NCBI RefSeq assembly: GCF_013348805.1
Contig: NZ_CP054690.1
Span: forward strand, 4,712,001 to 4,776,000
Reading direction: 5' to 3'
Origin: Rhodococcus sp. W8901
GTDB taxonomy: Bacteria > Actinomycetota > Actinomycetes > Mycobacteriales > Mycobacteriaceae
DNA length: 64,000 nt
Shown: piece by piece, positions 1 to 64,000 of the stretch
Numbering within the stretch: the first letter of the stretch is position 1
Layout of the letters: every line of letters starts with the position of its first letter
Notes under the pieces: generated by a model
Database searches by the model: none
Told to the model about the DNA's origin: nothing
What the model saw: the letters and a program-made list of their open reading frames with translations, nothing else
Position numbers and translations under genes: made by a program

Positions 1-2
1 TC

Positions 3-335
3 GACCCCGCCCTGCTGCGTCCCGGCCGGCTCGAGCGGCTGGTGTTCGTGCCGCCGCCGGACGCGGACGCGCGCAAGGAGATTCTGCGGACGTCGGGCAA
101 GTCGGTGCCGCTCGCGGACGATGTCGACCTGGACGCGCTGGCACAGGACCTCGACGGCTACTCGGCCGCCGACTGTGCGGCGCTACTGCGCGAGGCCGCC
201 CTCGCGGCCATGCGACGCAGTGTCGATGCCGCCGACGTGACCGCCGACGACGTCGCGGCGGCGCGGGAGAAGGTGCGGCCGTCCCTGGACCCCGATCAGG
301 TCGCGCACCTCAAGGCCTACGCGGAGAACCGGTGA
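3..335 (+). CDS. AAA+ ATPase of the CDC48/VCP type, C-terminal part only
   Basis: The gene enters from the left edge and only about 110 C-terminal residues are present. They open with DPALLRPGRLERLVFVPPPD, the classic second region of homology of AAA ATPases, including the arginine-finger segment, and continue as the helical lid (sensor-2) subdomain with GYSAADCAALLREAALAAMRR. This is family-level recognition of a CDC48-like protein; M. tuberculosis has such a gene (Rv0435c) next to homologues of the genes seen here. Its usual role is ATP-driven unfolding or remodelling of proteins in the cytoplasm. The N-terminal substrate domain and Walker A lie outside the window, so the number of AAA modules cannot be judged. 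Confidence 0.85.
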   Translation, partial: DPALLRPGRLERLVFVPPPDADARKEILRTSGKSVPLADDVDLDALAQDLDGYSAADCAALLREAALAAMRRSVDAADVTADDVAAAREKVRPSLDPDQVAHLKAYAENR

Positions 336-340
336 GGGGC

Positions 341-346
341 TAGCGT
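341..346 (+). promoter_or_regulatory. -10 element for a leaderless transcript
   Basis: TAGCGT lies 6 nt upstream of the GTG at 353, with no Shine-Dalgarno between. The spacing fits a leaderless mRNA that begins at or near the start codon. Confidence 0.45.
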
Positions 347-352
347 CGAGGC

Positions 353-1666
353 GTGGCCCCGACCGTCCGCGTGTGGGTGCCCGCCGTAGCCGCATGGTTC
401 GCGGGCACCCTGGCCACGTTCGTGCTCGCAAACCCGCCCGAGTGGCGCGGGACGATCAACGTGACCGGCCGCCAGCTGGAGTGGTGGCTCGACGCCCTGC
501 CCACCGGATCCGTGATCGGCGCGGCCCTCGCGGTACCGGCATACGTGGCCCTGCGACGCGCGCATTCGCTGCGGCCGGCCTGGGCCGCGGCCGTCGTAGC
601 AGCGAGCACGCTGATCGCGGCCCGGATCGCGGTCCCGGGCGTACGCGGGTTGGTCGAGGTGACGACCCTGCACTACGCCAAGTGCGTAGCCGCTGGGCTG
701 CTGCTCGGTGCGGCCGTCGCCGCAGTGTGGATGCGCCCCTTCGCACGATTCGTCCTCGCCACCGCGGTCGCCTCGACACTCGTCGTCGCACACACCGCGC
801 ACGCCACCAATGAACCCAGCGTGTCGACACTGGGTCCGCCGTTCTGGTGGTTGCTCATCCCGGCGCTCGTCCTCGCCGCGGTGTGCGTGGTGATCGATAC
901 GGCCCACGTAACGACCGCCGGGACCGGCCGGATCATGATCCAGGCGATCGCCGCCGCCACCACCCTCGCGTTCGCCCACCGAACGCTCGGGGCATGGATC
1001 GACGGTCAGACCACCAACTCCGAACTGCTGGTGTGGGTCTTCATCGGTGTCTGCCTCGTGCTGGTGACGGCCCTCACCGAATTCTGGGCACGACGCGTCG
1101 ACAGCCCGTTCCTGCTCGCGGCGACCGCGGTGGCCGCGGCCGCCGCGCTGGTCACACCGCAGATTGCTCGACAGTTCACGCTCGAACCGTGGCTGATGGT
1201 CTCGGTCGGCGTCGCAGCGGTGGCCGGCGGGTTGGCGGTCGCGGTGCGACGTTCGTCGCCCCCACTCGGGTTCGCGCTGCTCGCGCTGATCCCGCTCTCG
1301 ACCGCGATCGATCCGGACGTCGGCGACGGCCGCGCCTGGCTCCTGGCACGACTTGCGGTTCTCGGACTCGGCATCGGCCTCGCCCTCGGCTCGACCCTGC
1401 CCGACGACGGTGCCCTCGCATCGCTCGGTCTCGCGGTGCCGCTCCTGTCGCTGGTGTTCACGTACGTCGCACAGTCCGACGGCGCGATCGCGATCTACAG
1501 CGGCACGCACGAACGGCCCCCGCACACCGAGGGCGGCCTGTTCGGAGCCGTCGAGCCCTACGCGCCCGTCAGCCACCTCGCCGGAGTCGCGCTCCTGATC
1601 GTCGTGCTCTACTGCGCCGTCGCGATCCGCAGGCTGCGCACCCGTCCCGCCTCCCGAGCGGAATGA
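353..1666 (+). CDS. Polytopic membrane protein, tandem paralog 1
   Basis: This 437-residue protein is almost entirely hydrophobic, with roughly 11-13 predicted membrane segments and short loops. I do not recognise a named family. It is clearly paralogous to the next gene: both share the N-terminal pattern TLATFVL/LGTFVLI, the block (Y)AKCVAAGLLLGA/TKCVAGGVLLGA, AHTAHxxxxPSxSxLGxPFWW and the stretch GIGLALGSTLPD. The GTG start is chosen because a TAGCGT hexamer sits 6 nt upstream and the preceding gene ends 17 nt earlier. No catalytic motif stands out. A transport or envelope-assembly role is possible but not shown. Confidence 0.75.
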   Translation: MAPTVRVWVPAVAAWFAGTLATFVLANPPEWRGTINVTGRQLEWWLDALPTGSVIGAALAVPAYVALRRAHSLRPAWAAAVVAASTLIAARIAVPGVRGLVEVTTLHYAKCVAAGLLLGAAVAAVWMRPFARFVLATAVASTLVVAHTAHATNEPSVSTLGPPFWWLLIPALVLAAVCVVIDTAHVTTAGTGRIMIQAIAAATTLAFAHRTLGAWIDGQTTNSELLVWVFIGVCLVLVTALTEFWARRVDSPFLLAATAVAAAAALVTPQIARQFTLEPWLMVSVGVAAVAGGLAVAVRRSSPPLGFALLALIPLSTAIDPDVGDGRAWLLARLAVLGLGIGLALGSTLPDDGALASLGLAVPLLSLVFTYVAQSDGAIAIYSGTHERPPHTEGGLFGAVEPYAPVSHLAGVALLIVVLYCAVAIRRLRTRPASRAE

Positions 1667-1749
1667 CGCCGCGCGTCAGTCCACGAGGCGGTCGCCGCCG
1701 GACCGGGTGGGCACCCGAAGGCCTGCACCGAGAACCGCTGAGCTGCAGG

Positions 1750-1755
1750 TAACGT
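1750..1755 (+). promoter_or_regulatory. -10 element for a leaderless transcript
   Basis: TAACGT is followed by exactly 7 nt and then the ATG at 1763. The second paralog therefore probably has its own promoter rather than depending on the first. Confidence 0.5.
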
Positions 1756-1762
1756 CGGGCCG

Positions 1763-3145
1763 ATGACCACGAACGCCCGCTTGTCGCTGACGGCCGTCGC
1801 CACCGCGTTCGCGGGAGTGCTGGGGACGTTCGTCCTCATCAGCCGCCCCCAGTGGGGACCGCTGTTCAGTGCGTCCGAGCGCCAGTTGGACGACTGGAAC
1901 GCCGCCCTGCCGACCGGTGTCGCCGTCGGCTGCGTCGTCGCCGTACTCGCGTACGGGGCGCTCCAGCGCGCCGGTTCGGCTCGACCCCCGTGGATCACGG
2001 CGGTCGTGGCGACGGCCGTCCTGATCGCGGCGCGCCTGGCGGTGTCGGGCGTGAGCGATCTCGACCAGCTGACGGTGCTGTACTACACCAAGTGCGTGGC
2101 CGGCGGCGTCCTGCTGGGTGCCGTCGTGGCCGCGGCGTGGTCGCGGGCCCTCCCCCGGCTTGCCCTCACGATCGCCGTCGCCGCGACGTTCGTCGTCGCC
2201 CACACCGCGCACTCCGACTGGACACCGAGCACGTCGATGCTCGGCGAGCCGTTCTGGTGGGTGCTGGTTCCCGCGATCGTCCTCGCGGCCGTGTGTGCGG
2301 CGGTCGACACCGACACACCCGCACGCGCCGACGCCGGGACTGTGCGCGAGGCGATCGCGGCGGTGTCGACGCTCGCCGTCGGGCACCGCCTCCTCAGCGC
2401 GTGGATCGACGGCCAGAGCGGGTCACGGTTCCGGCTGTGGATCGTCGTCGGGCTGTGCCTCGTGCTGGTCGTCGCGCTCACCGAGTTCTGGGCGCGGCGC
2501 CTCGACTCGCCGTTCCTGCTCGCCGCCACCGCCGTCGCGGCGACCGCACCGATGGTCACGACGCTCCTCGCCGACGATCATCTCCGGCTGCAGCCCTGGC
2601 TGCCAGTAGCCGTCGGAGTCACGGCGGTGGCCGCGGGCGTCGCGATCGCGCTGCGCCGACCGTCGCCGCTGATCGGCCTATGCCTGCTCGCGGTGATCCC
2701 GCTGTGGACCGCCGTCGACCCGACGGCGACCGACAGCCGAGCGTGGTTCCTCGTCGAACTCGCGGTCCTCGGTGTCGGGATCGGACTCGCCCTCGGCTCG
2801 ACCCTGCCCGACGGCGGAGCCGTCGCCGCGCTGGGCCTGGTCGTGCCGCTACTGTCGCTGGTGTTCACGACGCTGGTGGGCGTCACGACCTCGTTCGTGG
2901 TCTACAGCGGAAGCTACGAGCCGCTGCCGGACGTCCCGTTCAACATGCCCAACGGGTTGTCCACGTCGGAGGCAATCGAGATTTTCGTCGACAGCGATCC
3001 GTGGCCGTCGAACGTCACTTTCGACCGCCTCGCCGGCGTCGCGCTGCTGCTGGTCGTGGTGTTCTGCGCGCTCGCGATTCGGGGACTCCGGGCGCGACTA
3101 GTCGACCAGATCCAGTTCCCGGAGCCGCGCGAAGACGAGCCGTGA
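1763..3145 (+). CDS. Polytopic membrane protein, tandem paralog 2
   Basis: This 460-residue multi-spanning membrane protein is the paralog of the gene at 353-1666 and aligns with it along nearly the whole length. The obvious difference is an extended loop near the C-terminus, around residues 385-415 (PLPDVPFNMPNG and following), before the last membrane helix. The ATG start follows a TAACGT box by 7 nt. Its last 48 bp overlap the 3' end of the convergent NUDIX gene. The function is unknown. The tandem arrangement suggests local duplication followed by divergence. Confidence 0.75.
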   Translation: MTTNARLSLTAVATAFAGVLGTFVLISRPQWGPLFSASERQLDDWNAALPTGVAVGCVVAVLAYGALQRAGSARPPWITAVVATAVLIAARLAVSGVSDLDQLTVLYYTKCVAGGVLLGAVVAAAWSRALPRLALTIAVAATFVVAHTAHSDWTPSTSMLGEPFWWVLVPAIVLAAVCAAVDTDTPARADAGTVREAIAAVSTLAVGHRLLSAWIDGQSGSRFRLWIVVGLCLVLVVALTEFWARRLDSPFLLAATAVAATAPMVTTLLADDHLRLQPWLPVAVGVTAVAAGVAIALRRPSPLIGLCLLAVIPLWTAVDPTATDSRAWFLVELAVLGVGIGLALGSTLPDGGAVAALGLVVPLLSLVFTTLVGVTTSFVVYSGSYEPLPDVPFNMPNGLSTSEAIEIFVDSDPWPSNVTFDRLAGVALLLVVVFCALAIRGLRARLVDQIQFPEPREDEP

Positions 3146-3520
3146 ACCGGGCGCGGTCTCGGGCATCGCGGCGTACTCGGCCTCGGTGAACCAGCGGATC
3201 TCGGCGACCTCGCTGGTGGCCTGCGGCTCGTCGGTGAGGTCGGCGAGGAAGCACGTCATGTGCAGGCGGGTACCGGGCTGGTGCCCGAAGGCCTCCGCCT
3301 CGAACACACCCAACCGAATGAGCGTCCCGTCCACGATCCCCGCGTCGAGTTCCTCACGGACCTCCCGGTGCAGGGCCTGTTCCGGGGTCTCACCCGGGTC
3401 GATCTTGCCGCCGGCCATGTAGAAGGCGGTCTTGCCGGCGGATCGGGCCTGCAGCATGCGGCGGTCCCGGATATGCGCGAGGGCGGCGGTTCGGATCACG
3501 GTGGGGTTCTCGTCGGACAC
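3098..3520 (-). CDS. NUDIX hydrolase
   Basis: This 140-residue single-domain protein carries a complete Nudix box, GKIDPGETPEQALHREVREE followed by LDAGI, so it should cleave a nucleoside diphosphate linked to another moiety using Mg2+. The substrate cannot be read from the sequence. The GTG at 3520 is preferred over an upstream in-frame start at 3607 because a TACGTT hexamer lies 7 nt before it and homology to the fold begins just after it. The gene is divergent from the mrp operon and its 3' end overlaps the convergent membrane-protein gene by 48 bp. Confidence 0.8.
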   Translation of the reverse strand: MSDENPTVIRTAALAHIRDRRMLQARSAGKTAFYMAGGKIDPGETPEQALHREVREELDAGIVDGTLIRLGVFEAEAFGHQPGTRLHMTCFLADLTDEPQATSEVAEIRWFTEAEYAAMPETAPGSRLVFARLRELDLVD

Positions 3521-3527
3521 CTGTCGC

Positions 3528-3533
3528 AACGTA
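3528..3533 (-). promoter_or_regulatory. -10 element for the NUDIX gene
   Basis: Read on the minus strand, TACGTT is followed by 7 nt and the GTG at 3520, the leaderless layout seen repeatedly in this window. It supports the shorter start. Confidence 0.5.
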
Positions 3534-3717
3534 CCCCCGTCGAGGTTCGACCACCCATCTACCACGGTTTGTCCGCTTTGTACCGATTGAAACTTCGATT
3601 TGGACACTTAGTAAGATAGACCCCGTAGTCCCCTTCGCTAGCTAAGCGAACGGTCTACCCGACTCTCGGTTCTACCGATTCGTCACCCCGCCGCCCGACA
3701 ACCCGACGGAGTGCCAT

Positions 3718-6555
3718 TTGCTAGTCGTATTGATCGCCCACGCGATAGCCGCCGTTCTGGCTCCGCTCGTCGTGCGATCAATAGGACGCAACGCGTTCTT
3801 CCCGCTCGCGCTGGTACCGCTCGCGAGCCTCGGCTGGGTCATCGCGAACTGGGGCACCGAGCAGTCCCTGCACATCCAGTGGGCGCCCGGCCTGTCCATG
3901 GACATCGACATGCGGTTCGATTCGCTGGCCGCCATCATGTCGGTGCTGGTCCTGGGTGTCGGCGCACTGATCCTGGTCTACTGCGCGCGGTACTTCAAGG
4001 ACGACGAACCCCGCCTCGGCATCTTCGCCGCGGAGATGGTCGCCTTCGCCGGCGCCATGTTCGGCCTCGTGACCAGCGACAACATGCTGATCCTCTACAC
4101 GTTCTGGGAACTGACGACGGTCCTGTCGTTCCTGCTCGTCGGCCACTACGCCGAGCGCGCCACCAGTCGCCGCGCGGCGACCCAGGCGCTGCTGGTGACC
4201 ACGGCGGGCGGACTGGCGATGCTGGTCGGCATCATCATGCTCGGCCAGCAGGTGGGCAGCTACAACCTGTCCGACGTGGTCGCGAACCCGGCGAGCGGCT
4301 GGCTTGCGAGCGTCGCGATCGTGCTGGTGCTGATCGGCGCGCTGTCGAAGTCGGCGATCGTGCCGCTGCACTTCTGGCTGCCCGGTGCGATGGCCGCACC
4401 CACCCCGGTCAGCGGGTACTTGCACGCGGCCGCGATGGTCAAGGCCGGCATCTACCTGGTGGCCCGCCTGGCCCCCGGCTACGCGGACTCGCCGCCGTGG
4501 CGGGTCACGATCATCACGCTCGGGCTGGCGTCGATGCTGCTCGCCGGCTGGCGCGCGCTCCGCTCGTTCGACCTCAAACTCGTGCTCGCGTTCGGCACCG
4601 TCAGCCAGCTCGGCTTCCTCATGGTGCTCGTCGGCGTCGGCTCCCGCGACGCCGCGCTGGCCGGCATGACGATGGTCGTCGCGCACGCGATGTTCAAGGC
4701 CGCACTGTTCATGGTGGTCGGCATCATCGACCACACCACCGGCACCCGCGACATCCGCAAGCTCGCCCGGCTCGGCCCCAGCGCGCCGTGGCTGGCGACG
4801 ATCGCGGCGCTGGCGGCGGCGTCGATGGCCGGCCTGCCACCGTTCCTCGGCTTCGTCGGCAAGGAAGCCGCCCTCGAATCGATCCTCGACGCGAGCGTGC
4901 TCGAGCCGTGGGCAAGCACCACGATCGTGGTCGCGATGGTGCTCGGCTCGATCCTCACCGTCGCGTACAGCATCCGATTCGTGTGGGGCGCGTTCGGTCG
5001 CAAGCGGCTGCGCAAGCCCAGCGCCGCGGTCGCGAACATGCACGCCCCGGGCGCCCTGTTCCTGGCGCCGCCCGCGCTGCTCGCGGTCGCGGGTCTGGCC
5101 GCCGGTCCGCTGTCGCCGCAGCTCGAGAAGCTGCTCACGCCGTACTCGACGACGCTGCCCGCCGGCCCGCACGCCGACTACCACCTCGCGCTGTGGCACG
5201 GCTTCAACCTGCCGCTGCTGCTGACGTGTGTCGTGATCGTGGTCGGTGCCCTGCTGTTCGTGGCGCACCGCTGGGCCGTCGCGCGGCTGCGGTTCCAGCA
5301 TCCGCCGCTCGGCAACGCCGACCGCGTGTACGACGCCACCCTGCGTGGCATGGACACGCTGTCGATGCGTCTGACCGGTTTCACCCAGCGCGGTTCGCTG
5401 CCGCTGACGCAGTCGACGATCCTCGCGACGCTGGTGCTGCTGCCGGTGATCCTGCTGGCCCTGCGCACCGATGTGTGGGCGGACATCCGGCTGTGGGAAT
5501 CGCCGCTGCAGCTCACCGTCGGCCTGATGATGATGGCGGCCGCGCTGGCCGCCACCGTGCTGCGCAACCGCCTGGCCGCGGTGATCCTCGTCGGGCTCAG
5601 CGGCTACGGCTGCGGCGTCATCTTCGCGCTGCACGGCGCCCCCGACCTCGCGCTCACCCAGTTCCTCGTCGAGACCCTCACCCTGGTGATCTTCGTGCTG
5701 GTGCTGCGCAAGCTGCCCGCCGAGGTGGACGAGCGGCAGGCCATCGGCTTCAAGCTGCCGCGCGCGATCCTCGCGGTGGGCGTCGGCGCCGCGGTCACCA
5801 CCATCGCCGCGTACGCGATGAACGCCCGGAACTCGGTGCCGATCTACCACCAACTGCCCGACGCCGCGTACCTGCTCGGCAACGGCCGCAACGTGGTCAA
5901 CGTGCTGCTCGTCGACATCCGCGCGTGGGACACCCTGGGCGAGATCTCGGTGCTGCTGGTCGCGGCCACCGGCGTCGCGAGCCTGGTGTTCCGGCACCGC
6001 CGGTTCGGTACCGCACCGCGGGTCGCCGACGCCCCGTCCATCGTGCTCGACGCCGCGTCGGCGAGCACGGAGACGACGTGGCTGCGCGGCGGCGACCTCA
6101 TCGATCCGCGACACCGTTCGCTGGTGCTCGAGGTGACCACGCGCCTGATCTTCCCGACGATCATGGTGCTGTCGGTGTACTTCTTCTTCTCCGGCCACAA
6201 CGCCCCCGGCGGCGGGTTCGCGGGCGGTCTGACCGCGGGCCTGGCGCTGGTGCTGCGTTATCTCGCCGGCGGCCGCTACGAACTCGGTGAGACCGTGCCC
6301 ATCGACGCCGGCAAGATCCTCGGCCTGGGCCTCGCGCTCGCCGCCGGTACCGCGCTGACGTCGCTGTTCCTGGGCGCGCCGCCGCTGTCGTCGGCAGTGT
6401 TCGAGGTGACGCTGCCGCTGCTCGGCCACATCAAAATCGTCACCGCACTGTTCTTCGACCTGGGGGTGTACCTGATCGTGGTGGGTCTCGTGCTCGACGT
6501 GCTCCGCAGCCTCGGAGCCCGACTCGACGCACAGGTCGAGGTGAACGCCCGATGA
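3718..6555 (+). CDS. mrpA: Mrp Na+/H+ antiporter subunit A with fused MnhB domain
   Basis: This 945-residue integral membrane protein is the large subunit of the Mrp (Mnh) cation/proton antiporter. The proton-conducting NuoL/ND5-like region includes KSAIVPLHFWLPGAMAAPTP and the following HAAAMVKAGIYL. From about residue 798 (RHRSLVLEVTTRLIFPTIM, then GHNAPGGGFAGGLTAGLALV) the sequence is the separate MrpB/MnhB domain, so A and B are one polypeptide, as is common in actinobacteria. The start is a TTG with GGAG about 7 nt upstream. It heads a six-gene operon and its stop overlaps mrpC by 4 nt. The complex exports Na+ and supports pH homeostasis in relatives. Confidence 0.9.
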   Translation: MLVVLIAHAIAAVLAPLVVRSIGRNAFFPLALVPLASLGWVIANWGTEQSLHIQWAPGLSMDIDMRFDSLAAIMSVLVLGVGALILVYCARYFKDDEPRLGIFAAEMVAFAGAMFGLVTSDNMLILYTFWELTTVLSFLLVGHYAERATSRRAATQALLVTTAGGLAMLVGIIMLGQQVGSYNLSDVVANPASGWLASVAIVLVLIGALSKSAIVPLHFWLPGAMAAPTPVSGYLHAAAMVKAGIYLVARLAPGYADSPPWRVTIITLGLASMLLAGWRALRSFDLKLVLAFGTVSQLGFLMVLVGVGSRDAALAGMTMVVAHAMFKAALFMVVGIIDHTTGTRDIRKLARLGPSAPWLATIAALAAASMAGLPPFLGFVGKEAALESILDASVLEPWASTTIVVAMVLGSILTVAYSIRFVWGAFGRKRLRKPSAAVANMHAPGALFLAPPALLAVAGLAAGPLSPQLEKLLTPYSTTLPAGPHADYHLALWHGFNLPLLLTCVVIVVGALLFVAHRWAVARLRFQHPPLGNADRVYDATLRGMDTLSMRLTGFTQRGSLPLTQSTILATLVLLPVILLALRTDVWADIRLWESPLQLTVGLMMMAAALAATVLRNRLAAVILVGLSGYGCGVIFALHGAPDLALTQFLVETLTLVIFVLVLRKLPAEVDERQAIGFKLPRAILAVGVGAAVTTIAAYAMNARNSVPIYHQLPDAAYLLGNGRNVVNVLLVDIRAWDTLGEISVLLVAATGVASLVFRHRRFGTAPRVADAPSIVLDAASASTETTWLRGGDLIDPRHRSLVLEVTTRLIFPTIMVLSVYFFFSGHNAPGGGFAGGLTAGLALVLRYLAGGRYELGETVPIDAGKILGLGLALAAGTALTSLFLGAPPLSSAVFEVTLPLLGHIKIVTALFFDLGVYLIVVGLVLDVLRSLGARLDAQVEVNAR

Positions 6556-7118
6556 GCGCCGACCTCGCCACCCTGATCGTCATCGGCGTGCTGACCGCCG
6601 CCGGTGTGTACCTGCTGATCGAGCGCAGCATCATGCGGATGCTGCTGGGTCTGCTGCTGGTCGGCAACGCCGTCAACCTGCTGATCCTCACGGTCGGCGG
6701 ACGCTCCGGCAACCCGCCGATCGTGGGTCGCGAGTCGGTGCACGAGGAGATGGCCGACCCGCTGGCGCAGGCGATGATCCTGACCGCGATCGTCATCACG
6801 ATGGGCATCGCCGCGTTCGTGCTGGCCCTCGCCTACCGATCGTTCAAGATCAATACCGCGGACCGGGTCGAGGACGACCCCGAGGACACCAAGGTCTCCA
6901 AGCGGCGCACCCCGGCCGAGGCGCCGGACCGCGACCGCTCCGACGACCCGGTCACCGGCGCGCCCAGCAAGAGCGGCGACGCCTTCGACTCGGAAGGCAA
7001 CCCGATCCCCGTCGACCAGCTCGAGGATCCCGAGGACTACGAGTCGTTCGAGGACCTCCTCGAAGGGGACGGCGACGCCGAGACCGTGGACGCCGAGACG
7101 CCGGGAGGTCGGCGATGA
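6552..7118 (+). CDS. mrpC: Mrp antiporter subunit C with long acidic tail
   Basis: The first ~100 residues are the NuoK-like MrpC subunit with three membrane helices (LLGLLLVGNAVNLLILTVGG; DPLAQAMILTAIVITMGIAA). After about residue 105 follows an unusual hydrophilic, mostly acidic tail of about 80 residues, rich in Asp, Glu and Pro, which makes the protein 188 residues instead of the typical 110-125. The tail is probably cytoplasmic. The ATG overlaps the mrpA stop as ATGA, and the stop overlaps mrpD in the same way, implying translational coupling. Confidence 0.9.
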   Translation: MSADLATLIVIGVLTAAGVYLLIERSIMRMLLGLLLVGNAVNLLILTVGGRSGNPPIVGRESVHEEMADPLAQAMILTAIVITMGIAAFVLALAYRSFKINTADRVEDDPEDTKVSKRRTPAEAPDRDRSDDPVTGAPSKSGDAFDSEGNPIPVDQLEDPEDYESFEDLLEGDGDAETVDAETPGGRR

Positions 7119-8716
7119 CGCTCTCCCCCGCACTCATCGGCACCCTCGCCCCACTGCCGGTCCTCATCCCGATGATCGCCGCGGCGGTCACGCTCATCCT
7201 CGGCCGCCGGCCCACCGCGCAGCGCTGGGTCACCCTGGCCGCGCTCACCGCGGTCACCGGCGTCTCGGCGATGCTGCTGTATCTCGCCGACCGGCACGGC
7301 ACCACCGCGATCCAGGTGGGCGGCTGGGACACCCCGATCGGTATCACGCTGGTCGTGGACCGGTTGTCGGCGCTGATGCTGCTGGTGTCGTCGATCGTGC
7401 TGCTCGCCGTCATGATCTATTCGATCGGTCAGGGCATCCGGGACGGGCACGAACACCAGCCGGTGTCGATCTTCCTGCCCACGTACCTGGCGCTGACGGC
7501 CGGTGTGTGCAACGCGTTCCTCGCGGGCGACCTGTTCAATCTGTACGTCGGCTTCGAGGTGCTGCTGGCCGCGAGCTTCGTGCTGCTGACGCTCGGTGCC
7601 AGCGCCGACCGCGTCCGGGCGGGCGTCTCGTACGTCATGGTGTCGATGGTGTCGTCGCTGATCTTCCTGTGCGGTATCGCGTTCGCGTACGCCGCGACGG
7701 GCACCCTCAACCTCGCGCAGATGGCGTTGCGGTTCGACGACATCCCCGCCGGCACCCGGATGGCGATCTTCGGTGTGCTGCTGGTGGCGTTCGGCATCAA
7801 GGCGGCGGTGTTTCCGCTGTCGACGTGGCTGCCCGACTCCTACCCCACCGCCCCGGCCCCGGTCACCGCGGTGTTCGCGGGCCTGCTCACCAAGGTCGGT
7901 GTGTACGCGATCATCCGCGCGCACACGCTGCTGTTCCCGCAGGGCGAGCTCGACAACGTCCTGATGGTGTGCGGCCTGTTGACGATGATCGTCGGCATCC
8001 TCGGCGCCATCGCGCAGAGCGACATCAAACGTCTGCTCTCGTTCACCCTGGTCAGCCACATCGGCTACATGATCTTCGGTGTCGCGCTGTCCACCCAGTC
8101 GGGTCTGTCCGGGGCGGTGTACTACGTGGCGCACCACATCATCGTGCAGACCACGCTGTTCCTGGTGGTGGGTCTGATCGAACGACAGGCCGGGTCGTCG
8201 TCGCTGCGCCGCCTCGGCGGTCTCGCCGCCGCCAGCCCGGTGCTCGCGATCGTGTTCCTGGTGCCGGCGCTGAACCTCGGCGGCATCCCGCCGTTCTCCG
8301 GGTTCATCGGCAAGATCGCGCTGCTGCAGGCCGGTGTCGCGCACCCGAGTGTGCTGTCGTGGCTGCTGGTCGCCGGTGGCACGGTCACCAGCCTCCTGAC
8401 GCTGTACGTCGTGGGCCGCGTGTGGACCAAGGCGTTCTGGCGGGCCCGCGCCGACGCCCCCGAGGGCGAGCTCGCCGACGTGAGCCCGTCGGCACTGATC
8501 GACGAGTCCGAGGAGGACATCGCGTTCGTCGACCGCGAGGACGTGGGCCGGATGCCGGTGTTCATGCTGGTGCCGACGATCGGACTGGTCTGCGTCGGTC
8601 TGGCGCTGACGCTCTTCGCCGGCCCGATGATCGGGATCAGTGACCGCGCGGCGCAGGACCTGCAGAATCGGGATGTCTACATCACCGCCGTACTGGGCGA
8701 GGGAGGTGACCGATGA
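7115..8716 (+). CDS. mrpD: Mrp antiporter subunit D
   Basis: This 533-residue NuoM/ND4-type proton-translocating subunit has about 14 membrane helices. FGIKAAVFPLSTWLPDSYPTAPAPV and the segment around LTKVGVYAIIRAHTLLF carry the conserved Lys and Glu/Pro positions of the antiporter-like fold. A charged insertion near residues 445-480 (EGELADVSPSALIDESEEDI) separates the last two membrane segments and, like the MrpC tail, is acidic. It overlaps mrpC and mrpE by 4 nt each. In other Mrp systems MrpA and MrpD together form the ion path. Confidence 0.92.
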   Translation: MTLSPALIGTLAPLPVLIPMIAAAVTLILGRRPTAQRWVTLAALTAVTGVSAMLLYLADRHGTTAIQVGGWDTPIGITLVVDRLSALMLLVSSIVLLAVMIYSIGQGIRDGHEHQPVSIFLPTYLALTAGVCNAFLAGDLFNLYVGFEVLLAASFVLLTLGASADRVRAGVSYVMVSMVSSLIFLCGIAFAYAATGTLNLAQMALRFDDIPAGTRMAIFGVLLVAFGIKAAVFPLSTWLPDSYPTAPAPVTAVFAGLLTKVGVYAIIRAHTLLFPQGELDNVLMVCGLLTMIVGILGAIAQSDIKRLLSFTLVSHIGYMIFGVALSTQSGLSGAVYYVAHHIIVQTTLFLVVGLIERQAGSSSLRRLGGLAAASPVLAIVFLVPALNLGGIPPFSGFIGKIALLQAGVAHPSVLSWLLVAGGTVTSLLTLYVVGRVWTKAFWRARADAPEGELADVSPSALIDESEEDIAFVDREDVGRMPVFMLVPTIGLVCVGLALTLFAGPMIGISDRAAQDLQNRDVYITAVLGEGGDR

Positions 8717-9285
8717 CCCGCGAACGCGTACTCCGCGTCGGCGTCCTCGCGTGGCTGACGGTGGTGTGGATCCTGCTGTGGGGCACGTTCAGCATCGCGA
8801 ACGTGCTCGGCGGGCTCGTGGTGGGGCTGCTGATCATGTGGCTGCTGCCGCTTCCCCGGGTGCCCGTCGAGGGCCGGGTGCATCTGCTGTCGATGATCAA
8901 GCTGGTCTGGATGATCATCTTCTACGCGGCGCAGTCGAGCGCGCAGGTGGCATGGCTGGCGATCCGGCCGGGGCCGCCGCCGGTGACCGGCGTGCTGCGC
9001 TGCAAGCTCGGCATCAAGTCCGACCTGGTGCTGACACTGTGCGTCGACGTGCTCAACCTGATCCCCGGCACGATGGTGCTCGAGGTGGACCAGGCCCGGC
9101 GCGCGGTGTACGTGCACGTCCTCGACGTCGGCACCACCAAGGCCGTCGACCAGTTCTACCGATCGGTGCGGGAGCTCGAGCGGTTGTTCATCGCGTCGTT
9201 CGAGCGTGATTCGGAATGGCAGCCGGCTCCGTGGCACCTGCGGGACTACGAGTACCACGAAGAGGGCAGGGAGGATCGAGCATGA
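8713..9285 (+). CDS. mrpE: Mrp antiporter subunit E
   Basis: This 190-residue MnhE-family protein has two N-terminal membrane helices (VLAWLTVVWILLWGTFSIAN and following) and a soluble C-terminal half with the family signature LIPGTMVLEVD. Subunit E is needed for assembly of active Mrp complexes in other bacteria. The ATG overlaps the mrpD stop and the TGA overlaps the mrpF start, both by 4 nt. Confidence 0.9.
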   Translation: MTRERVLRVGVLAWLTVVWILLWGTFSIANVLGGLVVGLLIMWLLPLPRVPVEGRVHLLSMIKLVWMIIFYAAQSSAQVAWLAIRPGPPPVTGVLRCKLGIKSDLVLTLCVDVLNLIPGTMVLEVDQARRAVYVHVLDVGTTKAVDQFYRSVRELERLFIASFERDSEWQPAPWHLRDYEYHEEGREDRA

Positions 9286-9542
9286 CAGCCGTGATGATCA
9301 TCGCCGGAGTGATGCTGGTGGTGGCGGCGTTGCTCACCACCTACCGGCTGCTCGCCGGGCCCGGCAGCCTCGACCGCCTGGTCGCGATGGACACCCTCAT
9401 CGCCACCGCGATCTGCGGACTGTCGGTGTGGGCGGCCTACAGCGGCGACACCACGATCGTGCCCGCCATCGTCGCGCTCGCCCTGGTCGGCTTCGTCGGC
9501 TCGGTGAGTGTGGCCCGATTCCGGGTGAGTGACGACTCGTGA
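9282..9542 (+). CDS. mrpF: Mrp antiporter subunit F
   Basis: This 86-residue protein has three membrane helices and the MnhF signature LLAGPGSLDRLVAMDTL. The ATG at 9282 overlaps the mrpE stop as ATGA. A longer in-frame reading from 9216 is rejected because it would overlap mrpE by 70 bp and lacks conserved sequence. Confidence 0.9.
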   Translation: MTAVMIIAGVMLVVAALLTTYRLLAGPGSLDRLVAMDTLIATAICGLSVWAAYSGDTTIVPAIVALALVGFVGSVSVARFRVSDDS

Positions 9543-9877
9543 ACACCTTCCTCGACGTCCTCGCGGCGATCTGCATCCTCACCGGATCGTTCCTGGCGCT
9601 CACCGCCGCGATCGGCATCGTCCGATTCCCCGACACCCTCTCCCGCATGCACGCGGCCACCAAACCGCAGGTCGTCGGCCTGGTGCTGGTGCTCGTCGGC
9701 GCGGTGATCCGGCTGCACGGCAACGTCGACATCTGGATGCTCGTGCTCATCGGCCTGTTCACGCTGCTGACGGCCCCGGTGATCGCGCACAGCGTCGGCC
9801 GCGTCGCCTACCGCGAACAGCGCGGGCGCGACGGGCTGCTGATCAACCGCGACGAGGATCCGGGGACCTTCCGCTAG
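9539..9877 (+). CDS. mrpG: Mrp antiporter subunit G
   Basis: This 112-residue MnhG-family subunit has about three membrane helices. The signature RFPDTLSRMHAATKPQVVG is intact. The GTG start overlaps the mrpF stop as GTGA. It is the last gene of the operon, and a large inverted repeat begins 2 nt after its TAG. Confidence 0.9.
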   Translation: MNTFLDVLAAICILTGSFLALTAAIGIVRFPDTLSRMHAATKPQVVGLVLVLVGAVIRLHGNVDIWMLVLIGLFTLLTAPVIAHSVGRVAYREQRGRDGLLINRDEDPGTFR

Positions 9878-9879
9878 CT

Positions 9880-9943
9880 CGCGTTTTGCGCACTTATCGC
9901 GCGGGCGGGCCGTCCTCCGACAGCGACAAGTGCGCAGAACGCG
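9880..9943. repeat. 64-bp imperfect palindrome forming the 3' end of the PAP2 gene
   Basis: Arms of 21 nt at 9880-9900 and 9923-9943 are complementary with two mismatches; the core reads TTTTGCGCACTT against AAGTGCGCAGAA. The 22-nt loop is GC-rich. The structure lies between mrpG and the convergent PAP2 gene and encodes the last ~17 residues and stop of the latter. It could terminate both transcripts, or be a mobile palindromic element. Confidence 0.6.
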
Positions 9944-11225
9944 GGGAGGAGGGGTCCCGGTAGAACGTGCGCCAGTAGCCGTAGGCGAAGAGCGCGGGGA
10001 CGCCGAGGAGCAGCGGCGCCGAGACGGCCGGGTACTCCGCGATCTCCACGGCCAGGAATCGGTAGCTGAGCAGCAGGGCGGCGATCAGGACGGCGCCGGA
10101 CGCGACGAGCCGCAGCCGGAACCAGCCCCAGCCGCGTTCGGGGGCGCGCAGCGCGGATTCGAGGGTGAGGGTCAGGACGGCGCCGGCGATGAGGTCGACG
10201 CCGTAGTGGTAGCCGAAGCCGAGGGTCGCGGTGAGGGTGCACAGCAGCCAGAACATGCCGCCCCAGCGCAGCCACCACGGGCCCTGCCGGGAGTGCAGGA
10301 AGATGGCGAGCGCCCACGCGGTGTGCAGGCTGGGCATGCAGTTGCGCGGGGTGGCGTCGTCGAACGGCATCGCCGACGGCGTCAGGTCGAACGGGACGAC
10401 GGACGGCCAGAAATCGCCGACCTGGAAGCCGTTGCCGTCGGCGCCGAACGCGAAGATCGGTCCGACGACGGGGAACAGGATGTAGAAGACCGGCCCGACG
10501 AGTCCGATCAGCAGGAACGTCCGGACCAGGTGGTGTGACGGCCAGCCCTTGCGCAGCTGGTACAGCGCGACGACGATCGCGGCGACGGGCAGTTCGATGT
10601 ACACCCAGTGCAGGACGCCGTAGCCGACGGAGCCGAGGGCGTCGACCACCTCACCCATCACCCAGGACGGGTTGCCGAGGGCGTGGTCGGCGAGCTGGAC
10701 GTACTGGTCGAGGACCTGAGGTCCGGCGAGGATGGTGATGTGCAGCCACACGTCGCCGAACTTGGTGGCGACGATCAGCAGTGCGCCGAGGCCGACGCCC
10801 ATGAGGGCGCTGCGGCGCTGTTCGCCCTGCCACTTCGCACCGGCGTACACGCCGATCGCGGTCAGCACGATCACCGCGCCGTTGCCGACGGTGAGGGGCC
10901 CGCCGGCGAGGTAGCGGATCGCGGCGATCACGACGTCGAGAGCCACGGCGCTCGACAGCGCCAGCACCCGCTGCCGGTTGGTCAGCCCCACCATCGCGAG
11001 GGCGAGCCCGGCCCACGGCACGGACGCCGACTTGGGGGTGCCCGCAAAATCGTTGAAGAGGCTCGTCAGCGGCCCCTCGAAGCCGCGTGACGACGCGAAG
11101 ATCTGCAGCGCGATCAGAATGGCGAGACCTGCCGCAACGACGCCGCCGAGCAGGAGACTTCGGGTTCGTCCGTCGAGCCGTCTCGGCTCCGTCCGCGCGC
11201 CACCGTCCACTAACACGCCGTTCAT
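9894..11225 (-). CDS. PAP2-family membrane phosphatase/phosphotransferase
   Basis: This 443-residue protein has about 11 predicted membrane helices. The C-terminal half contains the PAP2 catalytic motifs in the inositol-phosphotransferase-like form: NCMPSLHTAWAL and, further on, GFGYHYGVDLIAGA, with the two catalytic His. Such enzymes dephosphorylate lipid phosphates or transfer head groups on the outer membrane face. It starts 24 nt after the glutamate-cysteine ligase-like gene and is probably co-transcribed with it. Its last ~17 codons lie in a palindromic repeat, so the C-terminal tail may be acquired sequence. The true substrate is unknown. Confidence 0.8.
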   Translation of the reverse strand: MNGVLVDGGARTEPRRLDGRTRSLLLGGVVAAGLAILIALQIFASSRGFEGPLTSLFNDFAGTPKSASVPWAGLALAMVGLTNRQRVLALSSAVALDVVIAAIRYLAGGPLTVGNGAVIVLTAIGVYAGAKWQGEQRRSALMGVGLGALLIVATKFGDVWLHITILAGPQVLDQYVQLADHALGNPSWVMGEVVDALGSVGYGVLHWVYIELPVAAIVVALYQLRKGWPSHHLVRTFLLIGLVGPVFYILFPVVGPIFAFGADGNGFQVGDFWPSVVPFDLTPSAMPFDDATPRNCMPSLHTAWALAIFLHSRQGPWWLRWGGMFWLLCTLTATLGFGYHYGVDLIAGAVLTLTLESALRAPERGWGWFRLRLVASGAVLIAALLLSYRFLAVEIAEYPAVSAPLLLGVPALFAYGYWRTFYRDPSSPRSAHLSLSEDGPPAR

Positions 11226-11249
11226 AGTAAACGGCGGGTGAATTCGCGC

Positions 11250-12368
11250 TTACGTGTCCAGTTCCTCGACGAGCGAGCGGACCACGGCGCGCAGGTCGCC
11301 ACCGGTCGCGGCGGCCACCTTGCGCTGCCGCTGGTACGACGCCCCGCGGCGCGGGATGTCGGCGACGCGGGCCAGTTCGTCGGCGCAGCCGAGCCTCACC
11401 GCGGTGGGGGTGAGTTGCTCGAGCAGGTCGTCGAGGTCGTCGGTGACGAGCCGTTCACGGTTGTCGGCGCCGAGGATCACTTCGGCGTCGAGGCCGTATC
11501 GGGCTGCGCGCCACTTGTTCTCCTGCACGTGCCACGGCGGCATGGACGGCAGCGTCTCCCCCGCCTCGAGACGGGTGTCGAGGTCGACGATGAGACAGTG
11601 GATGAGCGCGACGAGGGCGCTCAGTTCGGTGCGGGAGGAGACGCCGTCGCACACGCGGACCTCGATGGTGCCCCAGCGCGGCGCGGGCCGGATGTCCCAG
11701 TGCAGGCCGCCGAGGTTCTCGATGACGCCGGTGGTGAGCTGGTCGTGGACGTAGCCCTCGAACTGCGTCCAGTCGTCGAACTGGAACGGCAGGCCGGCGG
11801 TGGGCAGCTGCTGGAACATCAGCGCGCGGTTGCTGGCGTAGCCGGTGTCGACGCCGGTCCACATCGGCGACGACGACGAAAGAGCAAGCAGGTGAGGATA
11901 TTTCAGCAGCAGCGCGTTGAGAATGGGGAAAACCTTCTCCTTCGTCGAGATCCCGACGTGCACGTGCACACCCCAGATGAGCATCTGCCGGCCCCACCAC
12001 TGCGTGCGTTCGATCAGCTCGTCGTAGTGGGGGGTGCGGGTGAGCAGCTGCGTGGACCACTGTGCGAACGGATGGGTGCCTGCGCACATCAGGTCGACCC
12101 CGAGCGGATCAGCTGCCCGGCGCACCAGCGACATGGTCTCGGACAGGTCGTCCATGGCCTCGCCGACGTTGTCGCAGATGCCGGTCACGAACTCGACGGT
12201 GTTGCGCAGCAACTCCTTGGTGACCCGAGGTTTCTCGGCGAGTTCACCGACGCCGTCGAGGACGGCTGCGGCGGTGTTGGACAGATCGCGAGTGGTCCGG
12301 TCGACCAGCGCGATTTCCCATTCCACCCCGAGGGTCGGACGCGGCGAACCGGCGAAAGGGACTCCCAC
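11250..12368 (-). CDS. Carboxylate-amine ligase, YbdK/GCS2 family
   Basis: This 372-residue protein of the glutamate-cysteine ligase 2 family has its N-terminal ATP-grasp-like motif in PTLGVEWEIALVD, followed by GICDNVGEAM, a His-rich block around IWGVHVHVGI, and RPAPRWGTIEVRVCDG. YbdK-type enzymes have weak glutamate-cysteine ligase activity in vitro; the true acceptor is uncertain. Mycothiol rather than glutathione is the expected thiol in this group, so glutathione synthesis is not implied. M. tuberculosis has the homologue Rv0433 beside sodC in the same order. The GTG at 12368 starts the conserved region. Confidence 0.85.
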   Translation of the reverse strand: MGVPFAGSPRPTLGVEWEIALVDRTTRDLSNTAAAVLDGVGELAEKPRVTKELLRNTVEFVTGICDNVGEAMDDLSETMSLVRRAADPLGVDLMCAGTHPFAQWSTQLLTRTPHYDELIERTQWWGRQMLIWGVHVHVGISTKEKVFPILNALLLKYPHLLALSSSSPMWTGVDTGYASNRALMFQQLPTAGLPFQFDDWTQFEGYVHDQLTTGVIENLGGLHWDIRPAPRWGTIEVRVCDGVSSRTELSALVALIHCLIVDLDTRLEAGETLPSMPPWHVQENKWRAARYGLDAEVILGADNRERLVTDDLDDLLEQLTPTAVRLGCADELARVADIPRRGASYQRQRKVAAATGGDLRAVVRSLVEELDT

Positions 12369-12410
12369 ATCACCGATCCAACCACAGCGTCCGAGCGCCC
12401 GCAGGACGCG

Positions 12411-12441
12411 AAACGGCGGGGGCCGTGATGGCCCCGCCGTT
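12411..12441 (-). terminator. Hairpin downstream of sodC
   Basis: AACGGCGGGGGCC and GGCCCCGCCGTT form a 12-bp stem with a one-base bulge around the loop GTGAT. It lies 28 nt past the sodC stop. There is no clear U-tract, as is usual for GC-rich actinobacteria. Confidence 0.65.
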
Positions 12442-12468
12442 GTCAGTTCTCGCGTCGGTCGGACGTGA

Positions 12469-13179
12469 TCAGCCGCCGATGACGCCGCAGGCGACGCGGC
12501 CGCCGGCGTCGCCGGTCGCCAGGGTGGCCTGGTCCGGCACCGGAGCGTTGTCCGGCAGCGTGTAGCGGGTGGGGATGTTGGCGAAGTTGTCGGCGCCCGC
12601 GTGGATCATCAGCGCGGTGCCCTTGCCGCCGTTCTTCAGGTCCGCGAGGGTGAAGGCGTTGGTGGTGGTGACGAGGTAGCCCTTGCCGTCCTCGCGGACC
12701 TCGAGGGAGGTGAGATCGCCGCTGGCCGGGTGCCCGGTGTGGCCCTCGACCTGGAAGTGGCCGCCGGCGGATAGGAAGTTGCCGGGCTCGCCGCCGGTGG
12801 GGGCGACGGAGTTGGGCTCGCACTTGCCGACCGAGTGCACGTGCAGGCCGTGGAAGCCTGGCTCGAGGCCCTGCGCGTCGACGGTGATCTCGACGTAGCC
12901 GGCGGTCTCCGCGAGGGTGGCGGTGCCGACCGAGGTGCCCTTCGCGTCCTTGAGCTGCACCGAGACGGTGTCGGACACGGCGGGGCCGGAGGTGTTCTCG
13001 GAGCCGCTCTCGGCGTGCGAGCCGCTGGGGGCAGCGGAACCGGTCCACACCGGCGGGGTGGTGCCGGGGACGTCGGTGGGCTCCTCGTTGTTGGAGCACG
13101 CGGTCAGCCCCAGAGCGGCGATCGCGACCAACGGGGTCACGACGCGCCAGGACTTGCGACGGGTGGAATGCGAGGCCAT
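12469..13179 (-). CDS. sodC: Cu,Zn superoxide dismutase lipoprotein
   Basis: This 236-residue protein has a lipoprotein signal (ALGLTAC, Cys about residue 28) and then an Asn/Ser/Thr-rich linker, so it should be exported and anchored to the outer membrane face. The SOD domain carries the copper/zinc ligands in [26 protein letters not shown] and MIHAGADNF, plus the C-terminal RVACGVI that supplies the disulphide and active-site Arg region. It would remove superoxide outside the cytoplasm. The ATG at 13179 has GGAG upstream; a longer start at 13221 lacks one. The order LytR_C-sodC-GCS2 matches M. tuberculosis Rv0431-Rv0433. Confidence 0.92.
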
Positions 13180-13241
13180 CGAACCGCTCCTTCGAGATGG
13201 TTGAAATCTGCCGATGATCATAACCAGCGGGTTTTCGCGGG

Positions 13242-13826
13242 CTAGTTGGAGGTGACGATCACGATCACGCCGGGCGAGGCGCTGGAGATGCCGGCGAAAC
13301 GCGGTTCCGCGGTGACGCCCAGTTCCGCCGCGATGGCCTGTGCGGCCTGCTTCTCGGCGGCGGTGTCGCCGTAGTAGACGGTGGTGTTCTGGATCAGGCC
13401 GTAGCTGTAGTTGCCGGTCTCGGAGACGTTCCAGCCGCTCGACGTGAGTTCGCTCGCGGTCTGGCCGGCGAGACCGGAGACGGTGCTGTTGTTGAACACC
13501 CGCACCGGAATCGACTTGTCGACGCGGGCGGACGTGGCCGACGCGGAGGTGGTGGCGGACCCGGACGGCGCGGAACTGGTGGCCGTCGTCGTCGTGGCCT
13601 CGGCCGCCGAGGTGGTGGCGGGCGCGGCAGTGGTGGTACGCACGGCGGCGGGGGCCGCGGCGGGCGCAGAGGTCGTGGTGGCCACGGTCTCGGGTGCGGC
13701 CTCGTCGGAGTCCGAGCCACCCAGGGAGGCGGCGCCCAGCCCGGCGAAGAGGATCGCGAGGGCGATCAGCACCATCGCGAGGGCTCGCAGCGGGGGGCCT
13801 GACGACTCTGGGTTCGGGGTGGTCAC
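13242..13826 (-). CDS. LytR C-terminal domain membrane protein
   Basis: This protein of about 194 residues has one N-terminal membrane helix ([20 protein letters not shown]), then a long Ala/Thr/Ser-rich linker and a C-terminal LytR_C domain ([20 protein letters not shown], then [16 protein letters not shown]). The domain is found at the ends of LCP cell-wall ligases and in stand-alone envelope proteins; M. tuberculosis Rv0431 is the likely counterpart. The GTG at 13826 has AAGG 8 nt upstream and matches the expected N-terminus; a GTG at 13847 is an alternative. It is located between DUF3263 and sodC on the same strand. Confidence 0.8.
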
Positions 13827-13898
13827 TGTTCCGACCTTAATCGGCACGTCGGACTGTTCTCGTAACGAGGTGACGACGACCGGGGGTTGAATGGCGGC

Positions 13899-14225
13899 TT
13901 ACGTGGAGATGTCGAAGCCCAGGCGGCGGGCGGCGCGGGCCTTCTGTCGGCTGGCCCGCAGGCGACGCAGGCGCTTGACCAGCATCGGGTCGGCCGCGAG
14001 AGCCTCGGGACGATCGACGAGCGCGTTGAGCACCTGGTAGTAGCGAGTGGCCGACATGGAGAAGAGCTCCTTGATGGCCTCTTCCTTGGCACCGGCGTAC
14101 TTCCACCACTGCCGCTCGAAGGAGAGAATGTCGTGCTCGCGTCGGGTGAGGCCGTCCTCGCCGACGTCGTTGCTCGACGCGCCGTCGCTGCGTTCAGACT
14201 GGTTCCGGGCTGCTGCGCCGTCCAT
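13899..14225 (-). CDS. DUF3263 protein
   Basis: This 108-residue soluble protein has the conserved core ILSFERQWWKYAGAKEEAIK followed by FSMSATRYYQVLNALVD, ending in an Arg-rich helix. The family occurs throughout actinobacteria next to def and sodC (Rv0430 in M. tuberculosis). The helix-turn-helix-like core and basic tail suggest nucleic-acid binding, which is an inference. ATG 14225 is preceded by GAGGAG; longer in-frame starts lack a site. Confidence 0.85.
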   Translation of the reverse strand: MDGAAARNQSERSDGASSNDVGEDGLTRREHDILSFERQWWKYAGAKEEAIKELFSMSATRYYQVLNALVDRPEALAADPMLVKRLRRLRASRQKARAARRLGFDIST

Positions 14226-14434
14226 CTCACTCCTCGACTGCTGTCTCGCCCGGCCTCGGCGAACCTCGTGCCCCCTGGTGGGCCCGATCGGATCAGGCCG
14301 AACGTCGTGTTCGGGCGCTCGGCCGAACGACCCCCCGATCACGAATTACACCGATGTTCTTCCTGGTCATTGAACCACGATCGCGGCGGCGGCGGCCGGG
14401 TTCCGCCGGGGCGCGCCGCGATTCGCACGCCCAT

Positions 14435-14440
14435 TATCCT
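14435..14440 (+). promoter_or_regulatory. -10 element for def
   Basis: TATCCT lies 8 nt before the ATG at 14449, in the 223-bp divergent gap between DUF3263 and def. It is one nt off the usual 7-nt leaderless spacing. Confidence 0.4.
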
Positions 14441-14448
14441 TGGTGACC

Positions 14449-15054
14449 ATGGCAATTCTTCCGATCCGGATCGTCGGCGACCCGGTACTGCACGAGCCGA
14501 CCAAGCCGGTGACCCAGTCGCCGGCCGAACTCGCCGAACTCATCGGCGACATGTACGACACGATGGACGCCGCCAACGGCGTCGGCCTGGCCGCGAACCA
14601 GGTGGGTGTGCCGCTGCGCCTGTTCGTCTACGACTGCCCCGACGTCGACACGACCGGCAAGGCGATCCGCCGCCGCGGCGAGGTGATCAACCCGGTGCTC
14701 GAGACGTCGGAGATTCCGGAGACCATGCCGGACGAGGACGACGACGTCGAGGGCTGTCTGTCGGTGCCCGGCGAGCAGTTCCCGACGGGCCGTGCCGACT
14801 GGGCGAAGGTCACCGGCACGGACGCCGAGGGCAACGCCATCGAGATCGAGGGCCACGGTTTCTTCGCGCGCATGCTGCAGCACGAGACGGGACACCTGGA
14901 CGGCTTCCTGTACGTGGACGTGCTGATCGGCCGCAACGCCCGGGCCGCGAAGAAGACGATCAAGCGCGCGGGCTGGGGTGTGCCGGACCTGAGCTGGACG
15001 CCGGGCACGGTGGACGACCCGTTCGGTCACGACGAGGACGATGACGAGGACTGA
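14449..15054 (+). CDS. def: Peptide deformylase
   Basis: This 201-residue metalloenzyme removes the formyl group from nascent protein N-termini. All three motifs are present: [18 protein letters not shown] (metal-binding Cys) and QHETGHLDG (two metal His and the catalytic Glu). The N-terminal [13 protein letters not shown] and the acidic C-terminal tail match the mycobacterial type. The ATG at 14449 gives the family N-terminus MAILPIRI. The 3' end overlaps the next small ORF by 14 bp. Confidence 0.95.
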
Positions 15055-15301
15055 CCCACCTCGGGGTCAGCCGACGCTCGGAGGCCGGGTGGTGGTGCGG
15101 TATCGCCTGCCACCCGGTGGCACCCACCCGCTCACCGACGTGATCGGCACCCTCGAGCAGCTCGAGCCGACGGTGGTGGTCCGCACCGCCGACGACCGGG
15201 TCGTCGAGGTGGATCGGGGCGATGTGGTGCGCCTGAAGGCCCTCGGCCCCAAGCCGGTGCGCCGGTCCGGGACCGGGTCCGACGACTGTCGGGGCAGCTG
15301 A
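15041..15301 (+). CDS. Small protein resembling the N-terminal domain of the Rv0428c-type GNAT
   Basis: This 86-residue protein starts inside the end of def. [30 protein letters not shown] and [14 protein letters not shown] look like the SH3-like N-terminal part that, in mycobacterial neighbours of def and xthA, is followed by an acetyltransferase domain. Here the frame stops right after this part and xthA follows 15 nt later, so the catalytic domain is missing. It may be a functional short protein or the remnant of a deletion. The family link is from memory and should be treated as an inference. Confidence 0.6.
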
Positions 15302-15302
15302 C

Positions 15303-15308
15303 TACCCT
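15303..15308 (+). promoter_or_regulatory. -10 element for xthA
   Basis: TACCCT is followed by 7 nt and the GTG at 15316, with no Shine-Dalgarno. It overlaps the end of the preceding small gene, so xthA can be expressed without read-through from def. Confidence 0.5.
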
Positions 15309-15315
15309 CACGGGT

Positions 15316-16116
15316 GTGCGACTCGCGACGTGGAATGTGAACTCGGTCCGTGCCCGAACCGACCGGATCGTGGACTGGCTGGCCCGCACCGACACCGACG
15401 TGTTGGCGATGCAGGAAACCAAGTGCAAGGACGAGCAGTTCCCGTACGAGCGGTTCACCGAGGCCGGCTACGAGGTGGCGCACGTCGGGTTGAGCCAGTG
15501 GAACGGCGTGGCGATCGCGTCGCGCATCGGGCTCGAGGACGTGCAGATCGGGTTCGCGGACCAGCCCGGGTTCAACAAGGATCCGGAGGCGGAGGCCGCG
15601 CAGGAGGCGCGCGCGATCGGTGCGACGGTGGGCGGGGTGCGGGTGTGGAGCCTGTACGTGCCCAACGGCCGTGAGCTGACGGATCCGCACTACGTCTACA
15701 AGCTGGAGTGGCTGGCGAAGCTGCGCGCGGACGCGGAAGGCTGGCTGGCCGGCAACCCGGACGCGCAGATCGCCCTGGTCGGCGACTGGAATGTCGCGCC
15801 CACCGACGAGGACGTGTGGGACCCGGCGTTCTTCGAGGGCAAGACGCACACGTCGCAGCCGGAGCGGGACGCGTTCGACGCGTTCGCCGAGGCCGGGTTC
15901 GCGGATGTGGTGCGCCCGCACGCGCCCGGTCCGGGCGTCTACACGTACTGGGATTACACGCAGTTGCGGTTCCCGAAGCGTCAGGGCATGCGCATCGACT
16001 ACGTGCTGGGTTCGGCGGCGTTCGCGGCGCGGGTCACCGGCGCGCACATCGATCGGGACGAGCGCAAGGGCAAAGGCGCGAGCGATCACGCGCCGGTCGT
16101 GGTCGACCTGGACTGA
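15316..16116 (+). CDS. xthA: Exodeoxyribonuclease III / AP endonuclease
   Basis: This 266-residue enzyme of the exonuclease-endonuclease-phosphatase fold acts in base-excision repair. The motifs are complete: WNVNSVRAR, MQETKCKD (metal Glu), GDWNVAPTDEDVWDP (Asp/Asn), RIDYVLGS and the terminal SDHAPVVVDLD (catalytic His). It starts with GTG behind a TACCCT box. It ends directly against the convergent GNAT gene with no spacer. The def-(GNAT)-xthA neighbourhood is conserved with M. tuberculosis. Confidence 0.95.
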   Translation: MRLATWNVNSVRARTDRIVDWLARTDTDVLAMQETKCKDEQFPYERFTEAGYEVAHVGLSQWNGVAIASRIGLEDVQIGFADQPGFNKDPEAEAAQEARAIGATVGGVRVWSLYVPNGRELTDPHYVYKLEWLAKLRADAEGWLAGNPDAQIALVGDWNVAPTDEDVWDPAFFEGKTHTSQPERDAFDAFAEAGFADVVRPHAPGPGVYTYWDYTQLRFPKRQGMRIDYVLGSAAFAARVTGAHIDRDERKGKGASDHAPVVVDLD

Positions 16117-16470
16117 TCAGGCTGGCCGCTCGTCGAGCAGGTCCAGGTACTCGGTGTGGGTGCCGAGGAACCGCGTGACGTAGGTGCACACCGGGCGGAT
16201 CCGGGTGCCCTCACTGCGGGCCCGGTCGAGCACGGCCCGCACCAGTACCGCCGCCCAGCCGCGACCGCTTCGATCCTCTCGGACGACGGTGTGCAGCAGG
16301 GTGAGCACGTCACCGGACGGCCCGGCACTGTCGCGGTGATAGCCGAGGATGCCGACGAGGTCGTCGCGCACCCACAGCTCGTAGCGCTCGTGCGGCGGGC
16401 TGTCGACGATGCGGACGGCGTCGGCGACGGCACCCGCAGTTCGTGGGGATTCGGTGTTCACGTTCCCCAT
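16117..16470 (-). CDS. Small GNAT acetyltransferase, paralog 1
   Basis: This 117-residue protein of the YjdJ-like acetyltransferase group has YELWVRDDLVGILGYHR, the acetyl-CoA-binding region around GRGWAAVLVRAVLDRARSEG, and the C-terminal RIRPVCTYVTRFL with the Pro-x-Cys motif of this subgroup. The substrate is unknown. It is a paralog of the next gene upstream, from which it is separated by 91 bp. The chosen ATG gives the family length; its Shine-Dalgarno is weak. Confidence 0.75.
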   Translation of the reverse strand: MGNVNTESPRTAGAVADAVRIVDSPPHERYELWVRDDLVGILGYHRDSAGPSGDVLTLLHTVVREDRSGRGWAAVLVRAVLDRARSEGTRIRPVCTYVTRFLGTHTEYLDLLDERPA

Positions 16471-16561
16471 GAAACCGGCCGAACCGCCGGCACCGGGTCC
16501 GTTTCGGGACGGGTGTGGCGGTTCGATGCAGTTCCTTGACCGCGCCGTGGCCGGAGGTCGA

Positions 16562-16921
16562 TCAGTTGAGGGAGATCGAGTCGAGCGGAACCATGAGGTC
16601 CCGATACTCGGGGTTGGCCTCGACGAACCTCTGCACGTACGTGCACACCGGCCGGACCTGCCAGCCGTAGTTCCGCGCCTGGTCGAGCGCGCGCCGGACC
16701 ATGACGGCGGCGAGGCCGCGGTGACCGAAGTCCTCCACGACGACGGTGTGCATGAACGACACGACCGGGGAGACGGCGCGGCGTCCGCCGGCGCGTTTCT
16801 TGGCGACCGGCGAGGTGTCGTAGTAGCCGACGATTCCCACCAGATCCCCGTTGAGCCACAGCTCGAAACGGTTCTGGTCGGCATTGTCGGTCACGTCGGC
16901 ACGGGGCGAATCCGCGAACAC
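16562..16921 (-). CDS. Small GNAT acetyltransferase, paralog 2
   Basis: This 119-residue protein has the same layout as its neighbour: FELWLNGDLVGIVGYYD, then HRGLAAVMVRRALDQARNYG and VRPVCTYVQRFVEANPEY. The two genes are a tandem duplication on the minus strand. GTG 16921 follows GAGGAGG by 4 nt, a strong site that overrides an in-frame GTG at 16993. The acceptor substrate is unknown; such small GNATs often act on amines or proteins. Confidence 0.8.
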   Translation of the reverse strand: MFADSPRADVTDNADQNRFELWLNGDLVGIVGYYDTSPVAKKRAGGRRAVSPVVSFMHTVVVEDFGHRGLAAVMVRRALDQARNYGWQVRPVCTYVQRFVEANPEYRDLMVPLDSISLN

Positions 16922-17111
16922 GACACCTCCTCGGGACGCTTTCGGAGCAATAATGTGATCCACGCCACTATTAGTACAGCTGGGCCGGCCCACCTGTCAG
17001 GCGTTTGACCGAAAGTTTTGCGATCGGATTCCCGGCAAATGCCGTTGGCCGCCGGTGCGCCCGGGCAGACAATCGAGGGACACCGCGTTGCACGCCGGAA
17101 GGGATGTTCCG

Positions 17112-18068
17112 ATGCCGCTCGAACCGGTCCTCGAACCCGCCGCGCAGGAGTTCGCCGACGCCACCGCCGAACCCCCGTTCCTGTACGAGCTCCCGGTCGA
17201 GGAGGGCCGGGCCCAGTTCGACGAGGTGCAGTCCGGCGACATCGCCAAGCCGTCCGTGGAGATCGAGGACCGGGTGGTGGACGGCGGTCCGTCCGGGCAG
17301 ATCCCGATCCGGATCGTGCGCCCGCGCGCCGCGGCCGGCCCGCTGCCGGTGATCCAGTACAACCACGGGGCCGGGTGGGTGTTCGGCGATGCCGACATCT
17401 ACGACCGGCTGATCCGCGAGCTGGCCGTGGGATCCAATGCAGCCGTGGTGTTTCCGAGCTTCACCCGCTCGCCGGAGGCGAAGTATCCGACGGCGATCGA
17501 GGAGCTCTACGCCACCTCGATCTGGATCGCGGACCACGGCACGGACGCCGACCTGGATCCGACGCGGATCGCGGTGGCCGGCGACAGCGTGGGTGGGAAC
17601 ATGACGATCGCGCTGACGCTGCTGGCCAAGCAGCGCGGCGGCCCGCAGTTCCGCCACCAGGTGCTGTTCTATCCGGTCACCAACGCCGAGTTCGACACCG
17701 ACTCGTACCGCCAGTTCGCGCACGGCTACTTCCTCACCGTGGAGGCGATGCGCTGGTTCTGGGATCAGTACACCACCGACCCGGCGCATCGGGCCGAGAT
17801 CACGTGCTCGCCGCTGCGGGCCACCACCGAGCAGTTGGCGGGGCTGCCCCCGGCTCTGGTGATCAACGGCGAGGCCGACGTGCTGCGCGACGAGGGCGAG
17901 GCGTACGCGAACAAGCTACGCGCCGCGGGCGTCCCGGTGACCGCGGTGCGGTTCCAGGGGATGATCCACGACTTCATGATGCTCAACGCCCTCGCCGACA
18001 CCCACGCCGCGCGGACCGCACTGCTACTCGCGACCACGGCTCTCGAGCGTGCCCTCTACGGCGCCTGA
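17112..18068 (+). CDS. Alpha/beta hydrolase, hormone-sensitive-lipase-like esterase
   Basis: This 318-residue serine hydrolase of the HSL/lipase IV type has the oxyanion-hole motif in variant form, NHGAGWVFG rather than HGGG. The nucleophile elbow GDSVGGN is intact, the acid lies in GEADVLRDEG and the His in GMIHDFMMLN. It is likely a cytoplasmic esterase for short or medium acyl substrates. ATG 17112 has GAAGGGA upstream and starts the conserved part. It stands alone between the GNAT pair and an iminopeptidase-like gene. Confidence 0.85.
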   Translation: MPLEPVLEPAAQEFADATAEPPFLYELPVEEGRAQFDEVQSGDIAKPSVEIEDRVVDGGPSGQIPIRIVRPRAAAGPLPVIQYNHGAGWVFGDADIYDRLIRELAVGSNAAVVFPSFTRSPEAKYPTAIEELYATSIWIADHGTDADLDPTRIAVAGDSVGGNMTIALTLLAKQRGGPQFRHQVLFYPVTNAEFDTDSYRQFAHGYFLTVEAMRWFWDQYTTDPAHRAEITCSPLRATTEQLAGLPPALVINGEADVLRDEGEAYANKLRAAGVPVTAVRFQGMIHDFMMLNALADTHAARTALLLATTALERALYGA

Positions 18069-18102
18069 AAGAACGCGGAGTCCCGAACACGCAGTGGCCC
18101 TG

Positions 18103-18108
18103 TACCTT
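18103..18108 (+). promoter_or_regulatory. -10 element for the iminopeptidase-like gene
   Basis: TACCTT is followed by 7 nt and the ATG at 18116. It shows that this gene can be transcribed separately from the hydrolase 47 bp upstream. Confidence 0.45.
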
Positions 18109-18115
18109 CAGAGGC

Positions 18116-19099
18116 ATGACGGCCCTGTATCCACGGATCGAACCGTACGTGCACGGCATGCTCGAGGTCGGTGACGGCAACCGGATCTACTGGGAGTGCT
18201 GCGGCAATCCGGACGGCATTCCGGCGGTGGTCCTGCACGGCGGCCCCGGTTCGGGATGTGCACCGGGGTGGCGGCGCTTCTTCGATCCGTCGGCCTACCG
18301 GATCGTGTTGTTCGACCAGCGAGGTTGCGGCCGCAGTCTTCCGCACGCGAGCGACCCCGCAACGAGTCTGCACGGCAACACGACCCAGCATCTGATCGCC
18401 GATATCGAGCGGTTGCGGACCCACCTCGGCATCGACCGCTGGCTGGTGTTCGGCTGGTCGTGGGGTTCGACGCTGGGATTGACGTACGCCCAGAGTCACC
18501 CCGGACATGTCCGTGGGATCGTCCTCGGTGCCGTCGCCACCACCTCGCACACGGAGGTCGAATGGGTCACCCGCGGTGTAGGCGTGCACTTTCCGGAGCA
18601 GTGGGCGCGCTATCGCGACGGCGTGCCCGCCGAGTGGCGTGACGGCGACCTCGCCGCCGCCTACAGCCGGCTGCTCGAGAGCTCCGATCCGGCCGTGCGC
18701 GAGCAGGCGGCACGGGACTGGTGCGCGTGGGAGGATGCCCATGTGCGGGTGCGTCCCGAGCACCGCGCCGATCCGCGCTACGACGACCCGACGTTCCGAA
18801 TGTGCTTCGCGCGCCTGGTCACCCACTACTGGAGCAATGCGGCTTTCCTCCCCGACGGGCAGATCCTGCGCGACGCGCACCGACTCCACGGCATCCCCGG
18901 CGTCCTGGTGCACGGCATGCGCGATATCAGCTGCCCCGCGGACAGCGTCCGCGCGCTGGCCGCAGCGTGGCCCGATGCCGAGTTGCATCTCGTGGACGAG
19001 GCCGGCCACTTCTCCGGCGATCCGGGCATGACAGACCTGGCCGTGGCCGGCACGGACCGATTCGCCCGGGCACACACGTATGCCGATCCGCTCCAATAG
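18116..19099 (+). CDS. pip: Prolyl aminopeptidase, S33 family
   Basis: This 327-residue alpha/beta hydrolase has the proline iminopeptidase hallmarks VVLHGGPGSGCAPGW, FDQRGCGRS, the nucleophile GWSWGSTLGLTYAQ and the late Asp/His region around DAELHLVDEAGH. The family releases N-terminal proline from peptides. Its length matches the bacterial cytosolic enzymes (about 310-330). Close relatives can act on other amides or lactones, so the substrate is inferred. Confidence 0.88.
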   Translation: MTALYPRIEPYVHGMLEVGDGNRIYWECCGNPDGIPAVVLHGGPGSGCAPGWRRFFDPSAYRIVLFDQRGCGRSLPHASDPATSLHGNTTQHLIADIERLRTHLGIDRWLVFGWSWGSTLGLTYAQSHPGHVRGIVLGAVATTSHTEVEWVTRGVGVHFPEQWARYRDGVPAEWRDGDLAAAYSRLLESSDPAVREQAARDWCAWEDAHVRVRPEHRADPRYDDPTFRMCFARLVTHYWSNAAFLPDGQILRDAHRLHGIPGVLVHGMRDISCPADSVRALAAAWPDAELHLVDEAGHFSGDPGMTDLAVAGTDRFARAHTYADPLQ

Positions 19100-19133
19100 T
19101 TGTACTGCAGTTCATTTTTGAGCCTGACCCGAG

Positions 19134-19322
19134 CGACCCCAAATCCCCGCCGAAACCATCACCGACTTCGCCGTTCCCGGCGCCACCGGTTGCGGATCGC
19201 TCGGCTCGCTGAACTGGGCCGTCAACCTGCGGGCGGGTCTGCCCTCCGCTGGTACGGGCAACTCCCTGTCCACCACGAGCGCCGTCTACAACGTGGCCGA
19301 CTGGGAGCTGGTCGAACCCTGA
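19134..19322 (+). pseudogene. 3' remnant of a secreted-protein gene
   Basis: An open frame of about 60 codons ends in TGA at 19320-19322 and reads ITDFAVPGATGCGSLGSLNW and then VNLRAGLPSAGTGNSLST and VYNVADWELVEP. The Gly/Ser/Thr-rich pattern with a Cys is typical of the C-terminal domain of small secreted actinobacterial proteins. An in-frame TGA lies just upstream and no start codon with a ribosome site is present, so this appears to be the 3' part of a lost gene. A strong terminator hairpin follows 31 nt later, as expected for a former gene end. The family is not identified. Confidence 0.4.
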
Positions 19323-19352
19323 TCCACCCGCATCATCTGATCCACCGCTGAC

Positions 19353-19391
19353 CTCGTCCCGGTGCCGGCATCCCTCCGGCACCGGGACGAG
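19353..19391 (+). terminator. Perfect 16-bp hairpin
   Basis: CTCGTCCCGGTGCCGG pairs perfectly with its complement around a 7-nt loop. It lies after the secreted-protein remnant and before the thiD promoter, and probably ends transcription from the iminopeptidase side. Confidence 0.75.
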
Positions 19392-19467
19392 TCACGTCGT
19401 GGACGTCCCAGCACTCGAGCTTCACCGCGCCCCTCACACCACCGTCCGTCGCACCCGGTCACATGGG

Positions 19468-19473
19468 TAGGCT
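19468..19473 (+). promoter_or_regulatory. -10 element for thiD
   Basis: TAGGCT is followed by 7 nt and the GTG at 19481. The same hexamer and spacing recur before pta and the SUFU-like gene. It argues for the GTG over the ATG at 19463. Confidence 0.55.
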
Positions 19474-19480
19474 CGAGGCC

Positions 19481-20332
19481 GTGAACTACCTGCCCCTGAC
19501 GCCGACCGGCCAGACCCCGATCCGCGCCCTCACCATCGCCGGCACCGACTCCGGCGGCGGCGCGGGCATCCAGGCCGATTCGCGCACCATGGCGATGTGC
19601 GGGGTACACGCGTGCGTCGCGGTCGCCGCGGTCACGGTGCAGAACTCGGTGGGCGTCAGCGGATTTCACGAGATCCCGCCCGAGACGGTGGCCGCACAGG
19701 TGCGCTGCGTCGCCCTGGACATCGGCGTCTCCGCCGCCAAGACCGGCATGCTCGCGTCCACCGCGATCATCGAGGCCGTCGCGCAGGTGTGCACCGAGGT
19801 CGGAATCGGCCGCGACGGCTCCATCCCGCTGGTGGTGGACCCGGTGTGCGCGTCCATGCACGGCGATCCGCTGCTGCACGCCGAGGCGCTCGACGCCGTC
19901 CGCAACACCCTCATCCCCATCGCGTCGCTCGTGACACCGAATCTCGACGAGGTGCGCCTCATCACCGGCATCGAGGTGGTCGACGACGCCAGCGCCCGCC
20001 GCGCCGCCGAGGCCCTGCACGCACTCGGCGCGCAGTGGTCGATGGTCAAGGGCGGGCACCTGCGCTCGTCGACGTCGAGCACCGACCTGCTGTTCGACGG
20101 CGACACCTTCCACGAGTTCACCAGCCCGCGGATCGATACCGGCAACGACCACGGCGGCGGCGACACCCTCGCCGCGGCCGTCGCGTGCGCGCTCGCCAAC
20201 GGCTACGCGATGCCCGACGCGGTCGCATTCGGCAAGGAGTGGGTCACCAAGTGCCTCGAGGCGTCGTACGACCTCGGCGCCGGGCACGGGCCGGTCTCGC
20301 CGCTGTGGCGACTGGATCCGAAAAACGCCTGA
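19481..20332 (+). CDS. thiD: Hydroxymethylpyrimidine (phosphate) kinase
   Basis: This 283-residue ribokinase-fold enzyme phosphorylates HMP and HMP-P in thiamine biosynthesis. It has the substrate-binding AGTDSGGGAGIQAD, VVDPVCASMHGD, LVTPNLDEVRLITG and the anion-hole/catalytic motif NDHGGGDTLAAAVA. In the usual motif GTGCT or GAGDT precedes the catalytic Asp; here it is HGGGDT, a conservative variant. It is monocistronic and has no riboswitch of its own. It ends directly against the convergent small membrane-protein gene. Confidence 0.92.
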   Translation: MNYLPLTPTGQTPIRALTIAGTDSGGGAGIQADSRTMAMCGVHACVAVAAVTVQNSVGVSGFHEIPPETVAAQVRCVALDIGVSAAKTGMLASTAIIEAVAQVCTEVGIGRDGSIPLVVDPVCASMHGDPLLHAEALDAVRNTLIPIASLVTPNLDEVRLITGIEVVDDASARRAAEALHALGAQWSMVKGGHLRSSTSSTDLLFDGDTFHEFTSPRIDTGNDHGGGDTLAAAVACALANGYAMPDAVAFGKEWVTKCLEASYDLGAGHGPVSPLWRLDPKNA

Positions 20333-20596
20333 TCAGCGCGAATAGTCGCGCAAAGTCATGACGAAACCGACCGCCACCACCGGCACCGCGAGGATGTAGA
20401 CGGTAATCCGGAACCACGTGGGCCCGTAGTAGCTCACCGCGATCGCCGCCGCTAACGCCGCGATGATCATCAGCACCCCGTAGAAGGGTGTTCGCTGTGG
20501 ATGCTCGGACTCGGCCACGTCCTCAGTGTGCGCGCCGGGTGACGGGGGCGGCAACCGTTTCCCGAACTCGTCGGAATCGTCCGGCTGCGGCGTCAC
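20333..20596 (-). CDS. Small two-helix membrane protein
   Basis: This 87-residue protein has a polar, Pro-rich N-terminus and two membrane helices (VLMIIAALAAAIAVSYY and FRITVYILAVPVVAVGFVM), resembling the DUF2631-like small proteins of mycolata. Its GTG overlaps the stop of the cyclase gene as GTGA, so it is translationally coupled to it. The function is unknown. Confidence 0.7.
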   Translation of the reverse strand: MTPQPDDSDEFGKRLPPPSPGAHTEDVAESEHPQRTPFYGVLMIIAALAAAIAVSYYGPTWFRITVYILAVPVVAVGFVMTLRDYSR

Positions 20597-21462
20597 CGCG
20601 GTGCGGGCGCCGGTCGCAGCACGAACACCCGCAGGTCCTCCGGCACCCCACGCTGCGGCGCCGCCAGCAGACCGCGGCGGTACCGCTTGGCCACCAGGCC
20701 CAGCTCGGCGAGCCGCTCCTCCCCGATCGCGTCGTAGGTGTTGCCGGACATCACGACGTTCCCGTTGCCGCCGAGCTCCATCATCCGGGCTGCGACATTG
20801 ACGTCCACGCCGAACCAGTCCGCGCCGATGGGCTGCGGCAGCCCGGTGTGCAGGCCGACGCGCATGCGCGGGCGGTAACCGTGGTGGTCCAGCGTCGCGA
20901 GCGCCGCGCGGGCCGCGAACACCGCCTCCATCGCCTTGTCCGGATGGTCGAACACCACCATCAGCCCGTCGCCGAGCCGCTTGACCACCTGGCCGCCGCG
21001 TTCGATCATCGGCGGCTCCACCGTGGCCGCCACTTCCCGCAGCAGACCCAGGGTGGCGCCGTCACCGGCGCCCAGCGACCAGCTCGAGAACCCCACCAGA
21101 TCCGTGAAGACGATCGTGACCTCGCCGTTCGCCGGACCGCCCCATGCCTTCTCGAGCATCGCCTGCAGCACCTGGAGTGCCGCCATGCTCACCTCGCGGG
21201 ACGCACCCGGCCCGGTGTCGATCATGCGGGCCGCCGCCCGGGCCCCGCCCGGACCGGCCGTCGACAGCGGATCACCGAACGCGGGATCCCCGGGAAGCGC
21301 CTGCCGGATCCGCCGGACGGCATCGACCAGCTGGGGCTGCCGGTCGGCGTCACGGACCCATTTCGCGACCGAGCCCGTCACCTTGGCATGCCCACTCACG
21401 GCGCCGGAATCGGTCTCGACCGGTTCCGGTGTGGCGCCGTCTCCCTGAGGGTCGTCACTCAC
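20593..21462 (-). CDS. Class III adenylate/guanylate cyclase
   Basis: This 289-residue cytoplasmic protein has a helical N-terminal region of about 110 residues followed by a class III nucleotide cyclase domain. VTIVFTDLVGFSSW and RLGDGLMVVF supply the two metal-binding Asp, GVDVNVAARM the transition-state Asn/Arg segment. It would make cAMP (or cGMP) from the NTP. GTG 21462 is chosen because TATTCT lies exactly 7 nt upstream and the acidic start is plausible. The N-terminal domain is similar in style to the regulatory part of pH-sensing mycobacterial cyclases, but that is an inference. It is operonic with the small membrane protein. Confidence 0.88.
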   Translation of the reverse strand: MSDDPQGDGATPEPVETDSGAVSGHAKVTGSVAKWVRDADRQPQLVDAVRRIRQALPGDPAFGDPLSTAGPGGARAAARMIDTGPGASREVSMAALQVLQAMLEKAWGGPANGEVTIVFTDLVGFSSWSLGAGDGATLGLLREVAATVEPPMIERGGQVVKRLGDGLMVVFDHPDKAMEAVFAARAALATLDHHGYRPRMRVGLHTGLPQPIGADWFGVDVNVAARMMELGGNGNVVMSGNTYDAIGEERLAELGLVAKRYRRGLLAAPQRGVPEDLRVFVLRPAPAPR

Positions 21463-21469
21463 CCCGGCA

Positions 21470-21475
21470 AGAATA
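21470..21475 (-). promoter_or_regulatory. -10 element for the cyclase gene
   Basis: On the minus strand TATTCT is followed by 7 nt and the GTG at 21462, the leaderless pattern. Confidence 0.5.
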
Positions 21476-21526
21476 ATCGCGGGCCGGTCATCTCGCAGAA
21501 CTGCCGCGTGACGCCGCTTTCGGCGC

Positions 21527-22984
21527 CTACTTCCCGGCATCGGCACGGGCCGCCGTCCGCGCGTCACCGGCCGCCGGCACCCCGTTCGGACCGTCGATCG
21601 ACTGTGCGTAGTGCCCGACGCCGTACCCCACGGCCTCGGCGTTGAGGGCCAGCGCCCGACGATCGACGTTCGCGAGCGTGTCCTGTGACGTGTGGTAGTT
21701 CGGGTCGAACATAGTGTCGGCCTCACCGCCCCACTTCTCGGCCTGAGCTGTGGTCTTGTTCTCGTCGGCGCCGGTGAACAACCCGCCCGCCGGGATTCCG
21801 ACAGCGATGAACGGCCCGTAGTCGGAGCGGCCGTCGAAGTCGGTGCCGTCCGGCGAGATGCCCAGTTGCAGCAGGATCGCGTCGAACGTGCGCTCGATGC
21901 CCGGCGACCCCTCCGGCCCCGGGCCCTCGCCCGCCTTGTCGGAGTTGTCGCCGTCGTACGCGAGGTAGCCGGCATTGTGCGAGCCGACCATGTCGAAGTT
22001 CAAGTACATCGCGATGTCGCCGCGTGCGGCGGCGTCGAGACCGTTCACGTACGCCTCCGAGCCGAGCAGTCCGATCTCCTCACCGCCCCAGAACGCGAAC
22101 CGCACCGCGTTGTCGACGTTCGGCGTCGCGCCGAGCTGCCGCGCCGTCTCGAGCAGCGCCGCGACGCCCGAACCGTTGTCGTTGACACCCGGCCCCTCCC
22201 GGACGCTGTCCAGGTGCGCCCCCACCATGACGACGTTGTCGTCGGCGCCGGTCTTCGTCTGCGCAATCACGTTGCGGGACTTGGAGGATTCGACGGTGGC
22301 GTCGATCGTCAGCGTCGCGTCGCCGCCCTGACGCAGTGCCGCCCCGTCGGCCTTGCCGATGCCACCGGCGGGGATCCGCGCGGCGTCCTTGTCGCCCAAC
22401 GTGCCACCGGTCAGCGGGCCGTCCTCGTTGTTGACCACCAGGATCGCCGCCGCACCCCGATCGGCCGCCACCTGCTGCTTCTGCGCGAACGGGCACGACC
22501 CGCGATCCACCAGCGCCACCGCGCCCGTGACATCGAGACCGTCGTAGTCGGTGGCCTCACAGCCCGGGGTGTCGTCCGACGGCACCGGCACCAGCCGGGC
22601 CTGCAGTCCCCCGGGCGGGGTGGCCGGCGAGTACGTCAGCGCCTTCACCGGCACGTCCCGGCCCGACACCTGCAGTGTCTGCGTGGTCACCTGAAAGATG
22701 TCGACGTCGAATTCCGGTGTCTCCACATCGAATCCGGCCTGCTCGAGCTGCCCCACCACGTAGTCGACGCTCGCGCCGTAGCCGGGTGTGCCGGCCGCGC
22801 GGTTGCCGCCGCTCTCGGTGGCGATCAGCTCGAGCTGTTCGAGGTCGCCGATCACCGCGTCGGTGTCGATCGCTGCCGCCAGCCCGGGGCCGTCGATCGG
22901 AGAGCTCAGGTCGTCGGGATCGCTGCACCCCGACAGCATCAGCACACCGGCCAGGCCCGTCACGAACGCCGCCCTCATTCGCAT
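21527..22984 (-). CDS. M28-family aminopeptidase lipoprotein
   Basis: This 485-residue protein has a lipoprotein signal (GVLMLSGC, Cys about residue 20). A PA domain is inserted in the peptidase (QKQQVAADRGAAAILVVNNE). The zinc peptidase carries GAHLDSVREGPGVNDNGSG (His and bridging Asp), FWGGEEIGLLGSE (catalytic Glu and metal Glu), NFDMVGS and a late His in NYHTSQDTL. It should release N-terminal residues from peptides at the cell surface. M. tuberculosis LpqL (Rv0418), beside the thi genes, is the likely orthologue. The ATG at 22984 has TACGCT 7 nt upstream. Confidence 0.9.
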   Translation of the reverse strand: MRMRAAFVTGLAGVLMLSGCSDPDDLSSPIDGPGLAAAIDTDAVIGDLEQLELIATESGGNRAAGTPGYGASVDYVVGQLEQAGFDVETPEFDVDIFQVTTQTLQVSGRDVPVKALTYSPATPPGGLQARLVPVPSDDTPGCEATDYDGLDVTGAVALVDRGSCPFAQKQQVAADRGAAAILVVNNEDGPLTGGTLGDKDAARIPAGGIGKADGAALRQGGDATLTIDATVESSKSRNVIAQTKTGADDNVVMVGAHLDSVREGPGVNDNGSGVAALLETARQLGATPNVDNAVRFAFWGGEEIGLLGSEAYVNGLDAAARGDIAMYLNFDMVGSHNAGYLAYDGDNSDKAGEGPGPEGSPGIERTFDAILLQLGISPDGTDFDGRSDYGPFIAVGIPAGGLFTGADENKTTAQAEKWGGEADTMFDPNYHTSQDTLANVDRRALALNAEAVGYGVGHYAQSIDGPNGVPAAGDARTAARADAGK

Positions 22985-22991
22985 GCGGCGA

Positions 22992-22997
22992 AGCGTA
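22992..22997 (-). promoter_or_regulatory. -10 element for the M28 peptidase gene
   Basis: TACGCT on the minus strand is followed by 7 nt and the ATG at 22984. Confidence 0.5.
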
Positions 22998-23027
22998 ACC
23001 GCCGCGGCCGCCCCGTGCCGCCGAACG

Positions 23028-23069
23028 CGACGAAGGTCCCGCACCGGTATCGGTGCGGGACCCTCGTCG
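23028..23069 (-). terminator. Long hairpin downstream of the ABC transporter operon
   Basis: An approximately 19-bp stem (core GGTCCCGCACCG with its complement) closes on a GTAT loop, with a single A/C mismatch. It lies 13 nt past the permease stop and insulates the M28 peptidase gene downstream. Confidence 0.75.
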
Positions 23070-23082
23070 TAGGCGGGAACGG

Positions 23083-23835
23083 TCAGGCGTCGCGCTTGTT
23101 CACCAGGAACAGGGCCGCGCCGAACACGATCGCGACGAATGCCGCGAAGTAGAGCAGCGAACCCCACGGACCCCAGTGGAAGTCAACGCTGCCACCGTTT
23201 CCGAGGAAGTGGTTCATGTTGTTGAACGGGCCGAACTCGCTGATGTACTTGCCCACCTTGGGAATCAGCGTCGCCATACTCTCGATCACCAGCGGCCACA
23301 GCAGTAGCAGCGAGATCGCGCCCGCCGACTGGCGGATCAGCGTTCCAACGCCCACCGCGAGCACCGAGACCAGCGCGAAGTAGATCGGCACCCCGAACAG
23401 TTCGCGAGCATTGTCGCCCTCACTGATCGACAAGCTCACGCCGGAGGTGGCCTGCCCTAGATAGAAGGACGCCAGCGCGATGACCAGGCCCAGCACCGCC
23501 GCGAACCCCGCCAGCAGGAGCGCCTTGCCGGCGATCACCTGCGTCCGGTTCGGGATCGCCTGGAACGTGGTGCGGATGACGCCGAAGCGGTACTCGGTGG
23601 TGACGGCGAGGGCCGCCATGATCATCACCAGCATCGAACCGAACTGGACGGCTCCGACCTGGGTGGCGGAGGCGGTGAACTCGCCGAACGGGTTGTCGCC
23701 CGAGTCGGTGGACGACTTGTACCCGACACCGACCAACGCAGCGAAACCGATGCTGGCGGCGACAGCGATGAGGCTGCACCACATCGGCGACTTCGTGGTC
23801 GTCAGCTTGATGCGTTCTGCATTCAACACGCTCAT
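23083..23835 (-). CDS. ABC-2 type transporter permease
   Basis: This 250-residue integral membrane protein has six predicted helices and the ABC-2 layout: a short N-terminus (MSVLNAERIKLTTTKSP), then a large extracytoplasmic loop and YRFGVIRTTFQAIPNRTQVI near the second helix. It begins with ATGA overlapping the stop of the ATPase gene, so the two form an exporter. The substrate is unknown; such pairs in actinobacteria often handle antibiotics or envelope components. Confidence 0.85.
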   Translation of the reverse strand: MSVLNAERIKLTTTKSPMWCSLIAVAASIGFAALVGVGYKSSTDSGDNPFGEFTASATQVGAVQFGSMLVMIMAALAVTTEYRFGVIRTTFQAIPNRTQVIAGKALLLAGFAAVLGLVIALASFYLGQATSGVSLSISEGDNARELFGVPIYFALVSVLAVGVGTLIRQSAGAISLLLLWPLVIESMATLIPKVGKYISEFGPFNNMNHFLGNGGSVDFHWGPWGSLLYFAAFVAIVFGAALFLVNKRDA

Positions 23836-24797
23836 CGGAGCGCACCTCCCATGTTCTGCGCAGCGCCGGCGGGCTGTCCGGCGACCTGAGCGTGGTACTG
23901 CACGTCGTCACCGGTGAGCTTCATGAACGCGTCCTCGAGCGAGCCCTGCTGAGACGACAGCTCGTGCAGGACGATTCCGTTGGAGCCGGCGAGCACACCG
24001 ATGTCGTCGGTCGCGACGCCCGACACCAGCAGTGCCGGCTGGTGATCGAGACCGGCGTCCTCGCGGACCGCGAACCCCTGCGCGGTGAGCAGACTGCGCA
24101 GCGCGTCGAGCTGCGGGCTGCGCACCCGAACCGACGCATCCGACGAGCGGTCGACGAAGTCCCGGACGCTGGTGTCCGCGATCAGCCGTCCGCGGCCGAT
24201 CACCACCAGATGCTCTGCGGTGAGCGACATCTCGGACAGCAGATGGCTCGACACCAGAACGGTGCGCCCCTCCGCCGCGAGGCTCTGCATGAACTTGCGG
24301 ATCCACACGATGCCCTCGGGGTCGAGACCGTTGACCGGCTCGTCGAACAGCAGCACCTTCGGGTCGCCCAGCAGCGCGCCGGCCAGGCCGAGCCGCTGCG
24401 ACATGCCGAGCGAGAATCCGCCGGCCTTCTTGTTCGCGACCTCGCTCAGGCCCACCAGGCGCAGCACCTCGTCGACGCGCGACGCGGGCAGCGAGTTGGC
24501 CGCCGCCATCCACTGCAGGTGTGCCTTGGCCGACCGGTTGGGGTGCACCCACTTTGCGTCGAGCAGCGCGCCGACGGTGCGCAGCGGCTGCTTCAGCTGG
24601 TGGTACGGCACCCCCTCGATCAGTGCGGTGCCCGACGTCGGCTTGTCGAGGCCCAGGATCATCCGCATGGTCGTCGACTTACCGGCACCGTTCGGGCCGA
24701 GGAAGCCGGTGACGATGCCCGGCTTCACGGAGAACGTGAGATCGTCCACCGCTTTCGTCGACCCGTAGGTCTTCGTCAGTCCCCTCACTTCAATCAT
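23832..24797 (-). CDS. ABC transporter ATP-binding protein
   Basis: This 321-residue DrrA/CcmA-type ATPase has Walker A GPNGAGKST, signature FSLGMSQRLGLAG, Walker B VLLFDEPVNGLDPEG and the H-loop in VSSHLLSEM. A ~90-residue C-terminal extension typical of drug-exporter ATPases follows. ATG 24797 starts the conserved IEVRGLTKTYG; a GTG at 24806 is possible. It pairs with the downstream permease through a 4-nt overlap. Confidence 0.9.
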   Translation of the reverse strand: MIEVRGLTKTYGSTKAVDDLTFSVKPGIVTGFLGPNGAGKSTTMRMILGLDKPTSGTALIEGVPYHQLKQPLRTVGALLDAKWVHPNRSAKAHLQWMAAANSLPASRVDEVLRLVGLSEVANKKAGGFSLGMSQRLGLAGALLGDPKVLLFDEPVNGLDPEGIVWIRKFMQSLAAEGRTVLVSSHLLSEMSLTAEHLVVIGRGRLIADTSVRDFVDRSSDASVRVRSPQLDALRSLLTAQGFAVREDAGLDHQPALLVSGVATDDIGVLAGSNGIVLHELSSQQGSLEDAFMKLTGDDVQYHAQVAGQPAGAAQNMGGALR

Positions 24798-24853
24798 GGG
24801 GACCACAATGCCCGATGAGGGGACCTCCGCGCATCGGTCGCAGGTCTACATCC

Positions 24854-24875
24854 GTGTCATACCCAGGGATGACAC
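24854..24875. repeat. Short inverted repeat upstream of the ABC operon
   Basis: GTGTCAT and ATGACAC flank 8 nt, in the 110-bp gap between the pentapeptide gene end and the ABC ATPase start (both minus strand). It may be an operator for the ABC operon or a weak terminator for the upstream gene. Confidence 0.35.
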
Positions 24876-24907
24876 GAACCCTGAGACAGAGTCGGGGACT
24901 ACCCGGA

Positions 24908-25447
24908 TCAGGCCCGGACGGCGCCGTCCGGCATCGTCACGTCGGTGAGATCTGCGCCACTCACGTCGGCCGTGGCGAGCACCGCGCCGGTCAGATCCGC
25001 GTGCGCGAGGTACGCGCCCGCCAATCTGGCGCCCGTCAGGTCGGCGTCCTCGAGGTGCGCCCCGGTCATGTACGCGCCCGAGAGGTCCGCCCCGGCGAGG
25101 ATCGCGTGCGCCAGGTACGTCGATGTGAGGAACGAGAGCGTCAGCACCGCACCCGACAGGTTGGCGTTCGTCAGATACGCCTTGCTGAAGTCGGCGTCCG
25201 CCGCGACGGCGCCGGCGAGATTGGCTCCCGTCAGGTTGGCGCCGCCGAGTTCCGCGGACGTGAGGTCCGCTCCCGACAGGTCGATACCCGCCATGTTGGC
25301 GCCCGTCAGGTTGGCACCGGCGAGGTCGGCACCCGACAGATCCATCCCGTGAAGATCCGGAGCGTCGGGCATTTTGTCACGTCGGGCGTTCCACGCCACG
25401 ACATCCGAACGGAGGAGTTGAAGAAGATCTGCATTCAGCGTCGACAT
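24908..25447 (-). CDS. Pentapeptide-repeat protein
   Basis: In this 179-residue protein about 120 residues are A(D/N)LxG-type pentapeptides (GMDLSGADLAGANLTGANMA and onward), predicting a right-handed quadrilateral beta-helix. The N-terminal helix (STLNADLLQLLRSDVVAWNA) is outside the repeat. MfpA/Qnr proteins with this fold mimic DNA and protect gyrase from quinolones, but most pentapeptide proteins have unknown roles; nothing here proves the MfpA function. ATG 25447 has AGGA 7 nt upstream. Confidence 0.88.
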   Translation of the reverse strand: MSTLNADLLQLLRSDVVAWNARRDKMPDAPDLHGMDLSGADLAGANLTGANMAGIDLSGADLTSAELGGANLTGANLAGAVAADADFSKAYLTNANLSGAVLTLSFLTSTYLAHAILAGADLSGAYMTGAHLEDADLTGARLAGAYLAHADLTGAVLATADVSGADLTDVTMPDGAVRA

Positions 25448-25556
25448 GGCATGTCCTATCCCGGCACTGGAACCAACGGAGCAGTCGCTGCCGAGCCTAT
25501 GTCGCCCGCGCGCGTTCGGCCAGGTATTTCGACCAATCCGTGATCCGCGTGTCTCC

Positions 25557-26517
<961 letters not shown>

Positions 26518-26528
26518 CCAAACCTCAC

Positions 26529-27605
26529 TCATGCCCGCTCATACGTCTGCTGTGAAAATCGTTCGGCGGCGGCACTTTCCGCCTCCGCCAGGGGGTTGCC
26601 GTCGAGAATCGCGACAGTCGCGTCCGCGGTGACCGGGGTCATCAGGATTCCGTTGCGCCCGTGCCCGGTCGCGAGCACCACCCGATCCGAGACGCGGCCG
26701 ATGATCGGCATGTTGTCCGGACTCATCGGGCGCAGACCGGCTTTCGCCTCGTACAGCTCGTACTCGCCGATCGCGGGCATCAGTGCCTCCGCATCGGCGA
26801 TGAGGTCCCGCACCCCGGCGACGGTGACCTGGGTGTCGTGGCCCGACTCGTACTGCGTCGCACCGACGACGATGCCGTCGGCGCGCGGCACCAGGTACGA
26901 CGGCCGGCCGTGCACACTGCCGCGGATAGTGCGCCGGGGCGCCGGCGTCACGCCCGGCCGGGCCCGAAGGCGCAGGATCTCGCCCTTCACCGGACGCACA
27001 GGCAGATCCGGCCACAGCTGCGCCGAGTTCGATCCCGCCGACAGCACCACCTGATCGGTGGTGAGCGTTTCCAGGTCGGTCACCGACTGCTCGATCAGCT
27101 CCACACCGGCCGCGACGGCGGCCGTCCGCAGCGCCTGCACCAGTAGCCGGTTGTCGACGGCCAACTCGGTGGGCGCCTGCAGCGCCAGGCGGATGCCGCG
27201 GCCCAGCGACGGCTCCAACTCCCGGATCTGCGCGCGGTTCAAGATCTTCAGCTCGTGCCCCTGCGTTGCCACCCACTCGGCGATGGTGTGCAGGTCCGCG
27301 GCGTCGGCGGCGTCCAGCGCGACGGTCAGCGAGTCGTCGGACGTGAACAGTGTCACCCCCGCGACGGCTTCCAGTTCGGCGCCGAATTCCGGCCACCGCT
27401 GCAGCGACGACGCCCCCAGCGCCAGCGCCTTCTCCTCACCGGGCCAGCCCTCCGACAGCGGGGCCAGCATGCCGCCGGCCACCCACGACGCACCGCTTCC
27501 CGGTGCCGGGTCGTGCAGCTTCACCGTCCAGCCGCGCTGCGCCGCACGCCAGGCGATCGACAGGCCGATGACACCGCCACCCACGACGGAAACCGATCGG
27601 GTCAA
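26529..27605 (-). CDS. thiO: Glycine oxidase ThiO
   Basis: This 358-residue FAD-dependent amine oxidase has the dinucleotide fold SVVGGGVIGLSIAWRAAQRG at the N-terminus and a C-terminal VLATGHGRNGILMTPVTA. In thiamine synthesis it oxidises glycine to dehydroglycine for ThiG. The start is TTG at 27605 with GGAG 5 nt upstream. It is the first gene after the TPP riboswitch, and the order thiO-S-G with divergent thiE matches M. tuberculosis. Confidence 0.92.
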   Translation of the reverse strand: MTRSVSVVGGGVIGLSIAWRAAQRGWTVKLHDPAPGSGASWVAGGMLAPLSEGWPGEEKALALGASSLQRWPEFGAELEAVAGVTLFTSDDSLTVALDAADAADLHTIAEWVATQGHELKILNRAQIRELEPSLGRGIRLALQAPTELAVDNRLLVQALRTAAVAAGVELIEQSVTDLETLTTDQVVLSAGSNSAQLWPDLPVRPVKGEILRLRARPGVTPAPRRTIRGSVHGRPSYLVPRADGIVVGATQYESGHDTQVTVAGVRDLIADAEALMPAIGEYELYEAKAGLRPMSPDNMPIIGRVSDRVVLATGHGRNGILMTPVTADATVAILDGNPLAEAESAAAERFSQQTYERA

Positions 27606-27614
27606 CTTTTCTCC

Positions 27615-27717
27615 ACCTCACTCCCTGCGCCGGCATGATCCGGGTCAGGTATGACGGTCGGGGCCGGCAGGCCCCCTCTCAGCCCCGCGCACAGTCTGCG
27701 CTCCTGGGACTCCCGTG
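27615..27717 (-). ncRNA. TPP riboswitch (THI element)
   Basis: Read on the minus strand, the leader of thiO contains the two TPP-aptamer signatures in order: GGGGCTGAGAGGG, then ACCTGACCCGGATCATGCCG immediately followed by GCGCAGGGAG. A variable GC-rich helix (GGGGCCTGCCGGCCCC region) lies between. The element ends about 10 nt before the thiO ribosome site, so binding of thiamine diphosphate probably hides that site or ends transcription. Confidence 0.95.
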
Positions 27718-27735
27718 TTGATTCGTCCGCATTAG

Positions 27736-27745
27736 AGACTACCGT
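27736..27745. promoter_or_regulatory. Overlapping divergent -10 elements of thiE and the thiO leader
   Basis: On the plus strand TACCGT (27740-27745) is followed by 7 nt and the thiE GTG at 27753. On the minus strand TAGTCT (27741 to 27736) lies about 19 nt before the riboswitch. The two hexamers share 2 bp, so RNA polymerase may not occupy both at once. The thiE box is better supported than the thiO one. Confidence 0.45.
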
Positions 27746-27752
27746 TCCAGGT

Positions 27753-28445
27753 GTGCATGCCTCCCAGTCCGTCAAGCGCCTGACGCCCCGCGAGCGACTC
27801 GCAGACGCGCGCCTCTATCTCTGCACCGACGCCCGCCGCGACAAGGGCGATCTGGCCCACTTCGTCGAAGCGGCACTCGCCGGCGGCGTCGACATCGTCC
27901 AGCTCCGCGACAAGGGCTCGGCGGGCGAACGCGAACTCGGGCCGATGGAGGTCAAGGAGGAGCTGGCCGCGCTCGCGGTGATCGGTGCCGCGGCCCGCCG
28001 GCACGGCGCGCTGCTCGCCGTCAACGACCGCGCCGACCTCGCGCTCGCCGCGGGCGCCGACGTCCTGCACCTGGGCCAGAACGACCTGCCGGTACACTAC
28101 GCGCGCCGGATCGTCGGCCCCGACGTCGTGATCGGACGCTCCACCAACAACCGCGCGCAGGCCAGCCTCGCCGCGATCGAAGAGGACGTCGACTACTTCT
28201 GCACCGGGCCGGTGTGGGCCACCCCCACCAAGCCGGGCCGGACGGCGTCCGGCATCGAACTGGTCCGCAGCACGGCCGACGCCGCTCCGACGCGGCCGTG
28301 GTTCGCCATCGGCGGCGTCGACCAGGAGCGGCTGCCGCAGATCCTCGAAGCCGGCGCCACCCGGATCGTCGTCGTGCGCGCCATCACTGCCGCCGACGAC
28401 CCGGAGGCCGCCGCGCGGGCGCTGTCCGACGCGCTGCGCGGCTGA
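27753..28445 (+). CDS. thiE: Thiamine-phosphate synthase
   Basis: This 230-residue TIM-barrel enzyme joins HMP-PP and thiazole phosphate. [37 protein letters not shown] (usual GxSTH region) and [15 protein letters not shown] are the family motifs. GTG 27753 follows a TACCGT box by 7 nt. The gene lies outside the TPP riboswitch, so it is not directly under that control. Its stop lies in a hairpin shared with the convergent lipoprotein gene. Confidence 0.93.
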
Positions 28446-28469
28446 CCACCGCTCGGCGCCTCGGTCAGC
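28441..28469. terminator. Bidirectional hairpin at the thiE/lipoprotein junction
   Basis: GCTGACC and GGTCAGC pair across 15 nt, and the arms contain the stop codons of both convergent genes. The compact placement suggests a shared terminator. Confidence 0.5.
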
Positions 28470-28908
28470 AGGTTCCGGAGACGGCGCCGTCGACCGAGTC
28501 CTCGATCATTGCGCGGCTCGCCTCGGGCATGTCCTCCCAGGTGGCGGTACTCGGGTCGAGCGGCGGCGCGCCCACCGCTTCGGCCTGCATGTTGTAGGAG
28601 GCGACCCAGACGGCCGAGTTCGCCTTCAGCTGATCGAGGAACGCCTGCCCCTGGGCCGCACGGTCGAACGACTCGCCAGTCCCCTTCGCCTGGGCCTCGG
28701 AACTGTCGAGGAAGGCGGTCACCTGGCTGCACATCTCCTTGACCGCGGCGTCGAGCGCGGCAGAGTCGTCCTGAGCGGCCGTCCCCTGCACGGAGGTGGT
28801 CGCCGACGGGCCGGACGCGGAGGTCTCCTCGCTGTCACTGCAACCCGTCAGGAGCAGCAGTGCGGCGGGGACGAGGGCGATCACATGTCGAATACGCATG
28901 CCCGACAT
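28465..28908 (-). CDS. Small secreted lipoprotein
   Basis: This 147-residue protein has a lipoprotein signal, VIALVPAALLLLTGC, with Cys about residue 23. A Ser/Thr/Ala-rich linker leads to a helical domain with two Cys (KEMCSQVTAFL and the terminal VSGTC) that may form a disulphide. I do not recognise the family. It starts 8 nt after the GT87 mannosyltransferase gene and is likely co-transcribed. ATG 28899 is an alternative start. Confidence 0.75.
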   Translation of the reverse strand: MSGMRIRHVIALVPAALLLLTGCSDSEETSASGPSATTSVQGTAAQDDSAALDAAVKEMCSQVTAFLDSSEAQAKGTGESFDRAAQGQAFLDQLKANSAVWVASYNMQAEAVGAPPLDPSTATWEDMPEASRAMIEDSVDGAVSGTC

Positions 28909-28915
28909 GGTGACA

Positions 28916-30175
28916 CTATGTCCGGTTCGCATCGGCGGCCGGTACCTGGTCGTGCACTCCGTCGGGTGTGCATCGGGCCGCGACAATGCCGGCCCCGATC
29001 AACACTCCGACGTAGAGGAGGATGTAGATGTTCATCAGGACGTCGGCGACGGTCCACCACGGCGGGAACAGGAACAGCCCCACCACCACGACGTACTCGT
29101 CCCACCGGTAGGGCCAGGCCCCGGTCGCGACCGCGATCACGAGCGCCGCGAGCCACCACCACCAGTTCGTCAGTGCCCGGTGCACGATGTAGACGAGCAG
29201 CGGCACGAACCACACCCAGTGGTGGCTCCACGAGAAGGGCGAGACTGCCGCGGCGCTCAGCCCTGCGACCGTGACCGCGAGGAGATGCTCGCCGCCGCGG
29301 TGCAGACGCAGCACGATCCACATGCTGACCACCACGACGATCGCCGCGAGCACCACCCACAGCACCGTCGGCGCGGGCTTCCCGGTCAGGTGCGCGATCA
29401 CGCCGCGGATCGACTGGTTCGACGGGTGCTCGTCCTGCGCGATGCGGGTGGACTCGAAGAACGTCTTGGTCCAGTACTGCCACGAATCGTTCGGGAGCAC
29501 CAGCCAACTCGCGCCGATGGTGGCCGCGATGGTCCCCACGGCCACGGCCGCGGCCCGCCACTGCCTCAGCACCAGGTAGTAGAGGACGAAGTACGCCGGC
29601 GTCAGCTTGATCCCGGCGGCGATACCGACACCGACACCCTTGAGCTTGCTGTTCTCGCCGCGCGAGACGTCCCACAGCACCAACGCCATCAGGACCAGGT
29701 TGATCTGGCCGTAGAACAGCGTCGTGCGAACTGGTTCGAGGAACGTACACGCCACCGCCAGCAGCGCCGAGACACCCACCAGGTACGGCGTGATCCGATA
29801 CCCGAGCATCCGCCAGCACAGCGCGACGATGGCAACCAGCAGGACTAGGTTGGCCCCCATCCAGATGTACTTGTCGATCCCGCCCGGCAACAGTCCGAAC
29901 GGGATGAACATCAGCGTCGAGAACGGCGTGTACGTGTAGAGCAGGCCGTGGATCACCGGTTCGGTGTAGAGCGGCAGATCCTCCATGACGTGCCGCGCGC
30001 CGTCGCGGTAGACGTCCAGGTCGGCTCCGCCGGCGAAGATTCCGATCGTCGGCATCCACGGACGCACGGTCGTGAACACCAACACCACCGACGCGATCGC
30101 CCACAGGACGAGCACCGCGAGATGGCCCCGCCGACGCGGTAGTTCACCTGCCTCGGGCCCCATTCTCCGCAACAC
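28916..30175 (-). CDS. GT87 polyprenol-phosphate-mannose-dependent mannosyltransferase
   Basis: This 419-residue integral membrane glycosyltransferase (DUF2029/GT87, the PimE family) has about 12 helices. The first outer loop after helix 1 contains GGADLDVYRDGARH with the catalytic Asp position of GT-C enzymes, followed by LYTYTPFSTLMF. Family members extend phosphatidylinositol mannosides or lipoarabinomannan with alpha-1,2-mannose. Which glycan is modified here cannot be told. GTG 30175 has GAGGGGG 8 nt upstream; ATG 30163 is possible. Confidence 0.85.
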   Translation of the reverse strand: MLRRMGPEAGELPRRRGHLAVLVLWAIASVVLVFTTVRPWMPTIGIFAGGADLDVYRDGARHVMEDLPLYTEPVIHGLLYTYTPFSTLMFIPFGLLPGGIDKYIWMGANLVLLVAIVALCWRMLGYRITPYLVGVSALLAVACTFLEPVRTTLFYGQINLVLMALVLWDVSRGENSKLKGVGVGIAAGIKLTPAYFVLYYLVLRQWRAAAVAVGTIAATIGASWLVLPNDSWQYWTKTFFESTRIAQDEHPSNQSIRGVIAHLTGKPAPTVLWVVLAAIVVVVSMWIVLRLHRGGEHLLAVTVAGLSAAAVSPFSWSHHWVWFVPLLVYIVHRALTNWWWWLAALVIAVATGAWPYRWDEYVVVVGLFLFPPWWTVADVLMNIYILLYVGVLIGAGIVAARCTPDGVHDQVPAADANRT

Positions 30176-30369
30176 CCGCCTGGCCCCCTCACCGATCTGC
30201 CCGGATTGATCTACATACCAAGCCTAAGCAATGAAGCGTCTCGATCCCGCATCCGTTCTTACCGGCCACCCCCTCCCCTGAGAGGTCGCCACGGCCGTTC
30301 GGCCACGTTACCCGCCGCACGGCGCCGCTGATCGATACACTCGCCCGAACTACACGAAAGGGCCGGAAC

Positions 30370-30759
30370 ATGATTCGCCTTCTGATCAGGTGTGCGTTCT
30401 TCCTGGGCTCGGCCGCGGTCGGGATCCTGGCCGCCGTGTGGTTGCTGCCCGAGGTGTCGGTCAGCGCCGCCGGGTTCGTGACCGCCGTCGTGATCTTCGC
30501 GATCGCGCAGAGCGTGCTGTCACCGTTCATCACGAAGATCGCGGCCAAGAATGCACCCGCATTCCTGGGCGGGATCGGACTGGTGTCGACCTTCGTCGCC
30601 CTGGTGATCGCGTCCGCCTTCGGCGGCCTGTCGATCTCCGGTTGGCGCACGTGGGTTCTCGCGACGCTCGTCGTGTGGCTGGTGACCGCTCTCACCACGC
30701 TCGTTCTGCCGCTGGTCTTCCTCCGCAACCGGCGGGAAGAGAAGAAGGCCGAGGGCTGA
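30370..30759 (+). CDS. Holin-4-like small membrane protein
   Basis: This 129-residue protein has four helices, with the phage_holin_4_2/YvlD-like pattern (LLIRCAFFLGSAAVGILAA, VLSPFITKIAAKNA, TALTTLVLPLVFLRNRR). Despite the name the family is chromosomal and not necessarily lytic. AAAGGG lies 7 nt before the ATG. No phage genes surround it. It runs towards the convergent HxlR gene with only 9 bp between. Confidence 0.75.
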   Translation: MIRLLIRCAFFLGSAAVGILAAVWLLPEVSVSAAGFVTAVVIFAIAQSVLSPFITKIAAKNAPAFLGGIGLVSTFVALVIASAFGGLSISGWRTWVLATLVVWLVTALTTLVLPLVFLRNRREEKKAEG

Positions 30760-30768
30760 CGCCCCGCC

Positions 30769-31290
30769 CTACCGCTCCCCGTCCCGTCCCATCGCCCTCC
30801 GCGCCTGTTCGGCGGTGACGTTCGGGACCACCCGCAGCTCGCCCAGTGGGACCCGACGACCGGATTCGCTGCGCACCTCGACGTGGACGGGTTCGCCGGA
30901 GGTGTCGTCCGCGAGGTCCAGCGGCCCACCGCGCTCGCCCTGCAGGTACTTGTCCCCCCACTGCATCAGCGCCAGCACAGCGGGCATCACATCCCGCCCC
31001 TTCTCGGTCAGGACGTACTCGTGCCGGGTGCGCTGCCCCGGCTCCTTGTAGGGCTGCCGCTCGAACAGTCCCTCGGCGGTGAGTTCCCGCAACCGTGCGG
31101 CCGCCACCGCCTCGGTGATCCCGACACGTTCCGCGAAGTGGTCGAAACGGGTTGTGCCGTAGTACGCCTCGCGCAAGATCAGCATCGCCGAGCGCGTACC
31201 GATCACGTCCATCGCCTTCGCGATCGAACACTGCGTGGCCCGCCACGCGTCGCGGTCCGCGAGAAACCCGTCGAGCCGTGCCGTCTCCAT
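30769..31290 (-). CDS. HxlR-family transcriptional regulator
   Basis: This 173-residue protein has a winged helix in the N-terminal 110 residues with the HxlR pattern: CSIAKAMDVIGTRSAMLILR, RFDHFAERVGITEAVAAARL, EYVLTEKGRDVMPAV. The C-terminal ~60 residues are variable, possibly a ligand region. It is divergent from the MFS transporter; inverted and direct repeats fill the 58-bp gap, so it likely represses both itself and the exporter. Confidence 0.88.
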   Translation of the reverse strand: METARLDGFLADRDAWRATQCSIAKAMDVIGTRSAMLILREAYYGTTRFDHFAERVGITEAVAAARLRELTAEGLFERQPYKEPGQRTRHEYVLTEKGRDVMPAVLALMQWGDKYLQGERGGPLDLADDTSGEPVHVEVRSESGRRVPLGELRVVPNVTAEQARRAMGRDGER

Positions 31291-31302
31291 GCACCCAGAT
31301 TA

Positions 31303-31352
31303 CTCCCTGGCTTGCTAAATCCATAGCCAGGGTCCACACTCCCTGACTATGC
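31303..31352. promoter_or_regulatory. Putative HxlR operator
   Basis: CCCTGGC (31305-31311) and GCCAGGG (31326-31332) form an inverted repeat. ACTCCCTGGCTTGC (31303) is echoed as ACTCCCTGACTATGC (31338) overlapping the MFS start codon. Three half-sites in a 58-bp divergent gap fit binding of HxlR dimers. Confidence 0.55.
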
Positions 31353-32737
31353 AAAACAAAAGTCAGAATCCGGGTGCGCTCATCGCCATCCTGTCCGGGG
31401 CGCCGTTCGTCGCGGCCCTGGACCTGTTCGTCGTCAACGTCGCCCTCGACGACATCGCCACCGACTTCGCCGGCACATCGCTCTCCCAGCTGAGCTGGGT
31501 CCTCAGCGCCTACGCGATCGTCTACGCGGCCCTGCTGATCCCGGCCGGCCGCTGGGCCGACCGCGTCGGACGCCGACGCGCGTTCCTGGCAGGCCTGGCG
31601 CTGTTCACGATCGCGAGCGCCGCGTGCGCCCTGGCCCCGTCACTGTGGCTGCTCGTCCTGTTCCGCCTGGCGCAGGCCGCGGGCGCCGCCGCGCTCACCC
31701 CTGCCAGCCTGGGCCTGCTCATCGCGGCCCTGCCCGATGCCCGACGCGCGCTCGGGGTGCGCCTGTGGGCCGCGACCGGCGCCGCCGCGTCGGCCCTCGG
31801 CCCCGTACTCGGCGGACTGCTGGTGTCCGCGTCGTGGCGCTGGATCTTCCTGATCAACGTGCCGATCGGCGTGGTGCTGCTGTGGGCGGCCGCGCGCATC
31901 GTGCCCGAGTCCCGCGATCCGCACCCCACCGATGTCGACCTTCCCGGCGCGGGTCTGCTTGCGGTCGGTCTCGGCGCGGTGTCGCTGGCGTTGGTGCAGG
32001 GCCCCGACTGGGGATGGACACACGCCGGCACGCTGGCCGCCGCCGCCGTCGGGGTCCTCGCGCTGGCCTGGTTCGCTCGGCGCACGGTGCGTCACCGCAA
32101 TCCGTTGGTCGACCCGGCGTTGCTGCGGGTGCGCCCGTTCGCGTGGTCCAACGTCACCGCGGTCGCGTTCAGCGCGTCGTTCGCCGCCGGCCTGCTCGCG
32201 AACATCCTGTGGATGCAGACCGAGTGGGGCTACTCGGCACTGCGCACCGGTCTCGCGGTGGCGCCCGGCCCGCTGCTGGTCCCGGTCTTCGCGATCGTCG
32301 GCCAGGTCCTCGGCCGGCGCCTGCCATCCGGCGTCGTCGCCGGTCTCGGCAGTGCACTGTGGGGCGCCGGCACCGTGCTCATCCTCGCGAGCGTCCACAC
32401 CGAACCGAACTACGCGACGGGCCTGCTTCCCGGGTGGCTGATCGCCGGCGCCGGTGTCGGACTCGCCCTGCCGACGATTCTCTCGACCGCCACCGCGACG
32501 CTGCCGCCCGCCCAGGGCGCCACCGGCAGCGCGGTCGTCAATACCAGCCGCCAACTCGGCAGCGTCCTGGGTATCGCAATCCTCGTCGCCGTTCTCGCGG
32601 CGTCCGACTTCACCGCCGCGTGGTGGACCATCGCCGCCCTCGCCGCGCTCGGGGCCGTCACCGCGCTCGCGATGTCGCCCCGGCCGACCGCACAGATTCC
32701 CCCGCAAACCGTTACCGCACAGGAGTTCTCGTCATGA
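31349..32737 (+). CDS. MFS drug exporter, DHA2/EmrB type
   Basis: This 462-residue protein has about 14 helices, the DHA2 number. Motif A is LIPAGRWADRVGRRRAF and motif C is in ALGPVLGGLLVSASWRWIFL. The family exports drugs or metabolites with protons. The start codon lies inside the operator-like repeat. The 3' end overlaps the thioesterase-like gene by 4 nt, so the two are co-translated, which suggests an acyl or aromatic metabolite rather than a general drug. Confidence 0.88.
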   Translation: MQNKSQNPGALIAILSGAPFVAALDLFVVNVALDDIATDFAGTSLSQLSWVLSAYAIVYAALLIPAGRWADRVGRRRAFLAGLALFTIASAACALAPSLWLLVLFRLAQAAGAAALTPASLGLLIAALPDARRALGVRLWAATGAAASALGPVLGGLLVSASWRWIFLINVPIGVVLLWAAARIVPESRDPHPTDVDLPGAGLLAVGLGAVSLALVQGPDWGWTHAGTLAAAAVGVLALAWFARRTVRHRNPLVDPALLRVRPFAWSNVTAVAFSASFAAGLLANILWMQTEWGYSALRTGLAVAPGPLLVPVFAIVGQVLGRRLPSGVVAGLGSALWGAGTVLILASVHTEPNYATGLLPGWLIAGAGVGLALPTILSTATATLPPAQGATGSAVVNTSRQLGSVLGIAILVAVLAASDFTAAWWTIAALAALGAVTALAMSPRPTAQIPPQTVTAQEFSS

Positions 32738-33480
32738 CTACGACCTTCGATCCTTTCCCCACCCGATTCGACGACACCTGGCGCGCTTTCGACGGCATCC
32801 ACGGCGGCATGGTGCTCGCGGCGATGCTGCGGGCCGCTTCCGTCGAGACCGGCGCCGTCCCCGCCGCCGCCACCGCGCACTTCTACGCCCCGGTGCGCCC
32901 CGGCCCGATCGACATGACGGTGCAGCGAGGACCGGCAGGCCGGTCACCGGGCGTGCAGGTGCGCGCCGGCACCGCCGCGACGGCACTGGTCCGTCTGTCG
33001 CGAGGTGCTGCTGCTGCCGCCCGGCACGCACCGTCGATAGAGACGGTCGTCGACCCGGACAGTCTTGCGGGACTGGATATCCCGATCGACTTCGTGCCTT
33101 TCTCGCAGCACCTCGACATCCGTCCGATCAACGCCGCACGTCCCTTCGCGGGCGGACCGGACCCGAAGTTCGACGTGTGGATCCGGCTGCGCCCGGGGTT
33201 GGAGTTCACCGGTGTCGAGCGCGCCGCGATCCTGCTCGACGCGCTTCCTCCGGGACTGTTCGCGATACGCACTGCGCCGGCACCGATCCCGACCGTCGAG
33301 TTGACGGCGCACTTCGCTCCCGCCGCCGGGTCTGCCACCGGACCGTGGCATCGACTGCGCCACCGCACGGTGTGGTGGACATCCGACGAGTGCGTCGACG
33401 AAACCGAACTGTTCACCACCGACGGCGAACTCGCCGCCCAGGCGCGACAGCTCCGCCGCATTCTGGACACCTCACGGTGA
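32734..33480 (+). CDS. Acyl-CoA thioesterase-like protein (TesB/4HBT_3 fold)
   Basis: This 248-residue protein is a double hot-dog in layout: an N-terminal half starting FDGIHGGMVLAAMLRA (the GIHGG helix is typical of 4HBT thioesterases) and a C-terminal half with VWIRLRPGLE and a dimer strand. It would hydrolyse acyl-CoA thioesters. ATG overlaps the MFS stop as ATGA and has AGGAG upstream. The pairing with an exporter and an HxlR regulator suggests a detoxification or export unit for an acyl compound. Confidence 0.75.
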   Translation: MTTTFDPFPTRFDDTWRAFDGIHGGMVLAAMLRAASVETGAVPAAATAHFYAPVRPGPIDMTVQRGPAGRSPGVQVRAGTAATALVRLSRGAAAAARHAPSIETVVDPDSLAGLDIPIDFVPFSQHLDIRPINAARPFAGGPDPKFDVWIRLRPGLEFTGVERAAILLDALPPGLFAIRTAPAPIPTVELTAHFAPAAGSATGPWHRLRHRTVWWTSDECVDETELFTTDGELAAQARQLRRILDTSR

Positions 33481-33567
33481 TGCGCAGCTCACACCCGAAC
33501 CTTGTGGCACGAGCGTGCCGCAGCGGGCAGAGTCGAGGGTGAAGGCTCACCGAGGATCGGAGCAGAC

Positions 33568-33978
33568 ATGCAGGACCGGACAAACCCCGTCGCCGCTCTC
33601 ACCGAACAGGACGCGCTGGACCTGTTGTCCACCGAACGCCTCGGTCGGCTCATCCTCGTCACCGACGACCGGCCGGATGTTTACCCGGTCAACTACGTGG
33701 TGCACGACGGCAAGATCTACTTCCGTACCGCCGAGGGCGACAAGCTCACCGAGCTCACACTCAAGCCGATGACCACGTTCCAGGTCGATCACGCCGACGC
33801 GACGTCGGCGTGGAGCATCGTGGTCCACGGCATCGCGCGCACCCTCGTGCGGTTCGACGAGATCAACGCCGCCGAGGAGTTCGCTCTGCAGTCTTGGGTG
33901 CCGACCGCGAAGTACAACTTCGTCGAGATCCGTCCGACGGAGATCCACGGCCGCCGCTTCGTGCTCGACCGGGGTTAG
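33568..33978 (+). CDS. PPOX-fold flavin/F420-binding protein
   Basis: This 136-residue split-barrel protein of the pyridoxamine 5'-phosphate oxidase-like group (Pyridox_ox_2) has ERLGRLILVTDDRPDVYPVN and YFRTAEGDKL at the N-terminal strands, and VHGIARTLV later. Such proteins bind FMN, F420 or haem, and the cofactor is not determined here. ATG 33568 has GGAG 6-7 nt upstream. It stands alone. Confidence 0.82.
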   Translation: MQDRTNPVAALTEQDALDLLSTERLGRLILVTDDRPDVYPVNYVVHDGKIYFRTAEGDKLTELTLKPMTTFQVDHADATSAWSIVVHGIARTLVRFDEINAAEEFALQSWVPTAKYNFVEIRPTEIHGRRFVLDRG

Positions 33979-34110
33979 CTTGCTGGGTCCCGGATCGAGA
34001 GACGCCGAAAGGCGACTACCGACCGTGACACCGCCGTCACTGGATCGTCGACGGGAACATCGTCAGCGCTCCGGTGAAGTTCGCCGTTCTCGAAGCCCTG
34101 CCGCGCAGGG

Positions 34111-34848
34111 TCAGAACGGGACAGCCGTGACCACAACGTTCTCGAGATAGGTACCGTGCCCGTTGGAGTCCTTGACGACCTCTCCCCCGCACGTCACCAG
34201 GTGCAGTTCCCTCGGACCACCCGCTCCCTGGAACGCCCACTCTGGCAACGCCTGCTTGACGAACCGCTCCATCCGGGTGATCTTCCAACGGGTGACCACA
34301 CCCTCCTTCGTCAGGTAGACGGCGTCACCCGGGTAGAGGGTGTGCATCCAATACAGTGCTCCCTCACCCTGATTCGCGTTGTCCACATGCCCGGCCACCA
34401 GGATCCCGCCGTCCGGCGCGGTTATCGGCGCCGACCCGGTCCAGTACGTCACCTGACTCACCTCGCGCGGCAACAACAGACTCCCGTCCGACGCCAAGCC
34501 CAGCGGATCCAACGCGGTCTCCACCCCGATCGCCGGGATCACCAGATGGTTGTCCGGCAGCGGACCGACCGGAACCTGCGGCCGACCCGCGGGGTTCGCC
34601 GATGCCGGACCCGGCTTGTGTGCCATGCTGCCGGCGCCGATCGCCGGCGCCGCACCGTCGACAGGGTCCGCCACACCGTCAGGTGACAGATCGAACGTCA
34701 ATTCCGGCACCGGCGCGGCCGATGCCGACTCGGGCTGCATCCCCCGAAAAACCAGCAGACCACCGCCGATGAGCAGTACCAACGCGATCACAATCATCGC
34801 GACCGAACCGGTCCGACCCGACTCTCTTTGTGCGGTATGTCTGCTCAC
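34111..34848 (-). CDS. Sortase-family transpeptidase with atypical active site
   Basis: This 245-residue membrane-anchored protein has one N-terminal helix (VAMIVIALVLLIGGGLLVF), a Pro/Ala-rich linker and a class E/F-like sortase barrel from about residue 95. The catalytic His is in ILVAGHVD (His154) and the Cys in LHLVTCGG (Cys220). The third conserved residue, an Arg in the strand after the Cys (usually YR-N-V-V), seems replaced: the sequence here is HGTYLENVVV, with Leu235. The GTG start has GGAGGGA 7 nt upstream. It lies 120 bp downstream of a large surface adhesin on the same strand, its obvious partner. Confidence 0.85.
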   Translation of the reverse strand: MSRHTAQRESGRTGSVAMIVIALVLLIGGGLLVFRGMQPESASAAPVPELTFDLSPDGVADPVDGAAPAIGAGSMAHKPGPASANPAGRPQVPVGPLPDNHLVIPAIGVETALDPLGLASDGSLLLPREVSQVTYWTGSAPITAPDGGILVAGHVDNANQGEGALYWMHTLYPGDAVYLTKEGVVTRWKITRMERFVKQALPEWAFQGAGGPRELHLVTCGGEVVKDSNGHGTYLENVVVTAVPF

Positions 34849-34874
34849 GATGGAATCCCTCCGGTCACAAAGAG

Positions 34875-34886
34875 TTTGGCGGACAA
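34875..34886 (-). promoter_or_regulatory. 12-mer shared with the adhesin upstream region
   Basis: TTTGGCGGACAA (minus strand TTGTCCGCCAAA) lies 27 nt upstream of the sortase start. The identical 12-mer, in the same orientation, occurs at 37773-37784 upstream of the adhesin. It may be a common regulator site or part of a promoter. Confidence 0.4.
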
Positions 34887-34890
34887 CCGA

Positions 34891-34921
34891 GTGGCCCGAG
34901 ACGGTTCACGTCCCGGGCCAC
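34891..34921 (-). terminator. Hairpin between adhesin and sortase genes
   Basis: GTGGCCCG and CGGGCCAC form an 8-bp stem around 15 nt, 48 nt after the adhesin stop. It may weaken read-through so that sortase is made in lower amount than its substrate. Confidence 0.45.
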
Positions 34922-34968
34922 CCGATCACTCATCAGAGCGCGTCACATGTGTTCTGTGACATCACTCG

Positions 34969-37665
34969 TCACTGATTGCCCTGATTGCGCCGGCGCAGTG
35001 CCACGAACAGCACACCACCCGCAGCGACCAGCAGCGCCAGACCACCGGCGACCAGTCCGGCGTTCATGCCACCGTCACTGTCGGCGCCCAGACCGGAGTC
35101 GATCAGTGCACCCTTCCCGGAGTCCGAGTTGCCGGTCGTTCCCTGATTCCCGGAGTTGTCCGGGGTTCCGGGAGTACCCGGGGTTCCGGGAGTACCCGGG
35201 GTTCCGGGAGTACCCGGGGTTCCGGGAGTACCCGGGGTTCCGGGAGTACCCGGGGTTCCGGGAGTACCCGGGGTTCCGGGAGTACCCGGGGTTCCGGGAG
35301 TACCCGGGGTTCCGGGAGTACCCGAGCCCAACGAGCCAGCCGAACCGGCCGCAAGGGAACCCGCCGCAAGGGAGCCAGCGCCCAGCGCCAGCGAGCCGGC
35401 GCCCAGCGAGCCGAGGCTACCGGTTCCGATTGCGCCGCAGTCGTCGCTGCCCGAACCACCGGTGCTGCCCAGGCTGCCCAGGCTGCCGGTCGAGCCCGTA
35501 CCGAGGCTGCAATCGGCCTGCTTGACGAACCCGAAGTCGAGCGTCAGATCCTCGTCACCGATGTTCGGCAGGTTCTCCGACGTCGCCTCCCACGTGTTCG
35601 ACCATCCGGAGCGATCACCCTCGTGCTCCTTGGTCGGCTCGAAGCCCTTCAGCGCCTTCTCGGTGGATTCGTCATCGCGGACGATCTTCACCATGTACTT
35701 CTGGGCGGGTGCCAAGTCCGTGAAGATGTACTTGCCGTTCGAATCGGTCGTGGTCGTGTTGGTGTAGGGCTCACCCAGGTAGTTCTGCGTCACCGGGGTT
35801 CCGTCCTCGTTGAGGACCTGCAGCACCACACCACCGATGCCCGGCTCGCCGTCGTCCTGGCGCCCGTTCTTGTTCTTGTCGAACCAGACGTAGTCGCCCA
35901 CGGTCACCGCGCCGAGCTTGGTGTACTTGTTGTTCGCCACCAAGTCGGTGCTCTTGTCGGAGACGGTGAACTCCACCGGAGAGCTGGCAATCTCCCCGTC
36001 GATGGTCCAGGTCGTCGTCAACACGGTGCCTGAGACCTCGTGGGCCTTCTCCGCGACGGTGCATTTGGTACCGGCCGGGATCTCACCGATGGTGAAGGAT
36101 TCTCCACCCTTGATCTCCCGCGACCCCAAGATGTCGCCACACACGTACTCGAACGTGAACTTCACGTCCCCGACCAGGCCGGCCCCGTCACCCGAGACCG
36201 CCTTGCCGACCGTGAACGCACCCAGCACCGGCTTCTTGACGAAGCCGAAGTCGAGGGTCAGATCCTCGGCGCCGGCCTTCGGCAAGTTCTCCGAGGTCGC
36301 CTCCCACGTATTCGACCATCCGGCGCGATCACCCTCGTGCTCGCGCGTCGGTTCGAGGCCGGCGAGGGCCTTCTTCGTGGATTCGTCTTCCCGATCGATC
36401 TTGACGACGTACTTGTGGCCGGGCTTCAGGCCGGTGAACAGGTACAAGCCGGTCGCATCGGTCGTGGTCGTGTTGTCGAACGGCTGATCTCGGTAGTCCT
36501 TGGTAACCAAGGTGCCGTCCTCGTTGTAGACCTTCAGCACAACGCCGGGGATCCCGGGCTCGCTGGGATCCTGTCGTCCGTCCTTGTTCTCGTCGAGCCA
36601 CACCAGGTCGCCGACAGTCGCCGACTTGCTGCCGACACCGTCGCCGCCAGAGCCGGCACGCTTGATCTCGGCGGACTTGTCGACGCCGTTGATGCTCACG
36701 GTGTTCTTCAGCGGATCCCGCTTGTTCCACTCCGCGGTGAGGTCGCCGTCGAACGAGATGACGAAGTTCTCGTCCTTCGCGAGCGTCGGCCGACCGCCGA
36801 CCGGCTGGAACGTGACCGTCACACCGCTCGCGCTGCAGTCGACGATGTACCGGTTCGTATCCACATCGACGTACCTCGACGACCTGAAGTCGTAGCTCGT
36901 GACCTTGACGGTGCTGCAGTTCGGGACCCATCCATGCTGAGACTCGTCCTTAATGACGAAGTTCCCGCTGGTGAAGTCCTGCTTCTGCGTCTCGACGGTG
37001 ATCGTCCAACCGATCTGCTTCTCGAGCGACTCCGAACCCTGGTTGGGGTCCTTCCAGGAGCCGAACTTGTTGTTGTCGACCCGGGTCGCCGTACCCCCGG
37101 TTTCGCCCAGGACGACGCCGGGCAGCTGGCCCTGTCCGCACCCGCCGAACTGCAGGTTGTAGCGGGTATCGGCGCTCGGGCGGCCGACGACGGTCTCGTC
37201 CCACGCGACCGATGCCCACGCCGTGCCGTGAACATTGGAATGCGTGTCGGCGTAGTCGGTCAGGGTGAATGCGAGCGTGTTACCCGTCCACACACCCGTG
37301 GCAACCAACTTGCCGTCCGGCGATTTCAGGTCGATATCCTGCCGGTTGACGGGCTTGAGCTGCGGTGGCAGGGCGAAGTCGAAGGACGTCCCGGCCTTCG
37401 CGCCATTGGCGACATGCCAGTCGAACTCGAGCTCGGTACCGAACTGCCCGGTCCCGTACTCGGTGTACGCGCCGTCCTTGATGTTCGGGGCGCCCTGTCG
37501 CCACTTGACGTCCGACCAACCACCGCTTCCACAACTGGCGGGCTCGGCCTGTGCAACTCCCTGAGCGCCAGGCAAGATCACGAGCCCGGAGAAAGCAAGT
37601 ACCAGTGCGAACACACCAAGGAGGAGCCTCCGAGCCGCGCTGTACGCAGCTGTGAAGCCAGTCAT
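34969..37665 (-). CDS. Cell-wall-anchored adhesin: MSCRAMM-like head, SdrD B repeats, (TPG)n stalk, sorting signal
   Basis: This 898-residue protein has a Sec signal peptide (1-40, cut after AQA). Residues ~45-340 resemble the Ig-like ligand-binding region of MSCRAMM adhesins ([28 protein letters not shown]). Two SdrD B-like domains (~349-478 and ~587-714; [16 protein letters not shown] / [16 protein letters not shown], each with a Ca-loop-like Asp-rich turn) flank a DUF5979-like domain (~483-585). A Ser-Leu-Gly-rich region (720-782), 17 TPG triplets plus TP (783-835), then a LIDSG motif (854-858), hydrophobic helix and RRRNQGNQ tail follow. AAGGAAGG lies 4 nt before the ATG. It is probably a substrate of the adjacent sortase and exposed on the cell surface; the ligand is unknown. 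Confidence 0.85.
35164..35325 (-). repeat. Nine tandem 18-bp repeats encoding the TPG stalk
   Basis: The unit GGTTCCGGGAGTACCCGG (plus-strand view) repeats nine times almost without change, the last differing at the final base. Each unit encodes two Thr-Pro-Gly triplets. Near-identity at third positions indicates recent expansion or homogenisation, so length may differ between strains. Confidence 0.9.
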
Positions 37666-38267
37666 GTGGTTCCTTCCTTGTCATCGACCATGTCCCACAC
37701 CTGAGCGCTGAACGGCCGCCCCCGCGACCCATCGCGTCCTTCAGATCCCCACGAATATCGGACATTCCGCCTTTTGGCGGACAAAGCGGAGCGTAACTTG
37801 AGCCTTCTTCCATTAATAGTTCAGCAGTACGCGAAACCCCTGTTCGCGCGAATTTCACCCTGACGTTCACCCTTTCCAGTGGGCGAACACCCTCACCGAC
37901 GGGGCCGAATGTGTTCGGGGACACAGCAATAACGTGTGCGGGGTCACAGAAGTAGCGTCGCCGTCGTCGGCAGGCAACCTCCGAGGCGCCGGCATCTCAC
38001 GCTTGAGGCCCCGGAATCCATTGGCGTGATCCATGACTCATCGCAAGACCGATTGGTCGCGTTCCTGCGGGAGATTCGAGGGGGATCCTGGAAGGCCGAG
38101 ATCAATCCGCAGGGAAGAGCACTGCGGCGCAGCCACTTTCGAACCAGGTCCCCCGAATGTCACATCGCCACAATCGAACTCGCATATCCCATCAAGTCCG
38201 ATCTGGCGTAGACGACGTCCTCCCGATGAACGGATGACCGACGTCGGATGAGCGGTACTGCCGGAAG
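37666..38267. other. 602-bp gap without a convincing gene; adhesin upstream region
   Basis: No reading frame here has credible protein features. The part next to the adhesin holds the hairpin TCCGCCTTTTGGCGGA (37766-37781), which overlaps the 12-mer shared with the sortase upstream region. Two TTCACCCT direct repeats 12 nt apart lie at 37854 and 37866. A half copy of the 51-bp palindromic element (CCGAATGTCACAT) lies at 38153. The base composition is visibly less GC-rich in parts. It is the likely control region of the adhesin. Confidence 0.5.
37766..37784 (-). promoter_or_regulatory. Palindrome and shared 12-mer upstream of the adhesin
   Basis: TCCGCC-TTTT-GGCGGA is a perfect 6-bp inverted repeat. 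Its right arm is part of TTTGGCGGACAA, the 12-mer also found upstream of the sortase. It lies about 100 bp before the adhesin start. Confidence 0.4.
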
Positions 38268-39107
38268 TCAGTCCAGCCAGGTCAGCACGGTCGACGGCGG
38301 CAGTGCGAGCACCGACTCGGGCAGCCGGTCGCGCAGTCCGCGGTCGGCGGTCACGACGGCGGTGAGTGCCCCGCCGCCGGCCGCGAGCCGCGCCAGTTCG
38401 TCGTCGCCGCTGCCGGCGGCGGTGTGCACCGGGATCCGCGTGTCGACGTAGCCGGCGGCGCGGGCCTGTCCCTCGAGCACCGCCTCGATGCGCGGCAGCC
38501 ACCCGAATCCGCCGTCGGGCAGTTCGATCGTGCGGGGCAGGACCTGGGCGATCCGGTCCAGCAACTCCGTCGTGGCGCCCGGCCGATCGCGCCACCAACC
38601 GTTGGGCCGGGATCCGAGCACGTTCGCGGTGTCGAGCAGCACCCGCACCTCGGTGGTCCGCAGGCCCGGCCACGCGGTGGCGAAACCCGGATGCAGCGGC
38701 ATGTGCTCCACCTGGGCCTCGGGCACCCAGCGCAGCTCGGTGCTCTCCCCGTTCGGGACCAGTGCCAGCGTCTTGTCGGCGTCGGCGATCACCGTCGTGT
38801 ACGTCCAGCCGCCGGCGACACTCGCCGTCACCCGCTCGGTGCGCACATGGACCGCACCGACGTCGATACCGGTCTCCTCCTGCGCCTCGCGCACCGCGGC
38901 GTGGATCGTAGTCTCGTGGCTGTCCCGCGCGCCGCCCGGCAGCGCCCACGTCCCGCCCTGGTGACTCCACGCGGCACGGTGTTGCAACAGCACCCCGGCC
39001 GAACCGTCGGCCAACGGGGCACGCAGCAACAGCCCCGCCGCACCGTGCCGGCCCCAATGCCGTACCCCGTCGGGGGTCGTCGCCCAACCGTCTCCGTCAC
39101 CGCGCAT
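38268..39107 (-). CDS. mutT3: NUDIX hydrolase fused to a PIN/NYN-like domain
   Basis: In this 279-residue protein, residues ~15-150 are a NUDIX domain with the box GGARDSHETTIHAAVREAQE-ETG, matching M. tuberculosis MutT3 (Rv0413), which stands next to glnX in the same way. From ~160 a second domain begins: LLDTANVLGSRPNGWWRDR, later GDDELARLAAGG and VVTADRGLRDRLP. The spaced acidic residues resemble PIN/NYN-type RNase folds; M. tuberculosis MutT3 lacks this part as I recall it. It probably cleans oxidised nucleotides; the second activity is an inference. It is divergent from glnX. Confidence 0.8.
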   Translation of the reverse strand: MRGDGDGWATTPDGVRHWGRHGAAGLLLRAPLADGSAGVLLQHRAAWSHQGGTWALPGGARDSHETTIHAAVREAQEETGIDVGAVHVRTERVTASVAGGWTYTTVIADADKTLALVPNGESTELRWVPEAQVEHMPLHPGFATAWPGLRTTEVRVLLDTANVLGSRPNGWWRDRPGATTELLDRIAQVLPRTIELPDGGFGWLPRIEAVLEGQARAAGYVDTRIPVHTAAGSGDDELARLAAGGGALTAVVTADRGLRDRLPESVLALPPSTVLTWLD

Positions 39108-39264
39108 GGAGTGCCTCTCACCTGCCCTGTCCGCCGAGCCGCTCACCTGTCCCCACAGTATTCCCCGCCGCATCACGAATCGGCGGAACAACCTGCCGGT
39201 GCTGCTTATATGCTCGGCACTACGGAACGGCGAACCAAACGGACGGCGAACCGAGGTATGAGCC

Positions 39265-40614
39265 GTGGCAGTGCCGGAGACGACGACGGAGTCGACGCAC
39301 GCGGCGGACGCGAGGTGGGAGGACGCGCCGCCGAACCGCGCCGCCCGCGTCCACGTGCGCCCACACGCCGCGCGTGACCTGCTGCGATCGACACCCGCCC
39401 GCCTGCTCGCCGTCGGCGTCGCACTGCTGCTCGGCACCGTGGCGGCGGGTCTGATCGCCTCCATGGTGGCCGGCGAGCGCAAGCAGGACATCGACACCCT
39501 GTTGTCCACCACCGAGCCGCTGGCCCGATCGTCACAGAACCTGTACGCGTCGCTGTCGGTCGCCGATGCCGCCGCGGCCACCGCCTTCCTGTCCGGTGGC
39601 GTGGAACCGAGCGAGGACAGGGACCGCTATTCGCAGGCCATCGGGACCGCGGCCGCGGAGTTGGTCGCGACGTCGGACGGGCTGCCGGGCGACGACCAGG
39701 GCCGACGGCTGCTCACCGAGATCGCGACGAAGCTCCCGGTGTACACGGGGCTGGTCGAGACCGCACGCACCAACAACCGCGCCGGCAACCCGGTCGGCAC
39801 CGCGTACCTGGCGGAGGCGTCGGCGCTGATGCAGACGGACCTGCTGCCGTTGGCACAGGCCCTGCACACCGAACGTGCGGCCGCATCGCTGGCGCCGCAG
39901 TCCGGGTTCGCCCGCCCGCCGTGGTTCGCGATCGGGCTGCTCGTGGCATTGCTGGCCGCGCTGGTGGCGACGCAGGTGGTGCTGTCGAGGCGGACCAGGC
40001 GCACGTTCAACGCCGGGCTCCTGTTGACGACCACGGCCATGGCTGCGCTGCTGGTGTGGATGCTGGTCGCGGGGATCATCTCCGCGGTGTCGGCGCACGA
40101 AGCGGTCCGGCAGGGCTCCGAGCCGCTCTCGACGTTCGCGGCGGCGCGCATCCTCGCGCAGCAGGCCCGCACCCAGGAGATCCTGCAACTGGTCCGCCGC
40201 GACGAGAAGGCCGAGCACGCGCAGGTGTTCGTCGACGACACCGACCAACTGCGCAATCTGCTGGACAACTACTCGGTGGACGTCGGACGCGACGACGCCG
40301 ACCGGGCGGTGCAGGCGCTGGACGGCTGGACCGCGTCGCACCAACGCATGATCGACGCGCTCACGGTGGGCGACTGGACGGCCGCCGCCATGACGACGGT
40401 CGGTTCCGATCCCGCGACGGCGGCCTCGCAGTTCGACATCGTCGACGCCGCTCTGTCGGACGGCACCGAGGCCGCCCGCGCCGAACTGAGAGGCGACATC
40501 TCCCGTTCGTCGACGGTGCTGTCGGCTCTCGGGCCCGGCGCGCTGGTGCTCACGGTGGTCGCGGCCATCGGTATACCGGTGGGCCTGTGGCCCCGCCTGC
40601 GGGAGTACCAGTGA
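39265..40614 (+). CDS. glnX: GlnX-like membrane sensor protein
   Basis: This 449-residue protein has four membrane helices (near 48-68, 223-243, 253-275 and the C-terminus) that separate two helical extracytoplasmic domains. No kinase domain is present. The position directly before glnH and pknG identifies it as the Rv0412c/GlnX type, the membrane component proposed to pass the amino-acid signal from GlnH to PknG in mycobacteria. The GTG start has CGAGG upstream. The stop overlaps the glnH ATG by one base. Confidence 0.85.
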   Translation: MAVPETTTESTHAADARWEDAPPNRAARVHVRPHAARDLLRSTPARLLAVGVALLLGTVAAGLIASMVAGERKQDIDTLLSTTEPLARSSQNLYASLSVADAAAATAFLSGGVEPSEDRDRYSQAIGTAAAELVATSDGLPGDDQGRRLLTEIATKLPVYTGLVETARTNNRAGNPVGTAYLAEASALMQTDLLPLAQALHTERAAASLAPQSGFARPPWFAIGLLVALLAALVATQVVLSRRTRRTFNAGLLLTTTAMAALLVWMLVAGIISAVSAHEAVRQGSEPLSTFAAARILAQQARTQEILQLVRRDEKAEHAQVFVDDTDQLRNLLDNYSVDVGRDDADRAVQALDGWTASHQRMIDALTVGDWTAAAMTTVGSDPATAASQFDIVDAALSDGTEAARAELRGDISRSSTVLSALGPGALVLTVVAAIGIPVGLWPRLREYQ

Positions 40615-41594
40615 TGCCGCTTCGGCACCTTGCGACAACCGTCGTGGTCGTCGGGGTGGTGGCCGCGGTCGCCGCCGGGTGCTCGACGCCACCCGACCCG
40701 TACACCCTCCCGCCCACCGAGACGTACAGCGTTGCGCCGCTACCGGAGGGGGCGTCGATCGTGACCTCGGTGCCGACCCCGACACCGCCGGTGGACTGTG
40801 GAGACCCGACCGCCAGCCTGCGACCGTTCCCGGCCGGCGAGATACCGCCCAGCGCGTCGCTCGACGCCATCCGCGAACGCGGTCGGCTCGTCGTCGGGCT
40901 GGACACCGGCAGCAACCTGATGAGCTTCCGCAATCCCGCGACCGGGGACATCGAGGGCTTCGACGTCGACGTCGCCCGGGAGATCGCCCGCGACCTGCTG
41001 GGCAGCCCCGACAAGGTGGAGTTCCGGATCCTCACCTCATCCGAACGTGAACAGGCCCTGAAGGATTCGAGAGTCGATATCGTCGCCCGGACGATGAGCA
41101 TCACGTGCGACCGGCGACAGCGGGTGGACTTCTCCACGGTGTACTACCAAGCGCAGCAGCGGATCCTGGTGATGGCGGGCTCCCCCGTCACCGACGTCGC
41201 GGACCTCGCCGGCAAACGGGTGTGCGCGGTCGCCGGCACCCGCTCCCTCGAACGCATCGTCCGGGCGCAACCCGACGCCACCGTCGTCACGGTCCCGACG
41301 TGGTCGGACTGCCTGGTGATGCTGCAGCAACGCCAGGTCGACGCGATCAGCACCGACGACACGCTGCTGGCCGGGATGTCGACGCAGGATCCGTATCTGC
41401 GGATGGTCGGACCGAGTCTGGGGCCGGAACCCTACGGCATCGGAATCACCAAGGGCAATGATGATCTGGTGCGATTCGTCAACGGCACACTGGAAAGGAT
41501 CCGCAACGACGGCACGTGGGAGAGGATCTATCAGAGATGGCTCTCCGGACTGGGCCCCTCACCGGGACCACCACCCCCCACCTACCGGGACTGA
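40614..41594 (+). CDS. glnH: Glutamate/aspartate-binding lipoprotein GlnH
   Basis: This 326-residue lipoprotein (VVAAVAAGC, Cys about residue 23) is followed by a Pro/Thr-rich linker and a class-3 solute-binding fold: GRLVVGLDTGSNLMSFRNP, GFDVDVAREIA, SSEREQALKDSRVDIV, and a C-terminal GNDDLVRFVNGTLERIRNDG. In mycobacteria the homologue senses external Asp/Glu for PknG control and is not linked to an ABC permease, as is also the case here. It is the middle gene of glnX-glnH-pknG. Confidence 0.9.
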   Translation: MPLRHLATTVVVVGVVAAVAAGCSTPPDPYTLPPTETYSVAPLPEGASIVTSVPTPTPPVDCGDPTASLRPFPAGEIPPSASLDAIRERGRLVVGLDTGSNLMSFRNPATGDIEGFDVDVAREIARDLLGSPDKVEFRILTSSEREQALKDSRVDIVARTMSITCDRRQRVDFSTVYYQAQQRILVMAGSPVTDVADLAGKRVCAVAGTRSLERIVRAQPDATVVTVPTWSDCLVMLQQRQVDAISTDDTLLAGMSTQDPYLRMVGPSLGPEPYGIGITKGNDDLVRFVNGTLERIRNDGTWERIYQRWLSGLGPSPGPPPPTYRD

Positions 41595-41618
41595 CGAGGC
41601 AACGAGAACGGAGGATAG

Positions 41619-44094
<2,476 letters not shown>

Positions 44095-44096
44095 CG

Positions 44097-45875
44097 TCAG
44101 ACCCTCGTCTCGTGCTGCAGTTCGGCGACCGTGTCCGCGTTCTTGTCCTTGCCGTGCCCCAGTCCCACGTGGGCCTCGTCGCGCATGCGGTCGACCATGT
44201 GCGGGTAGTGCAGCTCGAACGCCGGACGCTCCGAACGGATCCGGGGCAGCTCGGTGAAGTTGTGGCGCGGCGGCGGGCAGGTGGTGGCCCACTCGAGCGA
44301 GTTGCCGTAGCCCCACGGGTCGTCGACGGTGACTATCTGCCCGTAGCGGTAGCTCTTGAAGACGTTCCACAGGAACGGCAGCGTCGAGGCACCGAGGATG
44401 AACGAGCCGACCGTCGAGATCGTGTTCAGCGTGGTGAAGCCGTCGGTGGGCAGGTAGTCCGCGTAGCGACGCGGCATGCCCGACGCACCGAGCCAGTGCT
44501 GGACCAGGAAGGTGAGGTGAAAGCCGACCAGCGTGGTCCAGAAGTGCCACTTCGCGAGGCGCTCGTCCATCATGCGGCCGGTCATCTTCGGGAACCAGAA
44601 GTAGATGCCGGCATAGGTCGCGAACACGATGGTGCCGAAGAGCACGTAGTGGAAGTGCGCGACGACGAAATACGTGTCGGTGACGTGGAAGTCGAGCGGC
44701 GGGCTCGCCAGCAGGACGCCCGACAGGCCGCCGAAGAGGAAGGTCACGAGGAAGCCGACCGAGAACAGCATCGGCGACTCGAACGTGAGCTGTCCACGCC
44801 ACATGGTGCCGATCCAGTTGAAGAACTTCACACCGGTCGGGACAGCGATGAGGAACGTCATGAAGGAGAAGAACGGCAGCAGCACCGCACCGGTGGCGTA
44901 CATGTGGTGCGCCCACACCGCGATCGACAGGGCCGCGATGCCCATGGTCGCGTACACCAGGCCGCTGTAACCGAAGATCGGCTTACGCGAGAAGACCGGG
45001 AAGATCTCCGAGACGATGCCGAAGAACGGCAGCGCGATCACGTACACCTCGGGGTGACCGAAGAACCAGAACAGGTGCTGCCACAACATCACTCCGCCGG
45101 TCGCCGGGTCGAACAGGTGCGCACCGAGGTGACGATCCACCCACAGACCGATCAGCGCGGCAGCGAGCAGCGGGAACACCAGCAGGATCAGCAGCGACGT
45201 GATGAGGATGTTCCACGTGAAGATCGGCATCCGGAACATGGTCATACCGGGGGCACGCAGGCACACGATGGTGGTGATGAAGTTGACGCCACCGAGGATG
45301 GTGCCGACACCACCGAGCGCCAATCCGATGATCCACAGGTCCGCGCCGACCCCCGGTGTGTGCACCGCATTCGACAGCGGCACGTAGGCCGTCCAGCCGA
45401 AGTCGGCGGCACCACCCGGGGTGATGAAACCGGCCGTCGCGATCAGGCCACCGAACAGGTAGAACCAGTAGCTCAGCGCGTTCAGGCGCGGGAAGCTGAC
45501 ATCCGGCGCGCCGATCTGCAGCGGAACGATGTAGTTGGCGAAGCCGAACACGACCGGGGTCGCGTACAGCAGCAGCATGATCGTGCCGTGCATCGTGAAC
45601 AGCTGGTTGAACTGCTCGTTCGACAGGAACTGCAGACCCGGGATCGCCAACTCGCTCCGCATCAGCAGCGCCATGAGGCCACCGATGAGGAAGAACGCGA
45701 ACGCGGTGACGAGGTACATGATCCCGAGCACCTTGGGATCGGTGGTCGTGATCATCTTGTAGATGAACGACCCCTTGGAACCTGTTGCCGCACGACCTGC
45801 CGTCGTCGGCCGCGACGGTGTCAGCGTGCGTGGTGGAGCTGTGTCGATCTCGGGGTTGGCAACCATACCGGACAT
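44097..45875 (-). CDS. ctaD: Cytochrome c oxidase subunit I (aa3 type)
   Basis: This 592-residue haem-copper oxidase core has 12 helices. Haem a ligand region [15 protein letters not shown], the CuB/His-Tyr centre [20 protein letters not shown], two further His in [10 protein letters not shown], and the haem a3/a pair [11 protein letters not shown] are present, as is the C-terminal [20 protein letters not shown] typical of mycolata. It is part of complex IV of the respiratory chain. In M. tuberculosis ctaD is elsewhere, so this copy beside ackA may be an additional paralog. ATG 45866 is an alternative start. Confidence 0.94.
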
Positions 45876-45952
45876 AGTCGGACGTCCGAGGGTTCCGCCA
45901 CGAGGGTCGAAGGTCCCGACAGTTCCCGCCGACGGACACCGATCTTCCCGAT

Positions 45953-47143
45953 TCAGGTCAACGCGATCGCCTTCCGTGCAATCGCGAGCTCCTCGTTGGT
46001 GGGAACGACGAGCACCTCGACCGAGGAACCCTCTGTGCTGATGCGGCGCTCGCCCCGATCGGGCGACTGGTTGAGGGTCTCGTCGACCACGATACCGAGA
46101 CGGTCGAGACCCGCAAGGGCGTCGCGCCGGACGTCGACGTTGTTCTCCCCCACCCCACCGGTGAACGTGATGACGTCGACGCCGCCGAGTTCGACGAGGT
46201 ACGCGCCGATGTAGCGGCGCAGCCGGTGCACGTACACGTCGTAGGCGAGCTTCGCGGCCCCGTCCCCGTCGGCGACGAGCCCCAGCAACGCGCGAAAGTC
46301 GTTCACACCGCACAGGCCCTTGAGCCCCGAGTGCCGGTTGAGCAGGTCGTCGATCTCGTCCACCTTCATCCCGGCGTTGCGGGCCAGATGCAGGATGACG
46401 CCGGGATCCAGGTCGCCGCTGCGGGTGCCCATCACCAGACCCTCGAGCGGTGTCATGCCCATCGACGTGTCGATCGCACGCCCTCCGCGGATCGCGGACG
46501 CCGACGCCCCGTTGCCGAGGTGCAGGACGATCTGGTTCAGCTCCGCGTCGTCGCGGCCGACGAACGCCGCCGCCCGCCCGCTCACGTACTCGTGCGAGGT
46601 TCCGTGGAACCCGTAGCGCCTCACTCGATTCGCGCGCGCCACCTCCGCGTCGATCGCATACGTCGCGGCCGCGTCGGGCAGCGTGTGGAAGAACGCGGTA
46701 TCGAACACCGCGACGTGCGGGACGTCCGGCAACAGCTTGCGCGCCACCTCGATCCCGACCACGTTCGGCGGATTGTGCAGCGGCGCGAGGGGCGACAGCC
46801 GCCGCAACTCCTTCAGAACCGCGTCGTCGATCAGGACGGGCTCGTGGAACACCGCGCCGCCGTGGACCACCCGGTGACCGACGGCGACGATGCCGCGCTC
46901 GCGCAGCGGCGGGCCGGTCTCGGCGATCACCTCTTCGGCAGCGCGCAGGCCCGCCGCATGATCTGGAATGTAGAGCACGCGTTCGATCACGCCGCCCGGG
47001 TGGCGGTAGACGATCCGTCCCACCGGCTCCCCGATCCGCTCCACCAGACCCGAGCCCACAGCATCACCCGCCACCGGGTGGACCAGTTGGAACTTGATCG
47101 ACGACGACCCCGAATTGATCACCAGCACAATACGTTCGGTCAC
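45953..47143 (-). CDS. ackA: Acetate kinase
   Basis: This 396-residue enzyme of the ASKHA fold has the phosphate loop [64 protein letters not shown] and TGGVGENN. It interconverts acetate+ATP and acetyl phosphate. The GTG overlaps the pta stop as GTGA. The pair pta-ackA is in the same place as Rv0408-Rv0409 of M. tuberculosis. Confidence 0.95.
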
Positions 47144-49221
47144 GACGACACCCCCTGCGCCTGGATCGCCGTGATCGCGACGGTGTTGACGATGTCCTGG
47201 ACCAGCGCGCCGCGGGACAGATCGTTCACCGGCTTGTTCAGACCCTGCAGGACCGGCCCCACCGCGACGGCGCCCGCGCTGCGTTGCACCGCCTTGTACG
47301 TGTTGTTGCCGGTGTTGAGGTCCGGGAAGACGAACACCGTGGCCCGGCCCGCCACCGCCGAACCGGGCAGCTTCGCGCTCGCGACCGTGGGCTCCACCGC
47401 GGCGTCGTACTGAATGGGGCCTTCCACCGGCAGGTCGGGGCGCCGCTCGCGCACTAGGGCGGTCGCGGTACGCACCTTGTCCACGCCGATGCCCGTACCG
47501 GATTCTCCCGTCGAATACGACAGCATCGCGACGCGCGACTCGATCCCGAATCGGGCGGCCGTGTCGGCCGACGAGATCGCGATGTCGGCCAGCTGCTCGG
47601 CTGTCGGATCCGGCACCACCGCGCAGTCCCCGTACGCCAGGACCCGGTCCGACAGGCACATCAGGAACACGCTCGACACAGTCGACACCCCTGGCTGGGT
47701 CTTGATGATCTCGAGCGACGGCCGAATCGTGTGCGCCGTCGTGTGCGCCGCACCGGACACCATCCCGTCGGCAATCCCCTTGTGCACCATCATCGTTCCG
47801 AAGTACGAGATGTCGGCCATGATCTCCCGGGCCCGTTCGATCGTCATGCCGCGGTGCGCCCGCAGCCGGGCGTACTCGGCCGCGAACGCGGAGACGTACT
47901 CGGACGTGTGCGGGTCCAGGACGGTGGCCGACGACAGGTCCACACCCAGCTCGGCGGCCCGCCCACGCACCTTCGCCTCGTCACCGAGGATCGTCAGATC
48001 CACCACCTGCCGGCGCAGCAGCCTGCCCGCGGCGCGCAGGATCCGATCGTCGTCGCCCTCGGGCAGAACGATGCGCTTGCGGTCGGCACGAGCGCGGTCG
48101 ATCAACTGGTACTCGAACATCTGCGGGGTCATCACCGACGGGATCTCGAGCTTCAGGAGATCCGTCAGGGTCCGCGAGTCCACCCGCCGCTCCATCAGGC
48201 TCAGTGCGGTGTCGACCTTGCGCAGCGAGGCGACCCCGACCCGGCCGCGGGTCTGCGCCGCGGTGCTCGCGGTGTCGAACGTGCCCATCGCGGTGGTGAG
48301 GATCGGCAGCCGTGGGTTCAGTCCGTCGATCAGCTTCGCCACGGCGGGATGCGGCGCGATCCCGCCGTTCATGATGATTCCGGCCAGCGACGGAAACCCC
48401 TGTGCATCATGGGCATTGACGAGAGCGAGCAGCACGTCGGACCTGTCGCCCGGCGCGATGACGACGGTGCCCTCGGACAGCCGCTCGAGGATGTGCTCGG
48501 CAGTCATGCCGCCTACCATCACCCGCAGCGCCTCACGCTGTAGGAGCGCGGTGTCACCGCTGTACAGCTCGCCGTCGATGGCGTCGAGCAGTTCGGCCAT
48601 CGTCGGGGCGACCAGCAGCGGAATCTCCGGCAGGCTCCACACCGGCACCCCGGCCGCGTCCGGCGCGGCCGCGTACTCCTCGAGCCGATCGGGATCGCAG
48701 CGGTTGACGACTATCGCGACGAGATGCGCGTGCTGGGTCGCCAGCTCGGCGGTGCACAGGTTCGCGAGCTGCGCCACCTCGTGCGGCGTGCGGCGGGCCC
48801 CGCGCAACGTCAGCAGCACCGGCGCCTCGAGGTTGGCCGCGATCCGCGCGTTGTAGCCGAGCTCGCTGGGGCTCGCGACGTCGGTGTAGTCGCTGCCGAC
48901 GATCACGACTGCGTCGCACTGCTCGGCCACCTGGTGGTAGCGGGAGACGATCTCACTGAGGGCGCCGTCCGGGTCGGCGTGCACCTGCTCGTACGTCACG
49001 CCCAGGCACTGCTCGTAGCTCAGGTCCGCGGTGGTGTGCTCGACGAGCAGTTCGTGAATGTGGTCGGTCTCGTCGGTGCCGCGCGCGATCGGCCGGAACA
49101 CCCCCACTCGCGCAGTGGACGCGCACAGCATGTGCAGCACACCCAACGCGACCGTGGACTTCCCGGTATCGCCCTCCGGCGAGGCAATGTAGACGCTCGA
49201 CACGGTGCCCGAATCAGCCAT
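47140..49221 (-). CDS. pta: Phosphate acetyltransferase, long form
   Basis: This 693-residue enzyme has an N-terminal P-loop/dethiobiotin-synthetase-like domain ([17 protein letters not shown]), a DRTGG regulatory domain and the C-terminal PTA catalytic domain ([38 protein letters not shown]). It makes acetyl phosphate from acetyl-CoA. The ATG has TAGGCT exactly 7 nt upstream. It is divergent from the nitroreductase gene with a 39-bp gap. Confidence 0.95.
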
Positions 49222-49228
49222 GAGCGAC

Positions 49229-49234
49229 AGCCTA
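49229..49234 (-). promoter_or_regulatory. -10 element for pta-ackA
   Basis: TAGGCT on the minus strand is followed by 7 nt and the pta ATG. The divergent nitroreductase gene has CATAAT/TAATCG within 6-8 nt of its own ATG, so both promoters lie in 39 bp. Confidence 0.55.
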
Positions 49235-49260
49235 GTGACGATCGCGCATAATCGGCGCCC

Positions 49261-49770
49261 ATGAGCGAATCGTCATTCCCGGACGTCCGGTGGGGTTCGG
49301 AGAACAGCATCCTGCGCGGGCCGGGCACCGCGTTCGCGGCGACCGGGCTGGGGTCGTGGACCATCCGCCGGCTCGCCGGGGTGGACCGTCGACTGCTCCT
49401 GCGCAGCAAGGGCCGCTACACGATCCTCGGCCCCATCGGCGCGCCGACGGTCCTGCTCAACACGGTCGGGCGCAAGTCCGGGCAGCGCCGCACCAGCCCG
49501 CTGCTGTACATCCGTGACGGCGACCGTCTGGTGGTCGTGGGCAGCAACTTCGGGCAGGCGCACCACCCGGCGTGGACGTCGAACCTGCTCGCGCAGCCCG
49601 AGGCGAGCGTGACGATGGCCGGACGCGACATCCCCGTCCTCGCGGAGCAGGTCGACGGCGAGGAGAAGGACCGGCTGTACAAGCAGTTCGTCGAACTGGC
49701 CGGCGCGTACGCCGTCTACCAGGGCCGCACCGACCGGAACCTGCGGATGTTCGCCCTCACCCGCCGCTGA
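49261..49770 (+). CDS. Deazaflavin (F420)-dependent nitroreductase family protein
   Basis: This 169-residue split-barrel protein of the Ddn family has LLNTVGRKSGQRRTSPLLYI, which forms the F420 phosphate/lactyl-binding part, and VGSNFGQAHHPAWTSNLLAQ, typical of the group. Such enzymes use F420H2 to reduce quinones or nitro compounds. The fgd gene 0.7 kb away makes F420H2, so supply and use are close together. It is convergent to the SUFU-like gene with a palindromic element between them. Confidence 0.88.
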   Translation: MSESSFPDVRWGSENSILRGPGTAFAATGLGSWTIRRLAGVDRRLLLRSKGRYTILGPIGAPTVLLNTVGRKSGQRRTSPLLYIRDGDRLVVVGSNFGQAHHPAWTSNLLAQPEASVTMAGRDIPVLAEQVDGEEKDRLYKQFVELAGAYAVYQGRTDRNLRMFALTRR

Positions 49771-49786
49771 CCGTCCCCGCCCCTGT

Positions 49787-49837
49787 GGCCGAATGTCACA
49801 TGCGTTCAGTTGGACTGGACGTATGTGACATTCGGCC
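49787..49837. repeat. 51-bp palindromic element, copy 1
   Basis: The ends GGCCGAATGTCACAT and ATGTGACATTCGGCC are perfect 15-bp inverted repeats around a 21-nt centre that is itself partly complementary. It lies exactly between two convergent genes and could act as a bidirectional terminator. A second copy at 57439-57489 differs at only about four positions. Confidence 0.85.
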
Positions 49838-49845
49838 AGCGGGGG

Positions 49846-50448
49846 TCAGACCACGGAGGGGCGGTCGATGTCGGACACGTCGGCGCCCGCCGATTCGAGT
49901 CGTGTGAACAGCTCGTCGGCGCCCAACCGGGAGGCGAACTGCAACTCGGCGTCGGTGATCGGCACCGCCTGCAACCATGTGGTCACATCCTCGTCTCGTT
50001 CGACGAGGATCTCGAGCGCAGACCAGATGAACGGGACGACGAGCAGCACGTGCCGGGTGGAACGGTCCGGATCCGCTGCGTGAACGGCGTTGGGAACGAT
50101 GGTGTTCGGGGTGACGTGCAGGGATCCGGACGCGATCTGGAACGCGCACTGGGCGAGGACGTCGGACAGGAGCCGATAGTCGGCGCGTCCGACGGTGATC
50201 AGCTCGGTGCGAATCGGGCGGCCGTCCCCGGTGGTGACGTTCGTCGGGAACCGCTCCATGTCGAGAGTCGCGTAGGACGCGTAGCCCGGGGCGGGGCATC
50301 CGTCGCCGACCGCGATCGACACCTCGGGCGGTTCCTCGCCGTCTCCGTCCGGATCGACCGCCGCCCGGAACCGCAACACCTGCGGCGGCACGCCGAATAC
50401 GTCACCGATTCGGCGTGCCGCGGCCCGGACTTCCTCGCTGGCTTCCAT
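49846..50448 (-). CDS. SUFU-like (suppressor of fused) domain protein
   Basis: This 200-residue protein fits the bacterial suppressor-of-fused family: ERFPTNVTTGDGRPIRTELI, then VPNAVHAADPDRSTRHVLLV, and WLQAVPITDAELQFA with ELFTRLESAGADV near the end. In bacteria SUFU proteins are often immunity proteins for secreted toxins or of unknown role. No toxin is adjacent here, and the gene looks like the last of the nonapeptide-RDD-fgd series. ATG 50448 has TAGGCT 7 nt upstream, so it has its own promoter. Confidence 0.75.
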   Translation of the reverse strand: MEASEEVRAAARRIGDVFGVPPQVLRFRAAVDPDGDGEEPPEVSIAVGDGCPAPGYASYATLDMERFPTNVTTGDGRPIRTELITVGRADYRLLSDVLAQCAFQIASGSLHVTPNTIVPNAVHAADPDRSTRHVLLVVPFIWSALEILVERDEDVTTWLQAVPITDAELQFASRLGADELFTRLESAGADVSDIDRPSVV

Positions 50449-50455
50449 GGGAACG

Positions 50456-50461
50456 AGCCTA
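50456..50461 (-). promoter_or_regulatory. -10 element for the SUFU-like gene
   Basis: TAGGCT on the minus strand, 7 nt, then ATG at 50448, the same hexamer and spacing as for thiD and pta. Confidence 0.5.
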
Positions 50462-50496
50462 GATGCCGGTCCCGAGCGAACCGGCGTCGGCGCCCG

Positions 50497-51510
50497 TCAG
50501 GCCAGGGCGCGCAGGCGCGGGGCGAGGTCGCGCTCGAAGAGGTCCAGGAACCGCTTCTGGTCGTGACCGGGCGCGTGGAACACCAGGTGGTTGAGGCCCG
50601 CGTCGATGTACGGCTTGATCTGCGCGACGGCCTCGTCCGGATCCGACGCCACGATCCACCGCTTGGCGACCTGCTCGATGGGCAGCGCGTCGGCGGCCGC
50701 CTCCATCTCGATCGGATCGTCGATGGAGTGCTTCTGCTCCGCCGTCAGCGACAGCGGCGCCCAGAACCGGGTGTTCTCGAGCGCGGCGTCGGCGTCGGTG
50801 TCGTACGAGATCTTGATCTCGATCATCCGGTCGATGTCCGCGAAGTTGCGGGCCGCCTTCTCGGCCCCCTCCTTGACGGCGGGGATCAGCTTCTCGGTAT
50901 ATAGGTCCATGCCCTTGCCGGACGTGCAGATGAAGCCGTCGCCGGCGCGGCCCGCGTAGCGCGCCACGACGGGGCCACCGGCCGCCACGTACACCGGGAT
51001 GCCGCCCTCGGGAACGTCGTAGATCGAGGCGCCCTTGGTGCTGTAGTACTCGCCCTCGAAGTCGACCCGGTCGCCGGTCCACAGGTCGCGCATCAGCTGC
51101 ACCGACTCGCGCAGGCGCGCGAAACGCTCCTTGAACTCGGGCCATTCGCCCTTGAAACCGGTCGCGATCTCGTTGAGCGCCTCACCGGTGCCGACACCGA
51201 GCATGACGCGCCCCGGGTACAGGCAGCCCATCGTCGCGAACGCCTGCGCGACGACCGCCGGGTTGTAGCGGAACGTCGGCGTCATCACCGAGGTGCCGAG
51301 CTGCAGGCGCTGGGTGCGCTCGCCGACCGCCGTCATCCAGGCGATCGAGAACGGTGCGTGGCCACCGTTGTGCCGCCACGGCTGGAAGTGGTCGCTGACG
51401 GTGACACTGTCGAGGCCGTGTTCCTCGGCCATCACGCCCAGTTCCACCAGGTCACGCGGTCCGAACTGCTCCGCGGACGCCTTCAAACCCAACTTCAGTC
51501 CCTGTACCAC
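50497..51510 (-). CDS. fgd: F420-dependent glucose-6-phosphate dehydrogenase
   Basis: This 337-residue luciferase-like TIM barrel closely matches mycobacterial Fgd1: [35 protein letters not shown] (catalytic His), [49 protein letters not shown] and [14 protein letters not shown]. It oxidises glucose-6-phosphate and reduces F420. The GTG start has GGAG 5 nt upstream. The fgd-pta-ackA neighbourhood matches Rv0407-Rv0409. Confidence 0.96.
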
Positions 51511-51585
51511 CGGTTCTCCGATCGTCTACCTGATTCGATTGGGTTCGAGTATGCCCCGACCACTGGGCGCGGAGTAACCCCCGTC

Positions 51586-52071
51586 TCAGTCGCGCAGGGC
51601 GCCGTGCTCGACGATCGTGGGGTCGGCGCGCCAGTCGTAGACCACCGACGTCCGCAGCGCGATGTCCTGCAGCGAGCGGCGCCGCGGGTCGACGGCCACC
51701 CAGAGCAGCCCGAACCCGAACAGCACACACAGCACCGCACGCGCGGCGCACCGCGGCCACCGCACGAGGCGACCGTCGCGGCTGACCATCCGCAAACCCA
51801 TCGCGACGGCACCGACCGTCCGGCCGCTGGTGGCCCAGCACGCCGTCAGATACAGGACCGACAGTGTCAGAAACGTCGTCACCGACAGGATCGCCCGGAC
51901 CTGCGGGAAGTGAAAGTCCTGCGGCGAGAACAACAACCGCGCGAACATCAGAGCCAGATAGACGCCGACCAGCATGAACAGCACGATGCCGATGTCGATC
52001 ACCGCCGCCAGACCGCGGGTGACAATACCGGCCGGACGATGTGGCGGGTCCGCGCGGACGGTGCCGGTCAC
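51586..52071 (-). CDS. RDD-family membrane protein
   Basis: This 161-residue protein has three membrane helices with the RDD pattern: GLAAVIDIGIVLFMLVGVYL (Arg/Asp region near the first helix), ATSGRTVGAVAMGLRMV and RAVLCVLFGFGLLWVAVDPRRRSLQD. The substrate is unknown. The GTG overlaps the stop of the nonapeptide-repeat protein as GTGA. In other actinobacteria the two modules can be one polypeptide, which suggests that they work together. Confidence 0.85.
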   Translation of the reverse strand: MTGTVRADPPHRPAGIVTRGLAAVIDIGIVLFMLVGVYLALMFARLLFSPQDFHFPQVRAILSVTTFLTLSVLYLTACWATSGRTVGAVAMGLRMVSRDGRLVRWPRCAARAVLCVLFGFGLLWVAVDPRRRSLQDIALRTSVVYDWRADPTIVEHGALRD

Positions 52072-52796
52072 CGATCACCACCGGTGCCGGGATCCTGCGC
52101 ATCCGACTCGCCCCGGCCGAACAGTCGGCCGACGAAGCCCGCGACCGCGTCGTCCGCCTGCATGCCCTGACTGCGCGCACCGCGGACCGCCTCGGTGGAC
52201 ATCGACCCCGTCGACTCGCGGATGATCCGCGGCAGGTCGACGCCGTCGATCACGCTGTTGGACAGATCCACCAGATCGACCCGTTCGATCACCGCGTCCA
52301 CGTCCACCTTCGCGGCGATTGCATCCACGTCCACCCGCGCCGCGATCGCATCCACGTCCACCCGGTCGATGATCCGGTCGATGTCGACGCGCGCGGCGAC
52401 GTCGTCGACGTCGACCCGGTCCAGAATCGGCGCGATGTCCACCCGCGCCGCGATGGCGTCGACATCCACGCGGTCGACGATCCGTTCGATGTCGATGCCT
52501 TCCGCGATGGTGTCGAGGTCGACGTGGTCGCGGACGACGGCCGTGATGTCCACCTCCGCCAGCGCGGCCGCCACCACTCGGCGCAGCACGACCCGCAGCA
52601 CGCGGTCGGAGAGCTCGTCCGCCGCCCGCAGCGTCTCGGCGCCACGCGACTCGAGCACGGCCAGACCGGCCTCCAACCCGGGCACGCGGCGCGCGAGATC
52701 CAGCGTGGTGCCCGCCGCGAAGCGCAGAGCGTCGCCGAGGAATGCGACGGATCCGGCCACGACGCGGACCGGATCGGGAGTTCGGTTGCCGTCCAT
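52068..52796 (-). CDS. Nonapeptide-repeat (RVDVDAIAA-type) protein
   Basis: This 242-residue protein has a helical N-terminal region (1-80) leading into ten back-to-back nonapeptides at 91-180 with consensus (R/K)-(V/I)-D-(V/I/L)-D-x-(I/V)-(A/I/V)-(A/D/E), for example RVDVDAIAA and RVDIDRIID. The C-terminus is basic-acidic with [10 protein letters not shown]. The regular spacing of branched hydrophobics suggests a repeating strand/helix or solenoid. It is coupled to the RDD membrane protein. The function is unknown. ATG 52796 is chosen as the first residue before conserved sequence; ATG 52805 is possible. Confidence 0.8.
52257..52526 (-). repeat. Ten 27-bp repeats encoding the nonapeptides
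   Basis: Imperfect 27-bp units encode residues 91-180 of the preceding protein. Two units ([18 protein letters not shown]) are almost identical also in DNA, which indicates local duplication. Confidence 0.75.
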
Positions 52797-52948
52797 ACCG
52801 AACATCCAAGACCGATCGGGCGGAAAATGCACGCTCCCGGGTCCGACGCCGTCCGGAAGCGCCACCCCGGCACGACTCCCGCGGATATGCTGGCGTGAGC
52901 TTCATTCAGCCAGAATGCAATTCAGGCCGATTCGGCCGGAGGTGCGCG

Positions 52949-53953
52949 ATGAGAAGCTCTGGGGCGAGCGTCGGTGCACGGCACTGGTTCCTCCACTCGA
53001 TCACTCTCGTCGGGGTGCTGGTGGTCTCCCTGCTCGGCGGGGCGCTCACCGCGCGGGCCGCTCCGTCGGGCGTCGCGTACGTGGCGGGGACGGTCCAGGT
53101 GAGCGACCGCGTCACCCGCATCTCGGTGTACTCGCCGTCGATGGACCGAGTGGTCTCGAGCGACGTCATCCATCCCGTCGGTGGCGGGCCGGCACCCACG
53201 TTCTACCTGCTCACGGGCATCACCGGCGGCGAGGACGGCGTCTCCTGGTACAACAACACCGACGTGACGCAGTTCTTCGCGGACAAGCACGTCAACGTGG
53301 TGCTGCCGGTGGGCGGCAAGTTCTCCATGTACACCGACTGGGCCGACGACGATCCGGTGCTGGGCCGCAACAAGTGGCAGACCTTCCTCACCCGGGAACT
53401 GCCGCCGGTGATCGATCGTCAGTTCGGGACCACCGGCGTCAACGCCCTCGGCGGGGTGTCGATGGCAGCCGGCCCGGTGCTCGACCTCGCGATCCAGGCA
53501 CCCGACGTCTACCGCGCCGTCGGCTCGTACAGCGGGTGCGCGGGAACCAGCGACTTCAACGGGCAGGCGATGGTCCGCTCCATGGTCGAACTGCGTGGCG
53601 GCGGCAATGTCAACAACATGTGGGGTCCCGGCGGCGGGCCGCAGTGGATCGAGCACGACCCGGTGGTGCAGGCAGAAAGGTTGCGCGGCAAGGTGTTGTA
53701 CCTGTCCGCCGCGTCCGGTATGCCCGGCGCCATCGACCGCCTCGACCCGCTGATCGCCATCCCGCAGGGCGTTGTGGGCGGTCTGCTGGAGTCGGTCACG
53801 AAGCGATGCACGGTCGTGATGGACGCCCGCCTGCGGTCGCTCGGGATCCCCGCGACCGTCGTCTACCGGGACGTGGGCAGCCACACCTGGGGTGTGTTCG
53901 AGGCCGAGATGCAGGACTCGTGGGCGGTGCTCGGACCGGCGATCGGGGCATGA
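52949..53953 (+). CDS. Antigen-85-like mycolyltransferase/esterase
   Basis: This 334-residue secreted alpha/beta hydrolase has a signal peptide (1-37, cut near ARA). The nucleophile elbow is [14 protein letters not shown] in place of [21 protein letters not shown] resembles the substrate-binding region, and the final His is in [14 protein letters not shown]. Antigen 85 enzymes transfer mycolic acids to trehalose and arabinogalactan, which fits a mycolata host. Sequence divergence from the typical Fbp proteins means esterase activity on another substrate is possible. GGAGG lies 8 nt before the ATG. It overlaps the HAD gene by 4 nt. Confidence 0.85.
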
Positions 53954-54765
53954 CGGATACTGGTGGTGTGAGTACCGACGAGCGGAACCCCGGTTGGACC
54001 TATCTCATGGACATGGACGGCGTGCTCGTCCACGAGGAACACATGATTCCCGGCGCCGACGCCTTCCTCGCCGAACTGCAGGAGGCGGGAACGCCGTTCA
54101 TCGTCCTGACCAACAACTCGATCCGGACGCCGCGGGATCTGCGGGCACGCCTGCTGCGCAGCGGCCTGGACATCCCGGAGAAGTCGATCTGGACCTCCGC
54201 GCTGGCCACCGCGACGTTCCTGAAGAACCAGCGTCCCGGCGGAAGTGCTTACGTGGTGGGCGAATCCGGCCTCACGACGGCGCTGCACGAGATCGGCTAC
54301 GTGCTCACCGACAACGACCCGGACTACGTGGTGCTCGGTGAGACCCGCACGTACTCGTTCGAGGCGATCACCACCGCGATCCGCCTCGTCGAGCGCGGCG
54401 CGCGGTTCATCGCCACCAACCCGGACGCCACCGGCCCGTCCCGCGACGGGTCGCTGCCGGCGACCGGTTCGGTCGCGGCCCTGATCACCCGCGCGACCGG
54501 CCGTGAGCCGTACTACGTGGGCAAGCCGAATCCACTGATGATGCGGTCGGCGCTGCGCGCGATCGGGGCGCACTCGGAGAACACGCTGATGATCGGCGAC
54601 CGGATGGACACCGACGTCGTGTCCGGGCTCGAGGCCGGGCTGCAGACCATCCTGGTGCTCACCGGAATCTCCACCCGCGCAACCGTCGAGACGTTCCCGT
54701 ACCGTCCGACACTCGTCCTCGAATCCGTGGCCGATCTGGTGGGGCGAACCGCGAACCCGTTCTGA
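53950..54765 (+). CDS. HAD-IIA phosphatase, NagD-like
   Basis: This 271-residue HAD hydrolase has motif [13 protein letters not shown], motif [10 protein letters not shown], Lys in GKPNPLMM, and motif [28 protein letters not shown] enzymes (NagD, AraL) remove phosphate from nucleotides or sugar phosphates. The substrate is not defined. The start ATG overlaps the mycolyltransferase stop. GTG 53968 would also be possible. Confidence 0.88.
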
Positions 54766-54776
54766 AAGAGAATGTT

Positions 54777-55919
54777 TCACGCGATCGAGGCGTACGCGGC
54801 CTCGATCAGCCGGTACGCGCGACGGTCACCGGCGAAGTAGTCGCGCTTGAGGTTCGGCACGAACGCGACCGTCAGTCCGTGGTCGGGGTCGCCGAGGCCG
54901 ACGGCCCCGCCCGCGCCCGGGTGACCGAACGCGGTGTCACGGGCCACCTCGGGTAGCTCGAAACTCTGCGCCGGACGCATGAAGCCGAGGCCGTACGCGC
55001 TGTCGGTGAGCAGCACCCGGTCCGGGCCGCGGACCCGTTCGCGCAGCGCGTCGTCCAGCGTCTCATGGCTCAACGACACGCCGTGCACGAGGTCGCGATA
55101 GAACCGGGCCAGCGCGCGGGCCGTCGTCACCATCCCGGCGGCCGGCCATCCGCCGCCGAGCACTGCCGGATCGTTGTACGACGCAACCGGATTCGTGGTG
55201 GCCCGGAAGATCGGCGAGCCGGGCTCGGCGTAGGCCGAGTCGATCCGTGTCTGTGTCGCGACGTCCGTCAGCGGCGACGACGGCTCCCCGCGGCGCGGGA
55301 CGCTGATCCGGGCCGAGCGGGCGATCGTCCCCGCCGGCGCCCCGATCCACAGGTCGGTGCCGAACTCCTCGTGGACGAACTGTCCCACCGTCTTCCCGGT
55401 GTGCCGCCGGACCAGTTCGCCGACCAGCCACCCGAAGGTCAGGGCGTGGTAGCCGTGATCGGTGCCGGGTTCCCACTCCGGGGCCTGCCGTGCGAGCCGC
55501 TCCGCCATCGCCGCCGGGTCGGCCGCCTGTGCCACCGACACCTGTTCGTCGAACGCCGGCAGTCCGGCCTGGTGTGTGAGCAGATGTTCGACGGTGACGC
55601 CGCCCTTGCCGTTCTGCGCGAACTCCGGCCACCACTGCGCGACCGGCGCGTCCACCGTCACGTAACCGCGTTCGGCGAGCAGCAGCGCCGCCGCCGCGGT
55701 CACGGCCTTGGTGCAGGAGAACACCACGCACGGGGTGTCCCAGGCCCACGCCCGTCCGGTGCGCCGGTCCGCCACGCCGCCCCACAGGTCCACCACGGGT
55801 CGGCCGTCGGCGTAGACGGCGACCGCGGCACCCAGGTTCGTGCCGTCCGCGAAGCTGTCCTCGAAGACATCGCGGACAGCCGAGAACGCCGAATCACATT
55901 GACCCTGTACCGATGTCAT
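54777..55919 (-). CDS. Beta-lactamase-family serine esterase
   Basis: This 380-residue protein has the SxxK nucleophile in FSCTKAVTAAAALLLAERG, the Tyr motif in HGYHALTFGWLVGELV, and a late HPGAGG (in place of KTG). These mark EstB/LipE-type esterases of the class C beta-lactamase fold (DUF1501-free). No signal peptide is visible, so it is cytoplasmic. GAGG lies 6 nt before the ATG at 55919. It is convergent to the HAD gene with an 11-bp gap. Confidence 0.85.
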   Translation of the reverse strand: MTSVQGQCDSAFSAVRDVFEDSFADGTNLGAAVAVYADGRPVVDLWGGVADRRTGRAWAWDTPCVVFSCTKAVTAAAALLLAERGYVTVDAPVAQWWPEFAQNGKGGVTVEHLLTHQAGLPAFDEQVSVAQAADPAAMAERLARQAPEWEPGTDHGYHALTFGWLVGELVRRHTGKTVGQFVHEEFGTDLWIGAPAGTIARSARISVPRRGEPSSPLTDVATQTRIDSAYAEPGSPIFRATTNPVASYNDPAVLGGGWPAAGMVTTARALARFYRDLVHGVSLSHETLDDALRERVRGPDRVLLTDSAYGLGFMRPAQSFELPEVARDTAFGHPGAGGAVGLGDPDHGLTVAFVPNLKRDYFAGDRRAYRLIEAAYASIA

Positions 55920-56062
55920 GAACACCTCGAACCGGACACCCCCGCCGCGGCCCCACCTGACAGCCTAGGCCGCCGCCGACTCCCGCAGGAATGATTCGGC
56001 GTCAGCACCCATTCCTCGAGCGCCGGCGCGGGTTCCCGTGCGCAGAGGCCCGGAGTGGGCGC

Positions 56063-57451
56063 TCAGCGCAGCGGTGTCGCCACGCCCGCAACCACCAGCA
56101 CGACGCTCTCCGACTCCCCCGCGACCGCCGAGTTCACCCGCCCCAGCAGGTCCCGGAACCGTCGACCCGCCGACGTCGGCGGCACCACACCGCTGCCCAC
56201 CTCGTTGCTGACCACCACGACCGGCACCGTCACCGCCCGCATCGCGTCCAGCAGATCGCTCACATCGGCATCCACAGCGGCCCAATCGCCGCCCGTCCAG
56301 ACGCCGTGGTGATCGAGGCGTCCGGTGAGCCAGGTGCCGAGGCAGTCCAGCAGGACGGGTTCGCGGGCGGACCGCAGCACCGCGGACGCGTCCGCCGTCT
56401 CGACGGTGGTCCACCCCGCCGGGCGTCGGGCCCGGTGCAGCGCGATCCGCTCCGCCCACTCCCGATCCCCCTCGTGCACCCCGCCGGTCGCCACGTACGT
56501 GACCCGCGGATGCGCCGCCAGCAGCGCCTCGGCGTACGTGGACTTGCCGGCGCGGGCGCCGCCGAGGACGAGGGTGCGCCGGAGCCCCGGCGTATCGGTC
56601 ACAGTCTGCGCCCCTACGGTCACCGTCGCCCCGTCGTCCACCACCCGGGCACCCCACGGCGCCAGGCGCTCCGTCAGTTCCGGGGTGGGCGGGTTGTAGT
56701 GGCTCAGGTGCACGGCCACCACGTCGGTGGCGTCGGTGATCGCGCCGGATTCGCGCAGTGCGGCCAGCGTGCGCGGGAACGTCGTCAGGTCGTGGTGTCC
56801 GGCGCAGAGGTCGGTGCGGGTCCCGAAGGTCTCCTCGAGGAACACCGCGTCGTATCCCGCATCCTGGACGGCGTCCAGCGTCGACGACGGCAGCGGCCCG
56901 GTGTCGGTGGCCCACAGCATCCGCGCGCCCTCCGGGGCGGCGACGTCGTAGAGCACGCTGTCGCCGTCACGTATCGCGGTGTGTGCGGCCTCGAGCACGC
57001 GAATCGTGTAGCCGTCCAGGTCGATTCGGTCACCGGCGGCAACCGGGACGAACCGCACCGGGTCGTCGGGGCCCACCCAGTCGCGGCACAGGTCCAGCGC
57101 CTCGGGCGGCCCGATCACGTCGAGGGGTTCGTCCCGCCGCACCCACGCGCGGAACAGCAGCGCCGCCGGACCGACATGGTCGGGGTGCGCGTGGGTGAAC
57201 AGGATGTGGCGGACGCCGGCGAGGGAACGTCCGGCGTGCACCGCAGCCCGCGGGATCTCCGGTCCGCAGTCGAGCAGGATCGTGCCGTCGACGAGGGCGG
57301 CCGTCTGACCGCGGATCTCGCCGCGCGCGGCGGCGGTGCGGCAGGACGCGCACACGCAGAAGGGGTTGGGCCACCCGTCGGCGCTGCCGGTGCCCAGCAG
57401 TACGACGTCGATGACCCAACCCCTCCCGTTCGCGCTCCGGCCGAATGTCAC
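56063..57451 (-). CDS. Metallo-beta-lactamase / CobU fusion protein
   Basis: In this protein of about 462 residues, residues ~15-285 are a metallo-beta-lactamase of the PhnP/RNase Z-like kind (LLGTGSADGWPNPFC, HILFTHAHPDHVG, WATDTGPL). From ~290 a CobU domain follows: TLVLGGARAGKSTYAEALLA (P-loop), VLLDCLGTWLTGRL, VVVSNEVGSGVVP. CobU makes adenosyl-GDP-cobinamide in B12 salvage. The start is uncertain: no ATG, GTG or TTG in frame lies close to the conserved N-terminus, and the only ordinary start, ATG 57451, lies in palindromic copy 2. A GGGAGGGG sits 7 nt before an ATC codon. Confidence 0.8.
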   Translation of the reverse strand: MTFGRSANGRGWVIDVVLLGTGSADGWPNPFCVCASCRTAAARGEIRGQTAALVDGTILLDCGPEIPRAAVHAGRSLAGVRHILFTHAHPDHVGPAALLFRAWVRRDEPLDVIGPPEALDLCRDWVGPDDPVRFVPVAAGDRIDLDGYTIRVLEAAHTAIRDGDSVLYDVAAPEGARMLWATDTGPLPSSTLDAVQDAGYDAVFLEETFGTRTDLCAGHHDLTTFPRTLAALRESGAITDATDVVAVHLSHYNPPTPELTERLAPWGARVVDDGATVTVGAQTVTDTPGLRRTLVLGGARAGKSTYAEALLAAHPRVTYVATGGVHEGDREWAERIALHRARRPAGWTTVETADASAVLRSAREPVLLDCLGTWLTGRLDHHGVWTGGDWAAVDADVSDLLDAMRAVTVPVVVVSNEVGSGVVPPTSAGRRFRDLLGRVNSAVAGESESVVLVVAGVATPLR

Positions 57452-57489
57452 ATGCGTTCAGTCGGACCGAACGTGTGTGACATTCGGCC
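57439..57489. repeat. 51-bp palindromic element, copy 2
   Basis: It has the same 51-bp length and GGCCGAATGTCACAT left end as copy 1 at 49787-49837. The right end GTGTGACATTCGGCC has one change. It sits 15 nt past the metZ stop and contributes the apparent start codon of the MBL-CobU gene. Confidence 0.85.
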
Positions 57490-57504
57490 ACTACACAGCG
57501 AGCG

Positions 57505-58728
57505 TCAGCGCAGTGCCTGCGCCAGATCCTCCAGCAGATCCTCGGGATCCTCCAGGCCGACGGACAGGCGCACCACGCCGTCGGACAGGCCGATCGCGGC
57601 GCGCCCCTCCGGTCCCATCGCGCGGTGCGTGGTGGTGGCCGGGTGGGTGATGAGCGACTTGGAGTCACCGAGGTTGTTGGAGATGTCGATGACCTGCAGC
57701 TTGTTCAGCAGCTCGAAGGCACGCTTCTTCCCCTCGCCCTCGGCCGAGTCCAGCTCGAACGTGACGACCGTGCCGCCACCGCTCATCTGCGACTTCGCGA
57801 GCTCGTGCTGCGGGTGCGATTCGAGGTACGGGTACTTGACCCAACGGATCGCGTCCTCGGCCTCGAGGAACTGCGCGATACGCAGGGCGCTGTCCACCGA
57901 ATGGTTCACGCGCAGCGGCATCGTCTCGAGCCCCTTGAGCAGGGTGTGCGCGTTGAACGGGCTCAGCGCCGGACCGGTGTGCCGGATCAGCTGCTGCACC
58001 GGGCCGTCGATGTAGTCCTTGGGACCCAGGATCGCGCCGCCGAGGACACGCCCCTGGCCGTCGATGTGCTTGGTGCCCGAGTACACGATCACGTCGGCGC
58101 CGAGATCCAGGCTGCGCTGCAGCAGCGGGGTCGCGAAGACGTTGTCGAGCACCACCTTGGCACCGGCGGCGTGCGCCATCTCCGACACCTTGCGGACGTC
58201 CACGAGGGTCTGCATCGGGTTGGACGGCGTCTCGAAGAACACGGCCGTGGTGGGCACCGACAGCGCCTGCTCCCACTGGTCGAGGTCCTCGCCGTCGACG
58301 AACACGGTCTCCACGCCCCAGCGGGGCAGGATCTCGTTGCACACCACGAAGCACGAGCCGAACAGGCTGCGTGCGGCCACCAGCCGGTCGCCCTTGCCGA
58401 GCAGCGCGGCCAGCGCGGTGAACACCGCGGACATGCCCGACGCGGTGGCGTAGCAGCCCTCGGCGCCGTCGAGCAGACGCAGCCGCTCCTCGAACATCTT
58501 CACCGTGGGGTTGCCGTAGCGGGAGTACACGAAGTGGTCGACCTCCCCGGTGAACGCCTGCTCGGCCGCCTCGGCGGACTCGTAGACGAAGCCGGAGTTG
58601 AGGTAGATCGCCTCGGACGTCTCCTCGAAGCCGGACCGCATCGTGCCGCCGCGGACACCGAGGGTGGCCGGACGCACGGAGTCGGGCAACGTCTTGCGGA
58701 AGGACCCGCCCTGCGGGATGGCGCTCAC
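57505..58728 (-). CDS. metZ: O-succinylhomoserine sulfhydrylase
   Basis: This 407-residue PLP enzyme of the Cys/Met metabolism family has FVYSRYGNPTVKMFEERL, the PLP Lys in VIVYSGTKHIDGQGR, and ETPSNPMQTLVD. MetZ converts O-succinyl- or O-acetylhomoserine and sulfide to homocysteine. The GTG start overlaps the stop of the rhodanese gene as GTGA; the same pair is found in M. tuberculosis (Rv0390-Rv0391), where the rhodanese may supply sulfur. Confidence 0.94.
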   Translation of the reverse strand: MSAIPQGGSFRKTLPDSVRPATLGVRGGTMRSGFEETSEAIYLNSGFVYESAEAAEQAFTGEVDHFVYSRYGNPTVKMFEERLRLLDGAEGCYATASGMSAVFTALAALLGKGDRLVAARSLFGSCFVVCNEILPRWGVETVFVDGEDLDQWEQALSVPTTAVFFETPSNPMQTLVDVRKVSEMAHAAGAKVVLDNVFATPLLQRSLDLGADVIVYSGTKHIDGQGRVLGGAILGPKDYIDGPVQQLIRHTGPALSPFNAHTLLKGLETMPLRVNHSVDSALRIAQFLEAEDAIRWVKYPYLESHPQHELAKSQMSGGGTVVTFELDSAEGEGKKRAFELLNKLQVIDISNNLGDSKSLITHPATTTHRAMGPEGRAAIGLSDGVVRLSVGLEDPEDLLEDLAQALR

Positions 58729-59156
58729 GACTGCCTCCACGGCAGGCCCACGGCGCGCCAGCCGGTGGTGCCGCGACGGTTGTCGGACCCGAGCCCGCCC
58801 TCGAACCCGTCGAGCACGTTGTACGACGGTCCGATACCGGCGGCGGTCGCGGCCTCGGCCGCACCGATGGAGCGTTGCCCGGAGCGACACAGGAAAATCA
58901 CCGGACGCGCTGCTTCCGCGTCGGCGCCACCGACGATGCCCGCCTCGACCAACTGGTCGACGAAGGACTCGTTGCGCGCACCCGTGGGATAGCTCACCCA
59001 TTCGATGAGCACGGTCCGGCGGTCGATCGACGACGTGTCGGGCAACCCGACGTATCGCCATTCGGCGTCGGTCCGCACATCCACGAGCACGGCTTCCGGA
59101 TGCTCGCGCAGCAGCTCCCAGGCTTGCTGCGGCGTTATGTCACCTGCGTAGCTCAC
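58725..59156 (-). CDS. Rhodanese-like sulfurtransferase
   Basis: This 143-residue single rhodanese domain has AVLVDVRTDAEWRYVG, and the active-site loop FLCRSGQRS with Cys as nucleophile. It would carry a persulfide. The coupling to metZ through a 4-nt overlap points to sulfur delivery or sensing in methionine synthesis. The gene starts with GTG. Confidence 0.92.
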   Translation of the reverse strand: MSYAGDITPQQAWELLREHPEAVLVDVRTDAEWRYVGLPDTSSIDRRTVLIEWVSYPTGARNESFVDQLVEAGIVGGADAEAARPVIFLCRSGQRSIGAAEAATAAGIGPSYNVLDGFEGGLGSDNRRGTTGWRAVGLPWRQS

Positions 59157-59235
59157 CGTCCCAGCTTTCCACAGTGCCCGGTGGGGCGTAGCACGCGGAG
59201 GGTCGAGAACGCGAGAACTGTGCAGGTGCGGCGGG

Positions 59236-59658
59236 TCAGTTACAGACGAGCCAGATGCCGTCGCCCTGGACGAACTGCCACGTCGAGGTGGCGGCGCCCT
59301 TGCCGTCGCCCGCGTCGATCCGAACGTCCGCGGTGGCGGCGGTGCCGTTCACGGCCGCATTGGTGACTTCTTCGATCTTGATCTCGCCCTCACGGCCGGC
59401 GATCGGGGAGCGTTCCTCGGCAAATCCCTGGCACACCATGTGGTCGATCGCGTCCGCATCGTCGTTGTTGCTCGCGCGGACGAAATCACTGACGGACGCG
59501 TTGATCCGATCGGCATCGGATCGACTCTCCTCGGCCGGTCGCAGCAGCGCGGAGACGATAATTCCGATCATCAAGATCGCCACTATTGACACGGCGAGAA
59601 TGAAGGGCTTCGCCGTCGTGCGCGAGGGGTCGTCGAGGGGCTCCTGCTGATCGGTCAT
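59236..59658 (-). CDS. Single-pass membrane protein with NTF2-like outer domain
   Basis: This 140-residue protein has a cytoplasmic Pro/Asp-rich N-terminus, one helix (FILAVSIVAILMIGIIVSALL) and an outer domain with VSDFVRASNNDDADAIDHMV, CQGFAEER and a terminal WLVCN. It resembles DUF4878/NTF2-like lipoproteins of mycolata; two Cys may pair. ATG 59658 is preceded by GCAGG. The function is unknown. Confidence 0.75.
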   Translation of the reverse strand: MTDQQEPLDDPSRTTAKPFILAVSIVAILMIGIIVSALLRPAEESRSDADRINASVSDFVRASNNDDADAIDHMVCQGFAEERSPIAGREGEIKIEEVTNAAVNGTAATADVRIDAGDGKGAATSTWQFVQGDGIWLVCN

Positions 59659-59970
59659 ACCTGCGATTTTCCCCTGACGGCCCGGGTCCTCTCCAACCGG
59701 GTCGCGAACAGTCCAAGGCACAATCGCTGTTTGTGACCTCCCAAACAACGGCGTACTACCCGGGGGTAGAACACACCGGGAGTATCGGGTGCGGTCGCCG
59801 TGCGAGTTCTAGCATGAAGGCGGGGGACGGTGGGTTCGGGGGAATCCACCGCCCGCGACAGTCCGACAGCACCGCGTGTTAGGTAGGGCTTAGTTTAAGC
59901 TGGAGCTTCACACACGGCTGTCGCACAACCACCAGCACGTCCGTCCAATCGAAAAGGTAGTTCGCCTCAG
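59659..59970. other. 312-bp divergent gap upstream of fprA
   Basis: No gene is seen. It contains a CTACCCGGGGGTAG palindrome (59756-59769) and an AT-rich stretch at 59879-59901 described as a separate site. The rest shows no structure that I can support. Confidence 0.5.
59879..59901 (+). promoter_or_regulatory. Iron-box-like site with -10 for fprA
   Basis: TTAGGTAGGGCTTAGTTTA matches the DtxR/IdeR consensus TTAGGTTAGGCTAACCTAA at 13 of 19 positions. It overlaps TAAGCT (59896-59901), a plausible -10, so binding would block transcription. The right half-site is weak. Confidence 0.35.
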
Positions 59971-61350
59971 ATGACTGACCAGACTCGTCCACTGCGCGTG
60001 GCCATCGTCGGTGCCGGCCCGGCCGGAATCTATGCCGCCGATGCGCTCATGAAGTCCGACACCGAGGTGAGCATCGACCTGTTCGAGCGGATGCCGGCGC
60101 CCTTCGGCCTCATCCGATACGGCGTCGCGCCGGACCACCCCCGCATCAAGGGCATCATCACCGCCCTGCACAAGGTGCTGGACAAGGACGCTGTGCGTCT
60201 GCTGGGCAACATCGACTACGGCAACGACATCACCCTCGACGATCTGCGCCGCTACTACGACGCCGTGATCTTCTCGACCGGCGCCAACGCCGACCGCGCC
60301 CTGAACATCCCGGGCATCGACCTGGAGGGCAGCTACGGCGCCGCCGACTTCGTCTCCTGGTACGACGGCCACCCGGACGTCCCGCGCACGTGGCCGCTCG
60401 AGGCCGAGAAGGTTGCCGTGCTGGGCGTCGGCAACGTCGCGCTCGACATCGCCCGCGTCCTGGCGAAGACCGGCGATGAACTGCTGCCCACCGAGATCCC
60501 CGCGAACGTGTACGAGGGCCTCAAGAACAACAAGGCCGTCGAGGTCCACGTGTTCGGCCGTCGCGGCCCGGCGCAGGCCAAGTTCACGCCGCTCGAGCTG
60601 CGCGAGCTGGACCACTCCCCCACCATCGAGGTCATCGTCGACCCCGAGGACATCGACTACGACGAGGGCTCCGAGGCTGCGCGTCGCGGCTCCAAGCAGG
60701 TCGACATGGTCGCGAACACGCTGCAGGACTGGGCCATCCGTGACCAGGGCGATCGCCCGCACAAGCTGTTCCTGCACTTCTTCGAGTCGCCGCACGAGGT
60801 TCTCGGCGAGGACGGCAAGGTCGTCGGCCTGCGCACCGAGCGCACCGAGCTGGACGGCACCGGAAACGTCCGCGGTACCGGCAAGTTCAACGACTGGGAC
60901 GTCCAGGCCGTGTACCGCGCCGTCGGCTACCTGTCGCAGAACATCGCCAAGCTGCCGTTCGACGAGCAGGCCGGCACCGTCCCCAACGAGGCTGGGCGTG
61001 TCCTCGCGGACGACACTGCGGACGGCGCGTCACGCTTCATGGACGCCACCTACGTCACCGGCTGGATCAAGCGTGGCCCGGTCGGCCTGATCGGCCACAC
61101 CAAGGGCGACGCGAACGAGACCATCGCATGCCTGCTCGAGGACTCCCCGAACTTCGCGGGTGCCGCCGAGCCGGGCGAGGACGCGATCATCGAGTTCCTC
61201 GAGGGCAAGGGTGTTCCGTACACCACGTGGCAGGGCTGGTACCGCCTCGACGCCCACGAGCGTTCCCTCGGTGAGCCCGAGGGCCGCGAACGCGTCAAGG
61301 TCGTCGAGCGCGAGGACATGCTGCGCGCCAGCGAGCCGCACAAGGCCTGA
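59971..61350 (+). CDS. fprA: Ferredoxin/adrenodoxin NADP+ reductase FprA
   Basis: This 459-residue flavoprotein of the adrenodoxin-reductase type has the FAD site AIVGAGPAGIYAADAL and the NADP site VLGVGNVALDIARVLA, and GRRGPAQAKFTPLELRELD and RGPVGLIGHTKGDANETI are characteristic. It passes electrons from NADPH to ferredoxins that feed P450s. It is separated from the downstream gene by a 21-bp perfect hairpin. Confidence 0.94.
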   Translation: MTDQTRPLRVAIVGAGPAGIYAADALMKSDTEVSIDLFERMPAPFGLIRYGVAPDHPRIKGIITALHKVLDKDAVRLLGNIDYGNDITLDDLRRYYDAVIFSTGANADRALNIPGIDLEGSYGAADFVSWYDGHPDVPRTWPLEAEKVAVLGVGNVALDIARVLAKTGDELLPTEIPANVYEGLKNNKAVEVHVFGRRGPAQAKFTPLELRELDHSPTIEVIVDPEDIDYDEGSEAARRGSKQVDMVANTLQDWAIRDQGDRPHKLFLHFFESPHEVLGEDGKVVGLRTERTELDGTGNVRGTGKFNDWDVQAVYRAVGYLSQNIAKLPFDEQAGTVPNEAGRVLADDTADGASRFMDATYVTGWIKRGPVGLIGHTKGDANETIACLLEDSPNFAGAAEPGEDAIIEFLEGKGVPYTTWQGWYRLDAHERSLGEPEGRERVKVVEREDMLRASEPHKA

Positions 61351-61367
61351 CGCACTCCGTCACCCGG

Positions 61368-61414
61368 CTGAAGGGGCCCTTCACGCGCCGTCAGCGCGTG
61401 AAGGGCCCCTTCAG
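61368..61414. terminator. Perfect 21-bp hairpin after fprA
   Basis: The arms at 61368-61388 and 61394-61414 are exact complements (core AAGGGGCCCTTCACGCGC) around the loop CGTCA. It begins 17 nt past the fprA stop and ends 25 nt before the amidohydrolase start. CTGTTT follows. Confidence 0.85.
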
Positions 61415-61439
61415 CTGTTTCGGGAGGCATGATGAACAC

Positions 61440-62198
61440 GTGTTTGACGCGCACGTGCACATCATCGATCCGCGGTTCCCGCTGGTGGAGAACAACGGGT
61501 ATCTACCCGATCCGTTCACGATCGACGACTACCGCCGCCGCATGGCGGGCTTCGGCGTCGACGGTGGTGCGGTGGTGACCGCGTCGTACCAGGGCACGCT
61601 CGGTGGGCCTGGCCTGCTGGCCGCGCTCGAGGAACTCGGCGAGGGCTGGGTGGGGGTCACGCACCTCGACCCCGACGCCACCGACGACGACATCCTCGCG
61701 CTCGACCGCGTCGGGGTCCGCGGGGTGCGCTTCAATCTGCGGCGCAGCGCCACCGACGTCCAGGTCCTCACGACGCAGGCCCTGCGGGCGTACGAACTGG
61801 TGGGCTGGCACGCCGAGTTCTACGTGGACGCGACGCTGCTGCTGTCGCTCGAACCGGTGTTCGCGAAGCTGCCCGCAGTCAGCATCGACCACCTGGGCAT
61901 GTCGACGCGCGGGCTGCGGTACCTGCTCAACCTCGTCGACCGGGGCGCCAAGGTGAAGGCCACCGGCTTCGGGCGGACCTCGATCGACGACGTCGGCAGC
62001 GTCATCCGGCAGATCCACGCCGTCAACCCGAAGGCCCTCATGTTCGGCACCGACCTGCCCGGCACCCGTGCCCGCCGCGCGTTCGAGGCCGCCGACGTCG
62101 ACGTCATCGCCGACGCCGTCGGGGACGACCTCGAGGCCGTCCTCGGCGGCAACGCGCGAGAGTGGTACCGCTGCCCGGGCGGACCTTCTCGGCAATGA
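61440..62198 (+). CDS. Amidohydrolase, TIM-barrel (Amidohydro_2) family
   Basis: This 252-residue metal-dependent hydrolase starts at the metal motif VFDAHVHIIDPRFP, continues with KATGFGRTS and IHAVNPKALMFGTDLPG, the late Asp site. Relatives hydrolyse lactones or decarboxylate aromatic acids. The GTG at 61440 is chosen because the conserved strand starts there and GGGAGG lies 12 nt upstream; a reading from 61398 would begin in the terminator hairpin. An ATG at 61429 is out of frame. Confidence 0.85.
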   Translation: MFDAHVHIIDPRFPLVENNGYLPDPFTIDDYRRRMAGFGVDGGAVVTASYQGTLGGPGLLAALEELGEGWVGVTHLDPDATDDDILALDRVGVRGVRFNLRRSATDVQVLTTQALRAYELVGWHAEFYVDATLLLSLEPVFAKLPAVSIDHLGMSTRGLRYLLNLVDRGAKVKATGFGRTSIDDVGSVIRQIHAVNPKALMFGTDLPGTRARRAFEAADVDVIADAVGDDLEAVLGGNAREWYRCPGGPSRQ

Positions 62199-62221
62199 CC
62201 GATCCTGGGCGCGACGATGAC

Positions 62222-62932
62222 TCATAGCGCGAACAGGGCGCTCGCGGCGTCCATCGCGAGCAGAAAGCCCGCGATTCCCAACGCCCAACCCACGGCGCTG
62301 TCCGCGTTGCGAGTGAAGAAGTCGTCGATCCGGTGCAGGACGCCGTCGGCGCGCTGCCCGACCAATATCCGCAACCCCAGCAGGGTCACGGCCGGGACGA
62401 TCATCACCAGACAGTAGGCGGCCAGCAGGGGGATCGACAGAGCAGCGGGCGCTCCCACGGAGACGATCAGCGCGATGGCCGCGAGGTAGGGGACCATCGT
62501 GACCAACTCCAGCGTTCCCGCCGTGAGCGCCAGTGTGGCGACACCGCCGGACCCGCCCTTCGTGAGGGCCCGATCGCGCCAGCGGATGACCCGACTCGAC
62601 TCGCCACGTTCGCGGCGCTTCTTCGAGTCGAAGCGGAAGCTCAGCACGAACAATGCCGCGCCGACGGCCAACTGGACCGCCTTTGCCACAGGCGAATCCA
62701 ACATCCGGCCTCCGACGTCGAGGCCCATCCGCCCCGCGGTAAGGAGGGCCGCGCCGATGACGAGGTAGAACACGGCGATGACGATCAGGTAGCGGACGAT
62801 GCGACCGACGGGTGGGCGCCCGGGCGCGAGCAGCATCCACACCGGCAGTACCAGCGTTCCGATGCTCGTACTGTCCACGAGCGCAAGGCCTGCCAGCGAC
62901 GCCAGCAGCACCACGTTCACGTCAACGGCCAC
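62222..62932 (-). CDS. GAP (Sap) family membrane protein
   Basis: This 236-residue protein has six helices of the sulfolipid-1-addressing/GAP family (LVDSTSIGTLVLPVWMLLAP; GGSGGVATLALTAGTLELVT; AADCxxMI-like YCLVMIVPAVTLLGLR). Family members help export of glycolipids or act in the envelope; here no lipid-synthesis genes are adjacent. The GTG start overlaps a small upstream membrane gene by 11 nt. Confidence 0.85.
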   Translation of the reverse strand: MAVDVNVVLLASLAGLALVDSTSIGTLVLPVWMLLAPGRPPVGRIVRYLIVIAVFYLVIGAALLTAGRMGLDVGGRMLDSPVAKAVQLAVGAALFVLSFRFDSKKRRERGESSRVIRWRDRALTKGGSGGVATLALTAGTLELVTMVPYLAAIALIVSVGAPAALSIPLLAAYCLVMIVPAVTLLGLRILVGQRADGVLHRIDDFFTRNADSAVGWALGIAGFLLAMDAASALFAL

Positions 62933-63104
62933 TGGTGTCGGTCCTACGCGCGCTGACGACGTCGATCACCCCGACCGCCACGAGTGCTACGCCGAGCGGT
63001 CCGCCCCGGAACCAGAAGAACTCCGCGTCGCGTGCGAACAACCACAACGCCGCCCCGGCGACGATCAGGAACACTCCGAACATTGCCGCAAGTCGTAGCC
63101 GCAT
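62922..63104 (-). CDS. Small two-helix membrane protein
   Basis: This 60-residue protein has helices MRLRLAAMFGVFLIVAGAAL and FRGGPLGVALVAVGVIDVV. It overlaps the GAP-family gene by 11 nt, so the two are co-translated. I recognise no family. It is divergent from the sensor kinase gene. Confidence 0.6.
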   Translation of the reverse strand: MRLRLAAMFGVFLIVAGAALWLFARDAEFFWFRGGPLGVALVAVGVIDVVSARRTDTSGR

Positions 63105-63213
63105 GCCACGAATACTGCTGGCCCCCTGCGGAGTGACACATCGGCCGCCGGGCGGCTGCGACGTCATCACTTGGTATGACAGGTCCGGCTGTCCACTGTG
63201 CTGTGATGGAGTG

Positions 63214-64000
63214 ATGGCGTATCCGTTGCAACCGTCGCGGGGCGGCCTGCGGATGCGCCGGCACGTGAACACCGCCCGGTCACGCCGCCGTGATGACATC
63301 CTGATCGCGGGCGGGATGCTCGTCATCGGGTTGGTCCTGTATGCCGTCGGCGCATTTCAACTCGGCACCGGGCCGAGCAGCACCCCCGCCGGTGTTCGGG
63401 TCGCGCTGCTCGTCGCGATCGCCGCTGCGGACACCTTCCGCAGCACGTACCCGGCCGCCGCCCTGACCGTGGGGGCGGTCCTGACCGCCATCGACCTCGC
63501 ACTCGGACCCACCGTCCCCGTGTGGCTGGTTCTCTCCGATCTCGTCTACGCCGCGGTGTTGTACGGGCGGCCCCGCGTCAGCCGGGCGGTCTGCTACTCC
63601 ACCGGGGCGGCGGTCGTCGTCCTCACTGCTGCCGCCTACGTCGGATGGCAGGACGGCCGTGCGGCCGCGGCGGCGGGGATCGTCCTCGCACTGTTCTTCA
63701 CGACGCCCGTGTGGTGGGCGCTCGCGATCCGTCGTCACCAGGAGGTCGCGGCCGCCGAACGGGCACGGGCAGAGTCGATGCGGGCCCTCGCGGAGGCGGA
63801 CCGGGCGGCCGCGGTCGCCCACGAACGGAATCGCATGGCTCGGGATCTGCACGACGTGATCGCGAGTCACCTGTCGGCGATCGCGATTCAATCGGAGGCC
63901 GCGCTGTCTCGAGGGACGACCGGGACCGATCCAACTCTCGACAACGTCCTGACCGCCATCCGGGCGGGGAGCGTCGCCGCGCTTGACGAGATGCGCTCGA
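63214..64000 (+). CDS. NarL/DesK-type sensor histidine kinase, N-terminal part
   Basis: This gene runs off the right edge; 262 residues are visible. Four to six membrane helices (ILIAGGMLVIGLVLYAVGAF; AAVVVLTAAAYVGW; VLALFFTTPVWWALAI) are followed by a coiled helix and the HisKA_3 dimerisation box HERNRMARDLHDVIASHLSA, with the phospho-accepting His at residue 213. The ATPase domain and the expected response regulator are outside the window. GGAG lies just upstream of the ATG. The stimulus is unknown. Confidence 0.88.
   Translation, partial: MAYPLQPSRGGLRMRRHVNTARSRRRDDILIAGGMLVIGLVLYAVGAFQLGTGPSSTPAGVRVALLVAIAAADTFRSTYPAAALTVGAVLTAIDLALGPTVPVWLVLSDLVYAAVLYGRPRVSRAVCYSTGAAVVVLTAAAYVGWQDGRAAAAAGIVLALFFTTPVWWALAIRRHQEVAAAERARAESMRALAEADRAAAVAHERNRMARDLHDVIASHLSAIAIQSEAALSRGTTGTDPTLDNVLTAIRAGSVAALDEMRS

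Follow-up and report, generated by a model that had tools for sequence, protein, structure and literature searches.

A two-gene cassette of Rhodococcus sp. W8901, a member of the Rhodococcus equi group, in which the gene for a large surface protein lies next to a sortase gene, raises the question of how a protein that carries LIDSG in the place of LPxTG might be attached to the cell surface. The original prediction for the window (the whole stretch of 64,000 nucleotides analysed here) described an MSCRAMM-like adhesin beside a sortase in which Leu235 had taken the place of the catalytic arginine, and proposed that signal and enzyme either followed a new recognition rule or that the sortase was inactive. 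Both open reading frames were recovered on the minus strand at the predicted positions (Table 1). Our analysis points, with a probability of roughly three in four, to a self-contained surface-anchoring cassette in which a dedicated class F-like sortase would cut LIDSG between Ser and Gly and anchor the adhesin.

Table 1. Positions of the cassette, its functional sites and its flanking genes, numbered from the first nucleotide of the window.
Feature	Position	Strand	Remark
PNPOx-type gene flanking the insert	33502-33978	plus	
Inserted segment of 4.29 kb carrying both genes	33975..38267	no strand	empty site in 11/11 genomes
Class F-like sortase, 245 aa, GTG start, hydrophobic N-terminal segment	34111..34848	minus	
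Asn237 codon, aligned to the class E catalytic Arg	34138..34140	minus	hhalign, class F vs class E
Catalytic Cys220 codon (VTCGG)	34189..34191	minus	invariant, 24-row alignment
Catalytic His154 codon (AGHVD)	34387..34389	minus	invariant, 24-row alignment
Surface protein (adhesin), 898 aa, ATG start, hydrophobic N-terminus	34969..37665	minus	
Hydrophobic helix of the sorting signal (about residues 869-890) and RRR (891-893)	34987..35061	minus	inspection, hydropathy
LIDSG sorting motif, residues 854-858	35092..35106	minus	I-D-S-G invariant, 7 Prescottella tails
Tandem repeat of 18 bp (9.2 perfect copies) within the (PGT)n stalk-encoding stretch	35160..35324	minus	
NUDIX gene flanking the insert	38268-39581	minus	

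The window sortase belongs to the sortase superfamily by its match to the Pfam Sortase family (PF04203; 38.5 bits against a cut-off of 26.6), and both catalytic residues of the superfamily are present, His154 and Cys220 being numbered as predicted and invariant across 24 aligned rows. The only NCBIfam model listed for it at E-values up to 0.1 is that of class F (NF033748), which it matches at 75.8 bits, below the cut-off of 166; the class E model (NF033747) gives no match. In a tree of 120 sortases gathered by similarity to its kin, with four class E rows as the only outgroup, it falls in a 23-row group of its own (SH-aLRT 98) that lies beside, and not inside, the curated class F core, the deep forks being weak. 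Leucine does occupy position 235, yet profile alignment (hhalign) of class F against class E sets the arginine column, which is filled nine residues after the Cys in all 27 class E sequences kept, against Asn237, and the reading of Leu235 as a lost catalytic Arg is hence rejected. By alignment-based count, this column holds Asn in 117 and Arg in three of the 120 class F-type sortases. Position 235 is variable among them (R 51, L 24, E 23), and Leu is also found there in six sortases that score above the NCBI curated class F cut-off (L063, L070, L074, L076, L077 and L078). The replacement of Arg by Asn is stated for actinobacterial class F sortases by Malik et al. 2020 (PMC6998099), and the window sortase, as aligned, shares this class F trait.

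If the canonical Arg is absent, another might fill its role. Among the 120 class F-type sortases an Arg is found at Cys-4 in 35, at Tyr-2 in 54 and at Tyr+1 in 51; the window sortase has no substitute Arg at these three places or at Tyr+3. This absence is what would be expected if the enzyme were decayed or catalytically dead and the adhesin relied on its membrane helix or on anchoring by a different sortase. The same four places are nonetheless devoid of Arg in 36/120 class F-type sortases, the window's included, His and Cys are invariant, and the seven (of 14) Prescottella genomes with the sortase are also those with the tail. The gene is moreover under purifying selection (dN/dS 0.10-0.22 in 28 pairwise values among eight gene copies), and this selection, together with the conserved tails, disfavours an inactive sortase, which we consider improbable. 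Rather than broken, the window sortase is probably a member of a widespread, little-studied sortase group with similarly tagged partners. Arg213 (Cys-7) is nearly invariant in a ten-row alignment of its kin and would be expected at the distal end of the strand. Sequence searches of the PDB yielded no close relative. A figure legend in PMC8361268 shows the conserved triad also for the solved class F structure 5UUS, but the relation of 5UUS to our sortase set is weak (E 0.005) and the alignment stops before the Cys, so that this structure cannot decide the Arg question.

On the substrate side, the C-terminus of the adhesin was confirmed to carry LIDSG (854-858), with a hydrophobic stretch and RRR behind it. 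With no LPxTG present, the tail scores 13.0 bits against the 15.9 cut-off of the LPXTG anchor model (TIGR01167) and 12.6 against 29 for the GVDTG sorting domain (NF058571), and it reaches the cut-off of none of the NCBIfam sorting models. All seven Prescottella tails that were aligned have I-D-S-G unchanged and, taken together with the dN/dS values, this conservation places the observation, at the level of sequence, beyond chance. A proline-free signal is not peculiar to this pair: among the class F-type sortases sampled, a neighbouring proline-free tail of the form [V/I]-x-[T/S/A/G]-G is the usual finding. Partners were found for 68 of the 120 sortases (none for 52, given short flanks and a strict filter), and [VI][DNE][TSAG]G occurs in 29/68 of their tails, whereas 500 shuffles gave 2.4 on average; only one LPxTG/LAxTG-type match was found (L165), and it falls within the hydrophobic helix. 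Tails of the [I/V]-[D/N]-[S/T/A/G]-G form are borne by 15 of the 16 partners found in the window's 23-row subgroup and by eight of 52 outside it. The original prediction is supported insofar as signal and sortase co-occur, in the same Prescottella genomes and within one subgroup of the tree. Joint change is another matter: three well-supported independent pairs were available for co-variation of active-site loop and signal (one on the first tree), the loop trait was mostly the same within pairs, and separate co-adaptation events find no support that can be told apart from common descent.

Seven of the 14 Prescottella genomes have the sortase (at 79-83% identity), and exactly these seven have the LIDSG-type tail; the host itself has two class F-like sortases and two LIDSG-type tails, in pairs. 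Its second pair adjoins an Arg-bearing class E sortase that lies beside an LPVTG protein, an arrangement that we count in favour of a dedicated class F-like sortase. If the class E (LPVTG) sortase acted on the LIDSG protein and the class F-like enzyme on another substrate, one might expect gene orders such as those of G011 (R. equi DSM 20307) and G013, which run from LIDSG adhesin to LPVTG protein, class E sortase and then class F-like sortase, or that of G010, where the class F-like gene lies about 44 kb off and the adhesin has the LPVTG and class E genes as its neighbours; in none of these three genomes are the LIDSG adhesin and the class F-like sortase immediate neighbours. Against this stand the insert in the window, which has no genes but those of the adhesin and the class F-like sortase, the class E matches of the same genome lying elsewhere, the direct adjacency of adhesin and class F-like sortase in G002, G003, G009 and the host's second locus, and the restriction of the tail, among the 14 Prescottella genomes, to those with a class F-like sortase. 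Processing by class E seems to us as improbable as a dead enzyme.

The site of the insert is empty in all 11 other Prescottella genomes compared, where the flanks lie side by side with no more than 44 nt between aligned parts. Beyond the two genes the insert contains only about 132, 120 and 600 bp, too little for a transposase; a search for terminal inverted repeats yielded no convincing ones, and a scan for promoters and terminators gave nothing above shuffled sequence. Duplication within the genome is an unlikely source of the window pair, because the second sortase groups with the copies of G010, G011 and G013 (SH-aLRT 91-93) while that of the window falls outside, nearest by path length to that of G002. 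The ends of the tails show the same division, with NQG[N/S][Q/E] in the window, G002, G003 and G009, and GDVTDL in the second copy, G010, G011 and G013.

The tails remain constant while the heads of the LIDSG-type adhesins differ. The window adhesin shows, above Pfam cut-offs, Big_8 (75-160), SdrD_B in two stretches (best 588-713) and DUF5979 (484-582), with a Gly/Ser- and PGT-rich stalk, and by this domain content it has the Ig-like head and SdrD_B repeats of an Sdr-type protein, as predicted; its scores against the NCBIfam SdrC/SdrD models are far lower than their cut-offs (73.2 vs 1700 and 63.6 vs 2500 bits). Where this protein has its MSCRAMM head, seven other LIDSG-type adhesins of Prescottella have SpaA/DUF7507 heads, and no such MSCRAMM head was detected in any of the 13 remaining Prescottella genomes. 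Relatives of this head were found in 6/150 other genomes searched, none within the genus, and the host's own LPVTG protein carries Big_8 and DUF5979; MSCRAMM-like domains are thus not alien to this order. A pilus-type system, in which the sortase would link adhesin subunits to each other and not simply to the wall, is suggested by the SdrD_B and SpaA-like domains and by RrgB-like isopeptide domain matches in relatives, but the insert holds only one substrate-type gene and we give this alternative slightly less credence than the other two.

We thus favour a dedicated class F-like sortase for the LIDSG adhesin. After export, the adhesin would stay in the membrane through its C-terminal helix, and Cys220 of the neighbouring sortase would attack, with His154 as acid/base; the cut would fall between Ser857 and Gly858 of LIDSG, putatively a class F-type signal in a variant form without proline ([V/I]-x-[T/S/A/G]-G), and the adhesin would be joined to a cell-wall precursor. 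The transition state would be stabilised without the canonical beta-8 Arg, with Asn237 in its place as in actinobacterial class F generally. The cassette would have been inserted as a unit, possibly of horizontal origin, between two genes that other Prescottella genomes have side by side, and the adhesin, which may serve adhesion, would combine the Prescottella LIDSG anchor with an MSCRAMM head. We count against this explanation the scores of sortase and tail below the class F and sorting-signal cut-offs, the 52 sortases without a partner, the triad shown for 5UUS, the separated genes of G010, G011 and G013, the lack of co-variation of loop and signal in independent pairs, and a 2026 report in which the deletion of four class F sortases is described as giving no phenotype. 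More tentatively, and at somewhat less than even odds, we suggest that a subfamily of actinobacterial sortases works without an active-site-loop Arg and reads [I/V]-[D/N]-[S/T/A/G]-G, and that together with the related class F enzymes ([V/I]-x-[T/A/G]-G) it makes up a second, Arg-independent sorting code, present in the same cell as the Arg/LPxTG code and fitted with exchangeable adhesin heads.

Both the Asn-for-Arg replacement in actinobacterial class F and the NCBIfam GVDTG sorting model are already known. According to PMC13251363 (2026), the roles that class F sortases play in physiology are unknown, and the substrate search described there accepted only LPXTG, NPXTG, SPXTG, PPXTG, LPXTA and LAXTG motifs. 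If tails of the proline-free form [V/I]-x-[T/S/A/G]-G, encoded by neighbouring genes, are indeed what class F enzymes recognise, searches limited to such motifs miss their substrates, and pairs like that of the window would give directly testable enzyme-substrate assignments. A working sortase without Arg would bear, in addition, on the catalytic mechanism and on tools for protein ligation.

Compared with known systems, the window sortase resembles actinobacterial class F sortases (NF033748; Malik et al. 2020) in belonging to the sortase fold family, in its His and Cys, in the CGG that follows the Cys, in having Asn at the Arg column and in an adjoining substrate-type gene, and differs from them in its score (75.8 vs 166 bits), a Cys-to-Tyr loop longer than most and the absence of Arg at Cys-4, Tyr-2 and Tyr+1. 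Its partner's tail shares with the GVDTG sorting domain (NF058571), tails like which are found beside class F sortases, a proline-free [V/I]-x-[T/S]-G, a hydrophobic helix and a basic end, but scores 12.6 against 29 bits and has LIDSG without the GGV context. Class E enzymes with LAxTG/LPxTG substrates, such as SrtE1 of Streptomyces coelicolor, are likewise actinobacterial sortases with a signal that departs from LPxTG; unlike the window sortase, they keep the Arg (27/27) and read L-[A/P]-x-T-G. With the MSCRAMM adhesins SdrC/SdrD, the window adhesin has in common Big_8 and SdrD_B, a repetitive stalk and a C-terminal sorting signal, whereas the stalk of Sdr proteins consists of SD repeats and that of the window adhesin is of PGT/GS type, with an extra DUF5979 and LIDSG instead of LPxTG. 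Closest to the host, the srt1/srt2 islands of Rhodococcus equi 103S, described by Letek et al. 2010 as horizontally acquired, also pair sortase genes with putative substrates, one island having an LPVTG protein; the signals described there are of the LPxTG type, and the window cassette is a further insertion, at another site.

The class F-like sortase and the adjoining MSCRAMM-like adhesin of the window form a real, dedicated cassette, divergent in its sortase, proline-free in its signal and probably in working order; its activity, cleavage site and anchoring we infer. The residues singled out in the original prediction are correct (LIDSG at 854-858 of the adhesin; His154, Cys220 and Leu235 of the sortase). 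The sortase carries a Pfam sortase domain (38.5 bits), and class F is the sole NCBIfam model listed for it, at 75.8 bits and under the cut-off of 166. Pfam assigns Big_8, SdrD_B (two stretches) and DUF5979 domains to the adhesin, and given the nine perfect 18-bp repeats the length of its stalk may differ among strains.

Coordinates of the window cassette and of related loci (G numbers, genomes, G013 being another Prescottella; L numbers, fetched loci)
Feature	Sequence	Position	Strand	Remark
Surface protein, 898 aa	window	34969-37665	minus	ORF
Sortase, 245 aa	window	34111-34848	minus	ORF, 120 bp downstream of surface protein
18-bp repeat, 9.2 perfect copies	window	35160-35324		encodes (PGT)n stalk of adhesin
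Surface-protein locus	L212 (G013:C10)	95-4066 and 4292-4972		
Surface-protein locus	L211 (G013)	4311-5942		
Surface-protein locus	L213 (G013)	490-4323		
Class F-like sortase match	G001:C19	24229-24842		divided between two frames
Class F partner	L163 (G292)	2722-3456		VNSG tail

Leu235 had been read as the loss of the catalytic Arg. The comparison set was 120 different class F-type sortases taken from fetched loci, a set biased to the window's kin and excluding rows below 90 bits or without G, A or S directly after the Cys. In alignment-based counts the Leu235 position holds Arg in 51 rows, Leu in 24 (eight of them Prescottella) and Glu in 23, and Leu is also present in six sortases scoring over the NCBI class F cut-off (L063, L070, L074, L076, L077 and L078). 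When the class F and class E profiles are aligned, the class E Arg, found in all 27 class E sequences retained by a pattern from 32 loci, falls opposite Asn237 (98.6% probability), and that column is Asn in 117 of the 120 class F-type rows. The other three (L086, L087 and L088) are distant sortases at the base of the tree; they have Arg there (DRV/DRI) and are possible intermediates of the Arg-to-Asn change. A passage of Malik et al. 2020 (PMC6998099) likewise describes Asn replacing Arg in actinobacterial class F enzymes. Lack of the Arg is thus a known trait of the class, and its assignment to Leu235 rested on the wrong column. What is distinctive of the window's kin is that the other frequent Arg places also lack Arg, Cys-4, Tyr-2, Tyr+1 and Tyr+3 (the last three counted from the loop Tyr) being all without it in 36 of 120 sortases. 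Against an Arg-free reading stands one published figure legend (PMC8361268), which presents a conserved triad for 5UUS, a solved class F structure that is only weakly related to the 120-row set.

Partners, defined by a hydropathy script as neighbouring ORFs with a sorting-type C-terminus, were found for 68 of the 120 sortases and not for 52, and at least one of them (at L030) resembles an ordinary membrane protein. No convincing LPxTG occurs among the 68 tails, the single L[PA]xTG match (L165) lying inside the hydrophobic helix. The motif [VI][DNE][TSAG]G is present in 29 tails, whereas 500 shuffles averaged 2.4 and never exceeded 8, related rows not being independent; a looser [GA][VAI]x[AGTS]G, counted without a chance control and mostly GVPGG or GVPAG, accounts for 35 of the other 39, and four have neither. 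On these partner-tail motifs, LIDSG appears to be one form of a proline-free signal found across the class. The NCBIfam GVDTG sorting model matches two of seven partners submitted, both under its cut-off, and the window tail passes none of the NCBIfam sorting models. By title, literature searches gave no sortase paper for GVDTG, and for IDSG with sortase a Bifidobacterium review only.

In both short-search trees, rooted on four class E sequences and built with loop columns but not tails, the window falls in the same 23-row group (SH-aLRT 92 and 98), many rows of which were retrieved with a profile of the window's kin. Arg is absent from the four places in 21 of these 23 rows (exceptions, L012 and L163) versus 15 of 97 outside, and [I/V]-[D/N]-[S/T/A/G]-G is present in 15 of the 16 partners found versus 8 of 52 outside, or 5 of 52 once tails with G[VA]x[TASG]G are excluded. 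Independent pairs, three of them well supported, provide no evidence for the suggested co-adaptation of loop and signal. The partner at L163 is similar to the chromoproteins of enediyne antibiotics (83.6 bits to NF040680, just short of the cut-off of 86) and is possibly a wall-anchored, neocarzinostatin-like protein.

Within Prescottella, as the Rhodococcus equi group is called here, 7 of 14 genomes carry the sortase, at 79-83% identity, and the same seven also have a LIDSG-type tail (KIDSG in G009). The proposed co-occurrence of signal and sortase is thus borne out, but inside a broader, partly known class. Five named records hold a close relative of the sortase: Prescottella defluvii, P. agglutinans, P. 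equi DSM 20307, Rhodococcus hoagii and Rhodococcus sp. OK519. The window spans positions 4712001-4776000 of contig C1 of its own genome (5.71 Mb), which has two such sortases and two such tails; dN/dS is 0.10-0.22 in all 28 pairs of the eight sortase gene copies. G001 has perhaps a broken sortase gene. Three further surface proteins of G013, with DUF7507 repeats, end in RIDSG or LIDAG, and beside one of them lies a further class F-like sortase whose long loop contains no Arg.

The two genes on either side of the window pair are adjacent (at most 44 nt between aligned parts) in 11 of the 13 other Prescottella genomes, all of those compared; the last two have no match to the first flanking gene. 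The 4.29-kb insert has a G+C content of 64.2%, versus 69.0% for the window, and no recognisable mobile ends. SpaA_3 and DUF7507 repeats are present in all seven of the other LIDSG-type adhesins in Prescottella (six from the other tail-bearing genomes, one per genome, and the own second copy), the window adhesin having its MSCRAMM-like head instead. Relatives of this head (first 490 residues, E<=1e-6) were found in 6 of 150 other genomes and in none of the 13 others of the genus, and the three whose ends were traced finish in LAFTG, LAMTG and LASTG. Adhesin heads therefore move between anchors.

In G002 and at the second locus of the own genome, the LIDSG adhesin and class F-like sortase have an LPVTG protein and a class E sortase as neighbours; G011 and G013 show a different order of these four genes, and in G010 about 44 kb separate the class F-like sortase and the LIDSG adhesin. 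An excerpt of Letek et al. 2010 (PMC2947987) describes two sortase islands in R. equi 103S, srt1 and srt2, the latter holding an LPVTG protein, and we infer that the LPVTG/class E locus of the own genome and G002 is the srt2 locus.
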